From Candidatus Zhuqueibacterota bacterium (lineage in GTDB: Bacteria; Zhuqueibacterota; Zhuqueibacteria; Zhuqueibacterales; Zhuqueibacteraceae), in assembly GCA_022616415.1 (NCBI GenBank), contig JAKEEU010000105.1, forward strand, positions 1 through 64,000: a stretch of DNA of 64,000 bases, read 5' to 3'. The position numbers were made by a program, and so were the translations under genes. Under the pieces are notes generated by a model, which saw only the letters and a list, made by a program, of their open reading frames with translations, had not been told where the DNA came from and did not search any database. Shown piece after piece: positions 1 through 64,000 of the stretch. Within the stretch, counting starts at the first letter, position 1. The number at the start of each line of letters is the position of its first letter.

Positions 1-116
1 CCGATTATGACTGCTAAAAAACTTCTAACGGCGTACATGTTACCAATTATTCCACCTCAAAATTTTTCAAAAACCGGTATTTCTGGACAGACACTAACTA
101 TTCAGGCGTTTTTAGA

Positions 117-190
117 AGGCAAAACAATTGGGGGCAAAACTATTAAAGCTTTTAGGACAATTATTTTGCCCATAATGGTTTTGCCTTGAT
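117..190. repeat. Intergenic inverted repeat (hairpin)
   Basis: AAGGCAAAACAATTGGGGGCAAAACTATT facing the reverse complement AAGGCAAAACCATTATGGGCAAAATAATTG. Confidence 0.6.
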
Positions 191-230
191 TCCTTGGCTT
201 TCAACAATATCTCCGTAGTTGCTAATAATT

Positions 231-626
231 TTACTTTTTCAACTCTTCCGCTGCGCGTGCAGCGAGGGGATGCTCCGGCCATAAATTTACCGCATTTCTC
301 CACATCCGTTCCGCTTCGTCGATCCGGCCCTCCTGTTTCAATGTCAAGCCGTAGAAATAATAGGCCTGCACGCGTTCGCTTTTTTCCAGATTGGAAGAAT
401 CCGCGTGCGCGACAATAAAGGCAAAATCAACCGCTTTTTCCACCGCCTTTTCATCGCCGTCACCGCCGCGGTTGTGATAATGGATGCCGAGCTTGAGCAG
501 CGCTTCCTGCTTGTTGTGATTGGCGGCCAGGCGCGCCTCATACTCTTTGAGCTGTTGCTCGTTGAGTTGGGCCAGCGCCGGAAAAGCAAGAAAGAAAAGC
601 GCCAGCATCAGCATGAGCTTGTTCAT
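231..626 (-). CDS. Secreted TPR-like repeat protein
   Basis: Signal peptide MNKLMLMLALFFLAFPALA; TPR-like helices (AYYFYGLTLKQEGRIDEAERMWRNAVNLWPEHPLA). Confidence 0.7.
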   Translation of the reverse strand: MNKLMLMLALFFLAFPALAQLNEQQLKEYEARLAANHNKQEALLKLGIHYHNRGGDGDEKAVEKAVDFAFIVAHADSSNLEKSERVQAYYFYGLTLKQEGRIDEAERMWRNAVNLWPEHPLAARAAEELKK

Positions 627-914
627 TTTGATTCTCCGTTGCGAAGAGTTCGATCTGATTACCTTATTGTTGTTACGCTGAAAATATACGCAGGAAGGGC
701 GGGAAAGATAAGCTCGATCCGACGAATGGTCGATTGGGTGGGATGAATGGGATTTTGAGCGGATATTTGAGCTTATGAATCGAAGAAAAAAGCAATTTTC
801 ACCAACTTGACACTCGGAATACTGTCGCGGCGCAATTAAAACCCTTGCAGCCGTTCCCCTTTAAAGGAGCGCGCCCCCCCATGGGAAAATGAAAATCTGG
901 GTGCTCCATCATCG

Positions 915-2252
915 TCACGCTTTCAGTTCGTATCCTTCGGATCGCGCAATATAGGCCGCACAGGTCACGTCGCCGGTCACGTTCAGCACGGTTCGGCACA
1001 TATCGAGAATGCGGTCGACGCCGAGAATGATGGCGATGCCCTCGCCGGGGACGCCGACCATTTGCATGACGATGATCAACAACGGAATCGAGCCGGAGGG
1101 TACGCCGGCGGCGCCGACGGCGGTCAATACGCTCATGATCACAACGATGAGCTGCGACCCCAGATCTAATTGCACGCCGAACACCTGCGCGAGAAACAGC
1201 ACCGTCACCCCTTCAAAGAGCGCGGTGCCGTTCATGTTCATCGTGGCGCCGAGGGGCAGCACGAAGCCGGTTATTTTCGCGGGAATGCCGAGATTTTGCT
1301 GCGAGATCATGATCGTCGTCGGCAGGGTCGCGTTGCTCGAGCTGGTCGAGAACGCCGTGAGCATGATGGTTTCCACTTTCTTGAAAAAGGCCAATGGATT
1401 GATTTTGGCGAAGAGGCGCACGAGAACAGAGAACGTGCCGATTTGATGGAGAATAAGGCCAAGCAAAACGGTGACGACGTACCACGCCAGCGCCTTCAAC
1501 AGATCGAAGCCGAAGCGCGCGGTGACGCTAAAAATGAGTCCGGCCACGCCATAAGGCGCGAGTTTCATGGCGAGATTGATGATAACGACGGCCACGTCGT
1601 AGATCGCCTCCAAAACACGCATGAGCGGTTGCGCGCGCTCCGGTTTGATGAGCGTCAAGGCCACGCCGACCATCAACGCAAAAAAGATCACCGCCAGCAT
1701 GTCGGGATTGCCATTGGTGCTTTCTTTGCCGGCCATCGCATAGAACGGGTTGCGCGGCACGATATTCACCAGCGTTTGAATGCCGAACGTCGTCTCTTTG
1801 GCGCGGCCTTGCATTTCGGCGGCTTGTTGGCCGTAAACGCTCATCAGGCCGTTTTTCGTTTCTTCCGGCAGGGCGTCGCCGGGTTGAATGGTGTTGACCA
1901 AAACCAGCCCGATGGTTACCGCCGCAGCCGTGACGAGCAGAAAATAGAGCATCGTCCGCAGGCCGATGCGGCCGAGCTGCTTGAGGTTGCCGATTCCCGC
2001 GACGCCGAGGCTCAGGCTGGCAAAGACGAGCGGGATGACGACCATGATCAGCATATTGAGAAAAATTCTTCCCACCGGCTCGCTGACGTATTTGATGAAT
2101 CCGAGCAGCACTGGATCGTTCTTCATAAAGGTGTTGCAAAGAATCCCGCCGGCGGCGCCGGCGACCAACCCAATAAAAATCTTGGTGTGCAGCGGCATGC
2201 CGGAGTTTTTGCTTTCGTTTTGATTGGCTCCAATCGTCGGCGCGTCAGCCAT
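915..2252 (-). CDS. Dicarboxylate/amino acid:cation symporter (DAACS family)
   Basis: 445 aa; family motifs AFSTSSSNATLPTTI and LGATMNMNGTALFEGV, multiple TM helices. Confidence 0.92.
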   Translation of the reverse strand: MADAPTIGANQNESKNSGMPLHTKIFIGLVAGAAGGILCNTFMKNDPVLLGFIKYVSEPVGRIFLNMLIMVVIPLVFASLSLGVAGIGNLKQLGRIGLRTMLYFLLVTAAAVTIGLVLVNTIQPGDALPEETKNGLMSVYGQQAAEMQGRAKETTFGIQTLVNIVPRNPFYAMAGKESTNGNPDMLAVIFFALMVGVALTLIKPERAQPLMRVLEAIYDVAVVIINLAMKLAPYGVAGLIFSVTARFGFDLLKALAWYVVTVLLGLILHQIGTFSVLVRLFAKINPLAFFKKVETIMLTAFSTSSSNATLPTTIMISQQNLGIPAKITGFVLPLGATMNMNGTALFEGVTVLFLAQVFGVQLDLGSQLIVVIMSVLTAVGAAGVPSGSIPLLIIVMQMVGVPGEGIAIILGVDRILDMCRTVLNVTGDVTCAAYIARSEGYELKA

Positions 2253-2573
2253 GGCGAACTCCCTTCGGTTAGTAACGTTCAGTCAGCAGCTTTACTGCCG
2301 GGTAAATTGTCCACAATCTAAAAAGTTTCGATTTGAAGTCAATAAAAAAATCACTTGCGCTTTATGATGAAACTTATTAATTGTAGTTTTATCACGTTTT
2401 TAAACATATCTTATTGTTTGCCTAGCTTAGTACCTGTCTAAGTCTTTGTTTTTTCATATTAAAGAAAGCTGGAATTCAGATTTTTTATATTTAACAAAAC
2501 TAAAATAGAGTGGAGCTAAATTACCCCAGTAACGACATACACCCTCAGGGTGGGTTAGCAAAAAGGACATATT

Positions 2574-3056
2574 ATGAATAATTCCATACTGTTTATCATT
2601 ATCTTTGTTGTTCTTATTGCAGCCGGATGGTATGCAAAAATCTATTTTACCCGTTTCATGCCTAAAAAGGACGAAAAAGACCTGTGGAAAAAACAGGCGC
2701 AAAACGTCAACAAACAACTGGAAGATGCGCTTACAAAAAAGAAAGAAGATGAGTATAAAAGCTTTCTTCACCCAAAGGTTTCTCGCTACCAACAGAAGCT
2801 GCCTCATCGTGTCGAAGGAATCAATGAGGTGATGAAATGGATCAAAAACGAGATGGAAATGCCAGCGGGTCCTACTAGTATCGTACAAGCTGGCGCCGAA
2901 TTGTACGATGGCAAGACGGTCGTGCTAACTTTTAATTATATGACACAGACCAAGGTTGGCGACAAATTTACTGAAGGCGCTGGCAAGGTGACTCGCGTGT
3001 GGATTCATGGTCGAGATGGTTGGAAATTAGTGCACGAGCACGTTAGCTCCGGATAA
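2574..3056 (+). CDS. Membrane-anchored SnoaL/NTF2-like protein
   Basis: N-terminal TM helix, then charged linker and a C-terminal SnoaL-like pattern (VTRVWIHGRDGWKLVHEHVSSG). Confidence 0.6.
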   Translation: MNNSILFIIIFVVLIAAGWYAKIYFTRFMPKKDEKDLWKKQAQNVNKQLEDALTKKKEDEYKSFLHPKVSRYQQKLPHRVEGINEVMKWIKNEMEMPAGPTSIVQAGAELYDGKTVVLTFNYMTQTKVGDKFTEGAGKVTRVWIHGRDGWKLVHEHVSSG

Positions 3057-3145
3057 GCATATCACTGGCAAACAGCTAATTGGAATGGTTGCAGAAATGA
3101 AATTAAAAAACATAAAAGTTTGACGTTCAATTTTCTCGAAAAAAT

Positions 3146-3700
3146 ATGAGACACATGACGATTCTCAATCGCCAGCAAACGGCGCTGCTGGTGATCGACA
3201 TTCAGGATCGCGTTCACGCGGTCATGCGCTATCGCGAAGAGGTCGAGAGCAATGCGCAGAAGCTGATTCGCGGCTGCCAGCTTTTGCAGGTGCCGATTTT
3301 TTTGACCGAGCAATACCCCAAGGGGCTTGGCCATACGATCTCGTCGATTCGTTACGCTTTGCAAGCCGCCTTGCCGATTCAAAAGATGACGTTCAGTTGC
3401 TGCGGCAGTGATGAGCTGATGCTAGCTTTGCGAGAGAAGGGAATCCGGCAGGTGATTTTGGCGGGCATCGAAACGCACGTTTGCGTGCTGCAAACCGCGC
3501 TCGATCTTTTGGCCAACGATTTTCAGGTGCATGTAGCGCGCGACGCCGTTTCTTCACGGCGGGAGCTCGATCATCAAACGGCGTTGCAGCGCTTGACGCA
3601 AGCCGGCGCCATCATCACTACGGTGGAAATGGCGCTGTTCGAGCTGATGGTGCGCGCCAGCTCGGCCGAGTTTAAAGAGGTGTCCAAGCTGATCAAATAA
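3146..3700 (+). CDS. Isochorismatase-family hydrolase
   Basis: TALLVIDIQDR start, K in QKMTFSCCGSDEL, GIETHVCVLQTALDL cysteine motif. Confidence 0.9.
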   Translation: MRHMTILNRQQTALLVIDIQDRVHAVMRYREEVESNAQKLIRGCQLLQVPIFLTEQYPKGLGHTISSIRYALQAALPIQKMTFSCCGSDELMLALREKGIRQVILAGIETHVCVLQTALDLLANDFQVHVARDAVSSRRELDHQTALQRLTQAGAIITTVEMALFELMVRASSAEFKEVSKLIK

Positions 3701-3710
3701 ATGAATGGAT

Positions 3711-3789
3711 GACTGGAGTGATGGATCATTGGAGTAATGGAGTTATAAAGCTCCCAATACTCCATTAATCCAACACTCCATCACTCCAA
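3711..3789. repeat. Heptad (TGGAGTR/TGGATTR) inverted-repeat element, copy 1
   Basis: TGGAGTGATGGATCATTGGAGTAATGGAG...CTCCAATACTCCATTAATCCAACACTCCATCACTCCA between convergent genes. Confidence 0.85.
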
Positions 3790-3795
3790 GTGGGG

Positions 3796-6054
3796 TTAGG
3801 ATCGCCGGCGGCGGCTGTCACGCTCGCGGCCCTTGTGGATGCTGCAATGGCTGTTGGGTTCGAAGCCGGCTTTGAAGACTTCATAAGTAACGCTCGGGCA
3901 CTCGTCGTTGGCAAGTCTCTTGCTCGTCGTGCAAATCTCGGCGCGCACGATGCCCGGGGGCGGAATAAAATCTTCTTCCGGCAGTCCAAGCGAATCATGC
4001 ACGGTTTTCATATACGGCGCCCAAATCGGCAGCGCCACCGCGGCGCCGGTCTCGCCTCTTTCGAATGACATATCCTGCCGATCGAAGCCGACCCAAACGC
4101 CGGTGGCCAATTGCGGCGTGAAGCCGATAAACCAGGCGTCGCGATAATCGTTCGTGGTGCCGGTTTTTCCCGCGGCGGGGCGATAAAATTGATGCCGTGA
4201 GCGCGCGCCGGCCCCGGTGCCGCGGCCATAATCCATCACCGAGCGCAGCATGTCAGCCATAATATAAGCCGTCTCTTTGCTCAAAACTTCTTTCCCGCTC
4301 GGCCGATTGTCTTCCAACACATTACCGTCTTTGTCTTCAACTTTTAATATCGCCAACGGCTCCATGCGCACGCCTTGATTGGCAAACGATGAAAACGCCG
4401 AGGTGATTTCGAGCGGGATGACTTCGCCAGCGCCGAGCGCGATGGCGTCATAAGGTGGAATGTTGGTCGTCAGCCCCATGCGATGGCAGTAGTCTACAAT
4501 CACAGCGGGCCGGGTCACTTGTTGCACGAGACGAACGGTCGGCAAATTCAGCGAGCGCGCCAAAGCCTCGCGCAAGGTGACGTAACCGCTGATCGAATTG
4601 TCGTAATTGTGCGGCCGCCATTCTGTTCCATCAACCAGCTTCACCACCACCGGCTGATTGATCACCTCGTAAGTCGGCGAATAGCCGTTGTCGATGACCG
4701 CGGTGTAGACAAACGGCTTGAACGCCGAGCCGGGTTGGCGTTGCGCCTGCACCACGCGGTTGAATTTGTTCTCGTCGAAGTCGCGGCCGCCGACCATGGC
4801 GAGAATGCGCCCGGTGCGCGTTTCGATCGTCACCAGGGCGGCTTGTACCGGCCGCCGTTTGCTGAGCATGCCGTTCAACAGCGCCGAATCGGCCAACGCT
4901 TCCTTCAGGGTCATGCCGAGCGTGTCGAGCATGGCTTGGTCGAAAATTTTCAGGTGCTCTTTGTCGGCCAACAGGCGTTTATTGGCGCGCCGCTGCATTT
5001 CCTGCAGTTGCAGGGCCACGTATTTTTCAGCCAGTGCTTGCGCGCGTGTGTCCAACGAGGTGTAAATTTTGAGGCCGCGGGTCAACAACTCCTCGCCATA
5101 TTTTTGCCACATCAGTTGCCGGACGTATTCGGTAAAATAGGGGGCAATGCCGTAGTGCTCGTTGGCCGGACGGTCGAGCACACCCAGAGGGATGGTTTTG
5201 TAGGTTTCGTAGTCACCCTTTTCGAGTTTGGCGGTGCGATACATATTGGCCATCACCAAGTTGCGGCGCGCCAGGCAGCCCGAGGGATTGCGGAGCGGTG
5301 AAAGCGTTTCCGGCCTCTGCACCATCGCCACCAACATGGCTGATTCGTGAGGCAGCAGTTGCTCGACATTTTTGCCGAAATACTTTTGCGATGCCATTTG
5401 CACGCCGTGCGTGCCGTGCCCAAGATAAACCTGGTTCAGATACATCTCTATAATTTCATCTTTGGTGTAAGTGCGCTCGATCTGAATGGCGGTCAGCAGC
5501 TCGCGGATTTTCCGCGTGATCGTCTTCTCGGTGGTGAAATAAAGGACGCGCGCGAGTTGTTGGGTGATCGTGCTGGCGCCCTGGCGTTTTTCCATATAGA
5601 TGAGATCGATGGCAATCGCTTGCGTGAACCGCAAGGCATTGAAGCCCCAATGATGATAAAAATTGCGGTCTTCGGTTGCCAGCAAGGCGTCTTTCAAATG
5701 CTGCGGCATCCGCTCGAGCGGAACGTAGGAGCGCCGCTCTTCGAAAAACTCTTTGATGACGTTGCCATCGGCGGAATAAACTTTCGAGACCAGCTTGGGC
5801 CGATAGTCTTCGAGCTGGGTAAGCGAAGGCAAATCCTGGCTGAGCTGGTAGACGTAGATGAGTCCGGGAATGACGATCGCCGCCAACAGGACGCCGAAAA
5901 TGGTCCAGGTGGTTTTGGATTTTAGCGTAACCGATGAAAAATTCATATCCTGATTCCTCGAAATATCTTTCCGGCCTGCGGTTGACTGAGACGGTTGTTG
6001 TGCTGGGCGGCGAAGCAGGCCGTTTTTGTCTTGATGGCGAAAATAGCGCTTCAT
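3796..6054 (-). CDS. Penicillin-binding protein 1A (GT51 + transpeptidase)
   Basis: EDRNFYHHWG, RKIRELLTAIQIERTYTKDEIIEMYLNQVYLG, SAFKPF, SLN, KTGTTNDYRDAWFIG; start may be internal (MNFSSVT, about 5946). Confidence 0.93.
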   Translation of the reverse strand: MKRYFRHQDKNGLLRRPAQQPSQSTAGRKDISRNQDMNFSSVTLKSKTTWTIFGVLLAAIVIPGLIYVYQLSQDLPSLTQLEDYRPKLVSKVYSADGNVIKEFFEERRSYVPLERMPQHLKDALLATEDRNFYHHWGFNALRFTQAIAIDLIYMEKRQGASTITQQLARVLYFTTEKTITRKIRELLTAIQIERTYTKDEIIEMYLNQVYLGHGTHGVQMASQKYFGKNVEQLLPHESAMLVAMVQRPETLSPLRNPSGCLARRNLVMANMYRTAKLEKGDYETYKTIPLGVLDRPANEHYGIAPYFTEYVRQLMWQKYGEELLTRGLKIYTSLDTRAQALAEKYVALQLQEMQRRANKRLLADKEHLKIFDQAMLDTLGMTLKEALADSALLNGMLSKRRPVQAALVTIETRTGRILAMVGGRDFDENKFNRVVQAQRQPGSAFKPFVYTAVIDNGYSPTYEVINQPVVVKLVDGTEWRPHNYDNSISGYVTLREALARSLNLPTVRLVQQVTRPAVIVDYCHRMGLTTNIPPYDAIALGAGEVIPLEITSAFSSFANQGVRMEPLAILKVEDKDGNVLEDNRPSGKEVLSKETAYIMADMLRSVMDYGRGTGAGARSRHQFYRPAAGKTGTTNDYRDAWFIGFTPQLATGVWVGFDRQDMSFERGETGAAVALPIWAPYMKTVHDSLGLPEEDFIPPPGIVRAEICTTSKRLANDECPSVTYEVFKAGFEPNSHCSIHKGRERDSRRRRS

Positions 6055-6066
6055 GAAAATTTAAAA

Positions 6067-6444
6067 CTATCCGAGCAGTTTGACCTCGGCTTTGTCGAAA
6101 TCGACGATGAGTTGGGAACAGGCTTTTTCTAGAAACTTCATACCGATCAACTCGTCGCCCGGGATGATTTCCACTTTCACTCGCTTGCGTTTGATTTTAA
6201 CCCATCCCTCGAAAACCGGCAAAACGATGGGCTTGTTGGTTGCCAACACGAACTTATCATAGCCAAGAAATTTGAGATTTAGTTTCGGAAGCATTGTATA
6301 CGGTACGGCAATGTCACCAGCGAAACCTGTATCCACGATGAAGCGATGCTTGCTATTGGAAGAAAGTTTTAGATTCCCACTTCCATCAACCGTCGCAGAC
6401 ACAAGTGGCTCCTGATATTTGATCACTCCCTTGAAGATAATCAT
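6067..6444 (-). CDS. Clan AA (retropepsin-like) aspartic protease
   Basis: FIVDTGFAGDIAVPYTML catalytic DTG; IPGDELIGMKFLEKACSQLIVDF. Confidence 0.75.
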   Translation of the reverse strand: MIIFKGVIKYQEPLVSATVDGSGNLKLSSNSKHRFIVDTGFAGDIAVPYTMLPKLNLKFLGYDKFVLATNKPIVLPVFEGWVKIKRKRVKVEIIPGDELIGMKFLEKACSQLIVDFDKAEVKLLG

Positions 6445-6692
6445 AGCTTATGGAATCCCCCTCGAAGCTTATATACTCCAGGATAACCAATGCGAATACA
6501 GTAAAACACTGCGTTTGGTGCTTTCTTTCTTCCTTTTTCAACGGCATCAATAGTATCTTTGCCGAGAAAATACGCGCCGCTATCCGGATCGATGGCGGCG
6601 ATCATGCCCTTGTGTTTGGCCTCCAGCGCCTCAATTTTTTTAATGAGCGCTTTGGGCGGCTTTTTGAGAGGGGGAATTTCGCTCAAATTCAT
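6441..6692 (-). CDS. Small conserved-looking hypothetical protein
   Basis: MNLSEIPPLKKPPK...; overlaps the downstream protease start by 4 nt (ATGA-type); start chosen inside the longer ORF. Confidence 0.6.
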   Translation of the reverse strand: MNLSEIPPLKKPPKALIKKIEALEAKHKGMIAAIDPDSGAYFLGKDTIDAVEKGRKKAPNAVFYCIRIGYPGVYKLRGGFHKL

Positions 6693-6747
6693 AATAGCCT
6701 CCTTACGGGGAGTGCATCGCGGACAGGAAAGTCCGCGCTCCCGTATA

Positions 6748-7536
6748 TTAGAACGCCTGCACCGATGCTTTTGATTCCTGGCGAGGTGATGGCGTCGTTG
6801 CAAAGTACGGCTTCTGCTCCGGCCAGGTTAGCATTTGCGGTCCGCTTTCGTCGAATTGGCAATACGTAAAATGCTCCATCCAGTCGCCGAGGTTGATGAA
6901 AATTTTTTCGCCCACGGTTTCAAACAACGGTTTGTGGGTGTGGCCCATGATCACGACGTCGTGTCCCTCGGCGAATTTGGCTTCAGCGTAACTGCGGTAA
7001 TCGCGCTCCCAGGTGTTGGGATTGTCTTTGACGGATCGGCTGGTGTGCGAGACAAGTTTCGCCAGGGGAATGCCGACATCCGGATGTATCCAGCGATAAA
7101 GCTCGACGTTGATCGGGTTCTTGAAGATGCGTTTCATCAACCTATAACCGCCGTCGTTTTTGGCCACGCCGTCGCCGTGGATAATATAACAATTGTAGCC
7201 GCACAAATCACGGATTACGTAATTTTCGTGCAGCGCCAATCCAACCTCGTGCCGCAAGAAATCGCCCATCCACAGATCATGATTGCCGGCCACATAATCT
7301 ATCGGAACGCCCGCCGCGCGCAGCTCGTAAAGCTTGGCCAACACCGCAAAATTGCGGTTGGGAATGGCGTGGCGATATTCAAACCAAAAATCGAACAGAT
7401 CGCCGACGATGAACAACCCGGCGCCGCGCGTTTTGGCGTGCTCGAGAAAATCCAGAACCCAGCGCTGGCGGAGCGCTTCGTCATCGCGGTTGGGCGCGCC
7501 CAGGTGCGCGTCGGAGAAAAAAAAGTACGCGGACAT
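6748..7536 (-). CDS. lpxH: UDP-2,3-diacylglucosamine diphosphatase (LpxH-type metallophosphoesterase)
   Basis: YFFFSDAHLG, VGDLFDFWFEYRHAIP, VAGNHDLWMGDF, HGDGVA, GHTHKPLF. Confidence 0.9.
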   Translation of the reverse strand: MSAYFFFSDAHLGAPNRDDEALRQRWVLDFLEHAKTRGAGLFIVGDLFDFWFEYRHAIPNRNFAVLAKLYELRAAGVPIDYVAGNHDLWMGDFLRHEVGLALHENYVIRDLCGYNCYIIHGDGVAKNDGGYRLMKRIFKNPINVELYRWIHPDVGIPLAKLVSHTSRSVKDNPNTWERDYRSYAEAKFAEGHDVVIMGHTHKPLFETVGEKIFINLGDWMEHFTYCQFDESGPQMLTWPEQKPYFATTPSPRQESKASVQAF

Positions 7537-7637
7537 TGCAGACCAAACGACTGAATTCGCGCGGAATGCTCTTCCGTGGTGATTTTTAGCATAATTTATG
7601 GAAACGCGCCGTCAAATGCAAGTTTTCCTTTTCTCAT

Positions 7638-7666
7638 TTGCTTTTTTGCCGTCCGTATGGTATATT
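7638..7666 (+). promoter_or_regulatory. Putative sigma70-type promoter of the ABC operon
   Basis: TTGCTT-17 bp-TATATT. Confidence 0.5.
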
Positions 7667-7708
7667 AAACAAATTTAACTTTCGCCATTACAGAAGGTGA
7701 GGAGGAAC

Positions 7709-8608
7709 ATGCAAACCCTGCAGATTGACGGCATCGGCAAATCTTTCGGCAAGCTGGAGGCCGTAAAAGATTTGAGCCTGGCAGTGTCGCCAGGAACGAT
7801 GTATGGCTTTCTCGGGCCGAACGGCGCCGGCAAGACCACGACGATCCGCATGATCATGGAAATCATTTTGCCGGATCACGGCCAAATTCTGATCAACAGC
7901 CGGCCAAACACCTCTCGGGAGGTTCTCGACCGCGTCGGCTACTTGCCGGAAGAGCGCGGCGTGTATCCTAAAATGAAAGTGATCGAAGCGCTGGAGTTCT
8001 TCGCCGAGCTTAAGGGCATGAAGAAGCGCGATCACGCCCCCAAAATCAACGCGTGGCTGGCGCGCTTCGGCATGGCGGAAGTGCGCGACAAAAAAATGAA
8101 CGAGCTTTCCAAAGGCAACCAGCAGAAAATTCAATTTCTCACCACGGTGTTGCACTCACCCGATCTCATCATCCTCGACGAGCCGTTCATGGGGCTTGAT
8201 CCGCTCAACGCCGACTTGATAAAGGACGTGATGTTGGAGCAAACGGGGCGCGGCGCGGCGATTGTCTTTTCCACCCATCAAATGGATTCGGCGGAAAAAC
8301 TTTGCGACGCCATCTGCCTGATCAACAAGGGCCAAAAAGTTTTGGACGGCGAGGTGAAACGCATCAAACGCAACTTCGGCCATAACAACGTGATTTTGGC
8401 TTATGACGGCAAATCGGATTTTCTCAAGCAAAACGGCCTGGTGAAAGATTATAACGACTTCGGCAATTACGTCGAAGTGCACTTGCAGGAGGGCGCCAGC
8501 CCGCAAGCCCTGCTCGCCGCCGCCATGCAGCAAGCCGAGATTTCGCGCTTCGAGATCGTCGAGCCGTCATTGCACGAAATTTTCGTGGCGACGGTGAAAG
8601 AGAATTGA
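7709..8608 (+). CDS. ABC transporter ATP-binding protein (NatA-like)
   Basis: GPNGAGKTTTIRM Walker A, ELSKGNQQKIQ signature, LIILDEPFMGLDP Walker B; SD GGTGAGGAGG before ATG 7709. Confidence 0.92.
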   Translation: MQTLQIDGIGKSFGKLEAVKDLSLAVSPGTMYGFLGPNGAGKTTTIRMIMEIILPDHGQILINSRPNTSREVLDRVGYLPEERGVYPKMKVIEALEFFAELKGMKKRDHAPKINAWLARFGMAEVRDKKMNELSKGNQQKIQFLTTVLHSPDLIILDEPFMGLDPLNADLIKDVMLEQTGRGAAIVFSTHQMDSAEKLCDAICLINKGQKVLDGEVKRIKRNFGHNNVILAYDGKSDFLKQNGLVKDYNDFGNYVEVHLQEGASPQALLAAAMQQAEISRFEIVEPSLHEIFVATVKEN

Positions 8609-8614
8609 AATTTT

Positions 8615-8700
8615 ATAGTAGTCCTGCCCCTTTGTGGGGCACTTTTGATCTTCGAACTTCTCACCTTCAATAGCCGCCCAATAAGGGGCGGGGACTACCT
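8615..8700. repeat. GTCCNNGCCCC/GGGGCNGGGAC inverted-repeat element, copy 1
   Basis: AGTAGTCCTGCCCCTTTGTGGGG...CCGCCCAATAAGGGGCGGGGACTACC. Confidence 0.7.
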
Positions 8701-8732
8701 CTCATGCTGGCAAATGTTCACCGAGAAAAAAC

Positions 8733-10019
8733 ATGGACAAACTGCTCACCGTAATGCGCCGGGAGTTTCTCTCGCGCGTCAAAACCAAAGGTTTCATCAT
8801 CGGCACGATTCTCACGCCGGTCTTTCTGATCGCGATGATGGTGGTGCCGGGCTTGCTCTTGTTTCTCAAATCGGACAAACCCAAACAAATTGCCGTCATC
8901 GATCAGACCGGCGCCATTTTGGATTCCTTGACGTCTACTTTGAGCGAGAAGAATAAAGCGGGTGAACGTCTCTACAGTTTTATCAAACATGAAACCCAGC
9001 CGGAAAAAATTGAGGAAGAGAAAAAAGCGTTGTCCGAGCGAGTCAACCGCGGCGAGCTGGATGGTTACATCATCATTCCGGCGTCAATCTATGAGGACGG
9101 CCAGGCCGCTTACCGCGGCAAAAGCGTGACCAATTTCCGCGACAATAGCCGCATCGCGAACGCTATCAGCCGCGCGGTAACGGCGCGCCGCATTCAACAG
9201 AGCGGCTTGGAGGCGAAACAGGTTCGTCAATTAGTCCGCCGCGTGAATTTGAAGACTTTTCGCATCGCCGCAGGCGGCAAAGAGGAGGAAGACCAGGGGC
9301 GCACGAAAACGGTGGTTTGGATTTTGGTGGCGTTCATTTATATGGCGATGCTCGTTTATGGCCAAATGGTGATGCGAAGCGTGATTGAAGAAAAAAGCTC
9401 GCGCGTGATCGAAGCGGTGATTTCTTCGGTCAAGCCCTTTCATTTGATGGCCGGCAAAATTTTCGGCATCGGCGCGCTCGGCTTGGCGCAATATTCGCTC
9501 TGGGCGCTCGTCATGGGGCTGCTGTCGCATTATGGCGTCAAGATCATGGGCCTATCCGCCTCCAAGCTGACCAACGCCAAGTTTGCCATGCCGTCGCTCC
9601 CACCGGAAATCCTCGTATTCTTCATCGTCTTTTTTGTGTTGGGCTATCTTCTTTTCGCCGCCATGTATGCCGGCCTCGGCGCCATGGTTAATTCCGACCA
9701 AGAGGCGCAACAACTGGTTTTCCCGCTGGTGATGCTGGTCATCATTCCTTTCTTGTGTACCTTTTATATTATCGGCAGTCCCAACAGCCAATTGTCAGTG
9801 ATTCTCTCGCTCATTCCATTTTTTGCGCCCATCACCATGTTTGCGCGCATTGCGGCGCAAACGCCGCCGGCCTGGCAAATTGCGCTTTGCCTGACGTTGT
9901 TGGTGGCGACGATTTTTGGCACGATTTGGATCGTCGGCCGCATTTACCGCGTCGGCGTGTTGATGTATGGCAAGCGCCCGAATCTGCCGGAAGTGATCAA
10001 GTGGATCAAGTACGCCTGA
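8733..10019 (+). CDS. ABC-2 type permease (NatB-like)
   Basis: Multiple TM helices; MRREFLSRVKTKGFIIGT; SVIEEKSSRVIEAVISSVKPFHLMAGKIFGIG. Confidence 0.88.
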   Translation: MDKLLTVMRREFLSRVKTKGFIIGTILTPVFLIAMMVVPGLLLFLKSDKPKQIAVIDQTGAILDSLTSTLSEKNKAGERLYSFIKHETQPEKIEEEKKALSERVNRGELDGYIIIPASIYEDGQAAYRGKSVTNFRDNSRIANAISRAVTARRIQQSGLEAKQVRQLVRRVNLKTFRIAAGGKEEEDQGRTKTVVWILVAFIYMAMLVYGQMVMRSVIEEKSSRVIEAVISSVKPFHLMAGKIFGIGALGLAQYSLWALVMGLLSHYGVKIMGLSASKLTNAKFAMPSLPPEILVFFIVFFVLGYLLFAAMYAGLGAMVNSDQEAQQLVFPLVMLVIIPFLCTFYIIGSPNSQLSVILSLIPFFAPITMFARIAAQTPPAWQIALCLTLLVATIFGTIWIVGRIYRVGVLMYGKRPNLPEVIKWIKYA

Positions 10020-10022
10020 AGC

Positions 10023-10115
10023 ACTGGAGTGTTGGATTGATGGATTACTGGATTATTGGATTGATAAAATACTGCAAACCCCAACAATCCAATAATCCAA
10101 CAATCCATCACTCCA
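10023..10115. repeat. Heptad inverted-repeat element, copy 2
   Basis: ACTGGAGTGTTGGATTGATGGATTACTGGATTATTGGATTG...CCAACAATCCAATAATCCAACAATCCATCACTCCA. Confidence 0.85.
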
Positions 10116-10142
10116 AGATTTATTTAAGCAAGGAATAAACTC

Positions 10143-11423
10143 ATGGATAAGATGTGGACGGTGTTGCGGCGGGAATATCTTTCGCGCGTCAAAACCAAGG
10201 GATTTATCATTGGAACGATTACCTTGCCGCTTTTTATGCTGGCCATGTTTGTCGTGCCGGTGTTGTTGGTGTTTCTTAAAACGGACGAGTCGAAGGACAT
10301 CGTGGTGGTCGATCAAACCGGCGCCGTTTTTGATTCGCTCTACGCCGCATTGGATGAAACGAATGAGGCCGGAAAGCGGCTTTACAATTTTATCAAACAA
10401 GATGTCCTGGCCGCAGAGCTTGACACGGTTAAAGCCTCTTTGTCCGCGCGAGTGGATAGGGGCGGATTAGACGGTTATATCATCATCCCGGCTGCGGTTT
10501 TTGACAGTGCCGCGGCGGAATATTACGGCAAAAACGTGAGCAACGAGATCGAGAACGACGATTTTGAAGACGCCATCTCGGACATTGTGACGGCAATGCG
10601 CATCGAACGCAGCGGCTTGAACGCCGAGCAGGTCCATAAAATGGTTCGTCCGATCAACTTGAGCGTGAAAACCAGCGGCGAGGAGGAAAAGGATCCGGGC
10701 TTTACTTTTGTGATCGCCTATTTTCTCGGATTCTTCATCTATATCGCCATGTTCATTTACGGCGCCATCGTCATGCGCAGCGTGATCGAGGAGAAAGTCT
10801 CACGCGTCATCGAAGCGGTGATCTCCTCGTTGAAGCCGTTTCATCTTATGGCGGGAAAAATTTTCGGCGTCGGCGCCGTTGGGCTGACGCAATTTTTGAT
10901 TTGGGCGCTGGCGATGGGCTTGCTTTCTCTTTATGGCTTGCAGCTTGCGGGGCTCTTCGTTTCCGACCCGTCGAAGGTTCAAAGTGTCGATCTCCCCAGT
11001 ATCTCGCTGATGACTCTGGGGTTTTTCGTGCTCTTTTTCGTGCTCGGTTATTTTCTTTATTCGACTTTGTATGCCGGCGTCGGCGCGATGGTCAACTCCG
11101 AGCAGGAAGCGCAACAATTTCTGATTCCGGTCAGCTTGTTCATCGTGGTGCCGATTTTGATGATGACGTACATCATTACCAACCCCAGCAGTCAAACCTC
11201 GGTGATCATGTCTTTGATACCGTTTTTCGCGCCGATTATCATGCTGGCTCGCATCGTGGTGGAACCTCCGCCGTTCTGGCAAATCGCGCTCTCCATCCTG
11301 CTGATGGTCGCGGCGATTCTCGGCATGATTTGGGTGGTCGGCCGCATTTACCGCGTCGGCGTGTTGATGTACGGCAAGCGCCCGACCCTGCCGGAAATCA
11401 TCAAATGGATTAGATACGCCTAG
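10143..11423 (+). CDS. ABC-2 type permease (NatB-like), paralogue of the preceding gene
   Basis: Near-identical N- and C-terminal motifs (LRREYLSRVKTKGFIIGT; VVGRIYRVGVLMYGKRPTLPEIIKWIRYA). Confidence 0.88.
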   Translation: MDKMWTVLRREYLSRVKTKGFIIGTITLPLFMLAMFVVPVLLVFLKTDESKDIVVVDQTGAVFDSLYAALDETNEAGKRLYNFIKQDVLAAELDTVKASLSARVDRGGLDGYIIIPAAVFDSAAAEYYGKNVSNEIENDDFEDAISDIVTAMRIERSGLNAEQVHKMVRPINLSVKTSGEEEKDPGFTFVIAYFLGFFIYIAMFIYGAIVMRSVIEEKVSRVIEAVISSLKPFHLMAGKIFGVGAVGLTQFLIWALAMGLLSLYGLQLAGLFVSDPSKVQSVDLPSISLMTLGFFVLFFVLGYFLYSTLYAGVGAMVNSEQEAQQFLIPVSLFIVVPILMMTYIITNPSSQTSVIMSLIPFFAPIIMLARIVVEPPPFWQIALSILLMVAAILGMIWVVGRIYRVGVLMYGKRPTLPEIIKWIRYA

Positions 11424-11429
11424 CGCGAA

Positions 11430-11537
11430 GATGGAGTAATGGAGCGATGGAGTATTGGATTGTTGGAGTGATGGATTAATGGGTTTCCAGCAATCCAACA
11501 ATCCAGTACTCCAATACTCCAGCCAACCAACAATCCG
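11430..11537. repeat. Heptad inverted-repeat element, copy 3
   Basis: TGGAGTAATGGAGCGATGGAGTATTGGATTGTTGGAGTGATGGATTA...CAATCCAACAATCCAGTACTCCAATACTCCA. Confidence 0.85.
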
Positions 11538-11742
11538 ACACCGACACCGTTTTTCATTTTGCGTGTGGAGATGCCTATGTAAAAAAACCCGTTGTGTTTT
11601 AGCGACAAATCTCAATAAACTTCAACGCTCATTGCAGCCCGCCGCGGGGCGGGGCGAATTTAATTCCTCAATCATTTCGATATTCCAAGCGGATGCGGTG
11701 ACGAGCGTGAAATGCTGCAAATCCATTTACCCAGGAGGTCTC

Positions 11743-13374
11743 ATGCGTAAACTCCGTATCGGCGTCGTCGATCTCGTCACCAAAGCGCCGACGCGCGCCT
11801 TATTCGCGCGCGTCATGCATGCCAATCTCGTGAGCATCATGCCCCAAGTCGTCGCCACGTGGTGTGAAGAAGAAGGTCATGACGTCACGTTCGTGTGTTA
11901 CACCGGTTTTGAAAATCTGCTCGAGGAGTTGCCGGATGACGTCGATCTCGTTTTCATCGGCGCGTTCTCGCAAGCGGCGCAGCTCGCGTACGCGTTGAGC
12001 AATCTTTTCCGATCCAAAGGCGCCGTAACCGTGCTCGGCGGCCCGCACGCGCGCTGCTACCCGCAGGACGCGCAGAAGTACTTCGACTACGTGCTCGGCT
12101 TCACAGACAAGGCCTTGATCCGCGACGTCTTGCAAGACTGTTCGGCGCACCGCCCCGCCGGCGTTTACCTCGCGGCAAGCCAGCAGCCGCTCGCACTCCC
12201 CGGCGTGCGCGAGCGCTGGAGGTTCATCGAGCCGACGCTCCGCAAAGCACCCCTGATCAAAATCGTTCCGATGCTCGGCAGCTTGGGATGTCCATATACC
12301 TGCAGTTTTTGCATCGATGCGACGGTACCTTATCAGCCGCTGGATTTCGAGCAGATGAGGGGAGACCTGCGCTTTCTTTTGCAAAAGTTTCCGCGGCCAC
12401 GCGTCGGCTGGCACGACCCGAACTTCGGGGTTCGCTTCGACGATTACATGGACGCGATCGAAGAGGCCGTTCCTGCGAACAGCATCGATTTTATTGCCGA
12501 GAGCAGTCTGTCCTTGCTGGCGGAGCCGCATCTCAAGCGCCTGCAGCGAAACGGCTTCAAAGCCATCCTGCCCGGCATCGAGTCGTGGTATGACCTCGGC
12601 AACAAATCCAAAAGTGGCGCGCTGAAGGGCATGGACAAAGTCCGGCAGGTCGCTGACCACGTCAATATGATTTTGCGGTACATCCCTTACATACAAACCA
12701 ATTTCGTGCTCGGACTCGACGTGGACGAAGGGCCGGAACCTTTCGAGTTGACTAAACGATTTATAGATATGGCGCCCGGCGCGTTTCCCGGCTATTCTTT
12801 GCTCTCGGCGTTTGGTCAGGCTGCGCCGCTCAATCTTGAATATCAGAGCGCCGGCCGCGTCATACCCTTTCCCTTCCACTTTTTGAACAACAATCACGCC
12901 ATGAACGTCAAGCCGAAGAACTATTCCTGGCCGGAATTTTACGACCATGTCGTCGATCTGACCACGTACACCTTTTCGTGGCGCGCGATCTACAACCGCT
13001 ACAAAGCAATCGGCGATACGATTCCGCGTTGGATGAATGTCGTGCGGGGCGTATCGTCGGAAGGCTTTGGCCGGATCAAGTATCATAAACAGGTACGCCA
13101 CCTGCTTGGCGCCGACCCGCAGTTCCGCAGCTATTTCGAACAGGGAACAGCCGAACTGCCACGGTTCTTTGCTGAACGGCTACGCAATGACCTGGGGGAA
13201 ATGTGGGAATGGCTTCCGAAAGGGGCGTTGCACCACGATCCCAATGCCTATCTCAAATCACAGAACGGCCACGCACCAACCCCGGTCAGCGTTAGAGGCA
13301 CAAGGATCTCGACAAATCCAAGCGCTGCGACCGCCGCCCCGATGTCCGGTTCAGCCGTCGCTGTTTCGGCATGA
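11743..13374 (+). CDS. B12-binding-domain radical SAM protein
   Basis: SD AGGAGG before ATG 11743; Rossmann-like N-terminus; LGCPYTCSFCIDA CxxxCxxC motif. Confidence 0.85.
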   Translation: MRKLRIGVVDLVTKAPTRALFARVMHANLVSIMPQVVATWCEEEGHDVTFVCYTGFENLLEELPDDVDLVFIGAFSQAAQLAYALSNLFRSKGAVTVLGGPHARCYPQDAQKYFDYVLGFTDKALIRDVLQDCSAHRPAGVYLAASQQPLALPGVRERWRFIEPTLRKAPLIKIVPMLGSLGCPYTCSFCIDATVPYQPLDFEQMRGDLRFLLQKFPRPRVGWHDPNFGVRFDDYMDAIEEAVPANSIDFIAESSLSLLAEPHLKRLQRNGFKAILPGIESWYDLGNKSKSGALKGMDKVRQVADHVNMILRYIPYIQTNFVLGLDVDEGPEPFELTKRFIDMAPGAFPGYSLLSAFGQAAPLNLEYQSAGRVIPFPFHFLNNNHAMNVKPKNYSWPEFYDHVVDLTTYTFSWRAIYNRYKAIGDTIPRWMNVVRGVSSEGFGRIKYHKQVRHLLGADPQFRSYFEQGTAELPRFFAERLRNDLGEMWEWLPKGALHHDPNAYLKSQNGHAPTPVSVRGTRISTNPSAATAAPMSGSAVAVSA

Positions 13375-13411
13375 AGTGCTCTTTCGTGCTGCTTTAAAAA
13401 ATGCGTCGCAC

Positions 13412-13442
13412 CCGGCGGAGCCGATTTATTGGGCTCCGCCGG
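13412..13442 (+). terminator. Hairpin downstream of the radical SAM gene
   Basis: Perfect 11-bp stem CCGGCGGAGCC...GGCTCCGCCGG, no strong U-tract. Confidence 0.5.
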
Positions 13443-13659
13443 TTAAGGATTCAAAGACAGAAATGAAGTTGTTCGTGCCGCCGTCAATTGATCACGTGAT
13501 TACTTAAAGCGGCAAAGCTTGAGAGAGTCGATGGAGTTGATAGATTTTGGTTTAAGCAATAAATGAGATTAATGGGGCAAGTCAAGCTGGCCATAAAAAC
13601 CCACCTCAAATTACCACGCGGAAAATAACCTGGCCAATTTGCTGGACACAAAAGCAGAG

Positions 13660-13698
13660 ATGAAAAACTTTTCATCTTGTTTTCACCCCGATTTCATG
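13660..13698 (+). promoter_or_regulatory. 11-bp-periodic TTTCAY element, copy A
   Basis: ATGAAAAACTTTTCATCTTGTTTTCACCCCGATTTCATG; repeats at 13670, 13681, 13692. Confidence 0.75.
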
Positions 13699-13761
13699 TT
13701 TCGGCTTTATCTTGAAAGCGTGTTTTAGCCAATCCTTCCGGCAGAATAATGGAGCCATATT

Positions 13762-14184
13762 ATGCAAAAGAGCCTAAGAGTTGTCGAGCTTGAATGCAAG
13801 GAGCTCAAGAACAAACAAAAGATGACTCGAATCGGATATTCGGATGATCGGGAGATGGTTTGGTTTCGATGCCAGGGGTGCGGGATGAATCATGCTTTTC
13901 CATTCGCCACCATGATGCGCGACGGCCTCATCCCGCAGTCTAAAAAGAAAAAAACAGAAAATAATTCCGAACCACTCTCGACGGCGCCGGTCGAATATTC
14001 ACCCTCCGGAGTCTATCAGGTTGGGCAGCGAATTCATCATGCCGTTTTGAACGACATCGGCAAGATTATCTCTGAAAACACCGCGAACGGCCACGGCAAA
14101 ATCGTGGTGGCCTTTGAAAAGTCCGGAAAGAAAATTTTGGTACACGGCTTAACTACCAGCCTGGAAGAATATGTAAATCAGTAA
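13762..14184 (+). CDS. Small protein with C-terminal UvrD/PcrA-type Tudor-like (DUF3553-like) domain
   Basis: GVYQVGQRIHHAVLNDIGKIISENTANGHGKIVVAFEKSGKKILVHGLTTSLE; N-terminal FRCQGCGMNHAF resembling a metal site. Confidence 0.55.
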   Translation: MQKSLRVVELECKELKNKQKMTRIGYSDDREMVWFRCQGCGMNHAFPFATMMRDGLIPQSKKKKTENNSEPLSTAPVEYSPSGVYQVGQRIHHAVLNDIGKIISENTANGHGKIVVAFEKSGKKILVHGLTTSLEEYVNQ

Positions 14185-14206
14185 AATTTTGCGGACAAGG
14201 TTTCCC

Positions 14207-14491
14207 ATGACGGAAACAAGACTGAAAGAGAATCCGGCGCAACAGCCCTTGCGGGCGGCGAAGAACTTGCGAGAGCTTATTCAGCCGGCCATAGCAGGAA
14301 TGTTGATCGATCGCTTCTTTCGGGGCGATGCGGAAAGCTATTTTCTGTTCCTCGAGATTCTGGACAGCGCCCAAACCTGGACGGAGGCGGTGGAGTTGAT
14401 CGACGAGGAAGCCATCCGACGAGAGATTCACCCCTCGACGTTGCCGGCCATGAAACTCAAGCGCCTAATCAAGCGCAAATTTGGTGTTTAG
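14207..14491 (+). CDS. Hypothetical protein
   Basis: MTETRLKENPAQQPLRAAKNLRELIQPAIAG...; open frame in the co-directional cluster. Confidence 0.5.
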   Translation: MTETRLKENPAQQPLRAAKNLRELIQPAIAGMLIDRFFRGDAESYFLFLEILDSAQTWTEAVELIDEEAIRREIHPSTLPAMKLKRLIKRKFGV

Positions 14492-14521
14492 CGATGCCGA
14501 TCTACGAAAAGGAGGTGTTTG

Positions 14522-14699
14522 ATGAAGCGTGTGTTGATCATCGAATCGGAAATCGTCCCGCCAACAAGTCTATGCGGCGTTAACGCCGGATTTGACGATC
14601 CTGGTTGATGACGCCAAGCGCTTGGTCGACAGGAACGCCAAAATACCAACACCAAATCTCTTCACTTCAGCTCGCAATGGCAAGTTGGGCCGTTACTGA
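14522..14699 (+). pseudogene. Frameshifted mini-ORF
   Basis: MKRVLIIESEIV then +1 shift to RQQVYAALTPDLTILVDDAKRLVDRNAK...*; start preceded by AAAAGGAGGTGTTTG. Confidence 0.5.
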
Positions 14700-14843
14700 G
14701 ACATGACCACAGCTCAACTTTGGGCTTGCTTTCTTCAAGTAGAGATGTTAAATCTATGTAACCTGGTGAGTGAAACCATGCCAGTCCATGAATTGCTTTC
14801 AACCGCTGCACCAGAACTTGAATATCATTTGGAAGACAAGCCC

Positions 14844-15521
14844 ATGCGCCTGTTGGTGGTTGAAGATGAAAAGAAAGTGGCGGCGTTCCTGCGCAAAGGT
14901 TTGGAGCAGGAAGCCTATACCGTCGAGGTCGCCGGCAACGGCAAGCGCGCGCTGGAGCTGGCACTGAGCGAGCCGTATGATCTGATCATTCTCGATCTGC
15001 TGCTGCCGGGTTTGGATGGCATCAGCGTTTTGCGGGAATTGCGGCGGCAGCACGTTTCGGCGCCGGTGCTCATTCTCACCGCCCGCAAGGAAGTGGATGA
15101 TCGCGTCAGCGGCCTGGATGCCGGCGCTGATGATTATCTGGTCAAGCCGTTCGCTTTTGCAGAATTGTTGGCGCGGGTACGGGCCCTGTTGCGCCGCCAG
15201 GGCTCCGACCGCAGCGCGATTCTGCAAATAGCCGATCTCACCGTCGATCCGGTGACGCATCGGGTAACGCGCGGCGAGCGCGAGATCGAGCTGACGCCGC
15301 GCGAATATGCGGTGTTGGATTATCTCTTGCGCAATGCCGGCCGCGTGATGACGCGCACGCTCATTGCCGAGCACGTGTGGGATTATCATTTTGACAGCGA
15401 CACCAATCTCATCGACGTGTACGTGAAACGCTTGCGCGAGAAATTGGAAGCCGGCGGCGAGAAACGGCTGCTGCACACCGTGCGCGGCATCGGTTACGTC
15501 ATGCGCGAGGACGGGCGATGA
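14844..15521 (+). CDS. OmpR/PhoB-family response regulator
   Basis: MRLLVVEDEKKVAAFLRKGLEQ, LDLLLPGLDG, DDYLVKPFAFAELLARV; winged-helix ELTPREYAVLDYLLRNAG. Confidence 0.95.
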   Translation: MRLLVVEDEKKVAAFLRKGLEQEAYTVEVAGNGKRALELALSEPYDLIILDLLLPGLDGISVLRELRRQHVSAPVLILTARKEVDDRVSGLDAGADDYLVKPFAFAELLARVRALLRRQGSDRSAILQIADLTVDPVTHRVTRGEREIELTPREYAVLDYLLRNAGRVMTRTLIAEHVWDYHFDSDTNLIDVYVKRLREKLEAGGEKRLLHTVRGIGYVMREDGR

Positions 15522-16933
15522 AGGCGATCTCGTTGCGCGCGAAACTGACGCTGTGGTACTCGGCGCTGTTTGCGGTCACGGTGATCGCCTTTGCCTTCGC
15601 GGCGCAAGCGCTCCGCAGCCGCGCGCTGCTCAATCAATTCGACAACGAATTGCGCGACGAATTGCAGTGGGCGGAAATTCTGCTGACCACGATCAAAGTG
15701 GAGGCCTTGCTCACCGATGGCGAGGTGAAAGCCTCGTTGGTCACCCGAATTCGCGACGACATCGCCCAGCATTTTATGCTCAACCGCTCGACGCATTTGC
15801 TGGAGATTCGCGCGCGCAGCGGTCAGCTCATTTATCGCTCAGTTTCGCCTGATGACACACTGTCCCAACTCTTTGATGCGGAGGCACTGTTTGCTGATCC
15901 AACGACCGTGACTTACGGCAAGGATGATTTTCGCGTTTTGCAAAAGCAAACGCCGAAATATCTAATCAATTTGGCGGTGTCGCTGCGGCCACTTTACGAC
16001 ATTCAATGGCAGCTCGCGCGTACCTTTCTTTGGTTGGTACCGTTGGCGATGGCGGTAGCCGTCGGCGGCGGCTGGCTCCTGGCGAAATATTCGATGCGGC
16101 CGGTGACGCGCGTGATTCAAGCGGTGCGGCAAATCACCGCCACCAATTTGAGCCAACGCCTGCCAACCTATGCGGCGCAAGACGAAATCGGCGCGTTGGT
16201 GGAAACGGTGAATGATTTGATTGCGCGTATCGAACAGGGCGTCGGACGCCTCGAACAATTTTCGCAAAACGTGGCGCACGAGCTGCGCACGCCGCTAACC
16301 ATCTTGCGCGGTGAAATGGAGCTGGCGCTTTCCGGCAACGCCGGCGCTCCCGAATTGCGCCGCATCATTGCCAGCGCAATGGAAGAGATCAGCCGCGCCG
16401 CCAAAATTGTCGAGAGCCTGCTTTTTCTCGCGCACGTGGATGCCGGCAAGATGGAAACGAAAAAAGAGCGCGTCGCACTTGACCTCCTGGCTGCCGAGGT
16501 ATTTGAAGATGCGCAAGCGCTCGCAGAAGGTCGCCCGCTGCATCTGACGCTGACGGCGCCGGAGCAGGTGGTGGTGGCCGGCGATGCGAGCCGCTTGCGC
16601 CGGCTGTTGTTGAATTTGGTGGAGAACGCCATCAAATATACGCCCGAAGGTAAGGTGGAAATTGCCGTGCAGCGCGCCGACGCGCAGGCGATCATCACCG
16701 TGAGCGACACCGGCATCGGTATTGCGCCGGAGCATCTCGAACACATTTTCGAACGCTTTTATCGTATTGATCCCGACCGCAGCCGCGAAACCGGCGGCAG
16801 TGGCTTGGGGCTTTCCATCTGCGCGGCGATTGCCCACGCGCATGGCGGCGAGATTCACGTTGTCAGCGCGGTAGGCAAAGGCAGTACATTTGAAGTGAAA
16901 CTGCCGTTGGCAGAAAGTCGAAAAGAAGTTTAA
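15518..16933 (+). CDS. Sensor histidine kinase (HAMP + HisKA + HATPase)
   Basis: FSQNVAHELRTPLTILRGEMEL H-box, NLVENAIKYTPEG N-box, DTGIGIAPEHLEHIFERFYR; 4-nt overlap with the regulator. Confidence 0.95.
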   Translation: MKAISLRAKLTLWYSALFAVTVIAFAFAAQALRSRALLNQFDNELRDELQWAEILLTTIKVEALLTDGEVKASLVTRIRDDIAQHFMLNRSTHLLEIRARSGQLIYRSVSPDDTLSQLFDAEALFADPTTVTYGKDDFRVLQKQTPKYLINLAVSLRPLYDIQWQLARTFLWLVPLAMAVAVGGGWLLAKYSMRPVTRVIQAVRQITATNLSQRLPTYAAQDEIGALVETVNDLIARIEQGVGRLEQFSQNVAHELRTPLTILRGEMELALSGNAGAPELRRIIASAMEEISRAAKIVESLLFLAHVDAGKMETKKERVALDLLAAEVFEDAQALAEGRPLHLTLTAPEQVVVAGDASRLRRLLLNLVENAIKYTPEGKVEIAVQRADAQAIITVSDTGIGIAPEHLEHIFERFYRIDPDRSRETGGSGLGLSICAAIAHAHGGEIHVVSAVGKGSTFEVKLPLAESRKEV

Positions 16934-16957
16934 GCCGGCTTCCATTTATCCTCCCAG

Positions 16958-17017
16958 GCGGATTGCAGATATAATCGCTGATCTGTCGCCCCGCAGAAAA
17001 GCGTCTCTGCAATCCGC
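16958..17017. repeat. Hairpin with perfect 12-bp arms
   Basis: GCGGATTGCAGA ... TCTGCAATCCGC. Confidence 0.6.
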
Positions 17018-17131
17018 ATTTTGAAAATTAATAGGCTCCGATAGGTCGGGGTTTTATGCTGGCATAACCAACGGCGCTTGGATTTTCAAAGCGTCTAATC
17101 AAAACGAGTGAACTCAATTTGGAGATTGTCT

Positions 17132-17506
17132 ATGGCTATACTAAGTGCTACCCAATTGCTCGAGCAATGGGTGATGACTTTCAATCGTGGCGATGTTGAG
17201 GGCGCACAAAAATTGTATGCTCCGACTGCGGTGCAGGAAGAAATTGGCACCGGTCGCAAATTGAAAAAGGAAGAAATTCCGGCGGTGTTTCAGGGTTGGC
17301 GCAACGCTTTTCCCGATGCTGCCGGTAAAGTCACCCGCGTCATCGCCAGCCGCAACGAGATTTTTGCCGCGCTGCCGCTTGAAATGGGGACCAACCCAAC
17401 GGTTTTGGGGTTGCGGCCATTTCTCAAAGTAAAAAGTAGCAGGCGCGTTTTTACCATCGGCATATTGCTGGTCATGTTGATTTGGCTGATCAAGACGCTC
17501 GTTTAA
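17132..17506 (+). CDS. SnoaL-like protein with atypical hydrophobic C-terminus
   Basis: MAILSATQLLEQWVMTFNRGDVEGAQKLYAPTAV...FQGWRNAFPDAAGKVTRVIASRNEIFAAL; C-terminus RVFTIGILLVMLIWLIKTLV looks like a TM helix. Confidence 0.55.
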   Translation: MAILSATQLLEQWVMTFNRGDVEGAQKLYAPTAVQEEIGTGRKLKKEEIPAVFQGWRNAFPDAAGKVTRVIASRNEIFAALPLEMGTNPTVLGLRPFLKVKSSRRVFTIGILLVMLIWLIKTLV

Positions 17507-17519
17507 ATCTTTTGAAAAG

Positions 17520-17560
17520 ATGAAAATTTTTTTATCTGGCTTTCATTCCAAATTCATTTT
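17520..17560 (+). promoter_or_regulatory. 11-bp-periodic TTTCAY element, copy B
   Basis: ATGAAAATTTTTTTATCTGGCTTTCATTCCAAATTCATTTT; repeats at 17530, 17541, 17552. Confidence 0.75.
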
Positions 17561-17705
17561 TGCACTTCATATTTCTTGCAGGTACTTTGACGAATAAACG
17601 ACATCATCGGCGATGCAACGGAAACCGTCGCGGGTGATGCCATTGCAGCAGAAAATGATCTAACAACTTCGCCTAAACAGCACATTGTAGGACGGTGTCT
17701 GTAGG

Positions 17706-20700
17706 ATGCGCACTATTTCTGAGCTCTCGCGAGGGCTGCTCGTCAGAGACTCTTCGCCGGCAAAGGATACGCCGGAACAGCGGAGATCAAAAGCCCGCCC
17801 TCGATTTGCCGCACGGGTCACGATTTTCCTTCGATTTTGTTCAACAAAAGCCCGAGCGCTCAGTGCTAATATTCGGCGCGGAGCAATTGCCTTTTTAACG
17901 TGGGCGCGTCACCTTCTCCGTCAGCTCTTGCCCAAGCTGGATAAAGCGGTGGATGTTTTTGGCGATCACAGTTTCGCACTGGCTAAATCAAGCTGGGCGC
18001 TGCTGCGCAAAATCTTTGCCTTCATCAGGCGGTTGCCGCGGCCAGTAGTGATCGCAATTGCCGTTTTGCTTTTTGTCGCAGTCGTGATTTTGGAGCTGCG
18101 TACTTCCTGGTTCGAGGCTCACTACTTGGCCAGCGCCGCGCGCAAGCTGACCTACCAAGTGGAACCAGGGCCAAGCCCAGCGATTCGCTTTCCCAGAACC
18201 GGCCCTTATGACGAGCGCCTCGGTTATACGCGCCTGCCGGATTTCATGGCTAAATTACACGCCAAAGGATACGCGGTTACAGCGCAAGCCCGCTTTGCTC
18301 CGCCGCTGCTCACGCTGATTGATATGGGTTTCTTTCCGATCTATCGCGAAAAAAGCCAGGCGCAGCTTGACATTTTGGGGCAGAATGACGAGCGTCTCTT
18401 TGTCTTTCAGAGTCCGCAGCGCGTCTATCCTGCGTATGATTCCATTCCAGATCTCGTCGTCAAGACTTTGCTCTTTATCGAAGATCAGGAACTGCTGGAT
18501 GACCGCCATCGCTATCGCAATCCGGCCATCGAATGGGATCGTCTGGGCAAGGCGACGTTCGATCAAAGCCGGAAGCTCGTGGATTGGGATTATCAGGCCG
18601 GCGGCGGCAGCACGCTGGCCATCCAGATTGAAAAATTCCGTCATTCGCCGGAGGGACGAACGGTGGGTGCGCGCGAGAAATTTCGCCAAATCGTTTCTGC
18701 TTCCTATCGCGCTTATCTCGATGGCGCGGAGACGCTCCAGGCCCGGCGCCAAATCGTTCTCGATTACATCAACTCGGTACCGTTGGCTGCCGTACCTGGT
18801 TACGGCGAAGTCAATGGCTTGCCGGATGGCTTGTGGGCGTGGTACGGCGTTGATTTTGAGACAGTCAATCGTCTGCTCCAAAACGGCTCGCCCCTCGGCA
18901 ATGAAGAGTGGGCGCGCGCGTACCGCCAGGTGTTGAGCTTGTTTCTCGCGCAACGCCGGCCCGATTACTATCTGCGCGAAAATCCCCAGGCGCTCACCTC
19001 GCTTACCGATGCTTACCTGCATTTATTGGCACAAGCCGGCATCATCTCAGCGCCAATGCGCGAAGCCGTGCTGAAAACCCAATTGGAGTTGCGTCGAACC
19101 GCGCCGCCAATCTCTGAAATTTCTTTCACGCAACACAAAGCCACCAATGCCATTCGCGCTGATCTGCTTAGGCTTTTGGAATTGCCTAGCTTGTACGAGG
19201 TGGATCGTCTGGATTTGACGGTGAAAAGCACGCTGCACCGCCAGACGCAGAAAGAAGTTTCGAGTTTTTTGCAACAACTGCGCGATGCGACACAAGTGCA
19301 CGGGGCGGGGCTGCAAGGTGACCATCTGTTGAATGGACGCGACCCCTCGGCCATCGTTTGCAGCGTGACGCTTTACGAGGCCGGACGGAACGCCAACTAC
19401 CTCCGCGTGCAAGCCGATAACTTTGACCAGCCATTGGATATTAATGAAGGCGTCAAGCTCGAGCTGGGATCGACCGCCAAGCTGCGCACGCTGATTACTT
19501 ATTTGGAGATCGTTGCGGATTTGCACAAAAGCTACGTGAGTTTTTCGCCGGCACAATTGCGCAAAACTCGCGTCCCCGCTGCCGACCATTTGAGCCAATG
19601 GGCGCTGCAGTATCTGGCGACGACGAAGGACAGTAGCTTGTCCGCGATATTGGACGCCGCCATGAATCGCCGCTATGCCGCCAGTCCGGCAGAGGCGTTC
19701 TTCACCGGCGGCGGCCTGCATACTTTTGAAAATTTCAACCGCCAGGACAATGGCCGCGTCCTGCCGGTACGCGAGGCGTTTCACCACTCCGTCAATCTGG
19801 TCTTCATTCGACTCATGCGCGACATCGTCAATTACTACATGTTTCAAGACTCGGCTGCCACCGCGCAGCTTCTGCAAAACGGCCAAGACCCCAATCGCAA
19901 GGCTTACCTGGCGCGGTTCGCGGATTACGAAGGCCGCAAGTTCGTGTCGCGTTTTTATCGCAAATATCGCGGCAAGCACGCGGACGAGGCGATGGAAGTG
20001 CTGCTGCAAAGCGTTTCGCCGACACCGGTTCGCCTGGCTACGATTTATCGCTCCGTTGAGCCGAATGGGGATACTACCGCGTTCGCCGCGTTCATGCAAC
20101 ATCGCCTGCCCAATGTGAAATTTTCGGACGAGCAAATCCGCCAACTCTATGCGAGCTATTCTCCGGCGGCCTACAGTCTGGCCGACCGCGGTGTTTTGGC
20201 GCACGTTCATCCGTTGGAGCTGTGGACGGTGGCCTATCTGCGCCACCATCCACAGGCTGGCCTCACCGAAGTCATCAATGCCGGGGCCGAAGTGCGGCAG
20301 GAGGTGTACGCGTGGCTATTCAATACCCAACAAAAGAATACGCAAGATAATCGCATTCGGACGATGCTTGAGATCGAAGCGTTTGAGGAGATTCACCGCG
20401 CCTGGCAGCGTCTCGGTTATCCGTTTGAAGCGTTGGTGCCGTCCTATGCGACGGCCATTGGCAGCTCGGCGGACCGGCCTGCCGCGCTCGCGGAGCTGAT
20501 GGGCATTCTCCTCAACGATGGCATTCGCCAACCCACGTTGCGAATTCGACAATTGCGTTTCGCCACAGGCACGCCTTACGAGACGATTTTGCAGCCGGAG
20601 CTGAAAGCAGGGGAACAGGTTTTGTTGCCGGAAATTGCGCGGCTGGTGCGGCAGGAATTGATCGGCGTGGTGGAGCAAGGCACGGCGCAGCGGGTGCGGA

Positions 20701-20981
20701 GCGCGTTCCAATTGCCGGATGGCCGCACGCTCGCCGTGGGTGGGAAAACCGGCACTGGCGACAATCGCTATGAGATTTACCGTCCCGAAACCCAATCCAA
20801 ATCCTGGCTGGAAAATCGCACCGCCACGTTTGTTTTCTTTGTCGGCGATCATTTCTTTGGCACGCTGACGGTGTACGTGCCCGGAGCCGAAGCACGCCAT
20901 TTCAGCTTCACCAGCGCGCTGCCGGTGCAGCTCCTCAAAATTCTCGCCCCCAAGCTCATGCCAATGGTGAGCGCCGAATGA
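17706..20981 (+). CDS. Large divergent bifunctional penicillin-binding protein (GT51 + transpeptidase)
   Basis: 1091 aa; TM PVVIAIAVLLFVAVVIL; GT51-like FIEDQELLDD...GGGSTLAIQIEKF; transpeptidase STAK, SVN, KTGTGDN. Confidence 0.82.
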   Translation: MRTISELSRGLLVRDSSPAKDTPEQRRSKARPRFAARVTIFLRFCSTKARALSANIRRGAIAFLTWARHLLRQLLPKLDKAVDVFGDHSFALAKSSWALLRKIFAFIRRLPRPVVIAIAVLLFVAVVILELRTSWFEAHYLASAARKLTYQVEPGPSPAIRFPRTGPYDERLGYTRLPDFMAKLHAKGYAVTAQARFAPPLLTLIDMGFFPIYREKSQAQLDILGQNDERLFVFQSPQRVYPAYDSIPDLVVKTLLFIEDQELLDDRHRYRNPAIEWDRLGKATFDQSRKLVDWDYQAGGGSTLAIQIEKFRHSPEGRTVGAREKFRQIVSASYRAYLDGAETLQARRQIVLDYINSVPLAAVPGYGEVNGLPDGLWAWYGVDFETVNRLLQNGSPLGNEEWARAYRQVLSLFLAQRRPDYYLRENPQALTSLTDAYLHLLAQAGIISAPMREAVLKTQLELRRTAPPISEISFTQHKATNAIRADLLRLLELPSLYEVDRLDLTVKSTLHRQTQKEVSSFLQQLRDATQVHGAGLQGDHLLNGRDPSAIVCSVTLYEAGRNANYLRVQADNFDQPLDINEGVKLELGSTAKLRTLITYLEIVADLHKSYVSFSPAQLRKTRVPAADHLSQWALQYLATTKDSSLSAILDAAMNRRYAASPAEAFFTGGGLHTFENFNRQDNGRVLPVREAFHHSVNLVFIRLMRDIVNYYMFQDSAATAQLLQNGQDPNRKAYLARFADYEGRKFVSRFYRKYRGKHADEAMEVLLQSVSPTPVRLATIYRSVEPNGDTTAFAAFMQHRLPNVKFSDEQIRQLYASYSPAAYSLADRGVLAHVHPLELWTVAYLRHHPQAGLTEVINAGAEVRQEVYAWLFNTQQKNTQDNRIRTMLEIEAFEEIHRAWQRLGYPFEALVPSYATAIGSSADRPAALAELMGILLNDGIRQPTLRIRQLRFATGTPYETILQPELKAGEQVLLPEIARLVRQELIGVVEQGTAQRVRSAFQLPDGRTLAVGGKTGTGDNRYEIYRPETQSKSWLENRTATFVFFVGDHFFGTLTVYVPGAEARHFSFTSALPVQLLKILAPKLMPMVSAE

Positions 20982-21018
20982 AAATTTTTTCATTTTGCTT
21001 TCACCAAAAATTCATTTT
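20978..21018 (+). promoter_or_regulatory. 11-bp-periodic TTTCAY element, copy C
   Basis: ATGAAAATTTTTTCATTTTGCTTTCACCAAAAATTCATTTT; repeats at 20988, 20999, 21010; overlaps the upstream stop codon. Confidence 0.75.
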
Positions 21019-21150
21019 GCGGCGGTAAAATAACTGTTTGAGCAAAAAAACTTGCTAAACAGATCGAATTAGAAAAACGAAAACCCAGCCATGATTCCCC
21101 GTTCATCTTGAAGAAAATCGGGGCCGACGGAAAATCCGCCGAAAAAAATC

Positions 21151-21179
21151 TTGCAAATTATGAATTGAATGAGTATAAT
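21151..21179 (+). promoter_or_regulatory. Putative sigma70-type promoter of the hyf-like operon
   Basis: TTGCAA-17 bp-TATAAT. Confidence 0.55.
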
Positions 21180-21225
21180 TTTATGTTGTTGAAAATGTTA
21201 TATCGTACCAATTTGGAGTAACAGG

Positions 21226-21939
21226 ATGCAACTCAGCGTGAGGGATGCAGCGCAGTTGCTGCACGTCTCAGAAAAAACCGTTTACCGCTGGATTCATAAA
21301 GAAGATTTGCCGCATCATCGTGTCAACGAGCAGTATCGCTTCAACCGAGTAGAACTACTGCAGTGGGCCACTGAGAACCGCCGCAAAGTCGCGGCTGATA
21401 TTTTTCAAGAACCGGAAAACGGCAACGGGACTCCCCTGAAACTTTCCGACGCCATTCTCAACGGCGGAATTTTTTACCGCCTCTCCGGCAACGATAAAAA
21501 ATCCGTGCTCGAAGCCGTGGTCGAAACCATGCCGCTGCCGCACGAAGTGGATCGCGAGTTTCTCTTGCACGTCATGTTGGCGCGCGAAGAGCTTGGCTCC
21601 ACCGGCATCGGTGACGGCATTGCGATTCCGCACGCGCGCAATCCCATCGTTTTGCACGTCAAAAAGCCGAGCGTCTCGCTCTGCTTTTTGGAGAAACCCA
21701 TCGACTTTCAGGCGTTGGACGGCAAGCCGGTGTCGATTTTGTTTACCCTGCTCAGCCCCAGCGTGAGGGTGCACCTCAATCTGCTGGCGAAATTATCTTA
21801 CGCCTTGCGTGATGAAAAACTGTTGGCATTGCTCAAAGCGCCTGGCAGCTCCGAGGAAATTCTCGCCGAAATTCGCCGTATCGAAGACGCTCTGCCGCAG
21901 CCGCAAGCGACCCGCGCGGAAGGAGCGCTGTCCGAATGA
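21226..21939 (+). CDS. Excisionase-type HTH fused to PTS EIIA-like domain
   Basis: LSVRDAAQLLHVSEKTVYRWIHKEDLPHHRVNEQYRFNRVELLQWA plus EIIA GIGDGIAIPHARNPIV. Confidence 0.88.
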   Translation: MQLSVRDAAQLLHVSEKTVYRWIHKEDLPHHRVNEQYRFNRVELLQWATENRRKVAADIFQEPENGNGTPLKLSDAILNGGIFYRLSGNDKKSVLEAVVETMPLPHEVDREFLLHVMLAREELGSTGIGDGIAIPHARNPIVLHVKKPSVSLCFLEKPIDFQALDGKPVSILFTLLSPSVRVHLNLLAKLSYALRDEKLLALLKAPGSSEEILAEIRRIEDALPQPQATRAEGALSE

Positions 21940-23927
21940 CAATTTTTCTCGGTGCGCTCGCCATCATGGTGGTTGGCGGCGTCATGGCGTTATTTTTCCA
22001 ACGCCAACCTCGCAGCGCTTTGACGATTGGTTTTGGCAGCGCCGCACTCGGATGTATCGCCGGCTTGTTTCCGGCAATACAAACGCTCTTCGACGGCGAG
22101 GTGCTCATGTTTCGCCAGCCGTGGCGCGTGCCTTACGGCGAGCTTTTCTTGCAAGTGGACGCGCTGTCGGCGTTTTTCCTGCTCGCCATTTTCGGCCTCG
22201 CGTTCTTTGCTGCAATATACGGCCACGAATATTTGCAAGCATATCAGGAACGCAAACGCCTCGGCGCCGCGCTCTTCTTTTTTAACCTGCTCATTGCGGC
22301 CATGGCAATCGTGGTGACGGCGCGCAACGGCATGCTTTTTCTCGTGGCGTGGGAAGTCATGTCCCTGGCCTCATATTTTTTGGTGAGCTTCGAGCACGAG
22401 CGTCCCGAAGTGCGCGCCGCCGGCTTTACCTACTTGGTCGCCACCCACCTCGGCACCGCATTTCTCTTGGCCATGTTCGTTTTGGCGGCACGCGAGACTG
22501 GCTCGATGAGCTTCGATCTATTCCACCAGCTTGCCGCGCTCTCGCCCGCCACTGCCGGCGCATTGTTTGTTTTGGCCATCATCGGCTTTGGCACCAAAGC
22601 CGGTTTCGTGCCGTTCCATGTTTGGCTGCCGGAAGCGCATCCCGCCGCACCCAGCCACGTTTCCGCGCTGATGTCCGGCGTCATGATCAAAACCGGCATC
22701 TACGGCATTCTGCGGATGCTGACTTTTCTCGGCCCGCCGCCGGCGTGGTGGGGCGTCGTGCTTTTGGTGATCGGCGCGGTCTCCGGCATTCTGGGCGTCA
22801 TCTTTGCACTGGCGCAGCACGATCTCAAGCGCCTGTTGGCGTATCACAGCGTGGAGAATATCGGCATTATCGCCCTCGGCATGGGGGTGGGCTTGCTCGG
22901 GCAAACAACGGAGCAGCCGCTTGTGAGTGTTGCCGGTTACGCGGGCGCGTTGTTTCACGTGCTCAATCACGCCATGTTCAAAGGCTTGCTCTTTTTCGGC
23001 GCGGGTTCGGTCTTGCACGCGACTTCGACGCGCGACATGGATCATCTCGGCGGCTTGTTGAAGCACATGCCACGCACGGGTATCACCTTTTTGATCGGCG
23101 CGGTGGCGATTAGTGGCTTGCCGCCGCTCAACGGCTTCGCCAGCGAATGGCTGATTTACAACGGCATGTTGCGTGGCGGCTTGCTCATCAATGGAACCAA
23201 AGATTTGCTTTTGGTTTTCTCCGCCGTCGCTCTCGCTTTCATCGGCGGTCTGGCGCTGGCCTGTTTCACCAAAGCCTTTGGCATCGTCTTTCTCGGCGAG
23301 CCGCGCAGCGGCCACGCGCAGCACGCACACGAAGCCGGCTGGCGCATGCGTCTTGCGATGACCGCGCTCGCGGCCGGCTGCGTGATTTTCGGTCTCCTCC
23401 CGATGTCAGCCATGTTTTTGGTTTTGCCGGCCGTGCGCTTGCTGGCGTCATTTCCCGAAGATGTGCTAACACCGTTGTTGCAGCCTTTGTGGTACATCAG
23501 CCTCGGCGCGGCAGGCATAGTCGCGGGCATTCTCTTTTTCGTTTGGCTGCGTCGCGCCATCCTCCGCCGCCGTGCCGTCTCCACTACCGTCACGTGGGGT
23601 TGTGGCTATGCTCTTCCCACCGCGCGCATGCAATACACCTCATCTTCGTTTGCGCAGCCGGTGGTACAATTTCTCACCACGGTTTTGCGCCCACAGGAAA
23701 AAATCGAACGGCTGGCGGGATATTTTCCCCCGCCGCGTGGAGCCACTTTTGCGACGGCAGCAGCCGATTTCGCGAAGCACCTTTTTTATCAACCCGTATT
23801 TGTCAAGATCAAAAATCTCACCCATCGTCTGCACTGGCTGCAGCACGGGCGCGTTCATCTTTATCTGCTTTATATTTTTCTCACGTTGATCGCGCTCTTG
23901 CTGTGGAAAGGAGGCGTGCTAAGATGA
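21936..23927 (+). CDS. Proton-conducting membrane subunit, HyfB-like
   Basis: 663 aa, many TM; ATHLGTAFLLAMF, AHPAAPSHVSALMSGVMIKTGIYG, LAYHSVENIGIIALG, HVLNHAMFKGLLFFGAGS. Confidence 0.92.
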   Translation: MTIFLGALAIMVVGGVMALFFQRQPRSALTIGFGSAALGCIAGLFPAIQTLFDGEVLMFRQPWRVPYGELFLQVDALSAFFLLAIFGLAFFAAIYGHEYLQAYQERKRLGAALFFFNLLIAAMAIVVTARNGMLFLVAWEVMSLASYFLVSFEHERPEVRAAGFTYLVATHLGTAFLLAMFVLAARETGSMSFDLFHQLAALSPATAGALFVLAIIGFGTKAGFVPFHVWLPEAHPAAPSHVSALMSGVMIKTGIYGILRMLTFLGPPPAWWGVVLLVIGAVSGILGVIFALAQHDLKRLLAYHSVENIGIIALGMGVGLLGQTTEQPLVSVAGYAGALFHVLNHAMFKGLLFFGAGSVLHATSTRDMDHLGGLLKHMPRTGITFLIGAVAISGLPPLNGFASEWLIYNGMLRGGLLINGTKDLLLVFSAVALAFIGGLALACFTKAFGIVFLGEPRSGHAQHAHEAGWRMRLAMTALAAGCVIFGLLPMSAMFLVLPAVRLLASFPEDVLTPLLQPLWYISLGAAGIVAGILFFVWLRRAILRRRAVSTTVTWGCGYALPTARMQYTSSSFAQPVVQFLTTVLRPQEKIERLAGYFPPPRGATFATAAADFAKHLFYQPVFVKIKNLTHRLHWLQHGRVHLYLLYIFLTLIALLLWKGGVLR

Positions 23928-24841
23928 ACACCCGCATCGTGGCCTGGTTCTTCGTTCTGCTCGCGCTGCTTGTGGCGCCTTTGCTGTTGGGAATCATCAA
24001 TAAGACCAAAGCGCTGTTCGCCGGACGCCGCGGCGCGCCGTTGTTGCAACCGTATTATGACGTAATCAAGCTCCTGGGCAAGGGCGCGGTTTACAGCCAG
24101 AGCACCACGTTTCTTTTCCGCGCCGGCCCCATCATCTCGCTTGTCTCTATTATCATTGCCCTGCTGCTGCTCCCGCTTGGCGGAAAAACTGCCGCGCTGG
24201 CATTTACCGGCGATCTGATTCTCTTTGCGTACGTGCTCGGCTTGGTACGCTTTTTTACCGTAACGGCAGCATTGGATACGGCTTCGAGCTTCGAAGGCAT
24301 GGGCGCCAGCCGCGAGGTGTTCTTTTCCGCGTTCGCCGAGCCGGCGTTGTTTTGCGGTCTCATCGTTTTGGCCAAAAGCACCGGCGCGTTATCGCTGAGC
24401 GAAATGCTCGGCCCGGCTCTCGCGCCGGTTTGGAAAGTGAACGCCGCGCCGCTGGTTCTGATCGTGCTCAGCTTGTTGGCGATTTTACTGGCGGAAAACT
24501 CGCGCATTCCCGTGGACGATCCCAACACGCACCTCGAGCTCACCATGATTCACGAAGTGATGGTGCTCGACCACAGCGGCCCGGATTTCGCTTTCGTGCA
24601 ATACGGCGCCGCGCTGAAATTGCTGCTCTCCGAAGCCCTGCTCGTGCGCATACTCATGCCGGTTGCCAGCGACAATTTGTATGTGGCCACGGGAGTTTTT
24701 CTCGCGGGCCTGGCGGGAATCTCCATTCTCGTCGGTGTCGTCGAATCCGTCATGGCGAGATTGCGCTTGCTCGTCGTGTCGCGATTTTTAGTGGCGGCAA
24801 CGATTATCGCGGCGTTTGCGATTGCGTTAGTTGTAAAATGA
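23924..24841 (+). CDS. NuoH/HyfC-like membrane subunit
   Basis: GRRGAPLLQPYYDVIKLLGKGAV; ENSRIPVDDPNTHLELTMIHEVMVLDHSGPD. Confidence 0.92.
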   Translation: MNTRIVAWFFVLLALLVAPLLLGIINKTKALFAGRRGAPLLQPYYDVIKLLGKGAVYSQSTTFLFRAGPIISLVSIIIALLLLPLGGKTAALAFTGDLILFAYVLGLVRFFTVTAALDTASSFEGMGASREVFFSAFAEPALFCGLIVLAKSTGALSLSEMLGPALAPVWKVNAAPLVLIVLSLLAILLAENSRIPVDDPNTHLELTMIHEVMVLDHSGPDFAFVQYGAALKLLLSEALLVRILMPVASDNLYVATGVFLAGLAGISILVGVVESVMARLRLLVVSRFLVAATIIAAFAIALVVK

Positions 24842-24892
24842 CGGGCTTTCTTATACAACCAAATTCAGAAAAAATTCTAAAAATTTTATGCC

Positions 24893-25122
24893 ACCAACTG
24901 ATAGATGAAGACCAACGGATAATCCCGCCACAGCGGGACCAACGGTTTAATCAATTTACCGTAATGATCCAGCGAAGCCCACGGCCGTAGGCTTTGCTTT
25001 AAATCTTACAGGCGCAGCCGACGAAAAATAATTTTCCCAACTGATAGAAACAACGCAACGGATGAAAAAATTATATCCGTTGCGTTGTTTCAATCCGTTG
25101 GCCAGTTTTATCCGTTGGGTAA
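24893..25122. repeat. CAACGGATAGAAACAACGCAACGGAT hairpin element, copy 1
   Basis: CAACTGATAGAAACAACGCAACGGATGAAAAAATTATATCCGTTGCGTTGTTTCAATCCGTTGG. Confidence 0.8.
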
Positions 25123-25175
25123 TTTCTTTAAAACCCAAAACCGCCCCTGAAGGGACTACTACAAACGAAATAAAC

Positions 25176-25817
25176 ATGCAAGCGCTCAACACCATTCTCA
25201 TCGGCATCATTCTGATCGACTTTTTTCTGTTGGCCACCGGCCGCCTCTCCGCCTTCATCAACGCGACGGCGTTGCAGGGGGCAGTGCTCGGCGTCGCGAT
25301 TCTCCTAATTGCCGGCACCTTGTCTTCGTGGCATACCGTGTTGTTGGCCGGCGGCATGGTGGGATTGAAAGGCTTTATTATTCCGCGATTGCTCTTTCGC
25401 GCCATTCGTCAGGCGAAAATCCGCCGCGAGGTCGAGCCGCTCATCGGTTTCACGGCCTCGCTGCTCATCGGCATTCTCATCGTGTTCTTCGCCTTCTGGC
25501 TGGCGGCGCGATTGCCTTTGCCCATGCCGACGCCGGCGCCATTGCTCGTTCCGGCCGCTTTCACGACGTTGATGATTGGCCTGCTGATCATCGTCAGCCG
25601 CACCAAAGCCTTGACGCAAGTGGTCGGCTATCTCGTCATGGAAAACGGCATCTTCCTTTTTGGACTCGCCCTCGCCGAAGGCATGCCCCTTCTCGTCGAG
25701 CTTGGCATCTTGCTGGACGTGTTCGTCGCCGTGTTCGTGATGGGCATCGCCATCTATCACATCAATCACGCCTTCGATGACATCGATGCGGAGAAGATGA
25801 CGATGTTGCGGGGGTGA
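25176..25817 (+). CDS. HyfE-like membrane subunit
   Basis: NuoK-like multi-TM protein; LTQVVGYLVMENGIFLFGLALAEGMPLLVELGILLDVFVAVFVMGIAIYHI. Confidence 0.88.
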   Translation: MQALNTILIGIILIDFFLLATGRLSAFINATALQGAVLGVAILLIAGTLSSWHTVLLAGGMVGLKGFIIPRLLFRAIRQAKIRREVEPLIGFTASLLIGILIVFFAFWLAARLPLPMPTPAPLLVPAAFTTLMIGLLIIVSRTKALTQVVGYLVMENGIFLFGLALAEGMPLLVELGILLDVFVAVFVMGIAIYHINHAFDDIDAEKMTMLRG

Positions 25818-25824
25818 AAAAACT

Positions 25825-25933
25825 TTGGAGTGATGGATTGATGGAGTGATGGATTGATGGAGTGATGGATTACTGGAGTATTGGAGACGCATCAATCCAT
25901 TAATCCAACGATCCAAAAATCCAGTAATCCAAC
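25825..25933. repeat. Heptad inverted-repeat element, copy 4
   Basis: TTGGAGTGATGGATTGATGGAGTGATGGATTGATGGAGTGATGGATTACTGGAGTATTGGAG...ATCAATCCATTAATCCAACGATCCAAAAATCCAGTAATCCAA. Confidence 0.85.
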
Positions 25934-25947
25934 CATTTTGTGAATTT

Positions 25948-27387
25948 ATGTTGCTAATTGCATTGGTGCTCACGCCGATGGTTGCGGCGGCAATGGCTTT
26001 TTTGCTGCGCTCACGGTCGTTGGGCCGGATCTTGTTGATTGGAACCGCTGTTGTGCACGCCGCGCTCGTTGCCGCGTGCTGGTGGCAAAATCCCGCGCCG
26101 GATTTCAGCGGCTGGCTGATGCTTGATGCGTTGGGGCTGGTGTTCCTGAGCATCACCAGCGCGCTCTTTTTGTTGGTGGCGATTTACACGCTCGGCTATT
26201 TGCGCGAAGAGACGCACGGTAATCAAGGCGTCTTCATTGCCTCGTTGCTCTTTTTTCTCGCCGCGATGACACTGGTCACCATCAGCCATCACATCGGCCT
26301 GCTGTGGGTCGCCATCGAGGCCACCACTTTGGCCAGCGCGCCGCTGATTTATTTTCATCGCTCACCCCGCTCTCTTGAAGCGATGTGGAAATACCTGCTC
26401 ATCTGCTCGGTCGGCATCGGCCTGGCCTTGCTCGGCACGCTGTTTCTCGGCGTCGCCGCGACTGATGCCAGCCATGAAAGCATACCGATCGTCCTGAATA
26501 GTCTGGTGGAGCAGGCGAGCCGGTTACATTTAAATTGGCTCAAGCTCGCCTTCATTTTTCTGCTCATCGGCTACGGCACAAAAATGGGGCTGGTGCCATT
26601 GCACACCTGGCTGCCGGACGCCCACAGTGAAGCGCCTTCACCGGCCTCGGCGTTGCTCTCCGGCGCGCTGCTCAACTGCGCGTTTCTCGGCGTGTTGCGC
26701 TTCTATCAAATTTGCATGGCTGCCGGCATTGCCGAGTTTGTCCAACAATTGTTGGTGTTGTTCGGATTGTTGTCGCTCGGCGTCGCTGCGGCTTTCATCG
26801 TCGGCCAGAGCGATTTCAAGCGCATGCTGGCGTATTCGAGCGTCGAGCACATCGGCATTCTTTCGCTCGGCGCCGGCCTTGGTGGCGCCGGTGTTTATGG
26901 CGCCATGCTGCACGCCGTCAATCATTCCGTCACCAAAGGCCTGCTGTTTTTGGTGGCGGGTAATCTTCTGCTTTTTTATCGCAGCAAAATGATCAACGAT
27001 GTGCAGGGCGTGCTCCGGCATTTGCCGATCACCGGCATTTTGCTGCTGGCGGGATTTCTCGCCATCACCGGCTCGCCGCCCTTTGGCCTGTTCCTGAGCG
27101 AACTCACGATTTTAAAATCCGCGTTCGATGGCGGCCACACATTGGCCGCGGCGCTTTATCTGCTCTTTCTCGCCGTCGCGTTTATCGGCATGGCCGCCGC
27201 GGTGATCAAAATGGCCCTCGGTGAGGCCCGCGCTCCTGAAACCTCGGCAAAACCGCGCGAGTCGTTCTTGCTGATTTTTTCACCGATAACGCTCGCGGGA
27301 ATCGTGCTGCTGTTGGGCCTCTATATTCCGGCGCCGCTCGAGGCCCTTCTCCGCCGCGCCGCCGAAATTTTGGGAGGTGGCTTGTGA
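25948..27387 (+). CDS. Proton-conducting membrane subunit, HyfF/NuoN-like
   Basis: GYGTKMGLVPLHTWLPDAHSEAPSPASALLSGALL; LAYSSVEHIGILSLG; HAVNHSVTKGLLFLVAG. Confidence 0.92.
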   Translation: MLLIALVLTPMVAAAMAFLLRSRSLGRILLIGTAVVHAALVAACWWQNPAPDFSGWLMLDALGLVFLSITSALFLLVAIYTLGYLREETHGNQGVFIASLLFFLAAMTLVTISHHIGLLWVAIEATTLASAPLIYFHRSPRSLEAMWKYLLICSVGIGLALLGTLFLGVAATDASHESIPIVLNSLVEQASRLHLNWLKLAFIFLLIGYGTKMGLVPLHTWLPDAHSEAPSPASALLSGALLNCAFLGVLRFYQICMAAGIAEFVQQLLVLFGLLSLGVAAAFIVGQSDFKRMLAYSSVEHIGILSLGAGLGGAGVYGAMLHAVNHSVTKGLLFLVAGNLLLFYRSKMINDVQGVLRHLPITGILLLAGFLAITGSPPFGLFLSELTILKSAFDGGHTLAAALYLLFLAVAFIGMAAAVIKMALGEARAPETSAKPRESFLLIFSPITLAGIVLLLGLYIPAPLEALLRRAAEILGGGL

Positions 27388-28904
27388 ACGAAAAGCATTA
27401 TGCCCAAATTCGCAACGGCCAGGCCATTAGCGTCGCGCAAATGCCGGCTTTGCCGATTGAAATTTTTCGCCAAGCCATTTTGGCCGCCGTGCAAGAAGGT
27501 TGCCGGCTGGCCGCCTATTTTGGCGCCGCGCCCTCGTCAAAGCAGGTGAAAATTTTTGCTGTACTGGCGAACGACATCAATAACGAGCTTTTCGTGCTGT
27601 CGACGCCTGTTGGCGAATCTTATCCCGCACTAACGCCGGATTGCCCGCAGGCACATCTCTTCGAGCGCGAGCTGGCGGAGAATTTCGGCGTGCGACCGGA
27701 AGGGCATCCGTGGCTGAAGCCGGTGCGCTATCACCAATCCTATCGCAGCGGCCATACCTTATGGCCCGAAGTTGAAAACAAAGTCATCCCAGGCGACTAT
27801 CCTTTTTTCCAGCTCGAGGGCGAAGAAGTCCACGAAGTGGCCGTCGGCCCGATTCACGCGGGGATTATCGAGCCTGGACATTTTCGTTTTCAATGCCACG
27901 GCGAAAAAGTTTTTCATTTGGAAATTCAACTCGGCTATCAACACCGCGGCGTCGAGCCGGCGATGAGAGGCGGGCCGAGTAAGCGGTCTCTCGTGCTCGC
28001 GGAATCCATCGCCGGTGACACGGTGATCGGCCATGCTTCGGCGTATTGCCAGGCGGTGGAAGCGTTGGCCGCCTGCCACATTTCACCCCGCGCTCAAGCG
28101 CTGCGGGCGATAGCGTTGGAGTTGGAGCGCACCGCCAACCACGTCGGCGATCTCGGCGCGCTTGCCAATGATGTCGGCTTTTTGCCCGGCGCTTCCTATT
28201 TCGGACGCGCGCGGGGTGACATACTCAACTTGTCCGGCGTGCTGTGCGGCAATCGTTATGGCCGCGGTATGTTGCGGCCCGGCGGCGTGCATTTTGATTT
28301 GCCGCCGGAAATAGAAAACGATTTTTTGCGCCGATTGGAGCGCGCTGACAAGCAGCTCACCGAGATAGCCGTGATGCTTTTTGAAAAGCCGTCAGTGCTC
28401 TCTCGTTTTGAAAATACCGGCCCAGTGAACGCCAATGATGCCAAAGCTCTTGGCTTGGTCGGTCCGGCAGCGCGCGCCTGCGGGTTGGAAATTGACGTAC
28501 GCCACGATCATCCGCATGGCATTTATCGCGTCGCGCATATTCCAGTGGCGCGCGGCGAAACCGGCGACGTGCATGCCCGCGCGTTGGTGCGTTGGCTCGA
28601 AGTGCAGCGCTCGCTCGAGTTTCTCCAATCGCAAATTCGCGATCTGCCGGAAGGCCAATTGCACAAAGAATGCGGAACGATGCGGCCCGAGCATTTCGTC
28701 GTGAGCATGGTCGAAGGCTGGCGCGGGGAAATCGTGCACATGGCACAAACCGATGCCGCCGGCAAATTTTCACATTACAAAATTATCGATCCCTCGTTTC
28801 ACAATTGGACCGGCCTGGCGATGGCCTTGCGCAATCAACAGATTTCGGATTTTCCATTGTGCAATAAGAGTTTCAATTTGTCGTATGCAGGACATGATCT
28901 GTAG
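27384..28904 (+). CDS. HyfG-like large subunit (NuoC/NuoD-like), no NiFe CxxC motifs
   Basis: NuoC-like N-terminus; YQHRGVEPAMRGG...ESIAGDTVIGHASAYCQAVEAL; C-terminus IIDPSFHNWTGLAMAL without CxxC. Confidence 0.88.
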   Translation: MNEKHYAQIRNGQAISVAQMPALPIEIFRQAILAAVQEGCRLAAYFGAAPSSKQVKIFAVLANDINNELFVLSTPVGESYPALTPDCPQAHLFERELAENFGVRPEGHPWLKPVRYHQSYRSGHTLWPEVENKVIPGDYPFFQLEGEEVHEVAVGPIHAGIIEPGHFRFQCHGEKVFHLEIQLGYQHRGVEPAMRGGPSKRSLVLAESIAGDTVIGHASAYCQAVEALAACHISPRAQALRAIALELERTANHVGDLGALANDVGFLPGASYFGRARGDILNLSGVLCGNRYGRGMLRPGGVHFDLPPEIENDFLRRLERADKQLTEIAVMLFEKPSVLSRFENTGPVNANDAKALGLVGPAARACGLEIDVRHDHPHGIYRVAHIPVARGETGDVHARALVRWLEVQRSLEFLQSQIRDLPEGQLHKECGTMRPEHFVVSMVEGWRGEIVHMAQTDAAGKFSHYKIIDPSFHNWTGLAMALRNQQISDFPLCNKSFNLSYAGHDL

Positions 28905-28906
28905 GA

Positions 28907-28945
28907 AGTTTGCCAGTTGGCCGGTTTGCCAGTTGGCCTGTTGAT
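28907..28945. repeat. Tandem GTTTGCCAGTTGGCC repeat
   Basis: GTTTGCCAGTTGGCCGGTTTGCCAGTTGGCC. Confidence 0.7.
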
Positions 28946-28993
28946 CAGTCGAGTGTTTTTAAAATTTTACGTTTTTCGCCTTACGTCTTACAC

Positions 28994-29752
28994 ATGCTAA
29001 AAGTTCTTCAAACCCGAATCCACCAACCCTCGATAAAACGTTTCCCTCAGAACGATGTCGAATGGCCCGAGCGCTTTCGGGGGCGTCCGACTATTGATGC
29101 CACCAAATGCCCGGACGGCTGCCGTGCGTGCGCCGATGCTTGCCCGACGGATGCGATTATTTTTAATGGCAAAGCAACGATCGATCTCGGTCGCTGCTTG
29201 TTCTGCCAGGAATGTGTGGCAGCCTGTCCCGAAGGCGCGATTCAATATACCAAAGATTATCGTCTTTCCACTCGTGCGCGCCAGGATTTGATTTTGCACG
29301 ACAACGAAATGAAATTGGCGCAAGCGCTCGACGAAAAAATGCGCCAACTCTTCGGCCGCTCGCTGAAGCTGCGCTCAGTTACCGCCGGAAGCTGCAATGG
29401 CTGCGACCTCGAGCTGCAAGCGCTGAATAATGTCGTTTTTGATATGCTGCGCTTCGGCATCGACATCGTTGCATCGCCGCGCCACGCCGACGGCCTGATC
29501 GTCACCGGCCCGGTGAGCCATAACATGGCGTTTGCGTTGCGCGAGGCTTACGCGGCAGTTCCGGAGCCGAAAATCGTCATCGCTGTTGGCGCCTGCGCTC
29601 TCAGCGGCGGCCCATTCCGCGATTTGCCGGAAGTCCACAACGGCGTTGATGCCTTTCTGCCGGTTGATCTTTACATCGCCGGCTGCCCCCCGCATCCGAT
29701 AACGATATTGGATGGTTTGTTGCGGCTATTGGGGAAGCTGGCAAAAAGCTGA
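28994..29752 (+). CDS. HyfI/NuoB-like small subunit with N-terminal 2x[4Fe-4S] ferredoxin domain
   Basis: CPDGCRACADACPTDAI and CLFCQECVAACPEGAI; SCNGCDLELQAL, GACALSGG, AGCPPHP. Confidence 0.92.
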   Translation: MLKVLQTRIHQPSIKRFPQNDVEWPERFRGRPTIDATKCPDGCRACADACPTDAIIFNGKATIDLGRCLFCQECVAACPEGAIQYTKDYRLSTRARQDLILHDNEMKLAQALDEKMRQLFGRSLKLRSVTAGSCNGCDLELQALNNVVFDMLRFGIDIVASPRHADGLIVTGPVSHNMAFALREAYAAVPEPKIVIAVGACALSGGPFRDLPEVHNGVDAFLPVDLYIAGCPPHPITILDGLLRLLGKLAKS

Positions 29753-29770
29753 AATGGCCACCAGAATAAA

Positions 29771-29997
29771 GTTTTAGTGCTCTCTGGCGTTCACGCGCTA
29801 TCGCTTTATGCCATGCAGTAAGCAGGCTTCCTCGAAAAAATTGGCGAAGAGAACGTTCGCGGCCATTTTACGGCAATATCGACGATGCTTTGAATCATGC
29901 CCGCGCCATTCTTGGGCTGCCGCCGGTGGAGTGGTCGGAGTCGTTTGTCCCAACCGTGGCGCGGGAGATGAATAAAAACTTGATTGAACAGAGTTAA
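29771..29997 (+). pseudogene. Decayed C-terminal fragment of a SulP-family (STAS) anion transporter
   Basis: Conceptual VLVLSGVHALSLYAMQ*AGFLEKIGEENVRGHF[fs]YGNIDDALNHARAILGLPPVEWSESFVPTVAREMNKNLIEQS*. Confidence 0.65.
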
Positions 29998-30010
29998 ATA
30001 TGCGGCGGTA

Positions 30011-30946
30011 TCAAGCTTGAGGCATGATGCGGGTGTCGGTCTTCGATTCGTGGGGTAGAAGAGGAATCTCGATAATAGGCTCTTTTTTAACAATATCGTG
30101 AAGCTGATAACGCTCCATCAGTTGACGCCAATTGGCTTCGCTTAGCTTGCCGCCATTGATAAGGATACGACAGTAGTGCCATAAACTGCGATAATAGCTG
30201 ACAAACAAATCAGCCGCGGCTTTCGAGTTCATATAAATGCGATGATCGTTGAAATGGTCTTCACCGAGGTTGAGTAGAAAGATGGTTCGTCGGTCGATGA
30301 TTTGCACGCTGACGGGGGAAATAAAGCGTTCATCATCATATTCGATGTAGGCCAAGCTCATTTGAAAGCGTCCGTGGAACTCCTGCACCATGTCGTGTAT
30401 CCACTTCGCAGTTGCTGGCGTGGCCCGGACAATGCGTGTGATCTTGAGGTCGGGTCGCTGCTCAATGATGTTTTGCAATTGTTCGAGATATTGAATTTTT
30501 TCAGCGATTGAGGTGTGGTTAGGCGCATGCGCAGAAAGGTAGGTGATCAGCAGCTCATTGTCGGCTTTGTTCATGCTGTCTTTCAAGCGCACATAAAATT
30601 CGCGCTCGTCAATGACTTCAACTCGCTCCTGATTCCTGATCAAGTTGATCAGAATATTTGAATATTGCTCGAAAGAGTGGTGCCGTTGTTCGGTAAAGTT
30701 CACAAACGCCTCATGACGCTGCTCGGTGAAATTCAGATAGATGCTGATCGCGAACAGATTCAACGAGGCAATGACGCCGATGATCGTGGTGGAATACTCG
30801 GCAATGAAGCGCTTGTCGGCATCCGGATAGACGTCGAGCCAGATAGAAATGACCAGGGTAAGAATCGAAAAAAGCTGAAAAGTATAAACCAAATACTTGG
30901 TGCTACCCATGGTCTTGGGAGCTATAGGGGAAAGGTTGAGAATCAT
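30011..30946 (-). CDS. 2TM membrane protein with C-terminal putative PLD-like/effector or sensor domain
   Basis: Two N-terminal TM segments, NFTEQRHEAFVNFTEQRHHSF duplication, soluble ~190-aa domain; SD AGGAGGT. Confidence 0.65.
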   Translation of the reverse strand: MILNLSPIAPKTMGSTKYLVYTFQLFSILTLVISIWLDVYPDADKRFIAEYSTTIIGVIASLNLFAISIYLNFTEQRHEAFVNFTEQRHHSFEQYSNILINLIRNQERVEVIDEREFYVRLKDSMNKADNELLITYLSAHAPNHTSIAEKIQYLEQLQNIIEQRPDLKITRIVRATPATAKWIHDMVQEFHGRFQMSLAYIEYDDERFISPVSVQIIDRRTIFLLNLGEDHFNDHRIYMNSKAAADLFVSYYRSLWHYCRILINGGKLSEANWRQLMERYQLHDIVKKEPIIEIPLLPHESKTDTRIMPQA

Positions 30947-32132
30947 GGTGGACCTCCTGAAGCATGATGCTATAGAGTTCCATATTGATTCCCGGATGAT
31001 AGGGCTCGTGCAACAAGCCCTCGCGCGCGAAGTGGTGGGCGAGAAGAACGTCCTTGAGCTGCGTATCCAGTTCGGGAACTATGGCATACACTTTCCGGCG
31101 GCCGAGTTGGCGCAGCCGGGCAACAGCGTCTTTTATAATCTTGTCGCCTTCGTCCAGGTGGCCGCTGACGATGAACGGTCCGAGAAAAACCGCGCCACCC
31201 CGTTTGGGCGTCGCGACGATGACGGCAAGTATTTCCTCCCTTCGCTTACGTAGATAAGCAAAGCGCCGGCGTTCGAGATAAAAGCGATCGTCGATCAGAG
31301 TGGTATCAGGGCAGGTCGCGTTAATGATCGCGTCGGCATAGTCAGAATCAAAACCGCCATAGCAATGGTTCTCGTGTGCCGGATAAATCGTTTCCAGCAA
31401 ATAATACTTGAACTGCTCGGCAACTAAAAAATCGGATTTGTCAAGGACGCAAGTAGATTCCGATGAGGAACCGTGTCGACGCTCATAAGCCGCATTCACC
31501 TCAGCAATGGCTTCGCTTGTTTTGGCAGCGTAATTGACGCCAGTGTTGAGCGGCTTATAAAGGATAACCTCATCGCGATTAGCATCGTAATGCTTTAATA
31601 ACTTAAACTCAACATTATATTTGTAAGTTCCCTTGGTGAATACTCTTAAAGCTTCCCCGCCGTCACAAACCGTTGAATAGGCTCGCCGGTAGCCGCCGTG
31701 ATGAGCATAGAATTGTTCGATTTTGGCCTTCATCCGGCTTGTTAATCCCTGGTGCCTGAAGCGCTCTTCCAATACGGTCGGGCCGAATTTAATGGCGCCT
31801 CCCCGCTTTTCTGTAACCACCGTGTATCCGTGTGCGGGATAAATGCTGTTCTTTTCCAGATGCCGCAAGACCCAAATCATTTTACGCATGCTGCCGCATC
31901 CGTAATAGTCTTTTTTTGCCACATGGGCGTTAACGATGTAATCAAGATAAGAACGCTGGGTTTCAGCGTAGTGCACGCTTACATTATTGTAAGCGAGCTC
32001 TTTGAATTTCTTGAGATCGTTTTCAGTAAGTTGGTTGGTGACAATCCAATCGTCGTTAGCGAACAGGTAGACTGGTTCCGCTGCCAGATTGATTTTCGCA
32101 GGTGCAAGTGCCAAGCTGTCTTTCGTTTCCAT
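30903..32132 (-). CDS. Tandem GNAT-like acetyltransferase
   Basis: FGPTVLEERFRHQGLTSRMKAKIEQF acetyl-CoA-like motif; second GNAT-like half GGAVFLGPFIVSGHLDEGDKIIKDAVARLRQLGRRKVYAIVPE; ORF extends to 32198. Confidence 0.65.
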   Translation of the reverse strand: METKDSLALAPAKINLAAEPVYLFANDDWIVTNQLTENDLKKFKELAYNNVSVHYAETQRSYLDYIVNAHVAKKDYYGCGSMRKMIWVLRHLEKNSIYPAHGYTVVTEKRGGAIKFGPTVLEERFRHQGLTSRMKAKIEQFYAHHGGYRRAYSTVCDGGEALRVFTKGTYKYNVEFKLLKHYDANRDEVILYKPLNTGVNYAAKTSEAIAEVNAAYERRHGSSSESTCVLDKSDFLVAEQFKYYLLETIYPAHENHCYGGFDSDYADAIINATCPDTTLIDDRFYLERRRFAYLRKRREEILAVIVATPKRGGAVFLGPFIVSGHLDEGDKIIKDAVARLRQLGRRKVYAIVPELDTQLKDVLLAHHFAREGLLHEPYHPGINMELYSIMLQEVHHDSQPFPYSSQDHG

Positions 32133-32458
32133 GTTCGGCTCCCCTTGGGGTTTGCTCACAGTTTCAGATGCTGAGTCAGTCACTGCTAATGAATTCATGT
32201 TGCAGTATCCATTCCGTACATTGCAGGCCGATCATTTGCGTATCGACGCTACAAAATTTTACAAAAAAAATTGTTTGGTGCTTCGCTGGTGCGAAGGATT
32301 TGAAACACTCGATTGGGGTGTATCGGTTGCGGAGGAATGAAGGTGAGATCAGACTGCATGGCAAGATGGTCTGAAATACCACCGGTTTAGTATCCGGTTC
32401 GCGGGAATTCATACAGCTACCTTTTGCTTTGTCACACTCTTGAAAACAATCAAGAATG

Positions 32459-32809
32459 TTAAATTTTTTTAACCTTAATAGCAAACAACCGGCTCTGCGT
32501 ATTGCCAAAACGATGGCGGTATTGTTTCACCGCGTCCTCGAAGCTATTCACGTATGGCACAAAATTCTCATATCCCCAATCATTCAATGCTGCTTCAATC
32601 GTATCAAAATATCGCAAATCGACAATGCGTGTTTCGATTTGCCGATTATTTCTGCCGTCTTTAAAAATGAGATGATCCCCGATTTGATAGTGGGCAAATT
32701 TCGCTTCATCTTGGCGCAAATCTACGGTCTTGCTGCCACTCTCTATTGCCGCAAAGGGTTTTTCATCGATTTTTAGCTTGTGCACACCCACAGACACTGG
32801 CTGACTCAA
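32459..32809 (-). CDS. ASCH-domain protein
   Basis: VHKLKIDEKPFAAIESGSKTVDLRQDEAKFAHYQIGDHLIFKDG; TTG start. Confidence 0.75.
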   Translation of the reverse strand: MSQPVSVGVHKLKIDEKPFAAIESGSKTVDLRQDEAKFAHYQIGDHLIFKDGRNNRQIETRIVDLRYFDTIEAALNDWGYENFVPYVNSFEDAVKQYRHRFGNTQSRLFAIKVKKI

Positions 32810-32914
32810 AAAAACACTCTACTCATAGTTATTTTGAAACACGGCTAACGCGATAATATACAAAAATGAAAAAGCCGATGCAAGCTGAATTTGGGTTTAG
32901 CATAGAATTTCTCC

Positions 32915-32943
32915 TTGACTTTGTGCGCGCGAATCGCTATTTT
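32915..32943 (+). promoter_or_regulatory. tRNA promoter
   Basis: TTGACT-17 bp-TATTTT, 17 bp before tRNA. Confidence 0.6.
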
Positions 32944-32960
32944 CCAAATACGCCAGACCA

Positions 32961-33034
32961 GGGCGATTAGCTCAGTTGGTTAGAGCGCCAGTATCACAAA
33001 CTGGAGGTCACTGGTTCAATTCCAGTATCGCCCA
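32961..33034 (+). tRNA. tRNA-Val(CAC)
   Basis: GGGCGAT acceptor pairs ATCGCCC; anticodon arm CCAGT-ATCACAA-ACTGG; T arm ACTGG-TTCAATT-CCAGT; CCA not encoded. Confidence 0.92.
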
Positions 33035-33054
33035 CTTTGTCAAGAGACTGCCGG

Positions 33055-33091
33055 CAGCGTGAGCTTGTATGACACGCTGCTTTTTATTTTT
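33055..33091 (+). terminator. Rho-independent terminator after tRNA
   Basis: GCAGCGTG...CACGCTGC then TTTTTATTTTT. Confidence 0.8.
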
Positions 33092-33151
33092 AAACTAATC
33101 TTTAATGGTGAACTAATTCCCCACTATAAAACCCAGAACCCGACAATCTAC

Positions 33152-33180
33152 TTGACAATGTTGGCAAAGAGTGCTATATT
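33152..33180 (+). promoter_or_regulatory. Putative proS sigma70 promoter
   Basis: TTGACA-17 bp-TATATT. Confidence 0.65.
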
Positions 33181-33345
33181 TTCTATTTATGAGTCAGCAG
33201 GGTAGCAAAACTACAAAAGGGAATTGAGCACCGTCAGTAAATGATGGACAGTTGAGCCGAGGCTGTGTGGTAAGTTGTCCGTTAGCATGGTCGGCCCTTC
33301 GTGTCCATATTTTTTATCTGGGCTACGCCCGTAGGAAAAAACGTA

Positions 33346-34860
33346 ATGGCACGATCGAACAATGCAGGAGCAAAGGCAGGCGCCGCAGGAGCGGAACAAG
33401 CCAAAAACACCGCCAGTGAACGAATTACCAAGCGCGAGGAAGATTATTCGCGCTGGTACACCGATGTGATCGCCGCGGCGGAATTGGCCGACTATGCGCC
33501 GGTCAAAGGCTGCATGGTGATTCGGCCCAATGGCTATGCGATTTGGGAAAAAATGCAGGCGGCGCTGGATCGGCTTTTCAAAGAAACCGGCCACGTCAAC
33601 GCCTATTTCCCGCTGTTCATTCCGGAAAGCTTCATGAAAAAAGAAGCCGAGCACGTTGCAGGCTTCGCGCCGGAATGCGCGGTGGTGACGCACGGCGGCG
33701 GCAAGAAGCTCGAAGAACCGCTGTACATTCGCCCCACTTCCGAGACCATCATTTGGTCGATGTACAAAAAGTGGATTCAATCTTATCGCGATCTGCCGAT
33801 TCTAATCAACCAATGGGCGAACATCGTGCGCTGGGAGATGCGCACGCGCCTGTTTTTGCGCACCACCGAATTTCTTTGGCAGGAAGGCCACACCGCCCAC
33901 GCGACTTACGAAGAGGCCGAAAAAGAGACCTTGCAAATGTTGGAGGTTTACCGCACGTTTGCCGAAAACTATATGGCCGTGCCGGTTATTCCCGGTGTCA
34001 AAACCGAGAAGGAAAAATTTGCCGGCGCGCTGCGGACGTATTGCATCGAAGCGATGATGCAGGACCGCAAAGCCCTGCAAGCCGGTACTTCGCACAATCT
34101 CGGCCAAAACTTCGCCAAAGCGTTCGACGTCCAATATCTCGACGAGCAAGGCAAGCTCGAATACGTGTGGGCCACGAGCTGGGGCGTTTCGACCCGGCTG
34201 GTGGGCGCGCTGATCATGACCCACAGCGACGACAACGGCTTGATCGTGCCGCCCAAGCTGGCGCCATTGGAAGTGGTGCTCGTGCCGATTTGGAAGGGCG
34301 CCGACGAGCAAGCCGCGGTTTTGGAGCGCGCCAATAAAATCACGGCGGACTGGAAGGGCAAATTCAGCTTCAAGCTGGACGACCGCGACAACTATCGCCC
34401 CGGATGGAAATTCAATGAGTGGGAGAAGCGCGGTGTGCCGGTTCGGGTCGAGATGGGGCCGAAGGATTTGCAAAACAACAACGCCGTGCTCGTGCGCCGC
34501 GATACCGGCGAGAAGCGCGTGGTGCCGCAGGCGAGTTTGACGGAGGAAATTCAGCGCACGCTGGAGAGAATGCAAGCCGACCTGTTCAACCGCGCGCGCG
34601 ACTATCGAGATCGTTATTCGAAAGCGATCTACGATTATGAGCAATTCAAAAAAGAAATTGAAGATCCCGACAAGTCGGGATTTTTCTGGACGCACTGGTG
34701 CGGCAATCGCCAGTGTGAGGACCGTCTGCAAGAAGAAACCAAAGCGACGATTCGCTGCCTGCCGCGCATTGAAACCGGCGTCGTGCTGGCGCCGGAAGGC
34801 AAATGCCTGATGTGCGGCACGGCGGCGAAAGAAAGAGTCGTCATTGCAAAAGCTTATTGA
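33346..34860 (+). CDS. proS: Prolyl-tRNA synthetase
   Basis: [74 protein letters not shown]. Confidence 0.95.
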
Positions 34861-34864
34861 ATAT

Positions 34865-35008
34865 TGCAACGAAAAGAGAACCGCAACGAAAAAGCCTTTT
34901 AATACGGCTCTGAAAATTCTTGTTACACAACTTGAAAAAACATCAGGTGAATAATAGCCAGTCTCTACTTTACAGTTTTTTTTCGTTGCAGTTCCATTTT
35001 TGTTGCAA
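34865..35008. repeat. Long-range inverted repeat
   Basis: TGCAACGAAAAGAGAACCGCAACGAAAAA ... TTTTTTCGTTGCAGTTCCATTTTTGTTGCA. Confidence 0.7.
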
Positions 35009-35103
35009 GCATTTCAAAGCGCAAAATCAAGGTTGAAGTTTATGTTGCTGCAGTTACATTTTCGTTCATTGAGAAGTCAAATCTTCCAACGGAAGGAGGA
35101 AGC

Positions 35104-35820
35104 TTGAGAAAGTCACTTTTTGTCACGGTGATGGCGACCATCGCGTGTGGCATGCTATGGATTCTATTTTTGGCGGCCACGCGCCAAAGCCCGGTGTTGG
35201 ATGCCGGCGAGATGGTGCGGGTCGAGGGCGGCGATTTGGTTGACCCGAATCAATCCGGACGGCTGATAAAAGTCGCACCGTTCAGAATTGACAAATACGA
35301 AGTCACCAACGCGCAGTATGCGCGCTTTCGGCCGGATCATCAATACCCGGAAATACAAGCGGATTTTCCCGTTACGAACGTTGCGTGGGAAGAGGCCAGG
35401 GCTTACGCCGAGTGGGCCGGCAAGGATCTTCCGACTGAAGCCGAGTGGGAATTTGCGGCCGGCGCGGCTGATGGGCGCCGTTTCCCCTGGGGGACTGAAA
35501 GGCGAGTCCCGCCCATCAAAAAGGCTCATGAGCTGGATCGCGTTGGCAGCTATCGCGACAATGCGAGCCCGGCCGGTTGCTTCGATATGGAAGGCAACGT
35601 TTGGGAATGGACGAGCGATGAGGTTGTTGCGAGTTCGGTTCTACTTATGGCTTCAGCCAACGGCGCTCATGCAGCCGCCGCCCCGAAAAAGATTCTCAAA
35701 GGCGGATGGCGCCAACTCAAAACATCCGTTGCACCGGCAGCAGTAAGCGAGCGCTGGACTTTGGAAGCGACGACGCGCTCGCCGCAAGTGGGATTTCGCT
35801 GCGTACAGCGCATGCAATAA
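35104..35820 (+). CDS. Formylglycine-generating-enzyme (SUMF1) family protein
   Basis: IDKYEVTNAQYARF, WEEARAYAEWAGKDLPTEAEWEFAAGAADGRRFPWG, GNVWEWTSD, GFRCVQ; TTG start with GGAAGGAGG. Confidence 0.85.
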   Translation: MRKSLFVTVMATIACGMLWILFLAATRQSPVLDAGEMVRVEGGDLVDPNQSGRLIKVAPFRIDKYEVTNAQYARFRPDHQYPEIQADFPVTNVAWEEARAYAEWAGKDLPTEAEWEFAAGAADGRRFPWGTERRVPPIKKAHELDRVGSYRDNASPAGCFDMEGNVWEWTSDEVVASSVLLMASANGAHAAAAPKKILKGGWRQLKTSVAPAAVSERWTLEATTRSPQVGFRCVQRMQ

Positions 35821-36001
35821 AGTCGCGGGCTGGCAAAAGTTAAAAAAAATTTTGATCTCTCGGCGAATCGGCTCAGTGCAGGTACAATCTAATGGTATAG
35901 ACAAATGACGGTAAGTTCCGGAACTTTCATCCGGCGAACGCAATCCTGGAAAAACGTCCCGATCTCCCTTATCCAACAAAATTAAGGAAGATCGGGAAAC
36001 C

Positions 36002-37165
36002 GTGAGTGAGAATTTCGTGGAAAACCTGATGATTTCGCCTGAGCCACATAAGCCGACCTCCACGAGCTTTTCGGAGCCAACGGATGATGGACCTCATGAG
36101 GCATCCGTTTCGACACCCGCCATTGTGAATTTGGCTGAAGGGAAGTCGGAAAAAACTTCTGATTCTGTGTTAGCAGAAAATGCGGCCATGGCGCCGCAAA
36201 CGGAAAATTCCAACCATCGCCCGACCTTCAAAGCGGAAACACCGGAAGGCTCGGCGACGGTGCAAAACCAAAACAGCGCCGCGCCTTTTAAAGCCGGATA
36301 CGTTGCCATCCTCGGGCAACCGAACGTCGGCAAATCGACGCTGCTCAATGCGCTTTTGCAATTCAAATTATCGATCGTTTCCCCCAAACCGCAGACCACT
36401 CGCAAGCGCATCCTCGGCATTTTAAACCGGCCGGGCAGCCAGATGATTTTTTTCGATACGCCCGGCATTTTGGAGGCGCATTATCGCTTGCAACAGGCGC
36501 TGGTGCGTGCCGCTTTTCAAGCGATGAAAGATGCGAACGTACACATCTTGATGGTGGAACCGGTCGCCGCGCTGCAACCGGCCGATCTGGGGATTCTCAA
36601 CCGGCTTGCCGATACCGGCAAACCGATCATCATCGCCGTCAACAAAATTGACACGATTCCCAAGGACCATCTGCTGCCGGTTATCGACCAGTTTCGCGAC
36701 AAGCGCAACGTCAAAGAGATTATCCCGATTTCGGCTTTGCAGCAAGACGGCGTCGAGCGCTTGGCCGAAGTCGTGGAGCAATATCTGCCGGTGCAAGAAC
36801 CGTTCTACGACACCGATCAGATCACCAGCCACCCGGAGCGTTTTCTCGCGGCCGAGATCGTGCGCGAGAAAATCTTTTTGCGCTACGGCGAAGAGATTCC
36901 GTATTCGACGAGCGTGCAGATCGAGGAATTTGTCGAGCGGCCGGGACACAAGGATTATATCCGCGCCATCATTTACGTCGAGCGCGAATCACAGAAAGGC
37001 ATTATGATCGGAAAAGGCGGGCAAGCGTTGAAACAGGTTGGCAAGCTCGCGCGTGAAGAGCTTGAACAATTGCTGGGCCGGCCAGTCTATCTTGAGTTGT
37101 TCGTCGCGGTCAAGGAAAAATGGCGCGAGCGCGAGTCCGAGCTGCGGAGCTTGGGCTATTTGTAA
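36002..37165 (+). CDS. era: GTPase Era with long low-complexity N-terminal extension
   Basis: GYVAILGQPNVGKSTLLNALLQFKLSIVSPKPQTTRKRILGI; DTPGI; NKID; KH domain VERESQKGIMIGKGGQALKQVG. Confidence 0.93.
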   Translation: MSENFVENLMISPEPHKPTSTSFSEPTDDGPHEASVSTPAIVNLAEGKSEKTSDSVLAENAAMAPQTENSNHRPTFKAETPEGSATVQNQNSAAPFKAGYVAILGQPNVGKSTLLNALLQFKLSIVSPKPQTTRKRILGILNRPGSQMIFFDTPGILEAHYRLQQALVRAAFQAMKDANVHILMVEPVAALQPADLGILNRLADTGKPIIIAVNKIDTIPKDHLLPVIDQFRDKRNVKEIIPISALQQDGVERLAEVVEQYLPVQEPFYDTDQITSHPERFLAAEIVREKIFLRYGEEIPYSTSVQIEEFVERPGHKDYIRAIIYVERESQKGIMIGKGGQALKQVGKLAREELEQLLGRPVYLELFVAVKEKWRERESELRSLGYL

Positions 37166-37297
37166 AGCAAACGGCAAAAAGAAAAAAGCAAATAACAAAA
37201 AGTAAACAACAACGCCAGTCCAGTTCATTTTAAGTGTGCTGTTTTCTTTTTGCTTTTTTCTTTTTAACCGATACTTTCCCTTCGGCGCAGGTATGGA

Positions 37298-37657
37298 ATG
37301 AAGAATTTTATTTTTAAGCCAAAGCGTGAATGGCCGAGTCCGCCCGAGCTGGAAGTGACGAGTTCTTTGGAAGGAAGCGGTCCCGGCAATCGCCCGGCGC
37401 CACCAAGGTTCTTTCAGTCCAGCCTCGTGAAAGTCGGGACCATTTTTCTCTTTGGCTATTTGATTTATGTCACGAATTACGCCACCTGGGCGATGCGCCT
37501 GACGTTGTGCATGCTGTTTTGCAGCATGATCTACACGCGTGACAATTCGCCCTCCGGACGCTGGTTGGCGATCGGCATCATCGCCGTCGGCACGCTGCTG
37601 TCCATTTTGCTGCCGCTGGCGGGCATCGGCCCGAACTTTCTGCGCAGCGCGTTTTGA
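37298..37657 (+). CDS. Small membrane protein
   Basis: Two predicted TM segments; hypothetical. Confidence 0.55.
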   Translation: MKNFIFKPKREWPSPPELEVTSSLEGSGPGNRPAPPRFFQSSLVKVGTIFLFGYLIYVTNYATWAMRLTLCMLFCSMIYTRDNSPSGRWLAIGIIAVGTLLSILLPLAGIGPNFLRSAF

Positions 37658-37703
37658 AACGGCGATCACCCTGGTTTTGTGCAAATGCGAAAGCTGTTCC
37701 AAT

Positions 37704-37738
37704 GAAACGCCACGAAATTTTTCGTGGCGTTTTTGTTT
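37704..37738 (+). terminator. Rho-independent terminator
   Basis: AAACGCCACGAAATTTTTCGTGGCGTTTTTGTTTT. Confidence 0.85.
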
Positions 37739-37769
37739 TATCTGCTCTTTAAAGTTTGGCTCGTCGGGA

Positions 37770-38366
37770 GTCTTTGAGAGCGACAATCCGCAATGGACGA
37801 TGACGGATGGCGCGAATTGGCGCTATCCCCGCGGGCCCGGGAAACCACCGGCGCCGCTTGATCATCCGGTGACACAAGTTTCGTGGAATGACGCCGTCGC
37901 TTACTGCAAATGGATTGGCAAACGTTTGCCAACGGAAGTGGAATGGGAGCATGCCGCGCGCAATGCGCAGAACGGCGGGCCGCGTTATGCGTGGGGAGAT
38001 GAGCTGGTCGTAAACGGCGCGTACATGGCCAACACCTGGCAAGGCCATTTTCCTGTGGAAAATATCATTGAAGACGGGTACGAATACACGGCACCGGTCG
38101 GCTTAACCGGGCGCTCACCGCTGGGGCTTACCGATATGGGGGGGAATGTCTGGCAGTGGTGTGAAGATTGGTATCGGCCTTACGAGCTGCGCCAAGAGCC
38201 ATTTGCGCCGGATGAAAATAGCGAGAAGGTGATGCGCGGCGGTTCGTTCCTGTGCGACCCGAAAGTTTGCCACGGCTTCCGCGTTTCGGCGCGCTCTTCG
38301 TCGACGCCGGAAACCGGGCTGAATCACGTGGGCTTTCGCTGCGCCATGGATTTGCCGGCGCATTGA
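37770..38366 (+). pseudogene. 5'-truncated formylglycine-generating-enzyme family gene
   Basis: HPVTQVSWNDAVAYCKWIGKRLPTEVEWEHAARN...GNVWQWCEDWYRP...GFRCAMD, but the N-terminal part of the fold is absent; starts just after a terminator. Confidence 0.6.
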
Positions 38367-38402
38367 CCGCTCATCTAATTTGCATTTACGAAACTAAGCG
38401 TA

Positions 38403-39662
38403 TCAGAAAAAGCGCACGCTTATCCCTCGGAATTTGGTCTTGCCAAGAGGATGTCCTTCGCCGGCGTTTAGGTTGCTGGAGTGATATTGAATATCGAGGT
38501 GATTGGTGAGAAAAGCAATGACACCGCTATTTTCGGATTGCGGACTCAGATGCCAAATCGCTTTGAGCACGCCGCTGAGACCAAGACCGATTCCTTCGGT
38601 GTCATAATAAACCTTGCCAAGCGCATCTTCGTGGCGACCTTGCTGGTAGGAAAAGATCTCAAACAAGCGCAACTCCCATCCCCTCTTCGTGATAATGGTC
38701 GCACCGCTTTTTCCCCTAATGACATGATTCCAAATGTCGATGTCTCCCAAGAGCTTGGCATACGTGACACTTCCGCTGCCCGTTCGTACCAGAAGTTGTT
38801 CCGCTTCGTTTAAGTGCTCATAAGAAAAAATGTGCCAGATTTGTTTTGCTGAAACAAGCAGAAGGCCGGCGTTTAAGCTGAAGCCGACCCGGGCAATTCG
38901 CGGAAGCGGATCGGCTTGCGAAGCATCGATATAGGTGATCTTATCCCCGATATTGCTTTTCGAATAACCGAAGCCCAAACCTAACGAGGGACGAACGCCG
39001 GGGTAGGGTTCGAATGAGATTTTGCCCAGCTTGGAAATGGCTTCGTCGATCGGCAAATGCACTACCAGTCCCCAATCATGCGCGGTTGCACTTGCTTGGC
39101 CGCCACTCTGTTCGGCGCCGGCGACGGGAGGCGCTAAGTTCGATTCGATGTCTTTTAAACTCAAGCCAATGCCGGCTTTCACGAGATGATCGACGCCAAC
39201 GCCGAACGTCCATACATTGGCGCGCTCTGTGCTGCGAAAGCGACCTAACGGCGTCGGATCATTTTCTCCCGTAATGATTTGTTCGCCCAAGTCGATGAAG
39301 ATTCGAGTATATCCAATGCCAAAGCTAATCGGCATTCCCTTTTCGAGCCGCTTGAAATTATAGCCGAAAAGCACGGTTCTGGCATTATAGCGAATATCGG
39401 GGGCAAGCTGCGGCAACCATGCGGTTTTATTCGGATAGAACTCCCCAACGAAATACTTGTCGAGCGCGGCGACACCAAGACGAGCGGGATTAAAAGCAAT
39501 CCCAATAGCATCTGTTTTAATCGAAGCAACCGAACCGCCTCCCATGCCGATGGCGCGTGGCGAAGGCTGGATTAAAAGAAACACAACTCCGGCCGAGCCT
39601 GGGCCTTGTGCCAGTACTGACGAGGCGATAGTGAGAAATAAACAAATCATGAGCTTTTTCAT
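38403..39662 (-). CDS. PorV/PorQ-like outer-membrane protein
   Basis: Signal peptide; SPRAIGMGGGSVASIKTDAIGIAFNPARLG; beta-rich. Confidence 0.7.
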   Translation of the reverse strand: MKKLMICLFLTIASSVLAQGPGSAGVVFLLIQPSPRAIGMGGGSVASIKTDAIGIAFNPARLGVAALDKYFVGEFYPNKTAWLPQLAPDIRYNARTVLFGYNFKRLEKGMPISFGIGYTRIFIDLGEQIITGENDPTPLGRFRSTERANVWTFGVGVDHLVKAGIGLSLKDIESNLAPPVAGAEQSGGQASATAHDWGLVVHLPIDEAISKLGKISFEPYPGVRPSLGLGFGYSKSNIGDKITYIDASQADPLPRIARVGFSLNAGLLLVSAKQIWHIFSYEHLNEAEQLLVRTGSGSVTYAKLLGDIDIWNHVIRGKSGATIITKRGWELRLFEIFSYQQGRHEDALGKVYYDTEGIGLGLSGVLKAIWHLSPQSENSGVIAFLTNHLDIQYHSSNLNAGEGHPLGKTKFRGISVRFF

Positions 39663-39752
39663 GACTTCTCCCTTGGATTTTTTGTCTAAGCGTTGGGGGC
39701 GAATGATGAATATGCCCCCACAATTATATAGACAAAAAATTTCCAAAAATAC

Positions 39753-40616
39753 TCACGCGCGTTTGAAAATATTAATCAACCCCTGCGTTCCTTGTTCCCC
39801 CAATCCCGCTTCAACCGCCTTCGTAAATAGTGAATACGTCAGCGCCGTGCCCGGGAAATCCTCGCCGAGTGTTTTGATCAGCTCCATCGCCAGACGCAAA
39901 TCTTTCTGCTGCAGTTTGATCATAAAGCCGGGCTGAAAATCATTTTGCAAAATGCGCGGCGCTAAGTTACTCAACATCCACGAGCCGGCGGCGCCGCTGG
40001 ATACGACTTGCAAAACTTTTTCAGCATCCAAACCGATGCGTTCGGCGAGATGCAACCCTTCGCTCATCGCCAGAATGTTCAGCGCGCAGATCACTTGATT
40101 CACCAGCTTGGTGCGCTGGCCGTTGCCGTTGGCGCCGAGATGAACGATGTTCCTGCCCATCGCCTGAAACAGCGGCAGGCACTTTTGAAATGCCTGCTCG
40201 TCGCCGCCAACCATGATCGTCAGCGTTCCGGCCATCGCGCCGTTCTCCCCGCCGCTCACCGGCGCATCGAGCAGCTCGCATTGTTTCTCGCGCAACCGCG
40301 CCGCAAACTGCGCCGTCGCTTCCGGCGAAATGGTGCTCATATCGACGACGATCTTGCCGGCGCTCAAGCCTTCGTACACGCCATTTTCTCCGAACAGCAC
40401 GGCTTCAACCTCCGGCGTATCGGGCAACATGGTGATGATAATCTTGCTGGCAGCGGCAACAGCGGCGGGTGAGTTGGCGAGCTTCGCGCCCATTTCGATC
40501 AACGCTTGCGCTTTGCTCGCGGTGCGATTATAGACGGTGAGAGAAAATCCCGCTTGCAGCAGATGGCGTGACATCGGCTGCCCCATGATTCCCAGGCCTA
40601 TAAAGCCGACGTTCAT
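39753..40616 (-). CDS. NAD(P)-dependent beta-hydroxyacid dehydrogenase (tartronate semialdehyde reductase-like)
   Basis: VGFIGLGIMGQPMSRHLLQAG; VDMSTISPEATAQFA; DAPVSGGENGAMAGTLTIMVGG. Confidence 0.92.
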   Translation of the reverse strand: MNVGFIGLGIMGQPMSRHLLQAGFSLTVYNRTASKAQALIEMGAKLANSPAAVAAASKIIITMLPDTPEVEAVLFGENGVYEGLSAGKIVVDMSTISPEATAQFAARLREKQCELLDAPVSGGENGAMAGTLTIMVGGDEQAFQKCLPLFQAMGRNIVHLGANGNGQRTKLVNQVICALNILAMSEGLHLAERIGLDAEKVLQVVSSGAAGSWMLSNLAPRILQNDFQPGFMIKLQQKDLRLAMELIKTLGEDFPGTALTYSLFTKAVEAGLGEQGTQGLINIFKRA

Positions 40617-40635
40617 TTGTTCTTCTTTTTAGTTT

Positions 40636-40986
40636 TTATAGCCCCATGAGAATGCGAAGCCTGTCTTCAACCGCTACCAGCGTCGATAAAAATACCTTTC
40701 CCCATCGGCGCAGAAGCCGTTCTTTTGCTATTGAGCGAACGGCTTCACACAAGATCACACAGGGATTTTTTACGCCACCTTCCGGTGGTTTGATGAGAAC
40801 ATGAGAAGGCACACCGCGATGCGTCGAAGTTATTGGCAAAACAATGACCAGATCAGCCGGTCCTTTGTTAAAAATGTCTTCCGAAATCACAAGAACGGGA
40901 CGCTGTCTCCCGCCGTGGCGGGATTCATGTCCGCGAGTGGGATTGAGATCTGCCAACCAAATTTCGCCGCGAGAGGGATCAGCCAC
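40636..40986 (-). CDS. MazF/PemK-type toxin
   Basis: RGEIWLADLNPTRGHESRHGGRQRPVLVISEDIFNKG; LPITST. Confidence 0.88.
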   Translation of the reverse strand: MADPSRGEIWLADLNPTRGHESRHGGRQRPVLVISEDIFNKGPADLVIVLPITSTHRGVPSHVLIKPPEGGVKNPCVILCEAVRSIAKERLLRRWGKVFLSTLVAVEDRLRILMGL

Positions 40987-41287
40987 GCCGCTTTCTCCTT
41001 TCCTTGCGGATCATTTTTCCGTTTTCAGTTCCTTCCTCTTCGGGTTCGAGCCCATCTCCAAGCGTGGCCTCCCATTCCGCGCGTTCTTTCTCCACTTGCG
41101 CCCACGCCTTTGGGTCTTGCCGAAGCGCAGCGTAAGCCTTATTGACTTCTGTGAGAAAAAGCTGCCGGCGATAGGACTCGAGAGCTTTGTCAAGGATTGC
41201 CTGCATGGAAGCTTTTTCCTTGGCGGCAAGCTCTCGAAGGATGGTGCGGCTGTTGTCGCTAATTCTGACGGTCAGGGTGCTCATAAA
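40979..41287 (-). CDS. Ribbon-helix-helix antitoxin-like protein
   Basis: MSTLTVRISDNSRTILRELAAKEKASMQAILDKALESYRRQ; 8-nt overlap with the toxin. Confidence 0.78.
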   Translation of the reverse strand, partial: FMSTLTVRISDNSRTILRELAAKEKASMQAILDKALESYRRQLFLTEVNKAYAALRQDPKAWAQVEKERAEWEATLGDGLEPEEEGTENGKMIRKERRKRRG

Positions 41288-41443
41288 GTCGTTCTCCATA
41301 ATGTCTACGTTTGAATATACAATTTTGTATCCTTTTATGCAAGCAATTTTGTCGAGATTTCTTAACTCACGGATATTGTCCGATCATTTTTGCATTGCTG
41401 CATAAAAACGAGTAACCCCCTCCCATTTCCCGTCTTTGTGGCG

Positions 41444-42529
41444 TCAATCGAGCACGACTTGATAAACTCTGATCGGGTCTTTCTTGCCTTTCACGGCCAA
41501 CAACTCAAATTCTTTGGTCGCGACCACGTCTTTAACTTGTTGGTAAATTGCTTCACTCATTAAAACGGTATTGGGATAGTCTTTGGTGATGGTTTCTATT
41601 CTTTTGCCGGTGTTGACCGTGTCGCCGGTCAGGGCATAGTCGATTTTGTGCTCCGAGCCCAAGTTGCCCGCCACCACTTCGCCGTAGTTGATGCCGATGC
41701 CCACCAACGTGTCTCTGCCGATGCGGTCGCGGTATTTGTGATTGAGCGTTTCGAGCCGGCGCATCATTTCCATGGCGCAGAAAACCGCGCTTTTCTCCAT
41801 GTCGGCGATCGCCACCGGCGCGCCAAAGGCGGCGAAAACCTCGTCGCCGACGTATTGGATGACCGTGCCGTTGTGCCGTTTGACCGCTTCGGACATGATG
41901 CTGTAATAATCGTTGAGAAACGAGACGACTTCTTTGGGCGAGAGCTGCTCGCACAAGGGGGTGAAGCCGCGGATGTCGCAAAACAAGATGGCAACGGTTT
42001 TGATCTCGCCGTCAAAAATGGAGTCGCCCGAATCAGAGAGCGCTTTCTCAACGACGGGCTCGGGGACGTATTTCATAAAAAGCCGCAGCGTCTTCTCCTG
42101 CTCTTTCACTTGTTGTTGCAGTATCGCCAGCAGCACTTTGTTGCTCTTCATCAAGCTTGACAAGCGCCGGGCGTTTTCAATCGTCATGCGCAGGTCGTTT
42201 TCATCCCACGGCTTGGTGATGTAGCGGAACACGCGGCCCGTGTTGATGGCGCCGATGATGGCCTCCACGTCGCTGAATCCCGTCAGGATCATGCGGATGG
42301 TGTCGGGATACTCCGGCACAACGCGCTCCAAAAACTGAATGCCCGTCATCCGCGGCATGCGCTGGTCGGTGATGATGAGATCAACCGTATGGTTTCGAAT
42401 GATCTCGAGACCCTCTTCACCGCTGGTTGCCGTATGGATTTCGTATTCCTTTCTGAAAACGGCTTTAAAAGAAATGAGATTGTGTTCTTCGTCGTCGACG
42501 TATAAAATGACGAAATCTTTTTTGTCCAT
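41444..42529 (-). CDS. Response regulator-class III adenylate cyclase fusion
   Basis: Receiver ILYVDDEEHN, ITDQRMPRMTG; cyclase FCDIRGFTPL, YVGDEVFAAFG, HKIDYALTGDTVNTGKRIE. Confidence 0.92.
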   Translation of the reverse strand: MDKKDFVILYVDDEEHNLISFKAVFRKEYEIHTATSGEEGLEIIRNHTVDLIITDQRMPRMTGIQFLERVVPEYPDTIRMILTGFSDVEAIIGAINTGRVFRYITKPWDENDLRMTIENARRLSSLMKSNKVLLAILQQQVKEQEKTLRLFMKYVPEPVVEKALSDSGDSIFDGEIKTVAILFCDIRGFTPLCEQLSPKEVVSFLNDYYSIMSEAVKRHNGTVIQYVGDEVFAAFGAPVAIADMEKSAVFCAMEMMRRLETLNHKYRDRIGRDTLVGIGINYGEVVAGNLGSEHKIDYALTGDTVNTGKRIETITKDYPNTVLMSEAIYQQVKDVVATKEFELLAVKGKKDPIRVYQVVLD

Positions 42530-42582
42530 TTTTTGTTCCTTAAATTTGGAATGAACATATTCATAAATTTGCCATTCTTAAG

Positions 42583-42663
42583 TCCTCGCCCCTTGTGGGC
42601 GACTGTTTACAGTCAATTGCAACAACGACCCACAAGGCTACGCCCGGAGGGGTCGGGACTACC
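42583..42663. repeat. GTCC..GCCCC inverted-repeat element, copy 2
   Basis: AAGTCCTCGCCCCTTGTGGGCGAC...GACCCACAAGGCTACGCCCGGAGGGGTCGGGACTACC. Confidence 0.7.
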
Positions 42664-42681
42664 GAAGGGGTTGTGTATGCC

Positions 42682-44298
42682 TCATTTCGCCGGCAGCGTA
42701 ATCACAAACTCGCTGCCTTTGCCAGGCTCGCTGTAGACTTCGATATTGCCGTCGTGCTCTTCAATAATGCCATACGTGATCGGCAAGCCGAGGCCGGTCC
42801 CTTCGCCAACCGGTTTGGTGGTGAAAAACGGTTCGAAGAGATGCTTTTTGACTTCCTCGGTCATGCCTTTGCCGGTATCCCTGATGGCGATCGTAACGAT
42901 CTCACCGTCATACGAAGTTTTGATAAAAATCTTGCCGGGCCCGTCGATCGCCTGGGTGGCGTTGGCCAGAATGTTGAGAAAAGCCTGATTGAGCTTGCCC
43001 GGATAACACACAATCTCCGGGATCTCGCCAAAATCTTTAATTACTTCAACGCGATTTTTGAGCTGGTGTTTCAACATTAACAGCGTTGATTCGAGGCCTT
43101 TGTTGATGTCTGCCGGTTTGCGCACGTCCTCCTCCAAGCGCGTGAAGTTGCGCAGGCCCCGGACGATCTCGGAAGTGCGGTGCGCACCTTCCTGAATGCC
43201 GTTGAGGAGACTTTCCACTTCCTCCTTCAAATAGGAAAAATCCACGCTCTTTTTTAACTCCTCGACGGCGCTGAATTTTTCGCGCAGTTGCTGCGCGGCG
43301 ATTACGTCCTCATATTTCTGGGTGATAGCGAGAATGTCCGCCAGGTCCCGGCGCAGCGGGCTGACGTTCGATGACACGAAGTTGACGGGATTATTGATCT
43401 CATGCGCGATGCCGGCGGTGAGCTGGCCCAATGAAGCCATTTTTTCGGAGTGCACCAATTGGATTTGCGTTTTCTTCATCTTTTCCCGCGCTTCGCGCAA
43501 CGAGGCCGTCATTTGATTGAAAGAATGCGCCAGCTTGCCGATTTCATCATGGCTGTCGATTTTCAGATGCACCTCGAGATTGCCGCCGGCAACACTGCCG
43601 GCCGCTTTGACGAGCTGGTGCATGGAAATGGTGATATATCGCGCCTGGCCCACGGCGATAAAGGCAGACACCAGAATCGCCACGATCATAAGAATGGTCG
43701 TGATGTTGCGGGTGGATTGATAGGTAATTTCGGCACGTTTGGCGGCCTCGTAAGAATCCTTTTTGTTGACATCGACCAGCTTGACCAAATCCGTGCTGAA
43801 GTCCTTAAAGACGTGCTGAGCTTCTTCGTTCAACAAAGCGAGGGCTTCCCGGGTTTTGTGGCCGTCCAGCAGGTCGAAGAACGTAAAGCTCAAATCCTGA
43901 TATTCTCCCCATTTCCGGTCGAATTCCGCGTAAAGCCGGCGCTCTTCTTCCGTATAGAATTGGCGCGCCTCAGACTCGGTTCTCAGCCGTTCGTAGGTGT
44001 CGATGTTCCCGTTGATCTGGTCGATCAATTGGATCATCTGCTTCTTCCGCTGTTGTTGGGCAGCGGCATCGGTGGTGAAAGCATGTTGCAACTGATTGAT
44101 GCGCAGATCGGCGGTATTGAGATTCAAGTCGGAAATCGCCAGCGCCCGCGGCAAGCGGTTGGCGGTGACTTCGTCGATTTCCGCTTTGATCGCCGCCATT
44201 TTCCTGATGGAAAAAAAATTCGCGCCGGCCATGAAGGCAAGAATAAGGCCGAAGCCGATGGCTTGCTTGGCGCCTAATTTTAGGTCTTTGAATTTCAT
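42682..44298 (-). CDS. Membrane sensor histidine kinase (4HB-like sensor, HAMP, HisKA)
   Basis: MKFKDLKLGAKQAIGFGLILAFMAGANFF; SLGQLTAGIAHEINNPVNFV; DTGKGMTEEVKKHLFEPFFTTKPVGEGTGLGLPI. Confidence 0.93.
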   Translation of the reverse strand: MKFKDLKLGAKQAIGFGLILAFMAGANFFSIRKMAAIKAEIDEVTANRLPRALAISDLNLNTADLRINQLQHAFTTDAAAQQQRKKQMIQLIDQINGNIDTYERLRTESEARQFYTEEERRLYAEFDRKWGEYQDLSFTFFDLLDGHKTREALALLNEEAQHVFKDFSTDLVKLVDVNKKDSYEAAKRAEITYQSTRNITTILMIVAILVSAFIAVGQARYITISMHQLVKAAGSVAGGNLEVHLKIDSHDEIGKLAHSFNQMTASLREAREKMKKTQIQLVHSEKMASLGQLTAGIAHEINNPVNFVSSNVSPLRRDLADILAITQKYEDVIAAQQLREKFSAVEELKKSVDFSYLKEEVESLLNGIQEGAHRTSEIVRGLRNFTRLEEDVRKPADINKGLESTLLMLKHQLKNRVEVIKDFGEIPEIVCYPGKLNQAFLNILANATQAIDGPGKIFIKTSYDGEIVTIAIRDTGKGMTEEVKKHLFEPFFTTKPVGEGTGLGLPITYGIIEEHDGNIEVYSEPGKGSEFVITLPAK

Positions 44299-44308
44299 GC
44301 AGCGCCCT

Positions 44309-44890
44309 TCATTTTTTTTCAACGATCACGATCATCCTCACTTCGGGAGTTGCCTTCGCTTTGCTGACAAATCCGATGGCCCCCGGTGTGGCGGCAACTT
44401 TTTTCAAGACTTCCTCTTCCGATGGCAGCGCCTCCGGCGGATCGCCCTCGCCCATGAGCATCTTCTTCAGCCAGATGGACTTCATGCGAGAGGGCGTTTT
44501 GCCGAGAAGCTTGTAAAACGCTTCTTTGGCCTCGCCGGCGGGCTTGAGATCGAAGACCACCGCCCGCACTTTATTGCTCCAGGATTTGACCTCGCCGCTA
44601 TAGAAATCAAACAACTGCGTCTGGCTGAGCGTATCAACAGGAACGGCTTTGTGGGCGATGACCGCAACTTGTGCGAAAGCGAGCCTCGTGCAAGTACAAA
44701 GGCAAAAAACTGCTATGCTTATATGCTTAGTCCGTAGAGGCCTGAATCCTAAAAGCGCGCGCAAAGACCCCGCCACGGCGGGGCAAAGTATCGCAAAGAA
44801 AATCAATTGGCGTATTCTTTGCTTTGCATCTTTACGTAATAGATTTGCGCTTAAAATGTCGATTAACATAAAAATCAAGTCATGCTCCAA
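44309..44890 (-). CDS. PstS-like substrate-binding protein (start uncertain)
   Basis: AVIAHKAVPVDTLSQTQLFDFYSGEVKSWSN...TPGAIGFVSKAKA; signal-like ISIAVFCLCTCTRLAFAQ preceded by repeat-derived sequence. Confidence 0.75.
   Translation of the reverse strand: MEHDLIFMLIDILSANLLRKDAKQRIRQLIFFAILCPAVAGSLRALLGFRPLRTKHISIAVFCLCTCTRLAFAQVAVIAHKAVPVDTLSQTQLFDFYSGEVKSWSNKVRAVVFDLKPAGEAKEAFYKLLGKTPSRMKSIWLKKMLMGEGDPPEALPSEEEVLKKVAATPGAIGFVSKAKATPEVRMIVIVEKK
44735..44845. repeat. CGCAAAGA / TCTTTGCG repeat with CCCCGCC hairpin
   Basis: GCGCAAAGACCCCGCCACGGCGGGGCAAAGTATCGCAAAGAA...TTCTTTGCTTTGCATCTTTACG. Confidence 0.55.
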
Positions 44891-44903
44891 CTTTGATCGC
44901 TGC

Positions 44904-46010
44904 TCAAAAAATCACCGAAATCGCGAGATAATAGTAATCCGCCCTATTTTCCGCCGTCGCCGGCGCTGAAGACTCGAAACGAACGGGGCCATATTGGGCT
45001 TTGAGGAAAATTGCCTCCGAGAAATTATAGGCAGCGCCCACCGTTGGTGCGATGACATCCAAGTCGTCTACTGGCAGGGCATTTTCACCGATGAACCAAT
45101 AGCCGCCGTAGGCAAAGAGGCGCTCGGTAAAATGATATCCGAGCGTGCCGTAATAAAATTTTTTATCTATATTGAGCTCCGGATGATCGTCGTCATAAGT
45201 CACTCGAATGAATTCCGACTCCCACATCCATTTGCCCGCATACAAAGAAAGATCTCCGCCCAGCCGCAGGCGCAGCACTTTTTTGAAGCTGGAGGTTGGG
45301 TATCGCTGTGCCAACGCGGTGCGGCTAAAATCGAGGTGATCGTAAGTCGCGGAGACGCCCAACTTGAAATTGCCGGTGCGCAGGCCGAACCGCCCGCCCA
45401 CCAAAAACAGCTTCGTCGTATCGACGCCGGTTTGGCCCCGTGTAGGGTCGCTATTGATGTTCGGGCTATTGCCGGCAAACGCGGCGTAATCGACTTTCAA
45501 TCCCTTCGCCGGGATGAAACCATATAACTGCACAAAAGCCTGTCTTGGCGCAAACTCTTCGAGCGCAATGATTTCATTAAATGACGATTCGTAAGCCAAA
45601 GGCCGAATGATATAGGGCAGCAACGGTGTTTTGTTTTTTATTTCGTTGAGGTTGTTGAACGTGGGAACTTGCAGGCCCAATTTTAATTTGAATTGGGCGT
45701 TGCGGCGGTAACTCACCCACGCCTCTTCGAGATTGTGCGCCCCCCAATTGCGGAAAGACGAAAACGAATTCACCATCTCGAAATTGATGAAAATCGTCCA
45801 CCTTTGCGCCAGCTCTTTTTGCAGAAACAGATTGAGCTGCTGCAAGCTGAAGGATTTATTTTCCACCGGACCGTCGAGATCTTTCCGATATCCGAACGAA
45901 GCCTGAAAATAGCCGAAGACTTTGATATCCGATCCGGCAAGTTGGGCATGGATGGGGGAAACGCCACACGATAACAACAGGGCGAAGGCGATGGTTTTAA
46001 GACGTATCAT
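44904..46010 (-). CDS. Outer-membrane porin-like beta-barrel protein
   Basis: Signal peptide; alternating beta pattern; SLQQLNLFLQKELAQRWTIFINFEMVNSFSS; terminal aromatic strand YYYLAISVIF. Confidence 0.7.
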   Translation of the reverse strand: MIRLKTIAFALLLSCGVSPIHAQLAGSDIKVFGYFQASFGYRKDLDGPVENKSFSLQQLNLFLQKELAQRWTIFINFEMVNSFSSFRNWGAHNLEEAWVSYRRNAQFKLKLGLQVPTFNNLNEIKNKTPLLPYIIRPLAYESSFNEIIALEEFAPRQAFVQLYGFIPAKGLKVDYAAFAGNSPNINSDPTRGQTGVDTTKLFLVGGRFGLRTGNFKLGVSATYDHLDFSRTALAQRYPTSSFKKVLRLRLGGDLSLYAGKWMWESEFIRVTYDDDHPELNIDKKFYYGTLGYHFTERLFAYGGYWFIGENALPVDDLDVIAPTVGAAYNFSEAIFLKAQYGPVRFESSAPATAENRADYYYLAISVIF

Positions 46011-46179
46011 TATCTTTCCTCAAAATTTGCCTTCAAATAAAATAATGGCAGTTTTGGGTAAAGTCAAGGGCTTCCGGCGGGAAAAAATGGAAGGGAATTA
46101 TGAGGAAAAAGCAACGCTCACCGTCAGGATGGTTACCTGAGATTTTGAGCCAAAAAACTTGTACAAACAGAGCAACTTT

Positions 46180-46252
46180 TCTCTCCCACGAAATCGGTAC
46201 TCCCACGAAAAAAGCAAGAAATCTTTTTCGTGGGAGAAAAGTTTTACGCATT
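46180..46252. repeat. CTCCCACGAAAAAAG...CTTTTTCGTGGGAG inverted repeat
   Basis: Arms TCCCACGAAAAAAG and CTTTTTCGTGGGAGAAAAG, with an extra TCTCCCACGAAA. Confidence 0.6.
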
Positions 46253-46257
46253 ACGCT

Positions 46258-47094
46258 TTACCTCGTCAACACCATCTTCCGCGTCTGCTTCAAATCCCCC
46301 GCGGTCAAGGTGTAAAAATAGATGCCGGAGGGTAAGCTTGAAGTGTTAAAATTCACCACATGCTCTCCGGCAGGTTTGGAACCTTTCACCAGCATCGTGA
46401 CTTTCTCGCCCAACATGTTGTAAACTTCCAGCGTAACGTTGGCGGCTTTGCTCAATGTAAAAGTAATCGTCGTGCCGGAGTTGGAGAGAGATGCCCGTAG
46501 GGGATTGGGATAGCTCTGGCGCAAGTGAAATCGCTCCGGCGCGCGGTCGGAAGGTGATTTGACGACGGTTGGCACAAAATCATTGCGGATAATGTATAAT
46601 CCATTTTCCTCGTCTGCCACATAAGCCAGGTTTCCACTCACCGCCACGCGACCGGCACTACCATCGGTATCGAAAAAGCCGACTTCTTTTGGAGTGGCTG
46701 GATTGCTGACATCGATGATCCGCAGGCCATTCGGCCCATCAGCCACATAAGCCAGGTTTTCAATTACTTTCACCTCCGCAGCACTTCCCGGTGTATCGAA
46801 AAAGCCGACTTCTTTGGGGCTAGTCGGATTGCTCACATCAATGATGTGCAAGCCGTCAAAATAACTCACCAAATAGGCGAAATTGCCGCGCACCTCCACA
46901 TCTAAGACAGAAATGAAAAGGGTAGTATTGAAAGAACCGACTTGACGGGGGTTGGCGGGATTGCTGACATCGATGATGCGCAGACTATCTCCTCCGGCCC
47001 CCGCATAAGCATAATTGCCGCTGACGGCCACGGCACCAATAAAGCTGCCCGCACCGAAAGTGCTGACTTCGGTGGGGCTGGCAGGATTGCTCAC
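46258..47094 (-). CDS. LVIVD-repeat beta-propeller protein with T9SS-type C-terminal sorting domain (5' end damaged)
   Basis: Repeated LRIIDVSNPANP/ATP...; C-terminus SYPNPLRASLSNSGTTITFTLSKAANVTLEVYNMLGEKV...GIYFYTLTAGDLKQTRKMVLTR. Confidence 0.8.
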   Translation of the reverse strand: MSNPASPTEVSTFGAGSFIGAVAVSGNYAYAGAGGDSLRIIDVSNPANPRQVGSFNTTLFISVLDVEVRGNFAYLVSYFDGLHIIDVSNPTSPKEVGFFDTPGSAAEVKVIENLAYVADGPNGLRIIDVSNPATPKEVGFFDTDGSAGRVAVSGNLAYVADEENGLYIIRNDFVPTVVKSPSDRAPERFHLRQSYPNPLRASLSNSGTTITFTLSKAANVTLEVYNMLGEKVTMLVKGSKPAGEHVVNFNTSSLPSGIYFYTLTAGDLKQTRKMVLTR

Positions 47095-47154
47095 ATCAAT
47101 GATTCGTAATCCATAATATCCAGAGCTGCGTCCGCCAGAAGGACTCTTCCCAAT

Positions 47155-47757
47155 TCAGTCGGTTTGCTGGGATCGGAAATATCGGCAATCATGAAATAAG
47201 GGCCGATAAAATTCATAATCCGGTATGCTCTGCAGCTCTTGGGGTTGCGATTCGCGCGGCACGTGCGTCTTAATCGCTTTGAAAATTCTTGCCTGGTTGT
47301 TGATCCATAGTCCTTCACTCTGCTCGGCAGCCTGGTAAAATTCCCTCACTTCTTGCACGCACTTTTCCGATTTAACATACTGCGGCGATACGATCGATAC
47401 CATAATAGCGGCATTGGGGAATGCCGTCACGCGCGCGGCGCCGGAAAATTTTTGATCCATCGCCCGATCTTCGCGCCAGATTCTGGTGTCTGCGCCAAGC
47501 AATTGTTCGAGCCGGATTTCCAAAGCCTGATGGAAATGCGCAATCCAACCTTTTTGGCCTGTGGTAAGGGGCTTGTCATCGATGTGCGCGTAGCTTACAA
47601 AGACATCGTTCTGATAATCGGGAAGGTAACCGGTTTTCTTGGATTCCGCGCCCTCCACCCGGGGCCGGGCCTCTGCAAGGCTGGTGTCGCTCAGCCCTCG
47701 CAGATCGGCAAGCATCTCGCGAACGGATTGGTAACGAGCGGCAGGATTTTTTTCCAC
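47155..47757 (-). pseudogene. C-terminal kinase edge + TIR domain, detached from the upstream kinase by an in-frame stop
   Basis: VEKNPAARYQSVREMLADLRGL; NDVFVSYAHIDDKPLTTGQKGWIAHFHQALEIRLEQLLGADTRIWRED. Confidence 0.7.
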
Positions 47758-47808
47758 CGCGCGGTCGAGAATAATCTGGAGGTTTGGCGACAGGTCGGGA
47801 CGGAAGCT

Positions 47809-48516
47809 TTACAACGGCTCGTGCGGCTCGTGCACAATCTCATAGAGCAACGCGGCTTCATACTCACCTCGAAAAGGCAATCGCCCACACAACATTTCAT
47901 AAAGAACAACCCCCAACGACCAGATATCAGTCCGGTGATCGATTTCTTCGCCGTGCGCCTGTTGCGGGGACATATAAGCTACAGTGCCCGCGATCGTGCC
48001 GACCTTGGAGAGCCGGGATCTCCCGGCCAATTTGGCGAGGCCAAAATCGATGATTTTGACCTCGCCACGTACCGTGACAATGATATTTTCCGGCTTGATA
48101 TCACGGTGCGTAATGCCGGCTTCGTGTGCTCGTGCCAGACCCTGGGCAATTTGGATTGCAATGTCAACGGAATTGTCTACGGATAGCCCGGCGGGCGTAG
48201 CCTGTATTTTGTTCAATTTCTGCCGCAGGGTTTCGCCCTCATAGTGCGCCATGGCAATAAACCACTGCTCTTCCTCGGTCTTATCAATTTGGTAAATGGT
48301 GCAAATGTTGGCGTGGTCGAGCGCCGACGTCATTTGCGCCTCATTGATAAAACGTTGAATGGCGTTTTCGTCATGGGTCAATTCCTGCGACAAAAATTTC
48401 AGGGCAACCGGCCGGTTTAACTTGGTGTCCTGGGCTTTATACACCACGCCCATCCCACCACGGCCGAGCTCTGCAAGGATTCTATAGTGAAAAATTGTTT
48501 TACCGATCATTTTCAA
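47809..48516 (-). CDS. Ser/Thr protein kinase catalytic domain, truncated by TAA
   Basis: ELGRGGMGVVYKAQD, VALKFL, THRDIKPENIIV, IIDFGLAKL, GTVAYMSPQQAHG; same frame continues after TAA as SFRPDLSPNLQIILDRAVEKNPAARYQS. Confidence 0.88.
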   Translation of the reverse strand: MKMIGKTIFHYRILAELGRGGMGVVYKAQDTKLNRPVALKFLSQELTHDENAIQRFINEAQMTSALDHANICTIYQIDKTEEEQWFIAMAHYEGETLRQKLNKIQATPAGLSVDNSVDIAIQIAQGLARAHEAGITHRDIKPENIIVTVRGEVKIIDFGLAKLAGRSRLSKVGTIAGTVAYMSPQQAHGEEIDHRTDIWSLGVVLYEMLCGRLPFRGEYEAALLYEIVHEPHEPL

Positions 48517-51500
48517 AACAATCCCAGTTGATTCTCATCTCCGCGCTTCTTAGGCTCTTTTCGCATGGGCGCCTGCCATTTTTCATAAGCTTTGAGCTGC
48601 TCTTCGATATTGGCGAGAAAACGCGAGGGCGGATTTTCACCGACCCGGCCAAAGAGCGGGCGGCGCTTGGCGCGCAAAAGATAGAGCTGTTCTTTGGCGC
48701 GCGTCATGCCGACGTAAAAAAGCCGGCGCTCTTCATCCACTTCGGTAACGAGGCTGGGGAGTTGCATCGGCAGCAGCGTCTCCTCGCAGCCAACGATGAA
48801 GACGACCGGAAATTCCAAGCCTTTGGCGGCGTGCAAAGTCATCAAGGCGATTTTTTCGGCGCGGTGATCGAAGTGATCGGCAGCGCCTTCGAGAGACAAG
48901 GCATCGAAAAAGGCGCGGACAGACGCGCTGCTGCCGGAAGCATCGTAACCTCGTGCCAGGTTGAGCACGCGCTGAAAATTGGCGGACAGCGCGTCATCAG
49001 CGCCGAGCAAGCTTTTCCAAGTGGGAAGATTGAAAAGAAACCGCAGCGCCTCCGCCAGCCCATTCGTTGACAGGCGGCGGCCGGCTTCCTGCAATTCACA
49101 TGAAAAAGCTAACAACGCCAACTTTTGTTTTTCCACCAAACTGTGCTCGTGGCGCATGAACTCATCCAACGCGCTCGCTTCCAGTTCGTGCAAATTTTGA
49201 AAAAACACTGCGACGCGCGGTGCGGTCTGCTCGCCGACGCCGGAAACGGCGAATTGCAGCAGTCGCGCCAAATTTTTAGGATCTATTTTTACGGCGGCTT
49301 CTGGCTCAGTTGAATTCGCCATGTTAAAAAAACAGCGTATCGCCGTCGCCAGCTCGCGCACGCCGCGGCGGCTTAACAACGGCGTGTCGCCGGAAATTTG
49401 ATACGGCATGCCGGATCGCGCCAGCGCTTCCTCCAACGCCGGACGTAAGGCATTCAAGCGATACAGCACCGCGAAGTCGCCGAACGAACGCTCGCCGCCG
49501 CGCTCCTTTTCGACGCGGCCGGAATCTTGTGAGAACATGCTGGTGCCGCCCACCATTTTTTCGATTTGATGCACCACGTATTCCGCTTCGGCCTTCTCCG
49601 TCGGCGCGGCGTGAATGGTCAGACGTCCCGGTGTGAGCAGAGTTGGAGAAAGCGGCATCGCGACACTCGCACTGCCGGCATCGATGACCTGCGCCGACGC
49701 GGAAAGAATCGTCGGCGCCGAGCGATAGTTTTCCGCCAAGCGCAATTCGGCAGCGCCGTGAAAATCTTCTTTGAAACGCGAGAAGTAAGTTACGTCCGCG
49801 CCGCGAAAACCATAGATCGCTTGATTGGGATCGCCGATGGCGGTGAGCACGGCTTGCTCGTGAACGAGCAGCTTGAGCAAACGGTGCTGTGCCGGATTGA
49901 GGTCTTGATATTCGTCAACAAAAATCCAGTGATAGCGGTGATGGATTCCGCTTTTCACTGCCTCGTTATTTTCAAGCAGGCGAGCCGCTTTCACCAAAAG
50001 ATCGTCGAAATCCAATTGGCCGCGCTGCCGCAAAGCCGCGTCGTAGATTTCGCGAGCGGCATGTTCTTCCGCGCTCTCCTCGCCGGTTGCTTTCCATCTT
50101 GAAATTTTTTCCAACAAGTTTTCGCGTTCGGCCGTGCTCACTGCCGGCCATAGCGCTTTGGCCAGCTCACGCTGCTCATCTTCGCCAATGATCTCAAAGT
50201 CCCGCGGCAGATTAGCTTGCTGATGATGCTCACGCAATAGGCCAAGACAAAAAGCGTGGAACGTTCCCACCGTCATCTTGGCGGCGGAGCCAACCAGCTT
50301 TGCCACGCGTTGGCGCATTTCTTCCGCAGCTTTGTTGGTAAAGGTAATCGCGAGAATTTCCTCGGGTTTGACAAAATATTCGGCCACGTAAGCGAGGCGA
50401 TGCGCCAATGTATGTGTTTTCCCCGTGCCCGGTCCGGCGACGATAAGCAGATGGCCACGGCCGTGAGTGACGGCTTGCTGCTGCGAAGAATTGAGCCCTT
50501 GATGCTGGATGCTGGATGCTTGATGCTCGATGCTCGATCCTGGGAGGTGGCCGCTGGTTGCTGGTACCTCGTTGCTGGTTGTTTGAGGCCGGGAATCGAT
50601 GCCTTGTGTTTGTGAGTTGTTCTTTTGAGCCCGATACGGTTCTTCGATTGCATCGCGTATCGTCGTGACACGCGGCGCTTCCGCTTCCGCGTAACGTGAT
50701 TTCGTGCCGTCCGTGTCAGCCCATCCTCTCCGCGGTTCTATCGTTGCTTGATCTAAGAGGCTCACTTGCGTCGTCAGCCGCTCGCGCTCCTCCGGCGTGA
50801 ACAAATGGATCGTGCCGTATTCGCCGTCGTAGCCGGCGGCAATTTTTACCTCGCCGGCGCGCATGCGTTTAATGCCTTCCGCGGCCACGCCGCCGGCAAT
50901 GCGCTCGATATTTTCCAACGGCGCTTCGCGGAGAATGAACAACTCGTTGCCAAGTCCCGCCAGCAGGCGCTGAAAAAGCTCTTCCACACCTTTCGTTCCC
51001 GGCTTTTGATTCTTCGCTTCGCCGATGATCTCCGGCAATGGAATGAGATTTTCGTAATGCCGCGCCCGCGGCGATTTTTCACCTTCGGGACGATCCGCCA
51101 ATTCCTTGACTCTCGCCATCACGCCGACGGTGACGGGCTTGCCGCAAACCGGGCAATTGCCGTGGTTGGCTTGCGTCTCGGCCGGGTGCAAGCGCGCTTT
51201 GCACAGGCGATGGCCGTCGTAATGATACTTGCCTTCTTCCGGAAAAAATTCGATCGTGCCGAGAAAGCCGGGATTAGTCTGATCTTTGAGCGCCTGCAAA
51301 ATCGCCGGATAGGAAAGCTCGGTATCGAACAAATTCGCTTCGCGCGCGAGTTTTTGCGGCGAGTGCGCATCCGAGTTGGAAACCAGCACAAAACGGTCGA
51401 GCTGTTGCAGCCGCCAGTTCATCGGCGGATCGGAGGAGAGGCCGGTTTCCACCGCAAAAATGTGCGGCGTCAGATCGGCAAAACAATCTTCGACGCTGTC

Positions 51501-52037
51501 AAATCCCCCTTTCGAGCCAAGCATGGAAAACCACGGTGTCCAAATATGCGCGGGAATGAAAAAGGCGAGCGGGTCGGCTTCGAGGGTGATTTCGAGAAGA
51601 TCGCGCGAGTCGAGGCCGAGAATGGGCCGGCCATCCGAGCGAATGTTGCCGATGGTTTCGAGCCTGGCTTGAATTTTTCGCGCCGTCGCCGTGCTCGGTG
51701 CAAAAATGAGATTGTGAACCTTGCGAACTTTTTCGAGACGTTTATAGATGTTGGAGATTTCCGCCGTCAGCAGAAAACGCACTTCGGCGCGGCAGGCTTT
51801 GGGAACTTCGGCAGCCGTGACTCGGGCAAATTCATCTTTCAGCTTGAACAATCCGTCTTCCGCCGGTTCCAACTTTTTTTCCACTTCATCCAGCCAGCCT
51901 GGATGCGTGAAATCGCCGGTGCCGACGACGGTCACGCCCTTGAGCTGCGCCCATTTGCTCAAATGCTCGAGATCGAGCTGCTTGCTGGTGGCGCGGGAGA
52001 AATGCGAGTGGAGATGAAGATCCGCGACGAATTTCAT
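48513..52037 (-). CDS. EndoQ-like PHP nuclease fused to UvrD/Rep superfamily-1 helicase
   Basis: FVADLHLHSHFSRATSKQLDLEHLSKWAQLKGVTVVGTGDFTHPGWL, CPVCGKPVTVGVM, then VAGPGTGKTHTLAHRL, FVDEYQDLNPAQ, LMTLHAAKGLEFPVVFIVG. Confidence 0.92.
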   Translation of the reverse strand: MKFVADLHLHSHFSRATSKQLDLEHLSKWAQLKGVTVVGTGDFTHPGWLDEVEKKLEPAEDGLFKLKDEFARVTAAEVPKACRAEVRFLLTAEISNIYKRLEKVRKVHNLIFAPSTATARKIQARLETIGNIRSDGRPILGLDSRDLLEITLEADPLAFFIPAHIWTPWFSMLGSKGGFDSVEDCFADLTPHIFAVETGLSSDPPMNWRLQQLDRFVLVSNSDAHSPQKLAREANLFDTELSYPAILQALKDQTNPGFLGTIEFFPEEGKYHYDGHRLCKARLHPAETQANHGNCPVCGKPVTVGVMARVKELADRPEGEKSPRARHYENLIPLPEIIGEAKNQKPGTKGVEELFQRLLAGLGNELFILREAPLENIERIAGGVAAEGIKRMRAGEVKIAAGYDGEYGTIHLFTPEERERLTTQVSLLDQATIEPRRGWADTDGTKSRYAEAEAPRVTTIRDAIEEPYRAQKNNSQTQGIDSRPQTTSNEVPATSGHLPGSSIEHQASSIQHQGLNSSQQQAVTHGRGHLLIVAGPGTGKTHTLAHRLAYVAEYFVKPEEILAITFTNKAAEEMRQRVAKLVGSAAKMTVGTFHAFCLGLLREHHQQANLPRDFEIIGEDEQRELAKALWPAVSTAERENLLEKISRWKATGEESAEEHAAREIYDAALRQRGQLDFDDLLVKAARLLENNEAVKSGIHHRYHWIFVDEYQDLNPAQHRLLKLLVHEQAVLTAIGDPNQAIYGFRGADVTYFSRFKEDFHGAAELRLAENYRSAPTILSASAQVIDAGSASVAMPLSPTLLTPGRLTIHAAPTEKAEAEYVVHQIEKMVGGTSMFSQDSGRVEKERGGERSFGDFAVLYRLNALRPALEEALARSGMPYQISGDTPLLSRRGVRELATAIRCFFNMANSTEPEAAVKIDPKNLARLLQFAVSGVGEQTAPRVAVFFQNLHELEASALDEFMRHEHSLVEKQKLALLAFSCELQEAGRRLSTNGLAEALRFLFNLPTWKSLLGADDALSANFQRVLNLARGYDASGSSASVRAFFDALSLEGAADHFDHRAEKIALMTLHAAKGLEFPVVFIVGCEETLLPMQLPSLVTEVDEERRLFYVGMTRAKEQLYLLRAKRRPLFGRVGENPPSRFLANIEEQLKAYEKWQAPMRKEPKKRGDENQLGLF
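50495..50600. repeat. GATGCTGGATGCT / GGTTGCTGGT tandem repeat inside the EndoQ-UvrD linker
   Basis: TGATGCTGGATGCTGGATGCTTGATGCTCGATGCTCGATCC...GCTGGTTGCTGGTACCTCGTTGCTGGTTG. Confidence 0.7.
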
Positions 52038-52111
52038 GATTTTAATCCTTATTTTTTCGTCCGGAAGGCATGTTTTAAAATGTGTAGCAGTATTTCAAGA
52101 AAACAAAAAAT

Positions 52112-52987
52112 TCACGCATGATTGGATAGCTTGCTTCCATCTTTCCCCCGCAATTTCTCCAATTCGGCCTCAAGACGTGCCGCGCGTTCTTCAGCCGCTT
52201 TTCGCGCTTCGGCCTCAGCTTTTCGCGCATAGGCCTCGGCGACGGCACGGGCATCCGCTTCGCGCGCCTGCCTTTCAAACGACTCGCATTCGATCATGGC
52301 CTGATCTGGACCAATCAACCACTTTCCAGCCGCCGGATCATAAAAACGCAGGTCATAAGGCTTGTTCGGCTGGTTAGGCGCCAAAGCCCAGATTTCGAGT
52401 TTCAGCCATTCGCTCGTCAGCCGCCAGCCCTGTGAATAATCGCCGGAAGGCAACCCGGCGTCCCTGCCATCAAACGAAGGCGGCAGAAGGGCTTCAATCG
52501 GTCGCAGCACATACTCATCGCCGGCGAGCTGGTAGCCGCGCAACGGCGGGTTGAGATATTCCCCAAAGGGATCGAACAGGTAATATTCCGCTACGCCAAG
52601 ACGGGCGTAGAGAAATCTTTTTTTGCCTAAATCCACAGTTTGCGTTTCGCGCGAAGTGATCTCAAAAATCACTTGTGGCGCCTGTTGTTCCTCCCAGAGC
52701 TTGTAACTGCGGCGCAGCTCGTCATAAGGAACACCCCAAACTACAAAGACGTCCGGTGCCACCCGGGCCTTGGGATGGCCCTCGCGGTAGTAGATGAACA
52801 TGTCCGCATAGACGCATGCTTTCTCCACTGGTCGCAACCAATGGCGCAAAATCTGGCGCACATGAATAATGAACGAAACATGAGGGTTGGTTTCGGCCAT
52901 GGGCTTTCCATCTCCATCAGGATAGTACACCGCCCGCCGGCGGCGAGAGGCGGCACCCGCACGAGGGGCAAGAAGCTCTGTTGACAT
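52112..52987 (-). CDS. Uma2-family (DUF820) putative endonuclease with C-terminal coiled coil
   Basis: KARVAPDVFVVWGV, QVIFEITSRETQTVDLGKKRFLYARLGVAEYYLFDP. Confidence 0.88.
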   Translation of the reverse strand: MSTELLAPRAGAASRRRRAVYYPDGDGKPMAETNPHVSFIIHVRQILRHWLRPVEKACVYADMFIYYREGHPKARVAPDVFVVWGVPYDELRRSYKLWEEQQAPQVIFEITSRETQTVDLGKKRFLYARLGVAEYYLFDPFGEYLNPPLRGYQLAGDEYVLRPIEALLPPSFDGRDAGLPSGDYSQGWRLTSEWLKLEIWALAPNQPNKPYDLRFYDPAAGKWLIGPDQAMIECESFERQAREADARAVAEAYARKAEAEARKAAEERAARLEAELEKLRGKDGSKLSNHA

Positions 52988-53172
52988 AACTTCCTCTCAT
53001 TGATGATAAACTGTTTCTTGCAGGAAATTTTATCTGTCGCGCCAACAATATATCCCCTTTTATCGAATTCGGAATAATTCCAGAAAGCCAAGCAGACTTA
53101 CATCATATCGATGACAAAATATAACCAATTTTTTCTTGATAAGCAAGCCCATAAACGAAGCACAATCATCGC

Positions 53173-53225
53173 TGTGGTGCCAAGCCAACCGGCAACCAGC
53201 GACCAGCATCTAACATCCAGCCAAA
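53173..53225. repeat. CCAGCAACCAGC-type tandem repeat (intergenic)
   Basis: AAGCCAACCGGCAACCAGCGACCAGCATCTAACATCCAGCC. Confidence 0.55.
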
Positions 53226-53268
53226 TTTCCTCTTGTTCAATTCCCTTGTTCTGCGTAAATTGGTTTCG

Positions 53269-54051
53269 ATGAACGGACTCGAATTGTTTCGCATTGCTTT
53301 TCTGCGGGTGACGTTGCTCGATGTGCTCGATATTTTTATCATCGGCTACGTCCTCTATCGGTTTTATTTATTCATTCGGGGCTCGCGCGCGGCGCAGATG
53401 GCCGTGGGCCTGGTGCTGATCTTGTTCGTTTCCTGGCTCGCGCACCTATCCAACATGAGCGGTATCAGTTGGATTTTTGCCAAGCTGGAGACCATCTGGC
53501 TCATCGCCTTCGTCATTTTGTTTCAGCCGGAGCTTCGCCGCATGTTGGTGTACCTCGGTCAAAGCCCGTTGATTCGTTTTTTCGTCAAAGTTTCCGGCTC
53601 ACGGGCGATTGACGAGATCGTGCGCGCGGCGCAAGAGCTGTCGCGGCTGCGCTACGGCGGCTTGATCGTTTTAGTGCGCGATGACAGCCTCAAAGCCATT
53701 GTAGAGACTGGCATTAAAATTCAAGCCGAAGTGTCGGCGGCCTTGCTCGTTTCGCTGTTCAGTCCCAAGTCGCCGTTGCACGACGGCGCGGTGGTTATAG
53801 AAAACGACGTGATCGTGACGGCGAAATGCATTTTGCCGCTGACGCAGAACGACCGCGTTGACAAACGCTTGGGGACGCGGCACCGCGCCGCGGTCGGCCT
53901 GTCGGAAGAATCCGATGCCGTCGTGCTCGTGATCTCGGAAGAGACCGGCAAGCTATCGATTGCAATGGACGAACGTTTGCTCTTCGATCTCAGCCTCGAC
54001 GAAGTTGAAGGCATTCTCATGGCGGCGTTGCGGCCCAGTCTGCGCGTTTGA
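53269..54051 (+). CDS. cdaA: Diadenylate cyclase (DAC domain, CdaA type)
   Basis: Three N-terminal TMs; SPLHDGAVVIENDVI; GTRHRAAVGLSEESDAVVLVISEETG. Confidence 0.93.
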   Translation: MNGLELFRIAFLRVTLLDVLDIFIIGYVLYRFYLFIRGSRAAQMAVGLVLILFVSWLAHLSNMSGISWIFAKLETIWLIAFVILFQPELRRMLVYLGQSPLIRFFVKVSGSRAIDEIVRAAQELSRLRYGGLIVLVRDDSLKAIVETGIKIQAEVSAALLVSLFSPKSPLHDGAVVIENDVIVTAKCILPLTQNDRVDKRLGTRHRAAVGLSEESDAVVLVISEETGKLSIAMDERLLFDLSLDEVEGILMAALRPSLRV

Positions 54052-54345
54052 ATTGCGATTATTTTGTCCGCGAAGATTTTGAATGGTCAATTGATATTTA
54101 ACAATTGTCAATTCTTTTGGTTGCGGTTTGAATCCCACGTTATGTCACTCTGACTCAATCGTATTTCTTGTTCCACGCCGAGACATTCCCTCCTTTTTGA
54201 CTCTGCGATAAGTGTTGATTTTTAATGCGTTTTTTTCCTCTGGTCGTTGGCACCAGTTTTGAATAGGATTCTTTCACAATTTTTAACGTGATTTTTATCA
54301 ATTACAATAACGTTATCAATCGATGCGCCGGCGCTGAACCGTCAC

Positions 54346-55671
54346 GTGTGCACGAGAATTTTTTTGGAACCGATTATGGAATTGGGCGCACCCTCGCTTT
54401 ACTCGAACAAATCATTCTCGAATATTTTTCCTGCCGATGTCATGTCGTCGCCTCCGGAGGCGGAGAATTTTGCGAAGAAAAAAATGCGCGAACCGGCCGA
54501 CGGGCTGATCGAAGAAGCCTGGGCGCCGATGTCCGCTTTTCTCGACGCCATGCAAGAGGCCGTCAGCGGTGTTGACGAGTATTTGTGCGTGAAATATTGG
54601 AATGCGCCGATGGCGCGCCTCACCGGCGTGGCGCCGGAAGAAGCCTTGCACCGGCCGCTCTTTTCGCTGCTGCCGCGTGATTTTGAGCGCCACCTCGAAG
54701 CGAATCTTCGGCAGCTTTTTCACCAGCAAACGCCTCGCCATGGCGGCGCTCAGGGACAAAACGCCGAGGTGGTCGAGGGCGAATTTGCCCAAAGCCACGG
54801 CAACAGCGAGTTTTTTGATTTCTCCTACCGCATGCGCATTCTGCCGACGAGCGGCAACCGCGGCCTGGTGATCCTCACGCTGCGTCCGGCTTCGGAAAGA
54901 CGCAGCCGGCAGCGCCGCTTCAAGCCGCAAGAACCTCTCGGCCTGCTCGGCACCTTGAGCGCCGGAATCGCGCAGGAGCTCACCAATCCTTTGGAGGCGA
55001 TTTGCAGCCGCATCGATAACATCATTTTGCTCACCGGCAATAACTGGGACGCGCGCCTGGAAGACGAACTGCACAGCATTATCACCGAAGTCTACCGCAT
55101 CAGTTATCTCGTCAACAATATTTTAACGCTTTCAAGCCACCAGGCTTTCAAAGCTGCGCAAGTGAACATCAATCACCTCGTTCCGGAATCCATCATTTTG
55201 TTGGAGCACACGCTCAATCGTAAAATCGCCTGTGCGACAGTCCTGCAAGATGATTTGCCGCTGGTGAGTGGCGACCCGGTTTTATTGCAAACCGTGCTGC
55301 AAAATATTTTGCGCTACGCCGTCGAAGCCGCCGGCGACGACACGGTGCCGAAGATCCAAACTGCTGTGAGCGATCCGCTGCAACGCGGCGGCCGCCAGGC
55401 GCGTGGAAATTCATCCAAGCCGGCGTTGGCGAAAGGGAACAAGAAACCATCGCCGCAAATCGTCGTTAAGATTGAAGACCGCGGCGCGGTGATGGCGCCG
55501 AAAATTCTCGCGCAATTGTTCGATCCGATTGCCAGCAGCAAGCAATTCGGCATCGCGGTCGGCCTCGGCCTGTTCCTCAGCAAGAAGATCGTCGAATCTC
55601 ATCACGGCATGCTGCAAGTGAGCAGCGAGCCGGGGCGGGGGACGATTTTTACGATAACGTTGAATGTTTGA
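54346..55671 (+). CDS. PAS-containing histidine-kinase-like protein lacking the phospho-acceptor His
   Basis: LSAGIAQELTNPLEAI (Q in place of H); AVGLGLFLSKKIVESHHGMLQVSSEPGRGTIFTITL. Confidence 0.8.
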   Translation: MCTRIFLEPIMELGAPSLYSNKSFSNIFPADVMSSPPEAENFAKKKMREPADGLIEEAWAPMSAFLDAMQEAVSGVDEYLCVKYWNAPMARLTGVAPEEALHRPLFSLLPRDFERHLEANLRQLFHQQTPRHGGAQGQNAEVVEGEFAQSHGNSEFFDFSYRMRILPTSGNRGLVILTLRPASERRSRQRRFKPQEPLGLLGTLSAGIAQELTNPLEAICSRIDNIILLTGNNWDARLEDELHSIITEVYRISYLVNNILTLSSHQAFKAAQVNINHLVPESIILLEHTLNRKIACATVLQDDLPLVSGDPVLLQTVLQNILRYAVEAAGDDTVPKIQTAVSDPLQRGGRQARGNSSKPALAKGNKKPSPQIVVKIEDRGAVMAPKILAQLFDPIASSKQFGIAVGLGLFLSKKIVESHHGMLQVSSEPGRGTIFTITLNV

Positions 55672-55832
55672 GCCCTGAAGGTGAAATCCTTGCAGAAAAA
55701 GCAAAAACTTTTAGCGCACGAAATGGAACTCACACGGAAGTAAAAGATTTTTATGATTTATTCCGTGAGCTGTTCCGCTTTTGTGAGCGATCAAATCTTT
55801 TTAGTCGCGGCTCGTCCGCGGTAGGGTAGCAG

Positions 55833-55873
55833 CAAGCCCCGAGTTCCGTCAGGAATTTCGGGGCTTGTTTTTT
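55833..55873. terminator. Rho-independent terminator
   Basis: CAAGCCCCGAGTTCCGTCAGGAATTTCGGGGCTTGTTTTTTC. Confidence 0.85.
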
Positions 55874-55895
55874 CGGAGAGTTTTATGTAGATTAC

Positions 55896-56294
55896 ATGGT
55901 GAGAAATCGTCACAACCAAAAGGATTGGCTCACCATGTTGATCAAACACGAAAAAGACTGCAAAGAAATCATCGCCAACGACGGCTGCCGCTTGCGGGAA
56001 TTGTTGCACCCGGAGCGCGATGCGGCGGATATTTCCTATTCGCTGGCGATCGCCTACGTCGATCCCGGCAAATCGACTTACCCGCATTATTTGCGGCAAA
56101 CGGAGGTGTATTTTATTCTGCAAGGCATCGGCCGCATGCACCTCGGCGACGAGACGCAGGAGGTGCACGAAGACGATGCCATCGTCATTCCCAAAGAAAA
56201 GGAGCAATGGATCGAGAACATCGGCCAAAACGTGCTGGTGTTCGCGGCGATCGTGAACCCGCCGTGGCGCGCCGAAGATGATGTGCGGGTGTAA
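55896..56294 (+). CDS. Cupin-domain protein
   Basis: YPHYLRQTEVYFILQGIGRMHLGDETQEVHEDDAIVIPKEKEQWIENIG; alternative start 55935. Confidence 0.85.
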   Translation: MVRNRHNQKDWLTMLIKHEKDCKEIIANDGCRLRELLHPERDAADISYSLAIAYVDPGKSTYPHYLRQTEVYFILQGIGRMHLGDETQEVHEDDAIVIPKEKEQWIENIGQNVLVFAAIVNPPWRAEDDVRV

Positions 56295-56397
56295 CGCAGA
56301 CGGCCCGTCTGCTGAACTTTGCGCTTGCATTTCGGGGATTTTTTGTTATTTTTAAACGAATGCAGTTTGTCTTTAATTTGGCACACATAAAAGTCAA

Positions 56398-56486
56398 ACC
56401 CCGACTGCGTCCGTAGGATTTTCATCTATTTGCTGAAATCCATTGGGTGGAAATTTCAGCCATGCAATGCAAAATCGGGGTTGTAA
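56398..56486. repeat. ACCCCGACTGCGTCCGTAGG inverted-repeat element, copy 1
   Basis: AACCCCGACTGCGTCCGTAGGATTTTC...AAAATCGGGGTTGT. Confidence 0.7.
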
Positions 56487-56504
56487 AAACTCGAAAGGTG
56501 AATC

Positions 56505-57158
56505 ATGGATGTCGATCTTTTGACCAAACCGCTTCCTCGCCAAACGCCGCCAAAAGAGCGCGTCACTTTCGACGAATTCTGTGAAATCATCAAAGAAGAT
56601 CAAAAGGCTGATCTCATTAACGGAGTTATTTATATGGCTACTCCCGCAACGCTCGAGCACGAAGACGAGTTTGGCTTCTTGTTGGCGGTCGTGCGAATTT
56701 TCGTCCGCCGAAAAAAGCTGGGATTCGTTCTCGGCTCGCGCGCGGCGATGCAATTATCCGACGAAGATGCGCCCGAGCCCGATTTGATGTTCATTAGCAA
56801 AGAAAAGCTGGCCAAGGCCAAAGGTAAAGCCTTTCCGGGAGCGGCAGATTTAGTCATTGAACTCATCTCGCCAAGCAGCCGATGGCTGGATTTGGGAGAA
56901 AAGAAGGAAGTGTACGCGAAATTCGGCGTGCTCGAATACTGGGCGATCGACCTTTTTCGGCAGGTCGCACACTTTTGGAAAAATAATAACGGGGTCTGGG
57001 AAGACCTGCCGGTTGACGACATGGGCATCGTGCGCTCCATAGCTCTTCCTGGCTTTTGGCTGCGGGTGGATTGGCTTTTTGCAGAACCGTTGCCGGATGA
57101 AGAAGCAATTATTGCTCTTATACTTTCAGGCGATCCGGCCAATTCAACGACGAATTGA
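56505..57158 (+). CDS. Uma2-family (DUF820) putative endonuclease
   Basis: VTFDEFCEIIKEDQKADLINGVIYMA; EPDLMFISKEK; DLVIELISPSSRWLDLGEKKEVYAKFGVLEYWAIDL. Confidence 0.9.
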   Translation: MDVDLLTKPLPRQTPPKERVTFDEFCEIIKEDQKADLINGVIYMATPATLEHEDEFGFLLAVVRIFVRRKKLGFVLGSRAAMQLSDEDAPEPDLMFISKEKLAKAKGKAFPGAADLVIELISPSSRWLDLGEKKEVYAKFGVLEYWAIDLFRQVAHFWKNNNGVWEDLPVDDMGIVRSIALPGFWLRVDWLFAEPLPDEEAIIALILSGDPANSTTN

Positions 57159-57176
57159 TTTGAAAGGAGGCACGAG

Positions 57177-59195
57177 ATGATTCGCAACCGTTTTGCGCGA
57201 AGCGTATCGACGGCGGCTGTGATGTTGTTCGTCGCCGTCGCTGTTTATGCCCGGCAGCAAACCCTCACCCCCGAAATAGTGGTCTCTCTCAAAACCGTTT
57301 CTTCCGTCACCATCGACCCAACCGGCAAAAACATCGCGTATACTCTCACCACCCCTCGAGGCGCCGATGAAGAGACCGGCGGCCGCTACAGCGAGTTGTT
57401 CGTCATTCCCGCTGCCGGCGGCGCACCGCGGCAATTTACCTACAAGCCCAATAACGCTGGCTCGCCGCAGTGGGCGCCGGACGGCAAGTGGATTTATTTC
57501 ACCTCGCTCCGCAAAGGGTTTGACGAGCAAACCGAAGTCTACCGCATTCCCGTCGATGGCGGCGAGGCCGAATTGGTGAGCAGGAGCAGCAACGGCGTGC
57601 GCCAATTCAAGCTTGCGCCGAACGGTGAATGGATCGCCTACACGATGACCGACGCCGCGACCGCTGCCGAAAAGAGCGCAGCCAGAAAAGGCAACGATGT
57701 GCAAACCGTTGACAAAAATTTCAAGCAGCACCGTTTGTACGTGCAAGCGGTCGGAAGCAGTGAGGCTAAATCCGTTTCCGGCGAGATGTCGGTGTGGGAT
57801 TTTGAATGGTCGCCGGATGGGAGCCAGGTTGTCTTTCAAGCCAGCGCCACGCCGCGAACCGACGATTCGTATATGTTCAAAAAGCTTTATATGGGCTGGA
57901 GCAATGCCCACATGCCGCCGAAAGTTCTGACCGAAACCAAAGGCAAGCTCGGTAACATGGCGTGGTCGCCCGATGGGAAACAGATTGCATTTCTCGGCGG
58001 TGTTGATGAGAGTGACCCGACAAACGGCAGCATCTTCGTCGTTCCCGCCACCGGCGGTACGGCGAAAAATCTCTCACAGAATTACGAAGGCACCGTGACA
58101 TGGGTAGGCTGGTTGGATGCTACCACATTAATTTTTTCAGCCACCGAACGCAGCCACACCGCGTTGAAAACGATGTCCGTCAAGGACGGCGCGCTCAAAC
58201 GAATGATCGACTCCGGTTATGGCATGTCCAGTATCTCGGTAACCGCAGACGGCAAAACTTTGGCGCTGGTAGCCAATACGTACAAGCATCACAATGAGGT
58301 TTTCGTCTGCGCGCTCGTCACAAAGAAAGTGACCCGCCTCACCAACAGCAATCCGGAATTGGATAATCTGCGCTTTTCCGGCACCAAAGAAATTTCCTGG
58401 AAAGCCAAAGACGGCCTCGAAATCACCGGGCTGCTGATGTTGCCGCTGGATTATCAGCCCGGCACAAAATATCCGTGCATCGTGCAGGTTCATGGCGGGC
58501 CGGAGAGCGCGTATGTCGAGGGTTGGACGACCAGGTACGTGACGTGGAGCGAATTGCTGGCAGCGCGCGGCTACGTGGTGTTCAGCCCGAATTATCGCGG
58601 CAGCACCGGACGCGGCGTGGCGTACAGCAAGGCCGACCATCAAGATCTCGCCGGCAAAGAGTTTGACGACGTGATCGATGGCATCGATTTTCTCGTGCAA
58701 CAGGGCCAAGTCGATCCCGAGCGCGTTGGCATCGGTGGATTCTCATACGGTGGTTATTTCTCGGCGTGGGCGGCGACGCGCCACACCGAGCGCTTCAAAG
58801 CCGCGTCGATGGGCGCCGGTATTGCGAATTGGATTTCATTCACCGGCACCTCTGACATTCCCTACGAGAACTCGATGGTGCATTGGAATCTCGAGGTTTT
58901 CAAGAATATGGAAAAGGCGTGGAGCCGCTCGCCGCTGGCGCACGTGGAAAAATCGCAAACGGCGCTGCTCATTTCGCACGGCGACAAAGACGACCGCGTG
59001 CCAATCGGCCAAGGTTGGGAGATTTATACCGCGATGAAGCTGCTCGGCAAAACCGTCGAATTTGACATTTACCCGCGCGAAGCGCACGGCTGGGCGGAGC
59101 GCAATCATCAGCTCTATTCGATCAAGCGCAATCTGGAGTGGTTTGAGAAATACGTCAGAGGCGGGGCAACGAGCAAGGCGAGCAGTTTGCCGTGA
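57177..59195 (+). CDS. S9-family prolyl oligopeptidase-like peptidase
   Basis: Signal peptide; WD40/TolB-like propeller WSPDGKQIAFLGG; VHGGPESAY; VGIGGFSYGGYFSAW; YPREAHGW. Confidence 0.93.
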   Translation: MIRNRFARSVSTAAVMLFVAVAVYARQQTLTPEIVVSLKTVSSVTIDPTGKNIAYTLTTPRGADEETGGRYSELFVIPAAGGAPRQFTYKPNNAGSPQWAPDGKWIYFTSLRKGFDEQTEVYRIPVDGGEAELVSRSSNGVRQFKLAPNGEWIAYTMTDAATAAEKSAARKGNDVQTVDKNFKQHRLYVQAVGSSEAKSVSGEMSVWDFEWSPDGSQVVFQASATPRTDDSYMFKKLYMGWSNAHMPPKVLTETKGKLGNMAWSPDGKQIAFLGGVDESDPTNGSIFVVPATGGTAKNLSQNYEGTVTWVGWLDATTLIFSATERSHTALKTMSVKDGALKRMIDSGYGMSSISVTADGKTLALVANTYKHHNEVFVCALVTKKVTRLTNSNPELDNLRFSGTKEISWKAKDGLEITGLLMLPLDYQPGTKYPCIVQVHGGPESAYVEGWTTRYVTWSELLAARGYVVFSPNYRGSTGRGVAYSKADHQDLAGKEFDDVIDGIDFLVQQGQVDPERVGIGGFSYGGYFSAWAATRHTERFKAASMGAGIANWISFTGTSDIPYENSMVHWNLEVFKNMEKAWSRSPLAHVEKSQTALLISHGDKDDRVPIGQGWEIYTAMKLLGKTVEFDIYPREAHGWAERNHQLYSIKRNLEWFEKYVRGGATSKASSLP

Positions 59196-59213
59196 AGTTC
59201 TTTATTTTTGGGA

Positions 59214-59255
59214 TAAAAAAAGCCGAAGAGAATTTATTCTTCGGCTTTTTCTTTT
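59214..59255 (+). terminator. Rho-independent terminator
   Basis: AAAAAAAGCCGAAGAGAATTTATTCTTCGGCTTTTTC. Confidence 0.85.
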
Positions 59256-59324
59256 CAGATATTTTATACAGGTGTTGGTGTCAAGCAAATACATCATTGC
59301 ATGGCCTCTCGAATTTCATTATGG

Positions 59325-59519
59325 CTACGCTTTTTGGCCTCGAGGCCGATCCCCTCGAAAGTGGTGGAGCAGTTCCTGAAAAACTCCGGAATCCGCGCAC
59401 GCTTCCATCTCACCTCTTCCAATCGATTCCAGAAAATTCAATGCTCTGCTTCGAAAAGGCGACTCCTTGCCTGTGGCATAGATAATAATGTTCGCATCTA
59501 CAAAAACCAACTCAGTCAA
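59325..59519 (-). pseudogene. Truncated PIN-domain (VapC-like) toxin
   Basis: MTELVFVDANIIIYATGKESPFRSRALNFLESIGRGEMEACADSGVFQELLHHF, ends at 64 aa, before the usual C-terminal acidic motifs. Confidence 0.65.
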
Positions 59520-59769
59520 AGAAGGTCTCCTCGTAATCTTTTTCCATCTCTTGCCAAGTCTTAAACGGGAAATCGGCTCGTTTCATTTCTTCAACAATTC
59601 CAAGCTTTTCGGCTTGCCGCTGACGTTTGGCAACACGAGAGTTGATTGCATACTGTTGCTGCACCGCTGCTCGCACCAACGCACTAACAGAAGTTTTCTG
59701 CGCTTTTGCTAATTTCTCCAAGGCAAGCAACAAATCCGATGGGAAAAGAACCGTGGTCTTTCTGGTCAT
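59512..59769 (-). CDS. Ribbon-helix-helix antitoxin-like protein
   Basis: MTRKTTVLFPSDLLLALEKLAKAQKTSVSALVRAAVQQQYA; 8-nt overlap with the PIN ORF. Confidence 0.7.
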   Translation of the reverse strand: MTRKTTVLFPSDLLLALEKLAKAQKTSVSALVRAAVQQQYAINSRVAKRQRQAEKLGIVEEMKRADFPFKTWQEMEKDYEETFFD

Positions 59770-59984
59770 GCTGGCTTTGGTTAATTGGCCATTTTGCACT
59801 TTGCACCTCCGAAAATTCAAACTTTCTCATAAGCTATTATTAGTTGTCTAAATGTAGCAAAAGCAACCAGTCTTCGCAAGCAAAAAAAAAAACAGGCCTA
59901 GGATAAGGAAGTTTTAGGGACTGGCACTTTTTCTCTCAATACTTGTCCAGCCCCTATACTCTAAACTAAAAACAAACGTTATTT

Positions 59985-61289
<1,305 letters not shown>

Positions 61290-61291
61290 TC

Positions 61292-61400
61292 AATTCTACT
61301 GATGAAAAAATTTTCCAACGGATAGAAACAACGCAACAGATATAATTTTTTATCCGTTGCGTTGTTTCTATCCGTTGGGCGCTTTCATCAGTTGTCAAAA
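61292..61400. repeat. CAACGGATAGAAACAACGCAACGGAT hairpin element, copy 2
   Basis: CCAACGGATAGAAACAACGCAACAGATATAATTTTTTATCCGTTGCGTTGTTTCTATCCGTTGG. Confidence 0.85.
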
Positions 61401-61413
61401 ACTTGCAAAGAAC

Positions 61414-62547
61414 CTATCTTGCCAAATCCTCCGCCTTCTCCAATTTCTCCCAGGTGAAGCCCTCCTCGTCGCGGCCGAAGTGGCCATAGGCCGCGGTGGC
61501 CTTGTAAATCGGGCGGCGCAGATTGAAATACTCGATGATCGCTTTCGGCGTCAGGTCCCAATTTTTGCGGATCACTTTTTCGATTTCCTCATTCGGCATC
61601 GCGCCGGTGCCAAACGTATCGACTGAAATTGAAACCGGCTCGGCCACGCCGATGGCATACGCGACTTGCACTTCGCAGCGCTCGGCCAATTTCGCGGCGA
61701 CGATATTTTTGGCGACGTGGCGCATGGCATACGCGCCGGAGCGATCCACCTTCGTCGGGTCTTTGCCGGAGAAGGCGCCGCCGCCGTGCCGGCCCATGCC
61801 GCCATAACTATCGACAATAATTTTACGGCCGGTGAGGCCGGTGTCGCCTTGCGGACCGCCGACCACGAAACGTCCGGTCGGGTTGATGTGATAAACCATC
61901 TTGCGATCATCGATCATATCAGGCGGAACGACCGCTTTGATAACTTTGTCAATCACGTCCTGGCGAATCTGTTCTTGGGTGACATCCGGATCGTGTTGAG
62001 TGGAAATGACGACGTTCTCAACGGCGCGGGGCTTGCCGTCGACGTAACGCACGGAAACTTGCGACTTGCCGTCGGGGCGCAGATAAGAGACGAGTTTTTG
62101 CTTGCGGACTTCGGCCAGGCGGCGCGCCAGCTTGTGCGCCAGCATGATCGGCATCGGCATGAACTCTTTGGTCTCGTTGGTGGCGTAACCGAACATCATG
62201 CCTTGATCGCCGGCGCCGGCGCGGTCCACGCCCATCGCGATGTCGGGCGACTGCTTGTTGATCGAAGTCAGCACGGAGCAGGTGAGATAATCGTAGCCAT
62301 AGCTGGCATCGACATAGCCGATGTCTTTGATCGTCTGGCGCACCAGCGCTGGAATATCCACGTAACAGTCGGTGGTGATTTCGCCGCCCACAATGGCGAT
62401 TCCGGTCATGACGAAGGTTTCGCAGGCGACGCGGCCGCGCGGATCTTGGGCAAAAATCGCATCGAGCACCGCATCGGAAATTTGATCCGCGATTTTATCG
62501 GGATGACCCTCGGTGACGGATTCGGAGGTGAATAGCATCGAAGCCAT
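61414..62547 (-). CDS. metK: S-adenosylmethionine synthetase
   Basis: [70 protein letters not shown]. Confidence 0.96.
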
Positions 62548-62635
62548 AAGGCTCTCCTTAAATGATTTGCTCAAAAGTGAAAATTGCTGCGGTTCGAGAT
62601 ACTACGGCTAGTATGGTGTTACTTTAATTTTTGCA

Positions 62636-62692
62636 GTCTCGACCCCTTGTGGGTCGCTGTTTTCAATAGCTGCCCACAAGGGCCAGGGACTA
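62636..62692. repeat. GTCC..GCCCC inverted-repeat element, copy 3
   Basis: AGTCTCGACCCCTTGTGGGTCGCTGTTTTCAATAGCTGCCCACAAGGGCCAGGGACTAC. Confidence 0.7.
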
Positions 62693-62724
62693 CATAATTC
62701 ATGGTAACAGTGTACTTAGGGTTG

Positions 62725-63828
62725 TCACGCCGGTTGCACTTTTGCCAATCGATTTTTCAAATACTCGATCTTTTCCACCGGGGTGGGATCGATGCCGTTG
62801 AGCACGGCCTCATAAACACTCGCGCCGTCTCCCAAAAAGATGAGCGAAAAGAATCGCGCCAACAGCGATTGCCCCTCGCTCGCCGCTTCGATGACCGGAA
62901 CGCCGGTTCGCTCGATCAGCTCGCGTGTCAAATCCATCCGCGTCTGTGCTTGGAGATGAATCTCGTTTGGCGCCGCCTGGCGATCGCGCAAATAAATCAC
63001 CTGAAAACGCTGATCCATCTCCCGGCGCTGGCCCCAGCCCACCAGCTCGTTGTGATTCATCTCCGGAAAAACATTGTGCCAGGCCAGCGTCTCGGCATTT
63101 TCACAAAATTGTTCCTTCCAGCGCCAGGCCACGGCTTCGTAAATTTCCGGCGCATAAATCAACGGCAGCCTTTCCCGCAACGCCAGCGCGAGCCGTTTGG
63201 CGGCATTTTGCGGCGCCCCGTTTTCAGGATGATATCGCCGGCCAAGTTGCTCCAACAAAGCGACTGTTTCTTTTATATCCGCTTCCGGGCTTGGAATGAA
63301 ACGGCAAGCGTACAACGTTTGCAATAGCGGCATGAAAAGATGAACCAACGCCGAGCGCGGCGGAAATCCGAGCGGCGGAGAAAACGTAGGCAATCCTTTA
63401 GCCGCGGCCATGCTGCCGATCTTGCCGCCGGAGGTGATGCAAACGATCTGTGCTTCACGCCGCAGCGCTTGCTCGAACATCGACAGCGTCTCCTCCGTAT
63501 TGCCGGAGTAGCTCGAAACGATCACCAGCGAATGGCGATCGACAAAATTCGGCAGATGATATGAGCGGCACACCGAGAGCGGGACCGGGAGTTGATTATA
63601 GGTGAGGCTCTTCGCCAGCTCGCCGCTGATGGCCGAGCCGCCCATGCCGGCAACCACGATATTTTGAATCCGGCTCGCGTTCAATTCGAGCCGCACGGAT
63701 TGCGCGCGCTGCAGCGCTTCGAGAAAATGCTGCGGCATGCTCAAAACCCGGCCGAGCATATCCGCGCGATCGATTTTCGCGATCATTTCGCGCGTCAAAT
63801 TTTCGTTCATTACACTTTGATTTTCCAT
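62725..63828 (-). CDS. SIS-domain bifunctional phosphoglucose/phosphomannose isomerase
   Basis: IVVAGMGGSAISGELAKSL; LVIVSSYSGNTEETLSMFEQAL; GKIGSMAAAKGLPTFSPPLGFPPRSALVHLFMPLL; EMNHNELVGW. Confidence 0.92.
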   Translation of the reverse strand: MENQSVMNENLTREMIAKIDRADMLGRVLSMPQHFLEALQRAQSVRLELNASRIQNIVVAGMGGSAISGELAKSLTYNQLPVPLSVCRSYHLPNFVDRHSLVIVSSYSGNTEETLSMFEQALRREAQIVCITSGGKIGSMAAAKGLPTFSPPLGFPPRSALVHLFMPLLQTLYACRFIPSPEADIKETVALLEQLGRRYHPENGAPQNAAKRLALALRERLPLIYAPEIYEAVAWRWKEQFCENAETLAWHNVFPEMNHNELVGWGQRREMDQRFQVIYLRDRQAAPNEIHLQAQTRMDLTRELIERTGVPVIEAASEGQSLLARFFSLIFLGDGASVYEAVLNGIDPTPVEKIEYLKNRLAKVQPA

Positions 63829-63836
63829 ATAAAAAC

Positions 63837-63916
63837 CCAAAACCCCGACTGCGTCCGTAGGCTACGCCCGCAGGGATTTTCCTTAATAATCACATGATAT
63901 TAAATTCGGGGTTATA
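63837..63916. repeat. ACCCCGACTGCGTCCGTAGG inverted-repeat element, copy 2
   Basis: AACCCCGACTGCGTCCGTAGGCTACGCCCGCAGGGATTTTC...AATTCGGGGTTAT. Confidence 0.7.
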
Positions 63917-64000
63917 AAGCCACGTCCTTAAATCGTCGCCGCATGTATTGCCGCATGAAATCGATGATTTCTTTGGCGGTGGAAAAATTCAAAACTTTTT
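63912..64000 (-). CDS. 3' end of a CDS continuing past the window edge
   Basis: ...KVLNFSTAKEIIDFMRQYMRRRFKDVAL*; too short to identify. Confidence 0.35.
   Translation of the reverse strand, partial: KVLNFSTAKEIIDFMRQYMRRRFKDVAL

Follow-up and report, generated by a model that had tools for sequence, protein, structure and literature searches.

The described system closest to the elements reported here is the intervening sequence (IVS) of 23S rRNA with its S23p open reading frame (ORF). In Coxiella burnetii, a PF05635-family ORF (23S_rRNA_IVP, hereafter IVP) is bounded by terminal inverted repeats forming a long stem, and tandem heptamers (GACAGAT) are found just upstream of the ORF (PMC4990558). 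The S23p structure from Xanthomonas is described as a homopentameric toroid (PMC4990558). Avd, the accessory protein of diversity-generating retroelements, is an earlier example in which this fold works with nucleic acid; homology has been reported between BPP-1 Avd (4DWL) and PF05635 (2GSC) (PMC10053308).

Two further systems invite comparison. REP/REPIN sequences are small extragenic palindromes dispersed in one genome, and the related RAYT gene is flanked by the same sequence (PMC3116915); the elements below differ in having a PF05635 rather than a Y1_Tnp partner and arms made of 8-nt arrays, and true REP/RAYT loci are present separately in the same genome. TAACTGA heptamers of marine Beggiatoaceae are likewise short tandem intergenic units found at many places, for which a post-transcriptional role has been proposed, yet they are direct repeats, mostly pointing toward start codons, and lack a paired arm, and the text searched mentions no IVP (PMC4679880).

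The elements analyzed here come from a 64,000-nucleotide stretch of Candidatus Zhuqueibacterota bacterium (the window), which is contig C325 of the source genome (G000). They are like the 23S rRNA IVSs in anatomy, as the long form has a PF05635/S23p ORF between terminal inverted repeats and the short form is an ORF-less hairpin. In contrast to those IVSs, their arms, which are arrays of a short unit, show no copy-specific covariation, and ORF-less copies are found scattered between genes. Stable stems are predicted for them, and excision from the transcript by RNase III, a feature of 23S rRNA IVSs, is putative here. We do not class them as rRNA IVSs, because a location in 23S rRNA was looked for and no rRNA match (Rfam) was found in the 40 IVP loci scanned or at the window copies. 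We assign a probability of roughly 60% to the reading in which the repeats belong, as ORF-less members, to an IVS-like family of elements whose full form has a PF05635 gene between inverted short-unit arrays. The open-access papers searched do not describe arrays flanking IVP genes outside rRNA.

Four Array Hairpins in the Window

A preliminary description had listed four hairpins built of heptad-type units of 7–8 bp and starting within about 10 bp of an upstream stop codon. All four are present at the stated positions, and each starts 5–8 bp past a stop; the arms are indeed unit arrays, but the true period is 8 rather than 7. The unit is the octamer TGGAKTNN (K = G/T), with six near-constant bases followed by two variable ones, and TGGATC and TGGAGC occur as variants. 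All four hairpins lack an ORF and are given without strand.

Hairpin 1 (3706..3788) lies between convergent genes, 7 bp past the stop, with a left arm at 3714-3745, a right arm at about 3755-3788 and a degenerate unit, TGGATGAC, before the array (fold z −5.65). Hairpin 2 (10025..10115; z −7.31) starts 5 bp past the stop, has its arms at 10025-10064 and 10084-10115, and sits between the tandem paralogous genes 8733-10019 and 10143-11423. Hairpin 3 (11432..11537; z −7.31) follows the second of these genes, 8 bp past its stop, with a left arm at 11432-11479 and a right arm at 11490-11521 whose degenerate extension reaches 11537. The two paralogues (8733-11423), whose proteins are 59% identical, are thus each followed within 8 bp on the 3′ side by a TGGAKT hairpin. 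Hairpin 4 (25826..25931; z −5.07), the copy on which the preliminary description centered, starts 8 bp past the stop and has eight units in its left arm (25826-25889), a degenerate right arm at about 25892-25931, and the start of the next gene at 25948. It is located in a codirectional gene run (20000-29700); paralogues of the 25948-27387 product are encoded both in the window and at other places in the genome, and the protein, judged from paralogy only, resembles membrane antiporter or NADH-dehydrogenase-type subunits. The RNA folds of the four copies are far more stable than those of shuffled sequences (z −5.1 to −7.3). A scan of the window with Rfam at gathering score matched no family at the hairpins, the sole match being a tRNA gene at 32961-33034.

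Abundance and Placement in the Source Genome

The four copies are genuine and exceed chance expectation by far. A three-unit pattern has 455 matches (270 + 185) in the 10.27 Mb of the source genome, where the reversed control pattern has none. In a 1.22 Mb sample of this genome, whose contigs were partly picked for bearing elements, 39 arrays were found, 25 of them with both arms, compared with none in the reversed-sequence control. With genes called by a simple home-made codon-model caller, 38 arrays could be classified by context: 36 lie between codirectional and two between convergent genes, and none between divergent genes, for which the null is 18.6%. The placement after stop codons claimed from the window alone holds in this sample as well, as 25 of the 38 arrays (66%) lie no more than 15 bp from a stop codon, against 4.9% expected, and arrays start at a median of about 10 bp after it. 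The TGGAKT arrays of this genome are dispersed extragenic palindromes.

The Partner Gene of the TGGAGT-Type Arrays

On contig C61 of the source genome, a PF05635 gene, of the family encoding a four-helix bundle, lies between an F-array and an R-array that are separated by about 580 bp. This gene, the sole TGGAGT-type IVP found in the genome, has an internal stop. The same order of F-array, IVP gene and R-array was found in G064, a relative from the KSB1 phylum, and in a Limisphaerales MAG. A profile built from these three proteins and run on 48 hairpin-bearing genomes gave 14 loci of the TGGAGT subfamily (one of them, L216, being the Limisphaerales locus again). Among these best 14 loci, 13 are directly flanked on each side by TGGAGT-type arrays and at one, L213, only the upstream array is seen, whereas the two-sided TGGAGT layout was seen at none of 16 generic IVP loci. 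Arrays of one type surround one IVP subfamily in several phyla, namely Verrucomicrobiota, Deltaproteobacteria, Calditrichota, Planctomycetota and KSB1, and the IVP loci of two members of the bacterium's own phylum are also present in named KSB1 MAGs, which suggests that this phylum is KSB1.

All 13 aligned subfamily members match PF05635 and TIGR02436, and among solved chains 2gsc comes closest (E = 3e-13). The closest pair has an omega of 0.12, which shows purifying selection on the IVP gene; more distant pairs are saturated at synonymous sites. The IVP tree has two clades (100/100), poorly resolved within, in each of which the phyla are mixed, a topology consistent with horizontal transfer.

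About 33 of the 48 genomes with TGGAGT hairpins, most of them incomplete MAGs, show no TGGAGT-type IVP. Hairpins thus persist without a visible intact IVP partner and, given the broken gene of the source genome and the many hairpin-bearing MAGs without an IVP, may outlive the gene. Among 289 Verrucomicrobia genomes, TGGAGT arrays were found in 4 of the 13 with the IVP and in 17 of the 276 without (Fisher P = 0.0097). Of the 14 Verrucomicrobia IVP hits, a less biased sample that was not picked by hairpins, most have GGA-type or other unit arrays by eye, but only six pass the strict inverted-repeat threshold.

Unit Dialects Follow IVP Subfamilies

Inverted arrays are a feature of IVP genes more generally. 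Arrays of 7–9-nt units in inverted orientation (score ≥ 13) flank 50 of 69 IVP loci, taken largely from genomes picked for TGGAGT hairpins and including a few duplicates, compared with 1.5% of 206 control ORFs. The Bacteroidota, again less biased, gave a similar picture, with 19 of 29 loci not picked for hairpins passing; among off-centre controls from these loci, 1.8% passed. PF05635 was found in 45 of 61 Bacteroidota genomes, at up to 16 copies per genome, and some of these genes are only a few kb apart (e.g., G470 C14:220758-226839). The orientation of IVP genes was considered as proof of insertion at the RNA level, an argument that is weakened by the host genes being mostly codirectional as well: 40 of 45 upstream neighbours are codirectional with the IVP gene, near the Bacteroidota host baseline (22/29).

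The units at other IVP genes include GCTGGTT, GCAAGTSG, ATCAGTG, CTGGATG and AAAAGC, among others. Similarity in this dialect correlates with similarity of the proteins (Mantel r = 0.73, n = 47), also when the TGGAGT subfamily is left out (r = 0.54, n = 35), and none of 2000 permutations reached either value. Unit dialect and IVP subfamily are thus co-inherited. ORF-less hairpins of other dialects are present in the source genome and in its relative G081, and several match the dialects of IVP genes (TCAGT, CAAGT, CGTAA, CTGGT). The source genome also has CGCAAAG/CACAAAG hairpins (C329:96120-96200 and 116045-116130), an array dialect with no IVP gene identified, and a hairpin with CCAACGGAT blocks and variable-base spacing, which occurs three times in the 1.22-Mb sample (C78:157570, C61:84690 and C350:18300).

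Spread, Turnover, and a Possible Host Regulon

The TGGAGT pattern is distributed very unevenly in the bacterium's own phylum, with 13 of 82 genomes carrying it. Across 84,980 genomes, a scan gave at least 107 stretches of the same hairpin anatomy, mostly with two to four units per arm, and among the matches listed these come mostly from Deltaproteobacteria, Verrucomicrobia, KSB1, Calditrichota, Bacteroidota, Lentisphaerae and Planctomycetota. Phages were considered as the vehicle, but the hairpin pattern was found in only one of 2.9 million viral contigs, so that the elements are not mainly phage-borne.

The elements turn over at orthologous junctions. At all five junctions of G081 at which both flanking genes are orthologous, the TGGAKT array is absent, and three or four of these junctions hold another array or hairpin; that of hairpin 2 has a hairpin of a different dialect. 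No TGGAKT element follows the orthologue of gene 10143-11423 in G081 or G079, and no TGGAKT units were found at the hairpin 4-related junctions in G078 and G079. In G079, a CGCAAAG/CACAAAG hairpin lies 3′ of the orthologue of gene 10143-11423 (L279). Neither a target-site duplication nor a clean empty site was found, the orthologous junctions being too diverged or occupied by other arrays. With MITEs of DNA transposons in view, the ORF-less and the IVP-bearing elements have arms in common, but the IVP is not known to act as a transposase and no target-site duplication could be read.

The main rival to the reading as IVS-like elements holds that the intercistronic hairpins are selected by the host, the hairpins forming the regulon of an IVP that binds RNA as a regulator or processing factor and acting in mRNA stability, RNase III cleavage or translational uncoupling, rather than being selfish. 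The tight codirectional placement right after stop codons, with no array between divergent genes, would suit such a regulon, as would the very stable folds, the purifying selection on the IVP, and the junctions of the relative, which keep an array hairpin of another dialect as if the slot outweighed the sequence. Against it, copy density differs about 30-fold between two congeneric genomes (G000 with 41 TGGAKT arrays per Mb, G081 with 1.3, from partly selected samples), the element is missing at every one of the five orthologous junctions, and one dialect and IVP clade is found across unrelated phyla, for which selfish horizontal spread is the better fit. We regard a host regulon as rather unlikely.

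The Unit, Not the Stem, Is Conserved

The arms of the elements had been proposed to keep their pairing by compensatory change during copy-number slippage, with a lack of covariation across copies named as a finding that would refute it. Three tests found no such covariation, and compensatory pairing is rejected. By RNA duplex energy, an element's left arm fits its own right arm no more tightly than right arms taken from elsewhere in that genome, whether ten genomes are pooled (−10.96 vs. −11.00 kcal/mol per 8 nt, pooled P = 0.63) or the source genome is taken alone (P = 0.12), and unit-level tests within the source genome detected no excess complementarity, either at the K position or at the spacers. 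In other genomes the spacers had seemed to be deficient in complementarity, a result that was not robust when retested at the unit level. The arms are complementary because both are built of one unit in inverted order; it is the unit that is conserved, and not a copy-specific stem. Slippage itself is supported only in part: some arrays show expansions of 16-bp (two-unit) blocks, but in the source genome neighboring units have the same spacer in 9 of 110 cases, below the 17.4% expected.

The same data bear on an origin by simple-sequence expansion, in which slippage and template switching at quasi-palindromes would form the arrays without a trans-acting factor. Such an origin would account for the 16-bp expansions of several arrays and for pure tracts such as (TGGAGTCT)11 in L035, but template switching predicts the best match between own arms, which is not seen, and the occurrence of one unit in unrelated phyla, tied to an IVP subfamily, as well as the lack of arrays between divergent genes, also argues against it, which leaves this origin quite improbable.

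The tetranucleotide GGAG, found in some RAYT-linked REPs, is contained in the units, the palindromes are extragenic and dispersed in a REP-like manner, and the source genome has ten Y1_Tnp matches, but movement as REP/REPIN elements by a Y1 (RAYT) transposase is rejected as hardly credible, since the eight Y1 loci examined have no TGGAKT arrays and several have ordinary REP-type palindromes (GTAGCCCC..., CCCGTAGGGG...), a Y1 gene is present in only two of 107 named loci and in neither between the arms, and the partner found is PF05635. The Y1_Tnp (RAYT-like) genes of loci L139-L145 (contigs C377, C352, C280, C78, C308, C426 and C205), several of which are flanked by the classic REP-type palindromes GTAGCCCCGCCCCCTTGTGGGG, CCGTCCGGGCGG and CCCGTAGGGG, represent a second repeat system in the source genome.

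Proposed Mechanism and Implications

Taken as part of an IVS-like family linked to PF05635, the hairpins look like the ORF-less form of a little-described, mobile-element-like family. The IVP, whose nearest solved relative reportedly forms a homopentameric ring (PMC4990558), probably recognizes its unit, and we propose that it would bind this unit repeatedly along the array. TRAP-type rings bind tandem RNA triplets, recognizing motifs at regular intervals whose spacers are not conserved; the parallel is an analogy only, as TRAP is an unrelated protein and binding by the IVP is putative. Such binding would allow propagation of the element itself and, in trans, of ORF-less hairpins that share its dialect, and/or would protect the transcript. 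Protection of mRNA 3′ ends and attenuation, put forward in the preliminary description, are putative roles. Intergenic sites behind stop codons within one transcript would be used because an insert there could be accommodated as a hairpin loop in the RNA, just as 23S rRNA IVSs are. A further-reaching version, which we put forward only tentatively, is that IVPs are widespread small RNA-centred mobile elements outside rRNA, in which the pentameric ring would read a subfamily-specific 7–9-nt unit with variable spacers in the manner of TRAP, protein and dialect would co-evolve, and ORF-less arrays of the same dialect would be mobilized or regulated in trans between operon genes.

The S23p-type proteins of Coxiella are described as being without known function (PMC4990558), and members of PF05635 abound in the groups covered here. 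As most of the tested PF05635 genes lie between inverted arrays of a subfamily-specific unit, these arrays are a candidate substrate for the family, and the pairing of array and IVP makes PF05635 function directly testable by binding assays. The pairing also explains a class of intergenic short-unit hairpins, and it extends the puzzle of the IVSs from rRNA to mRNA-encoding operons.
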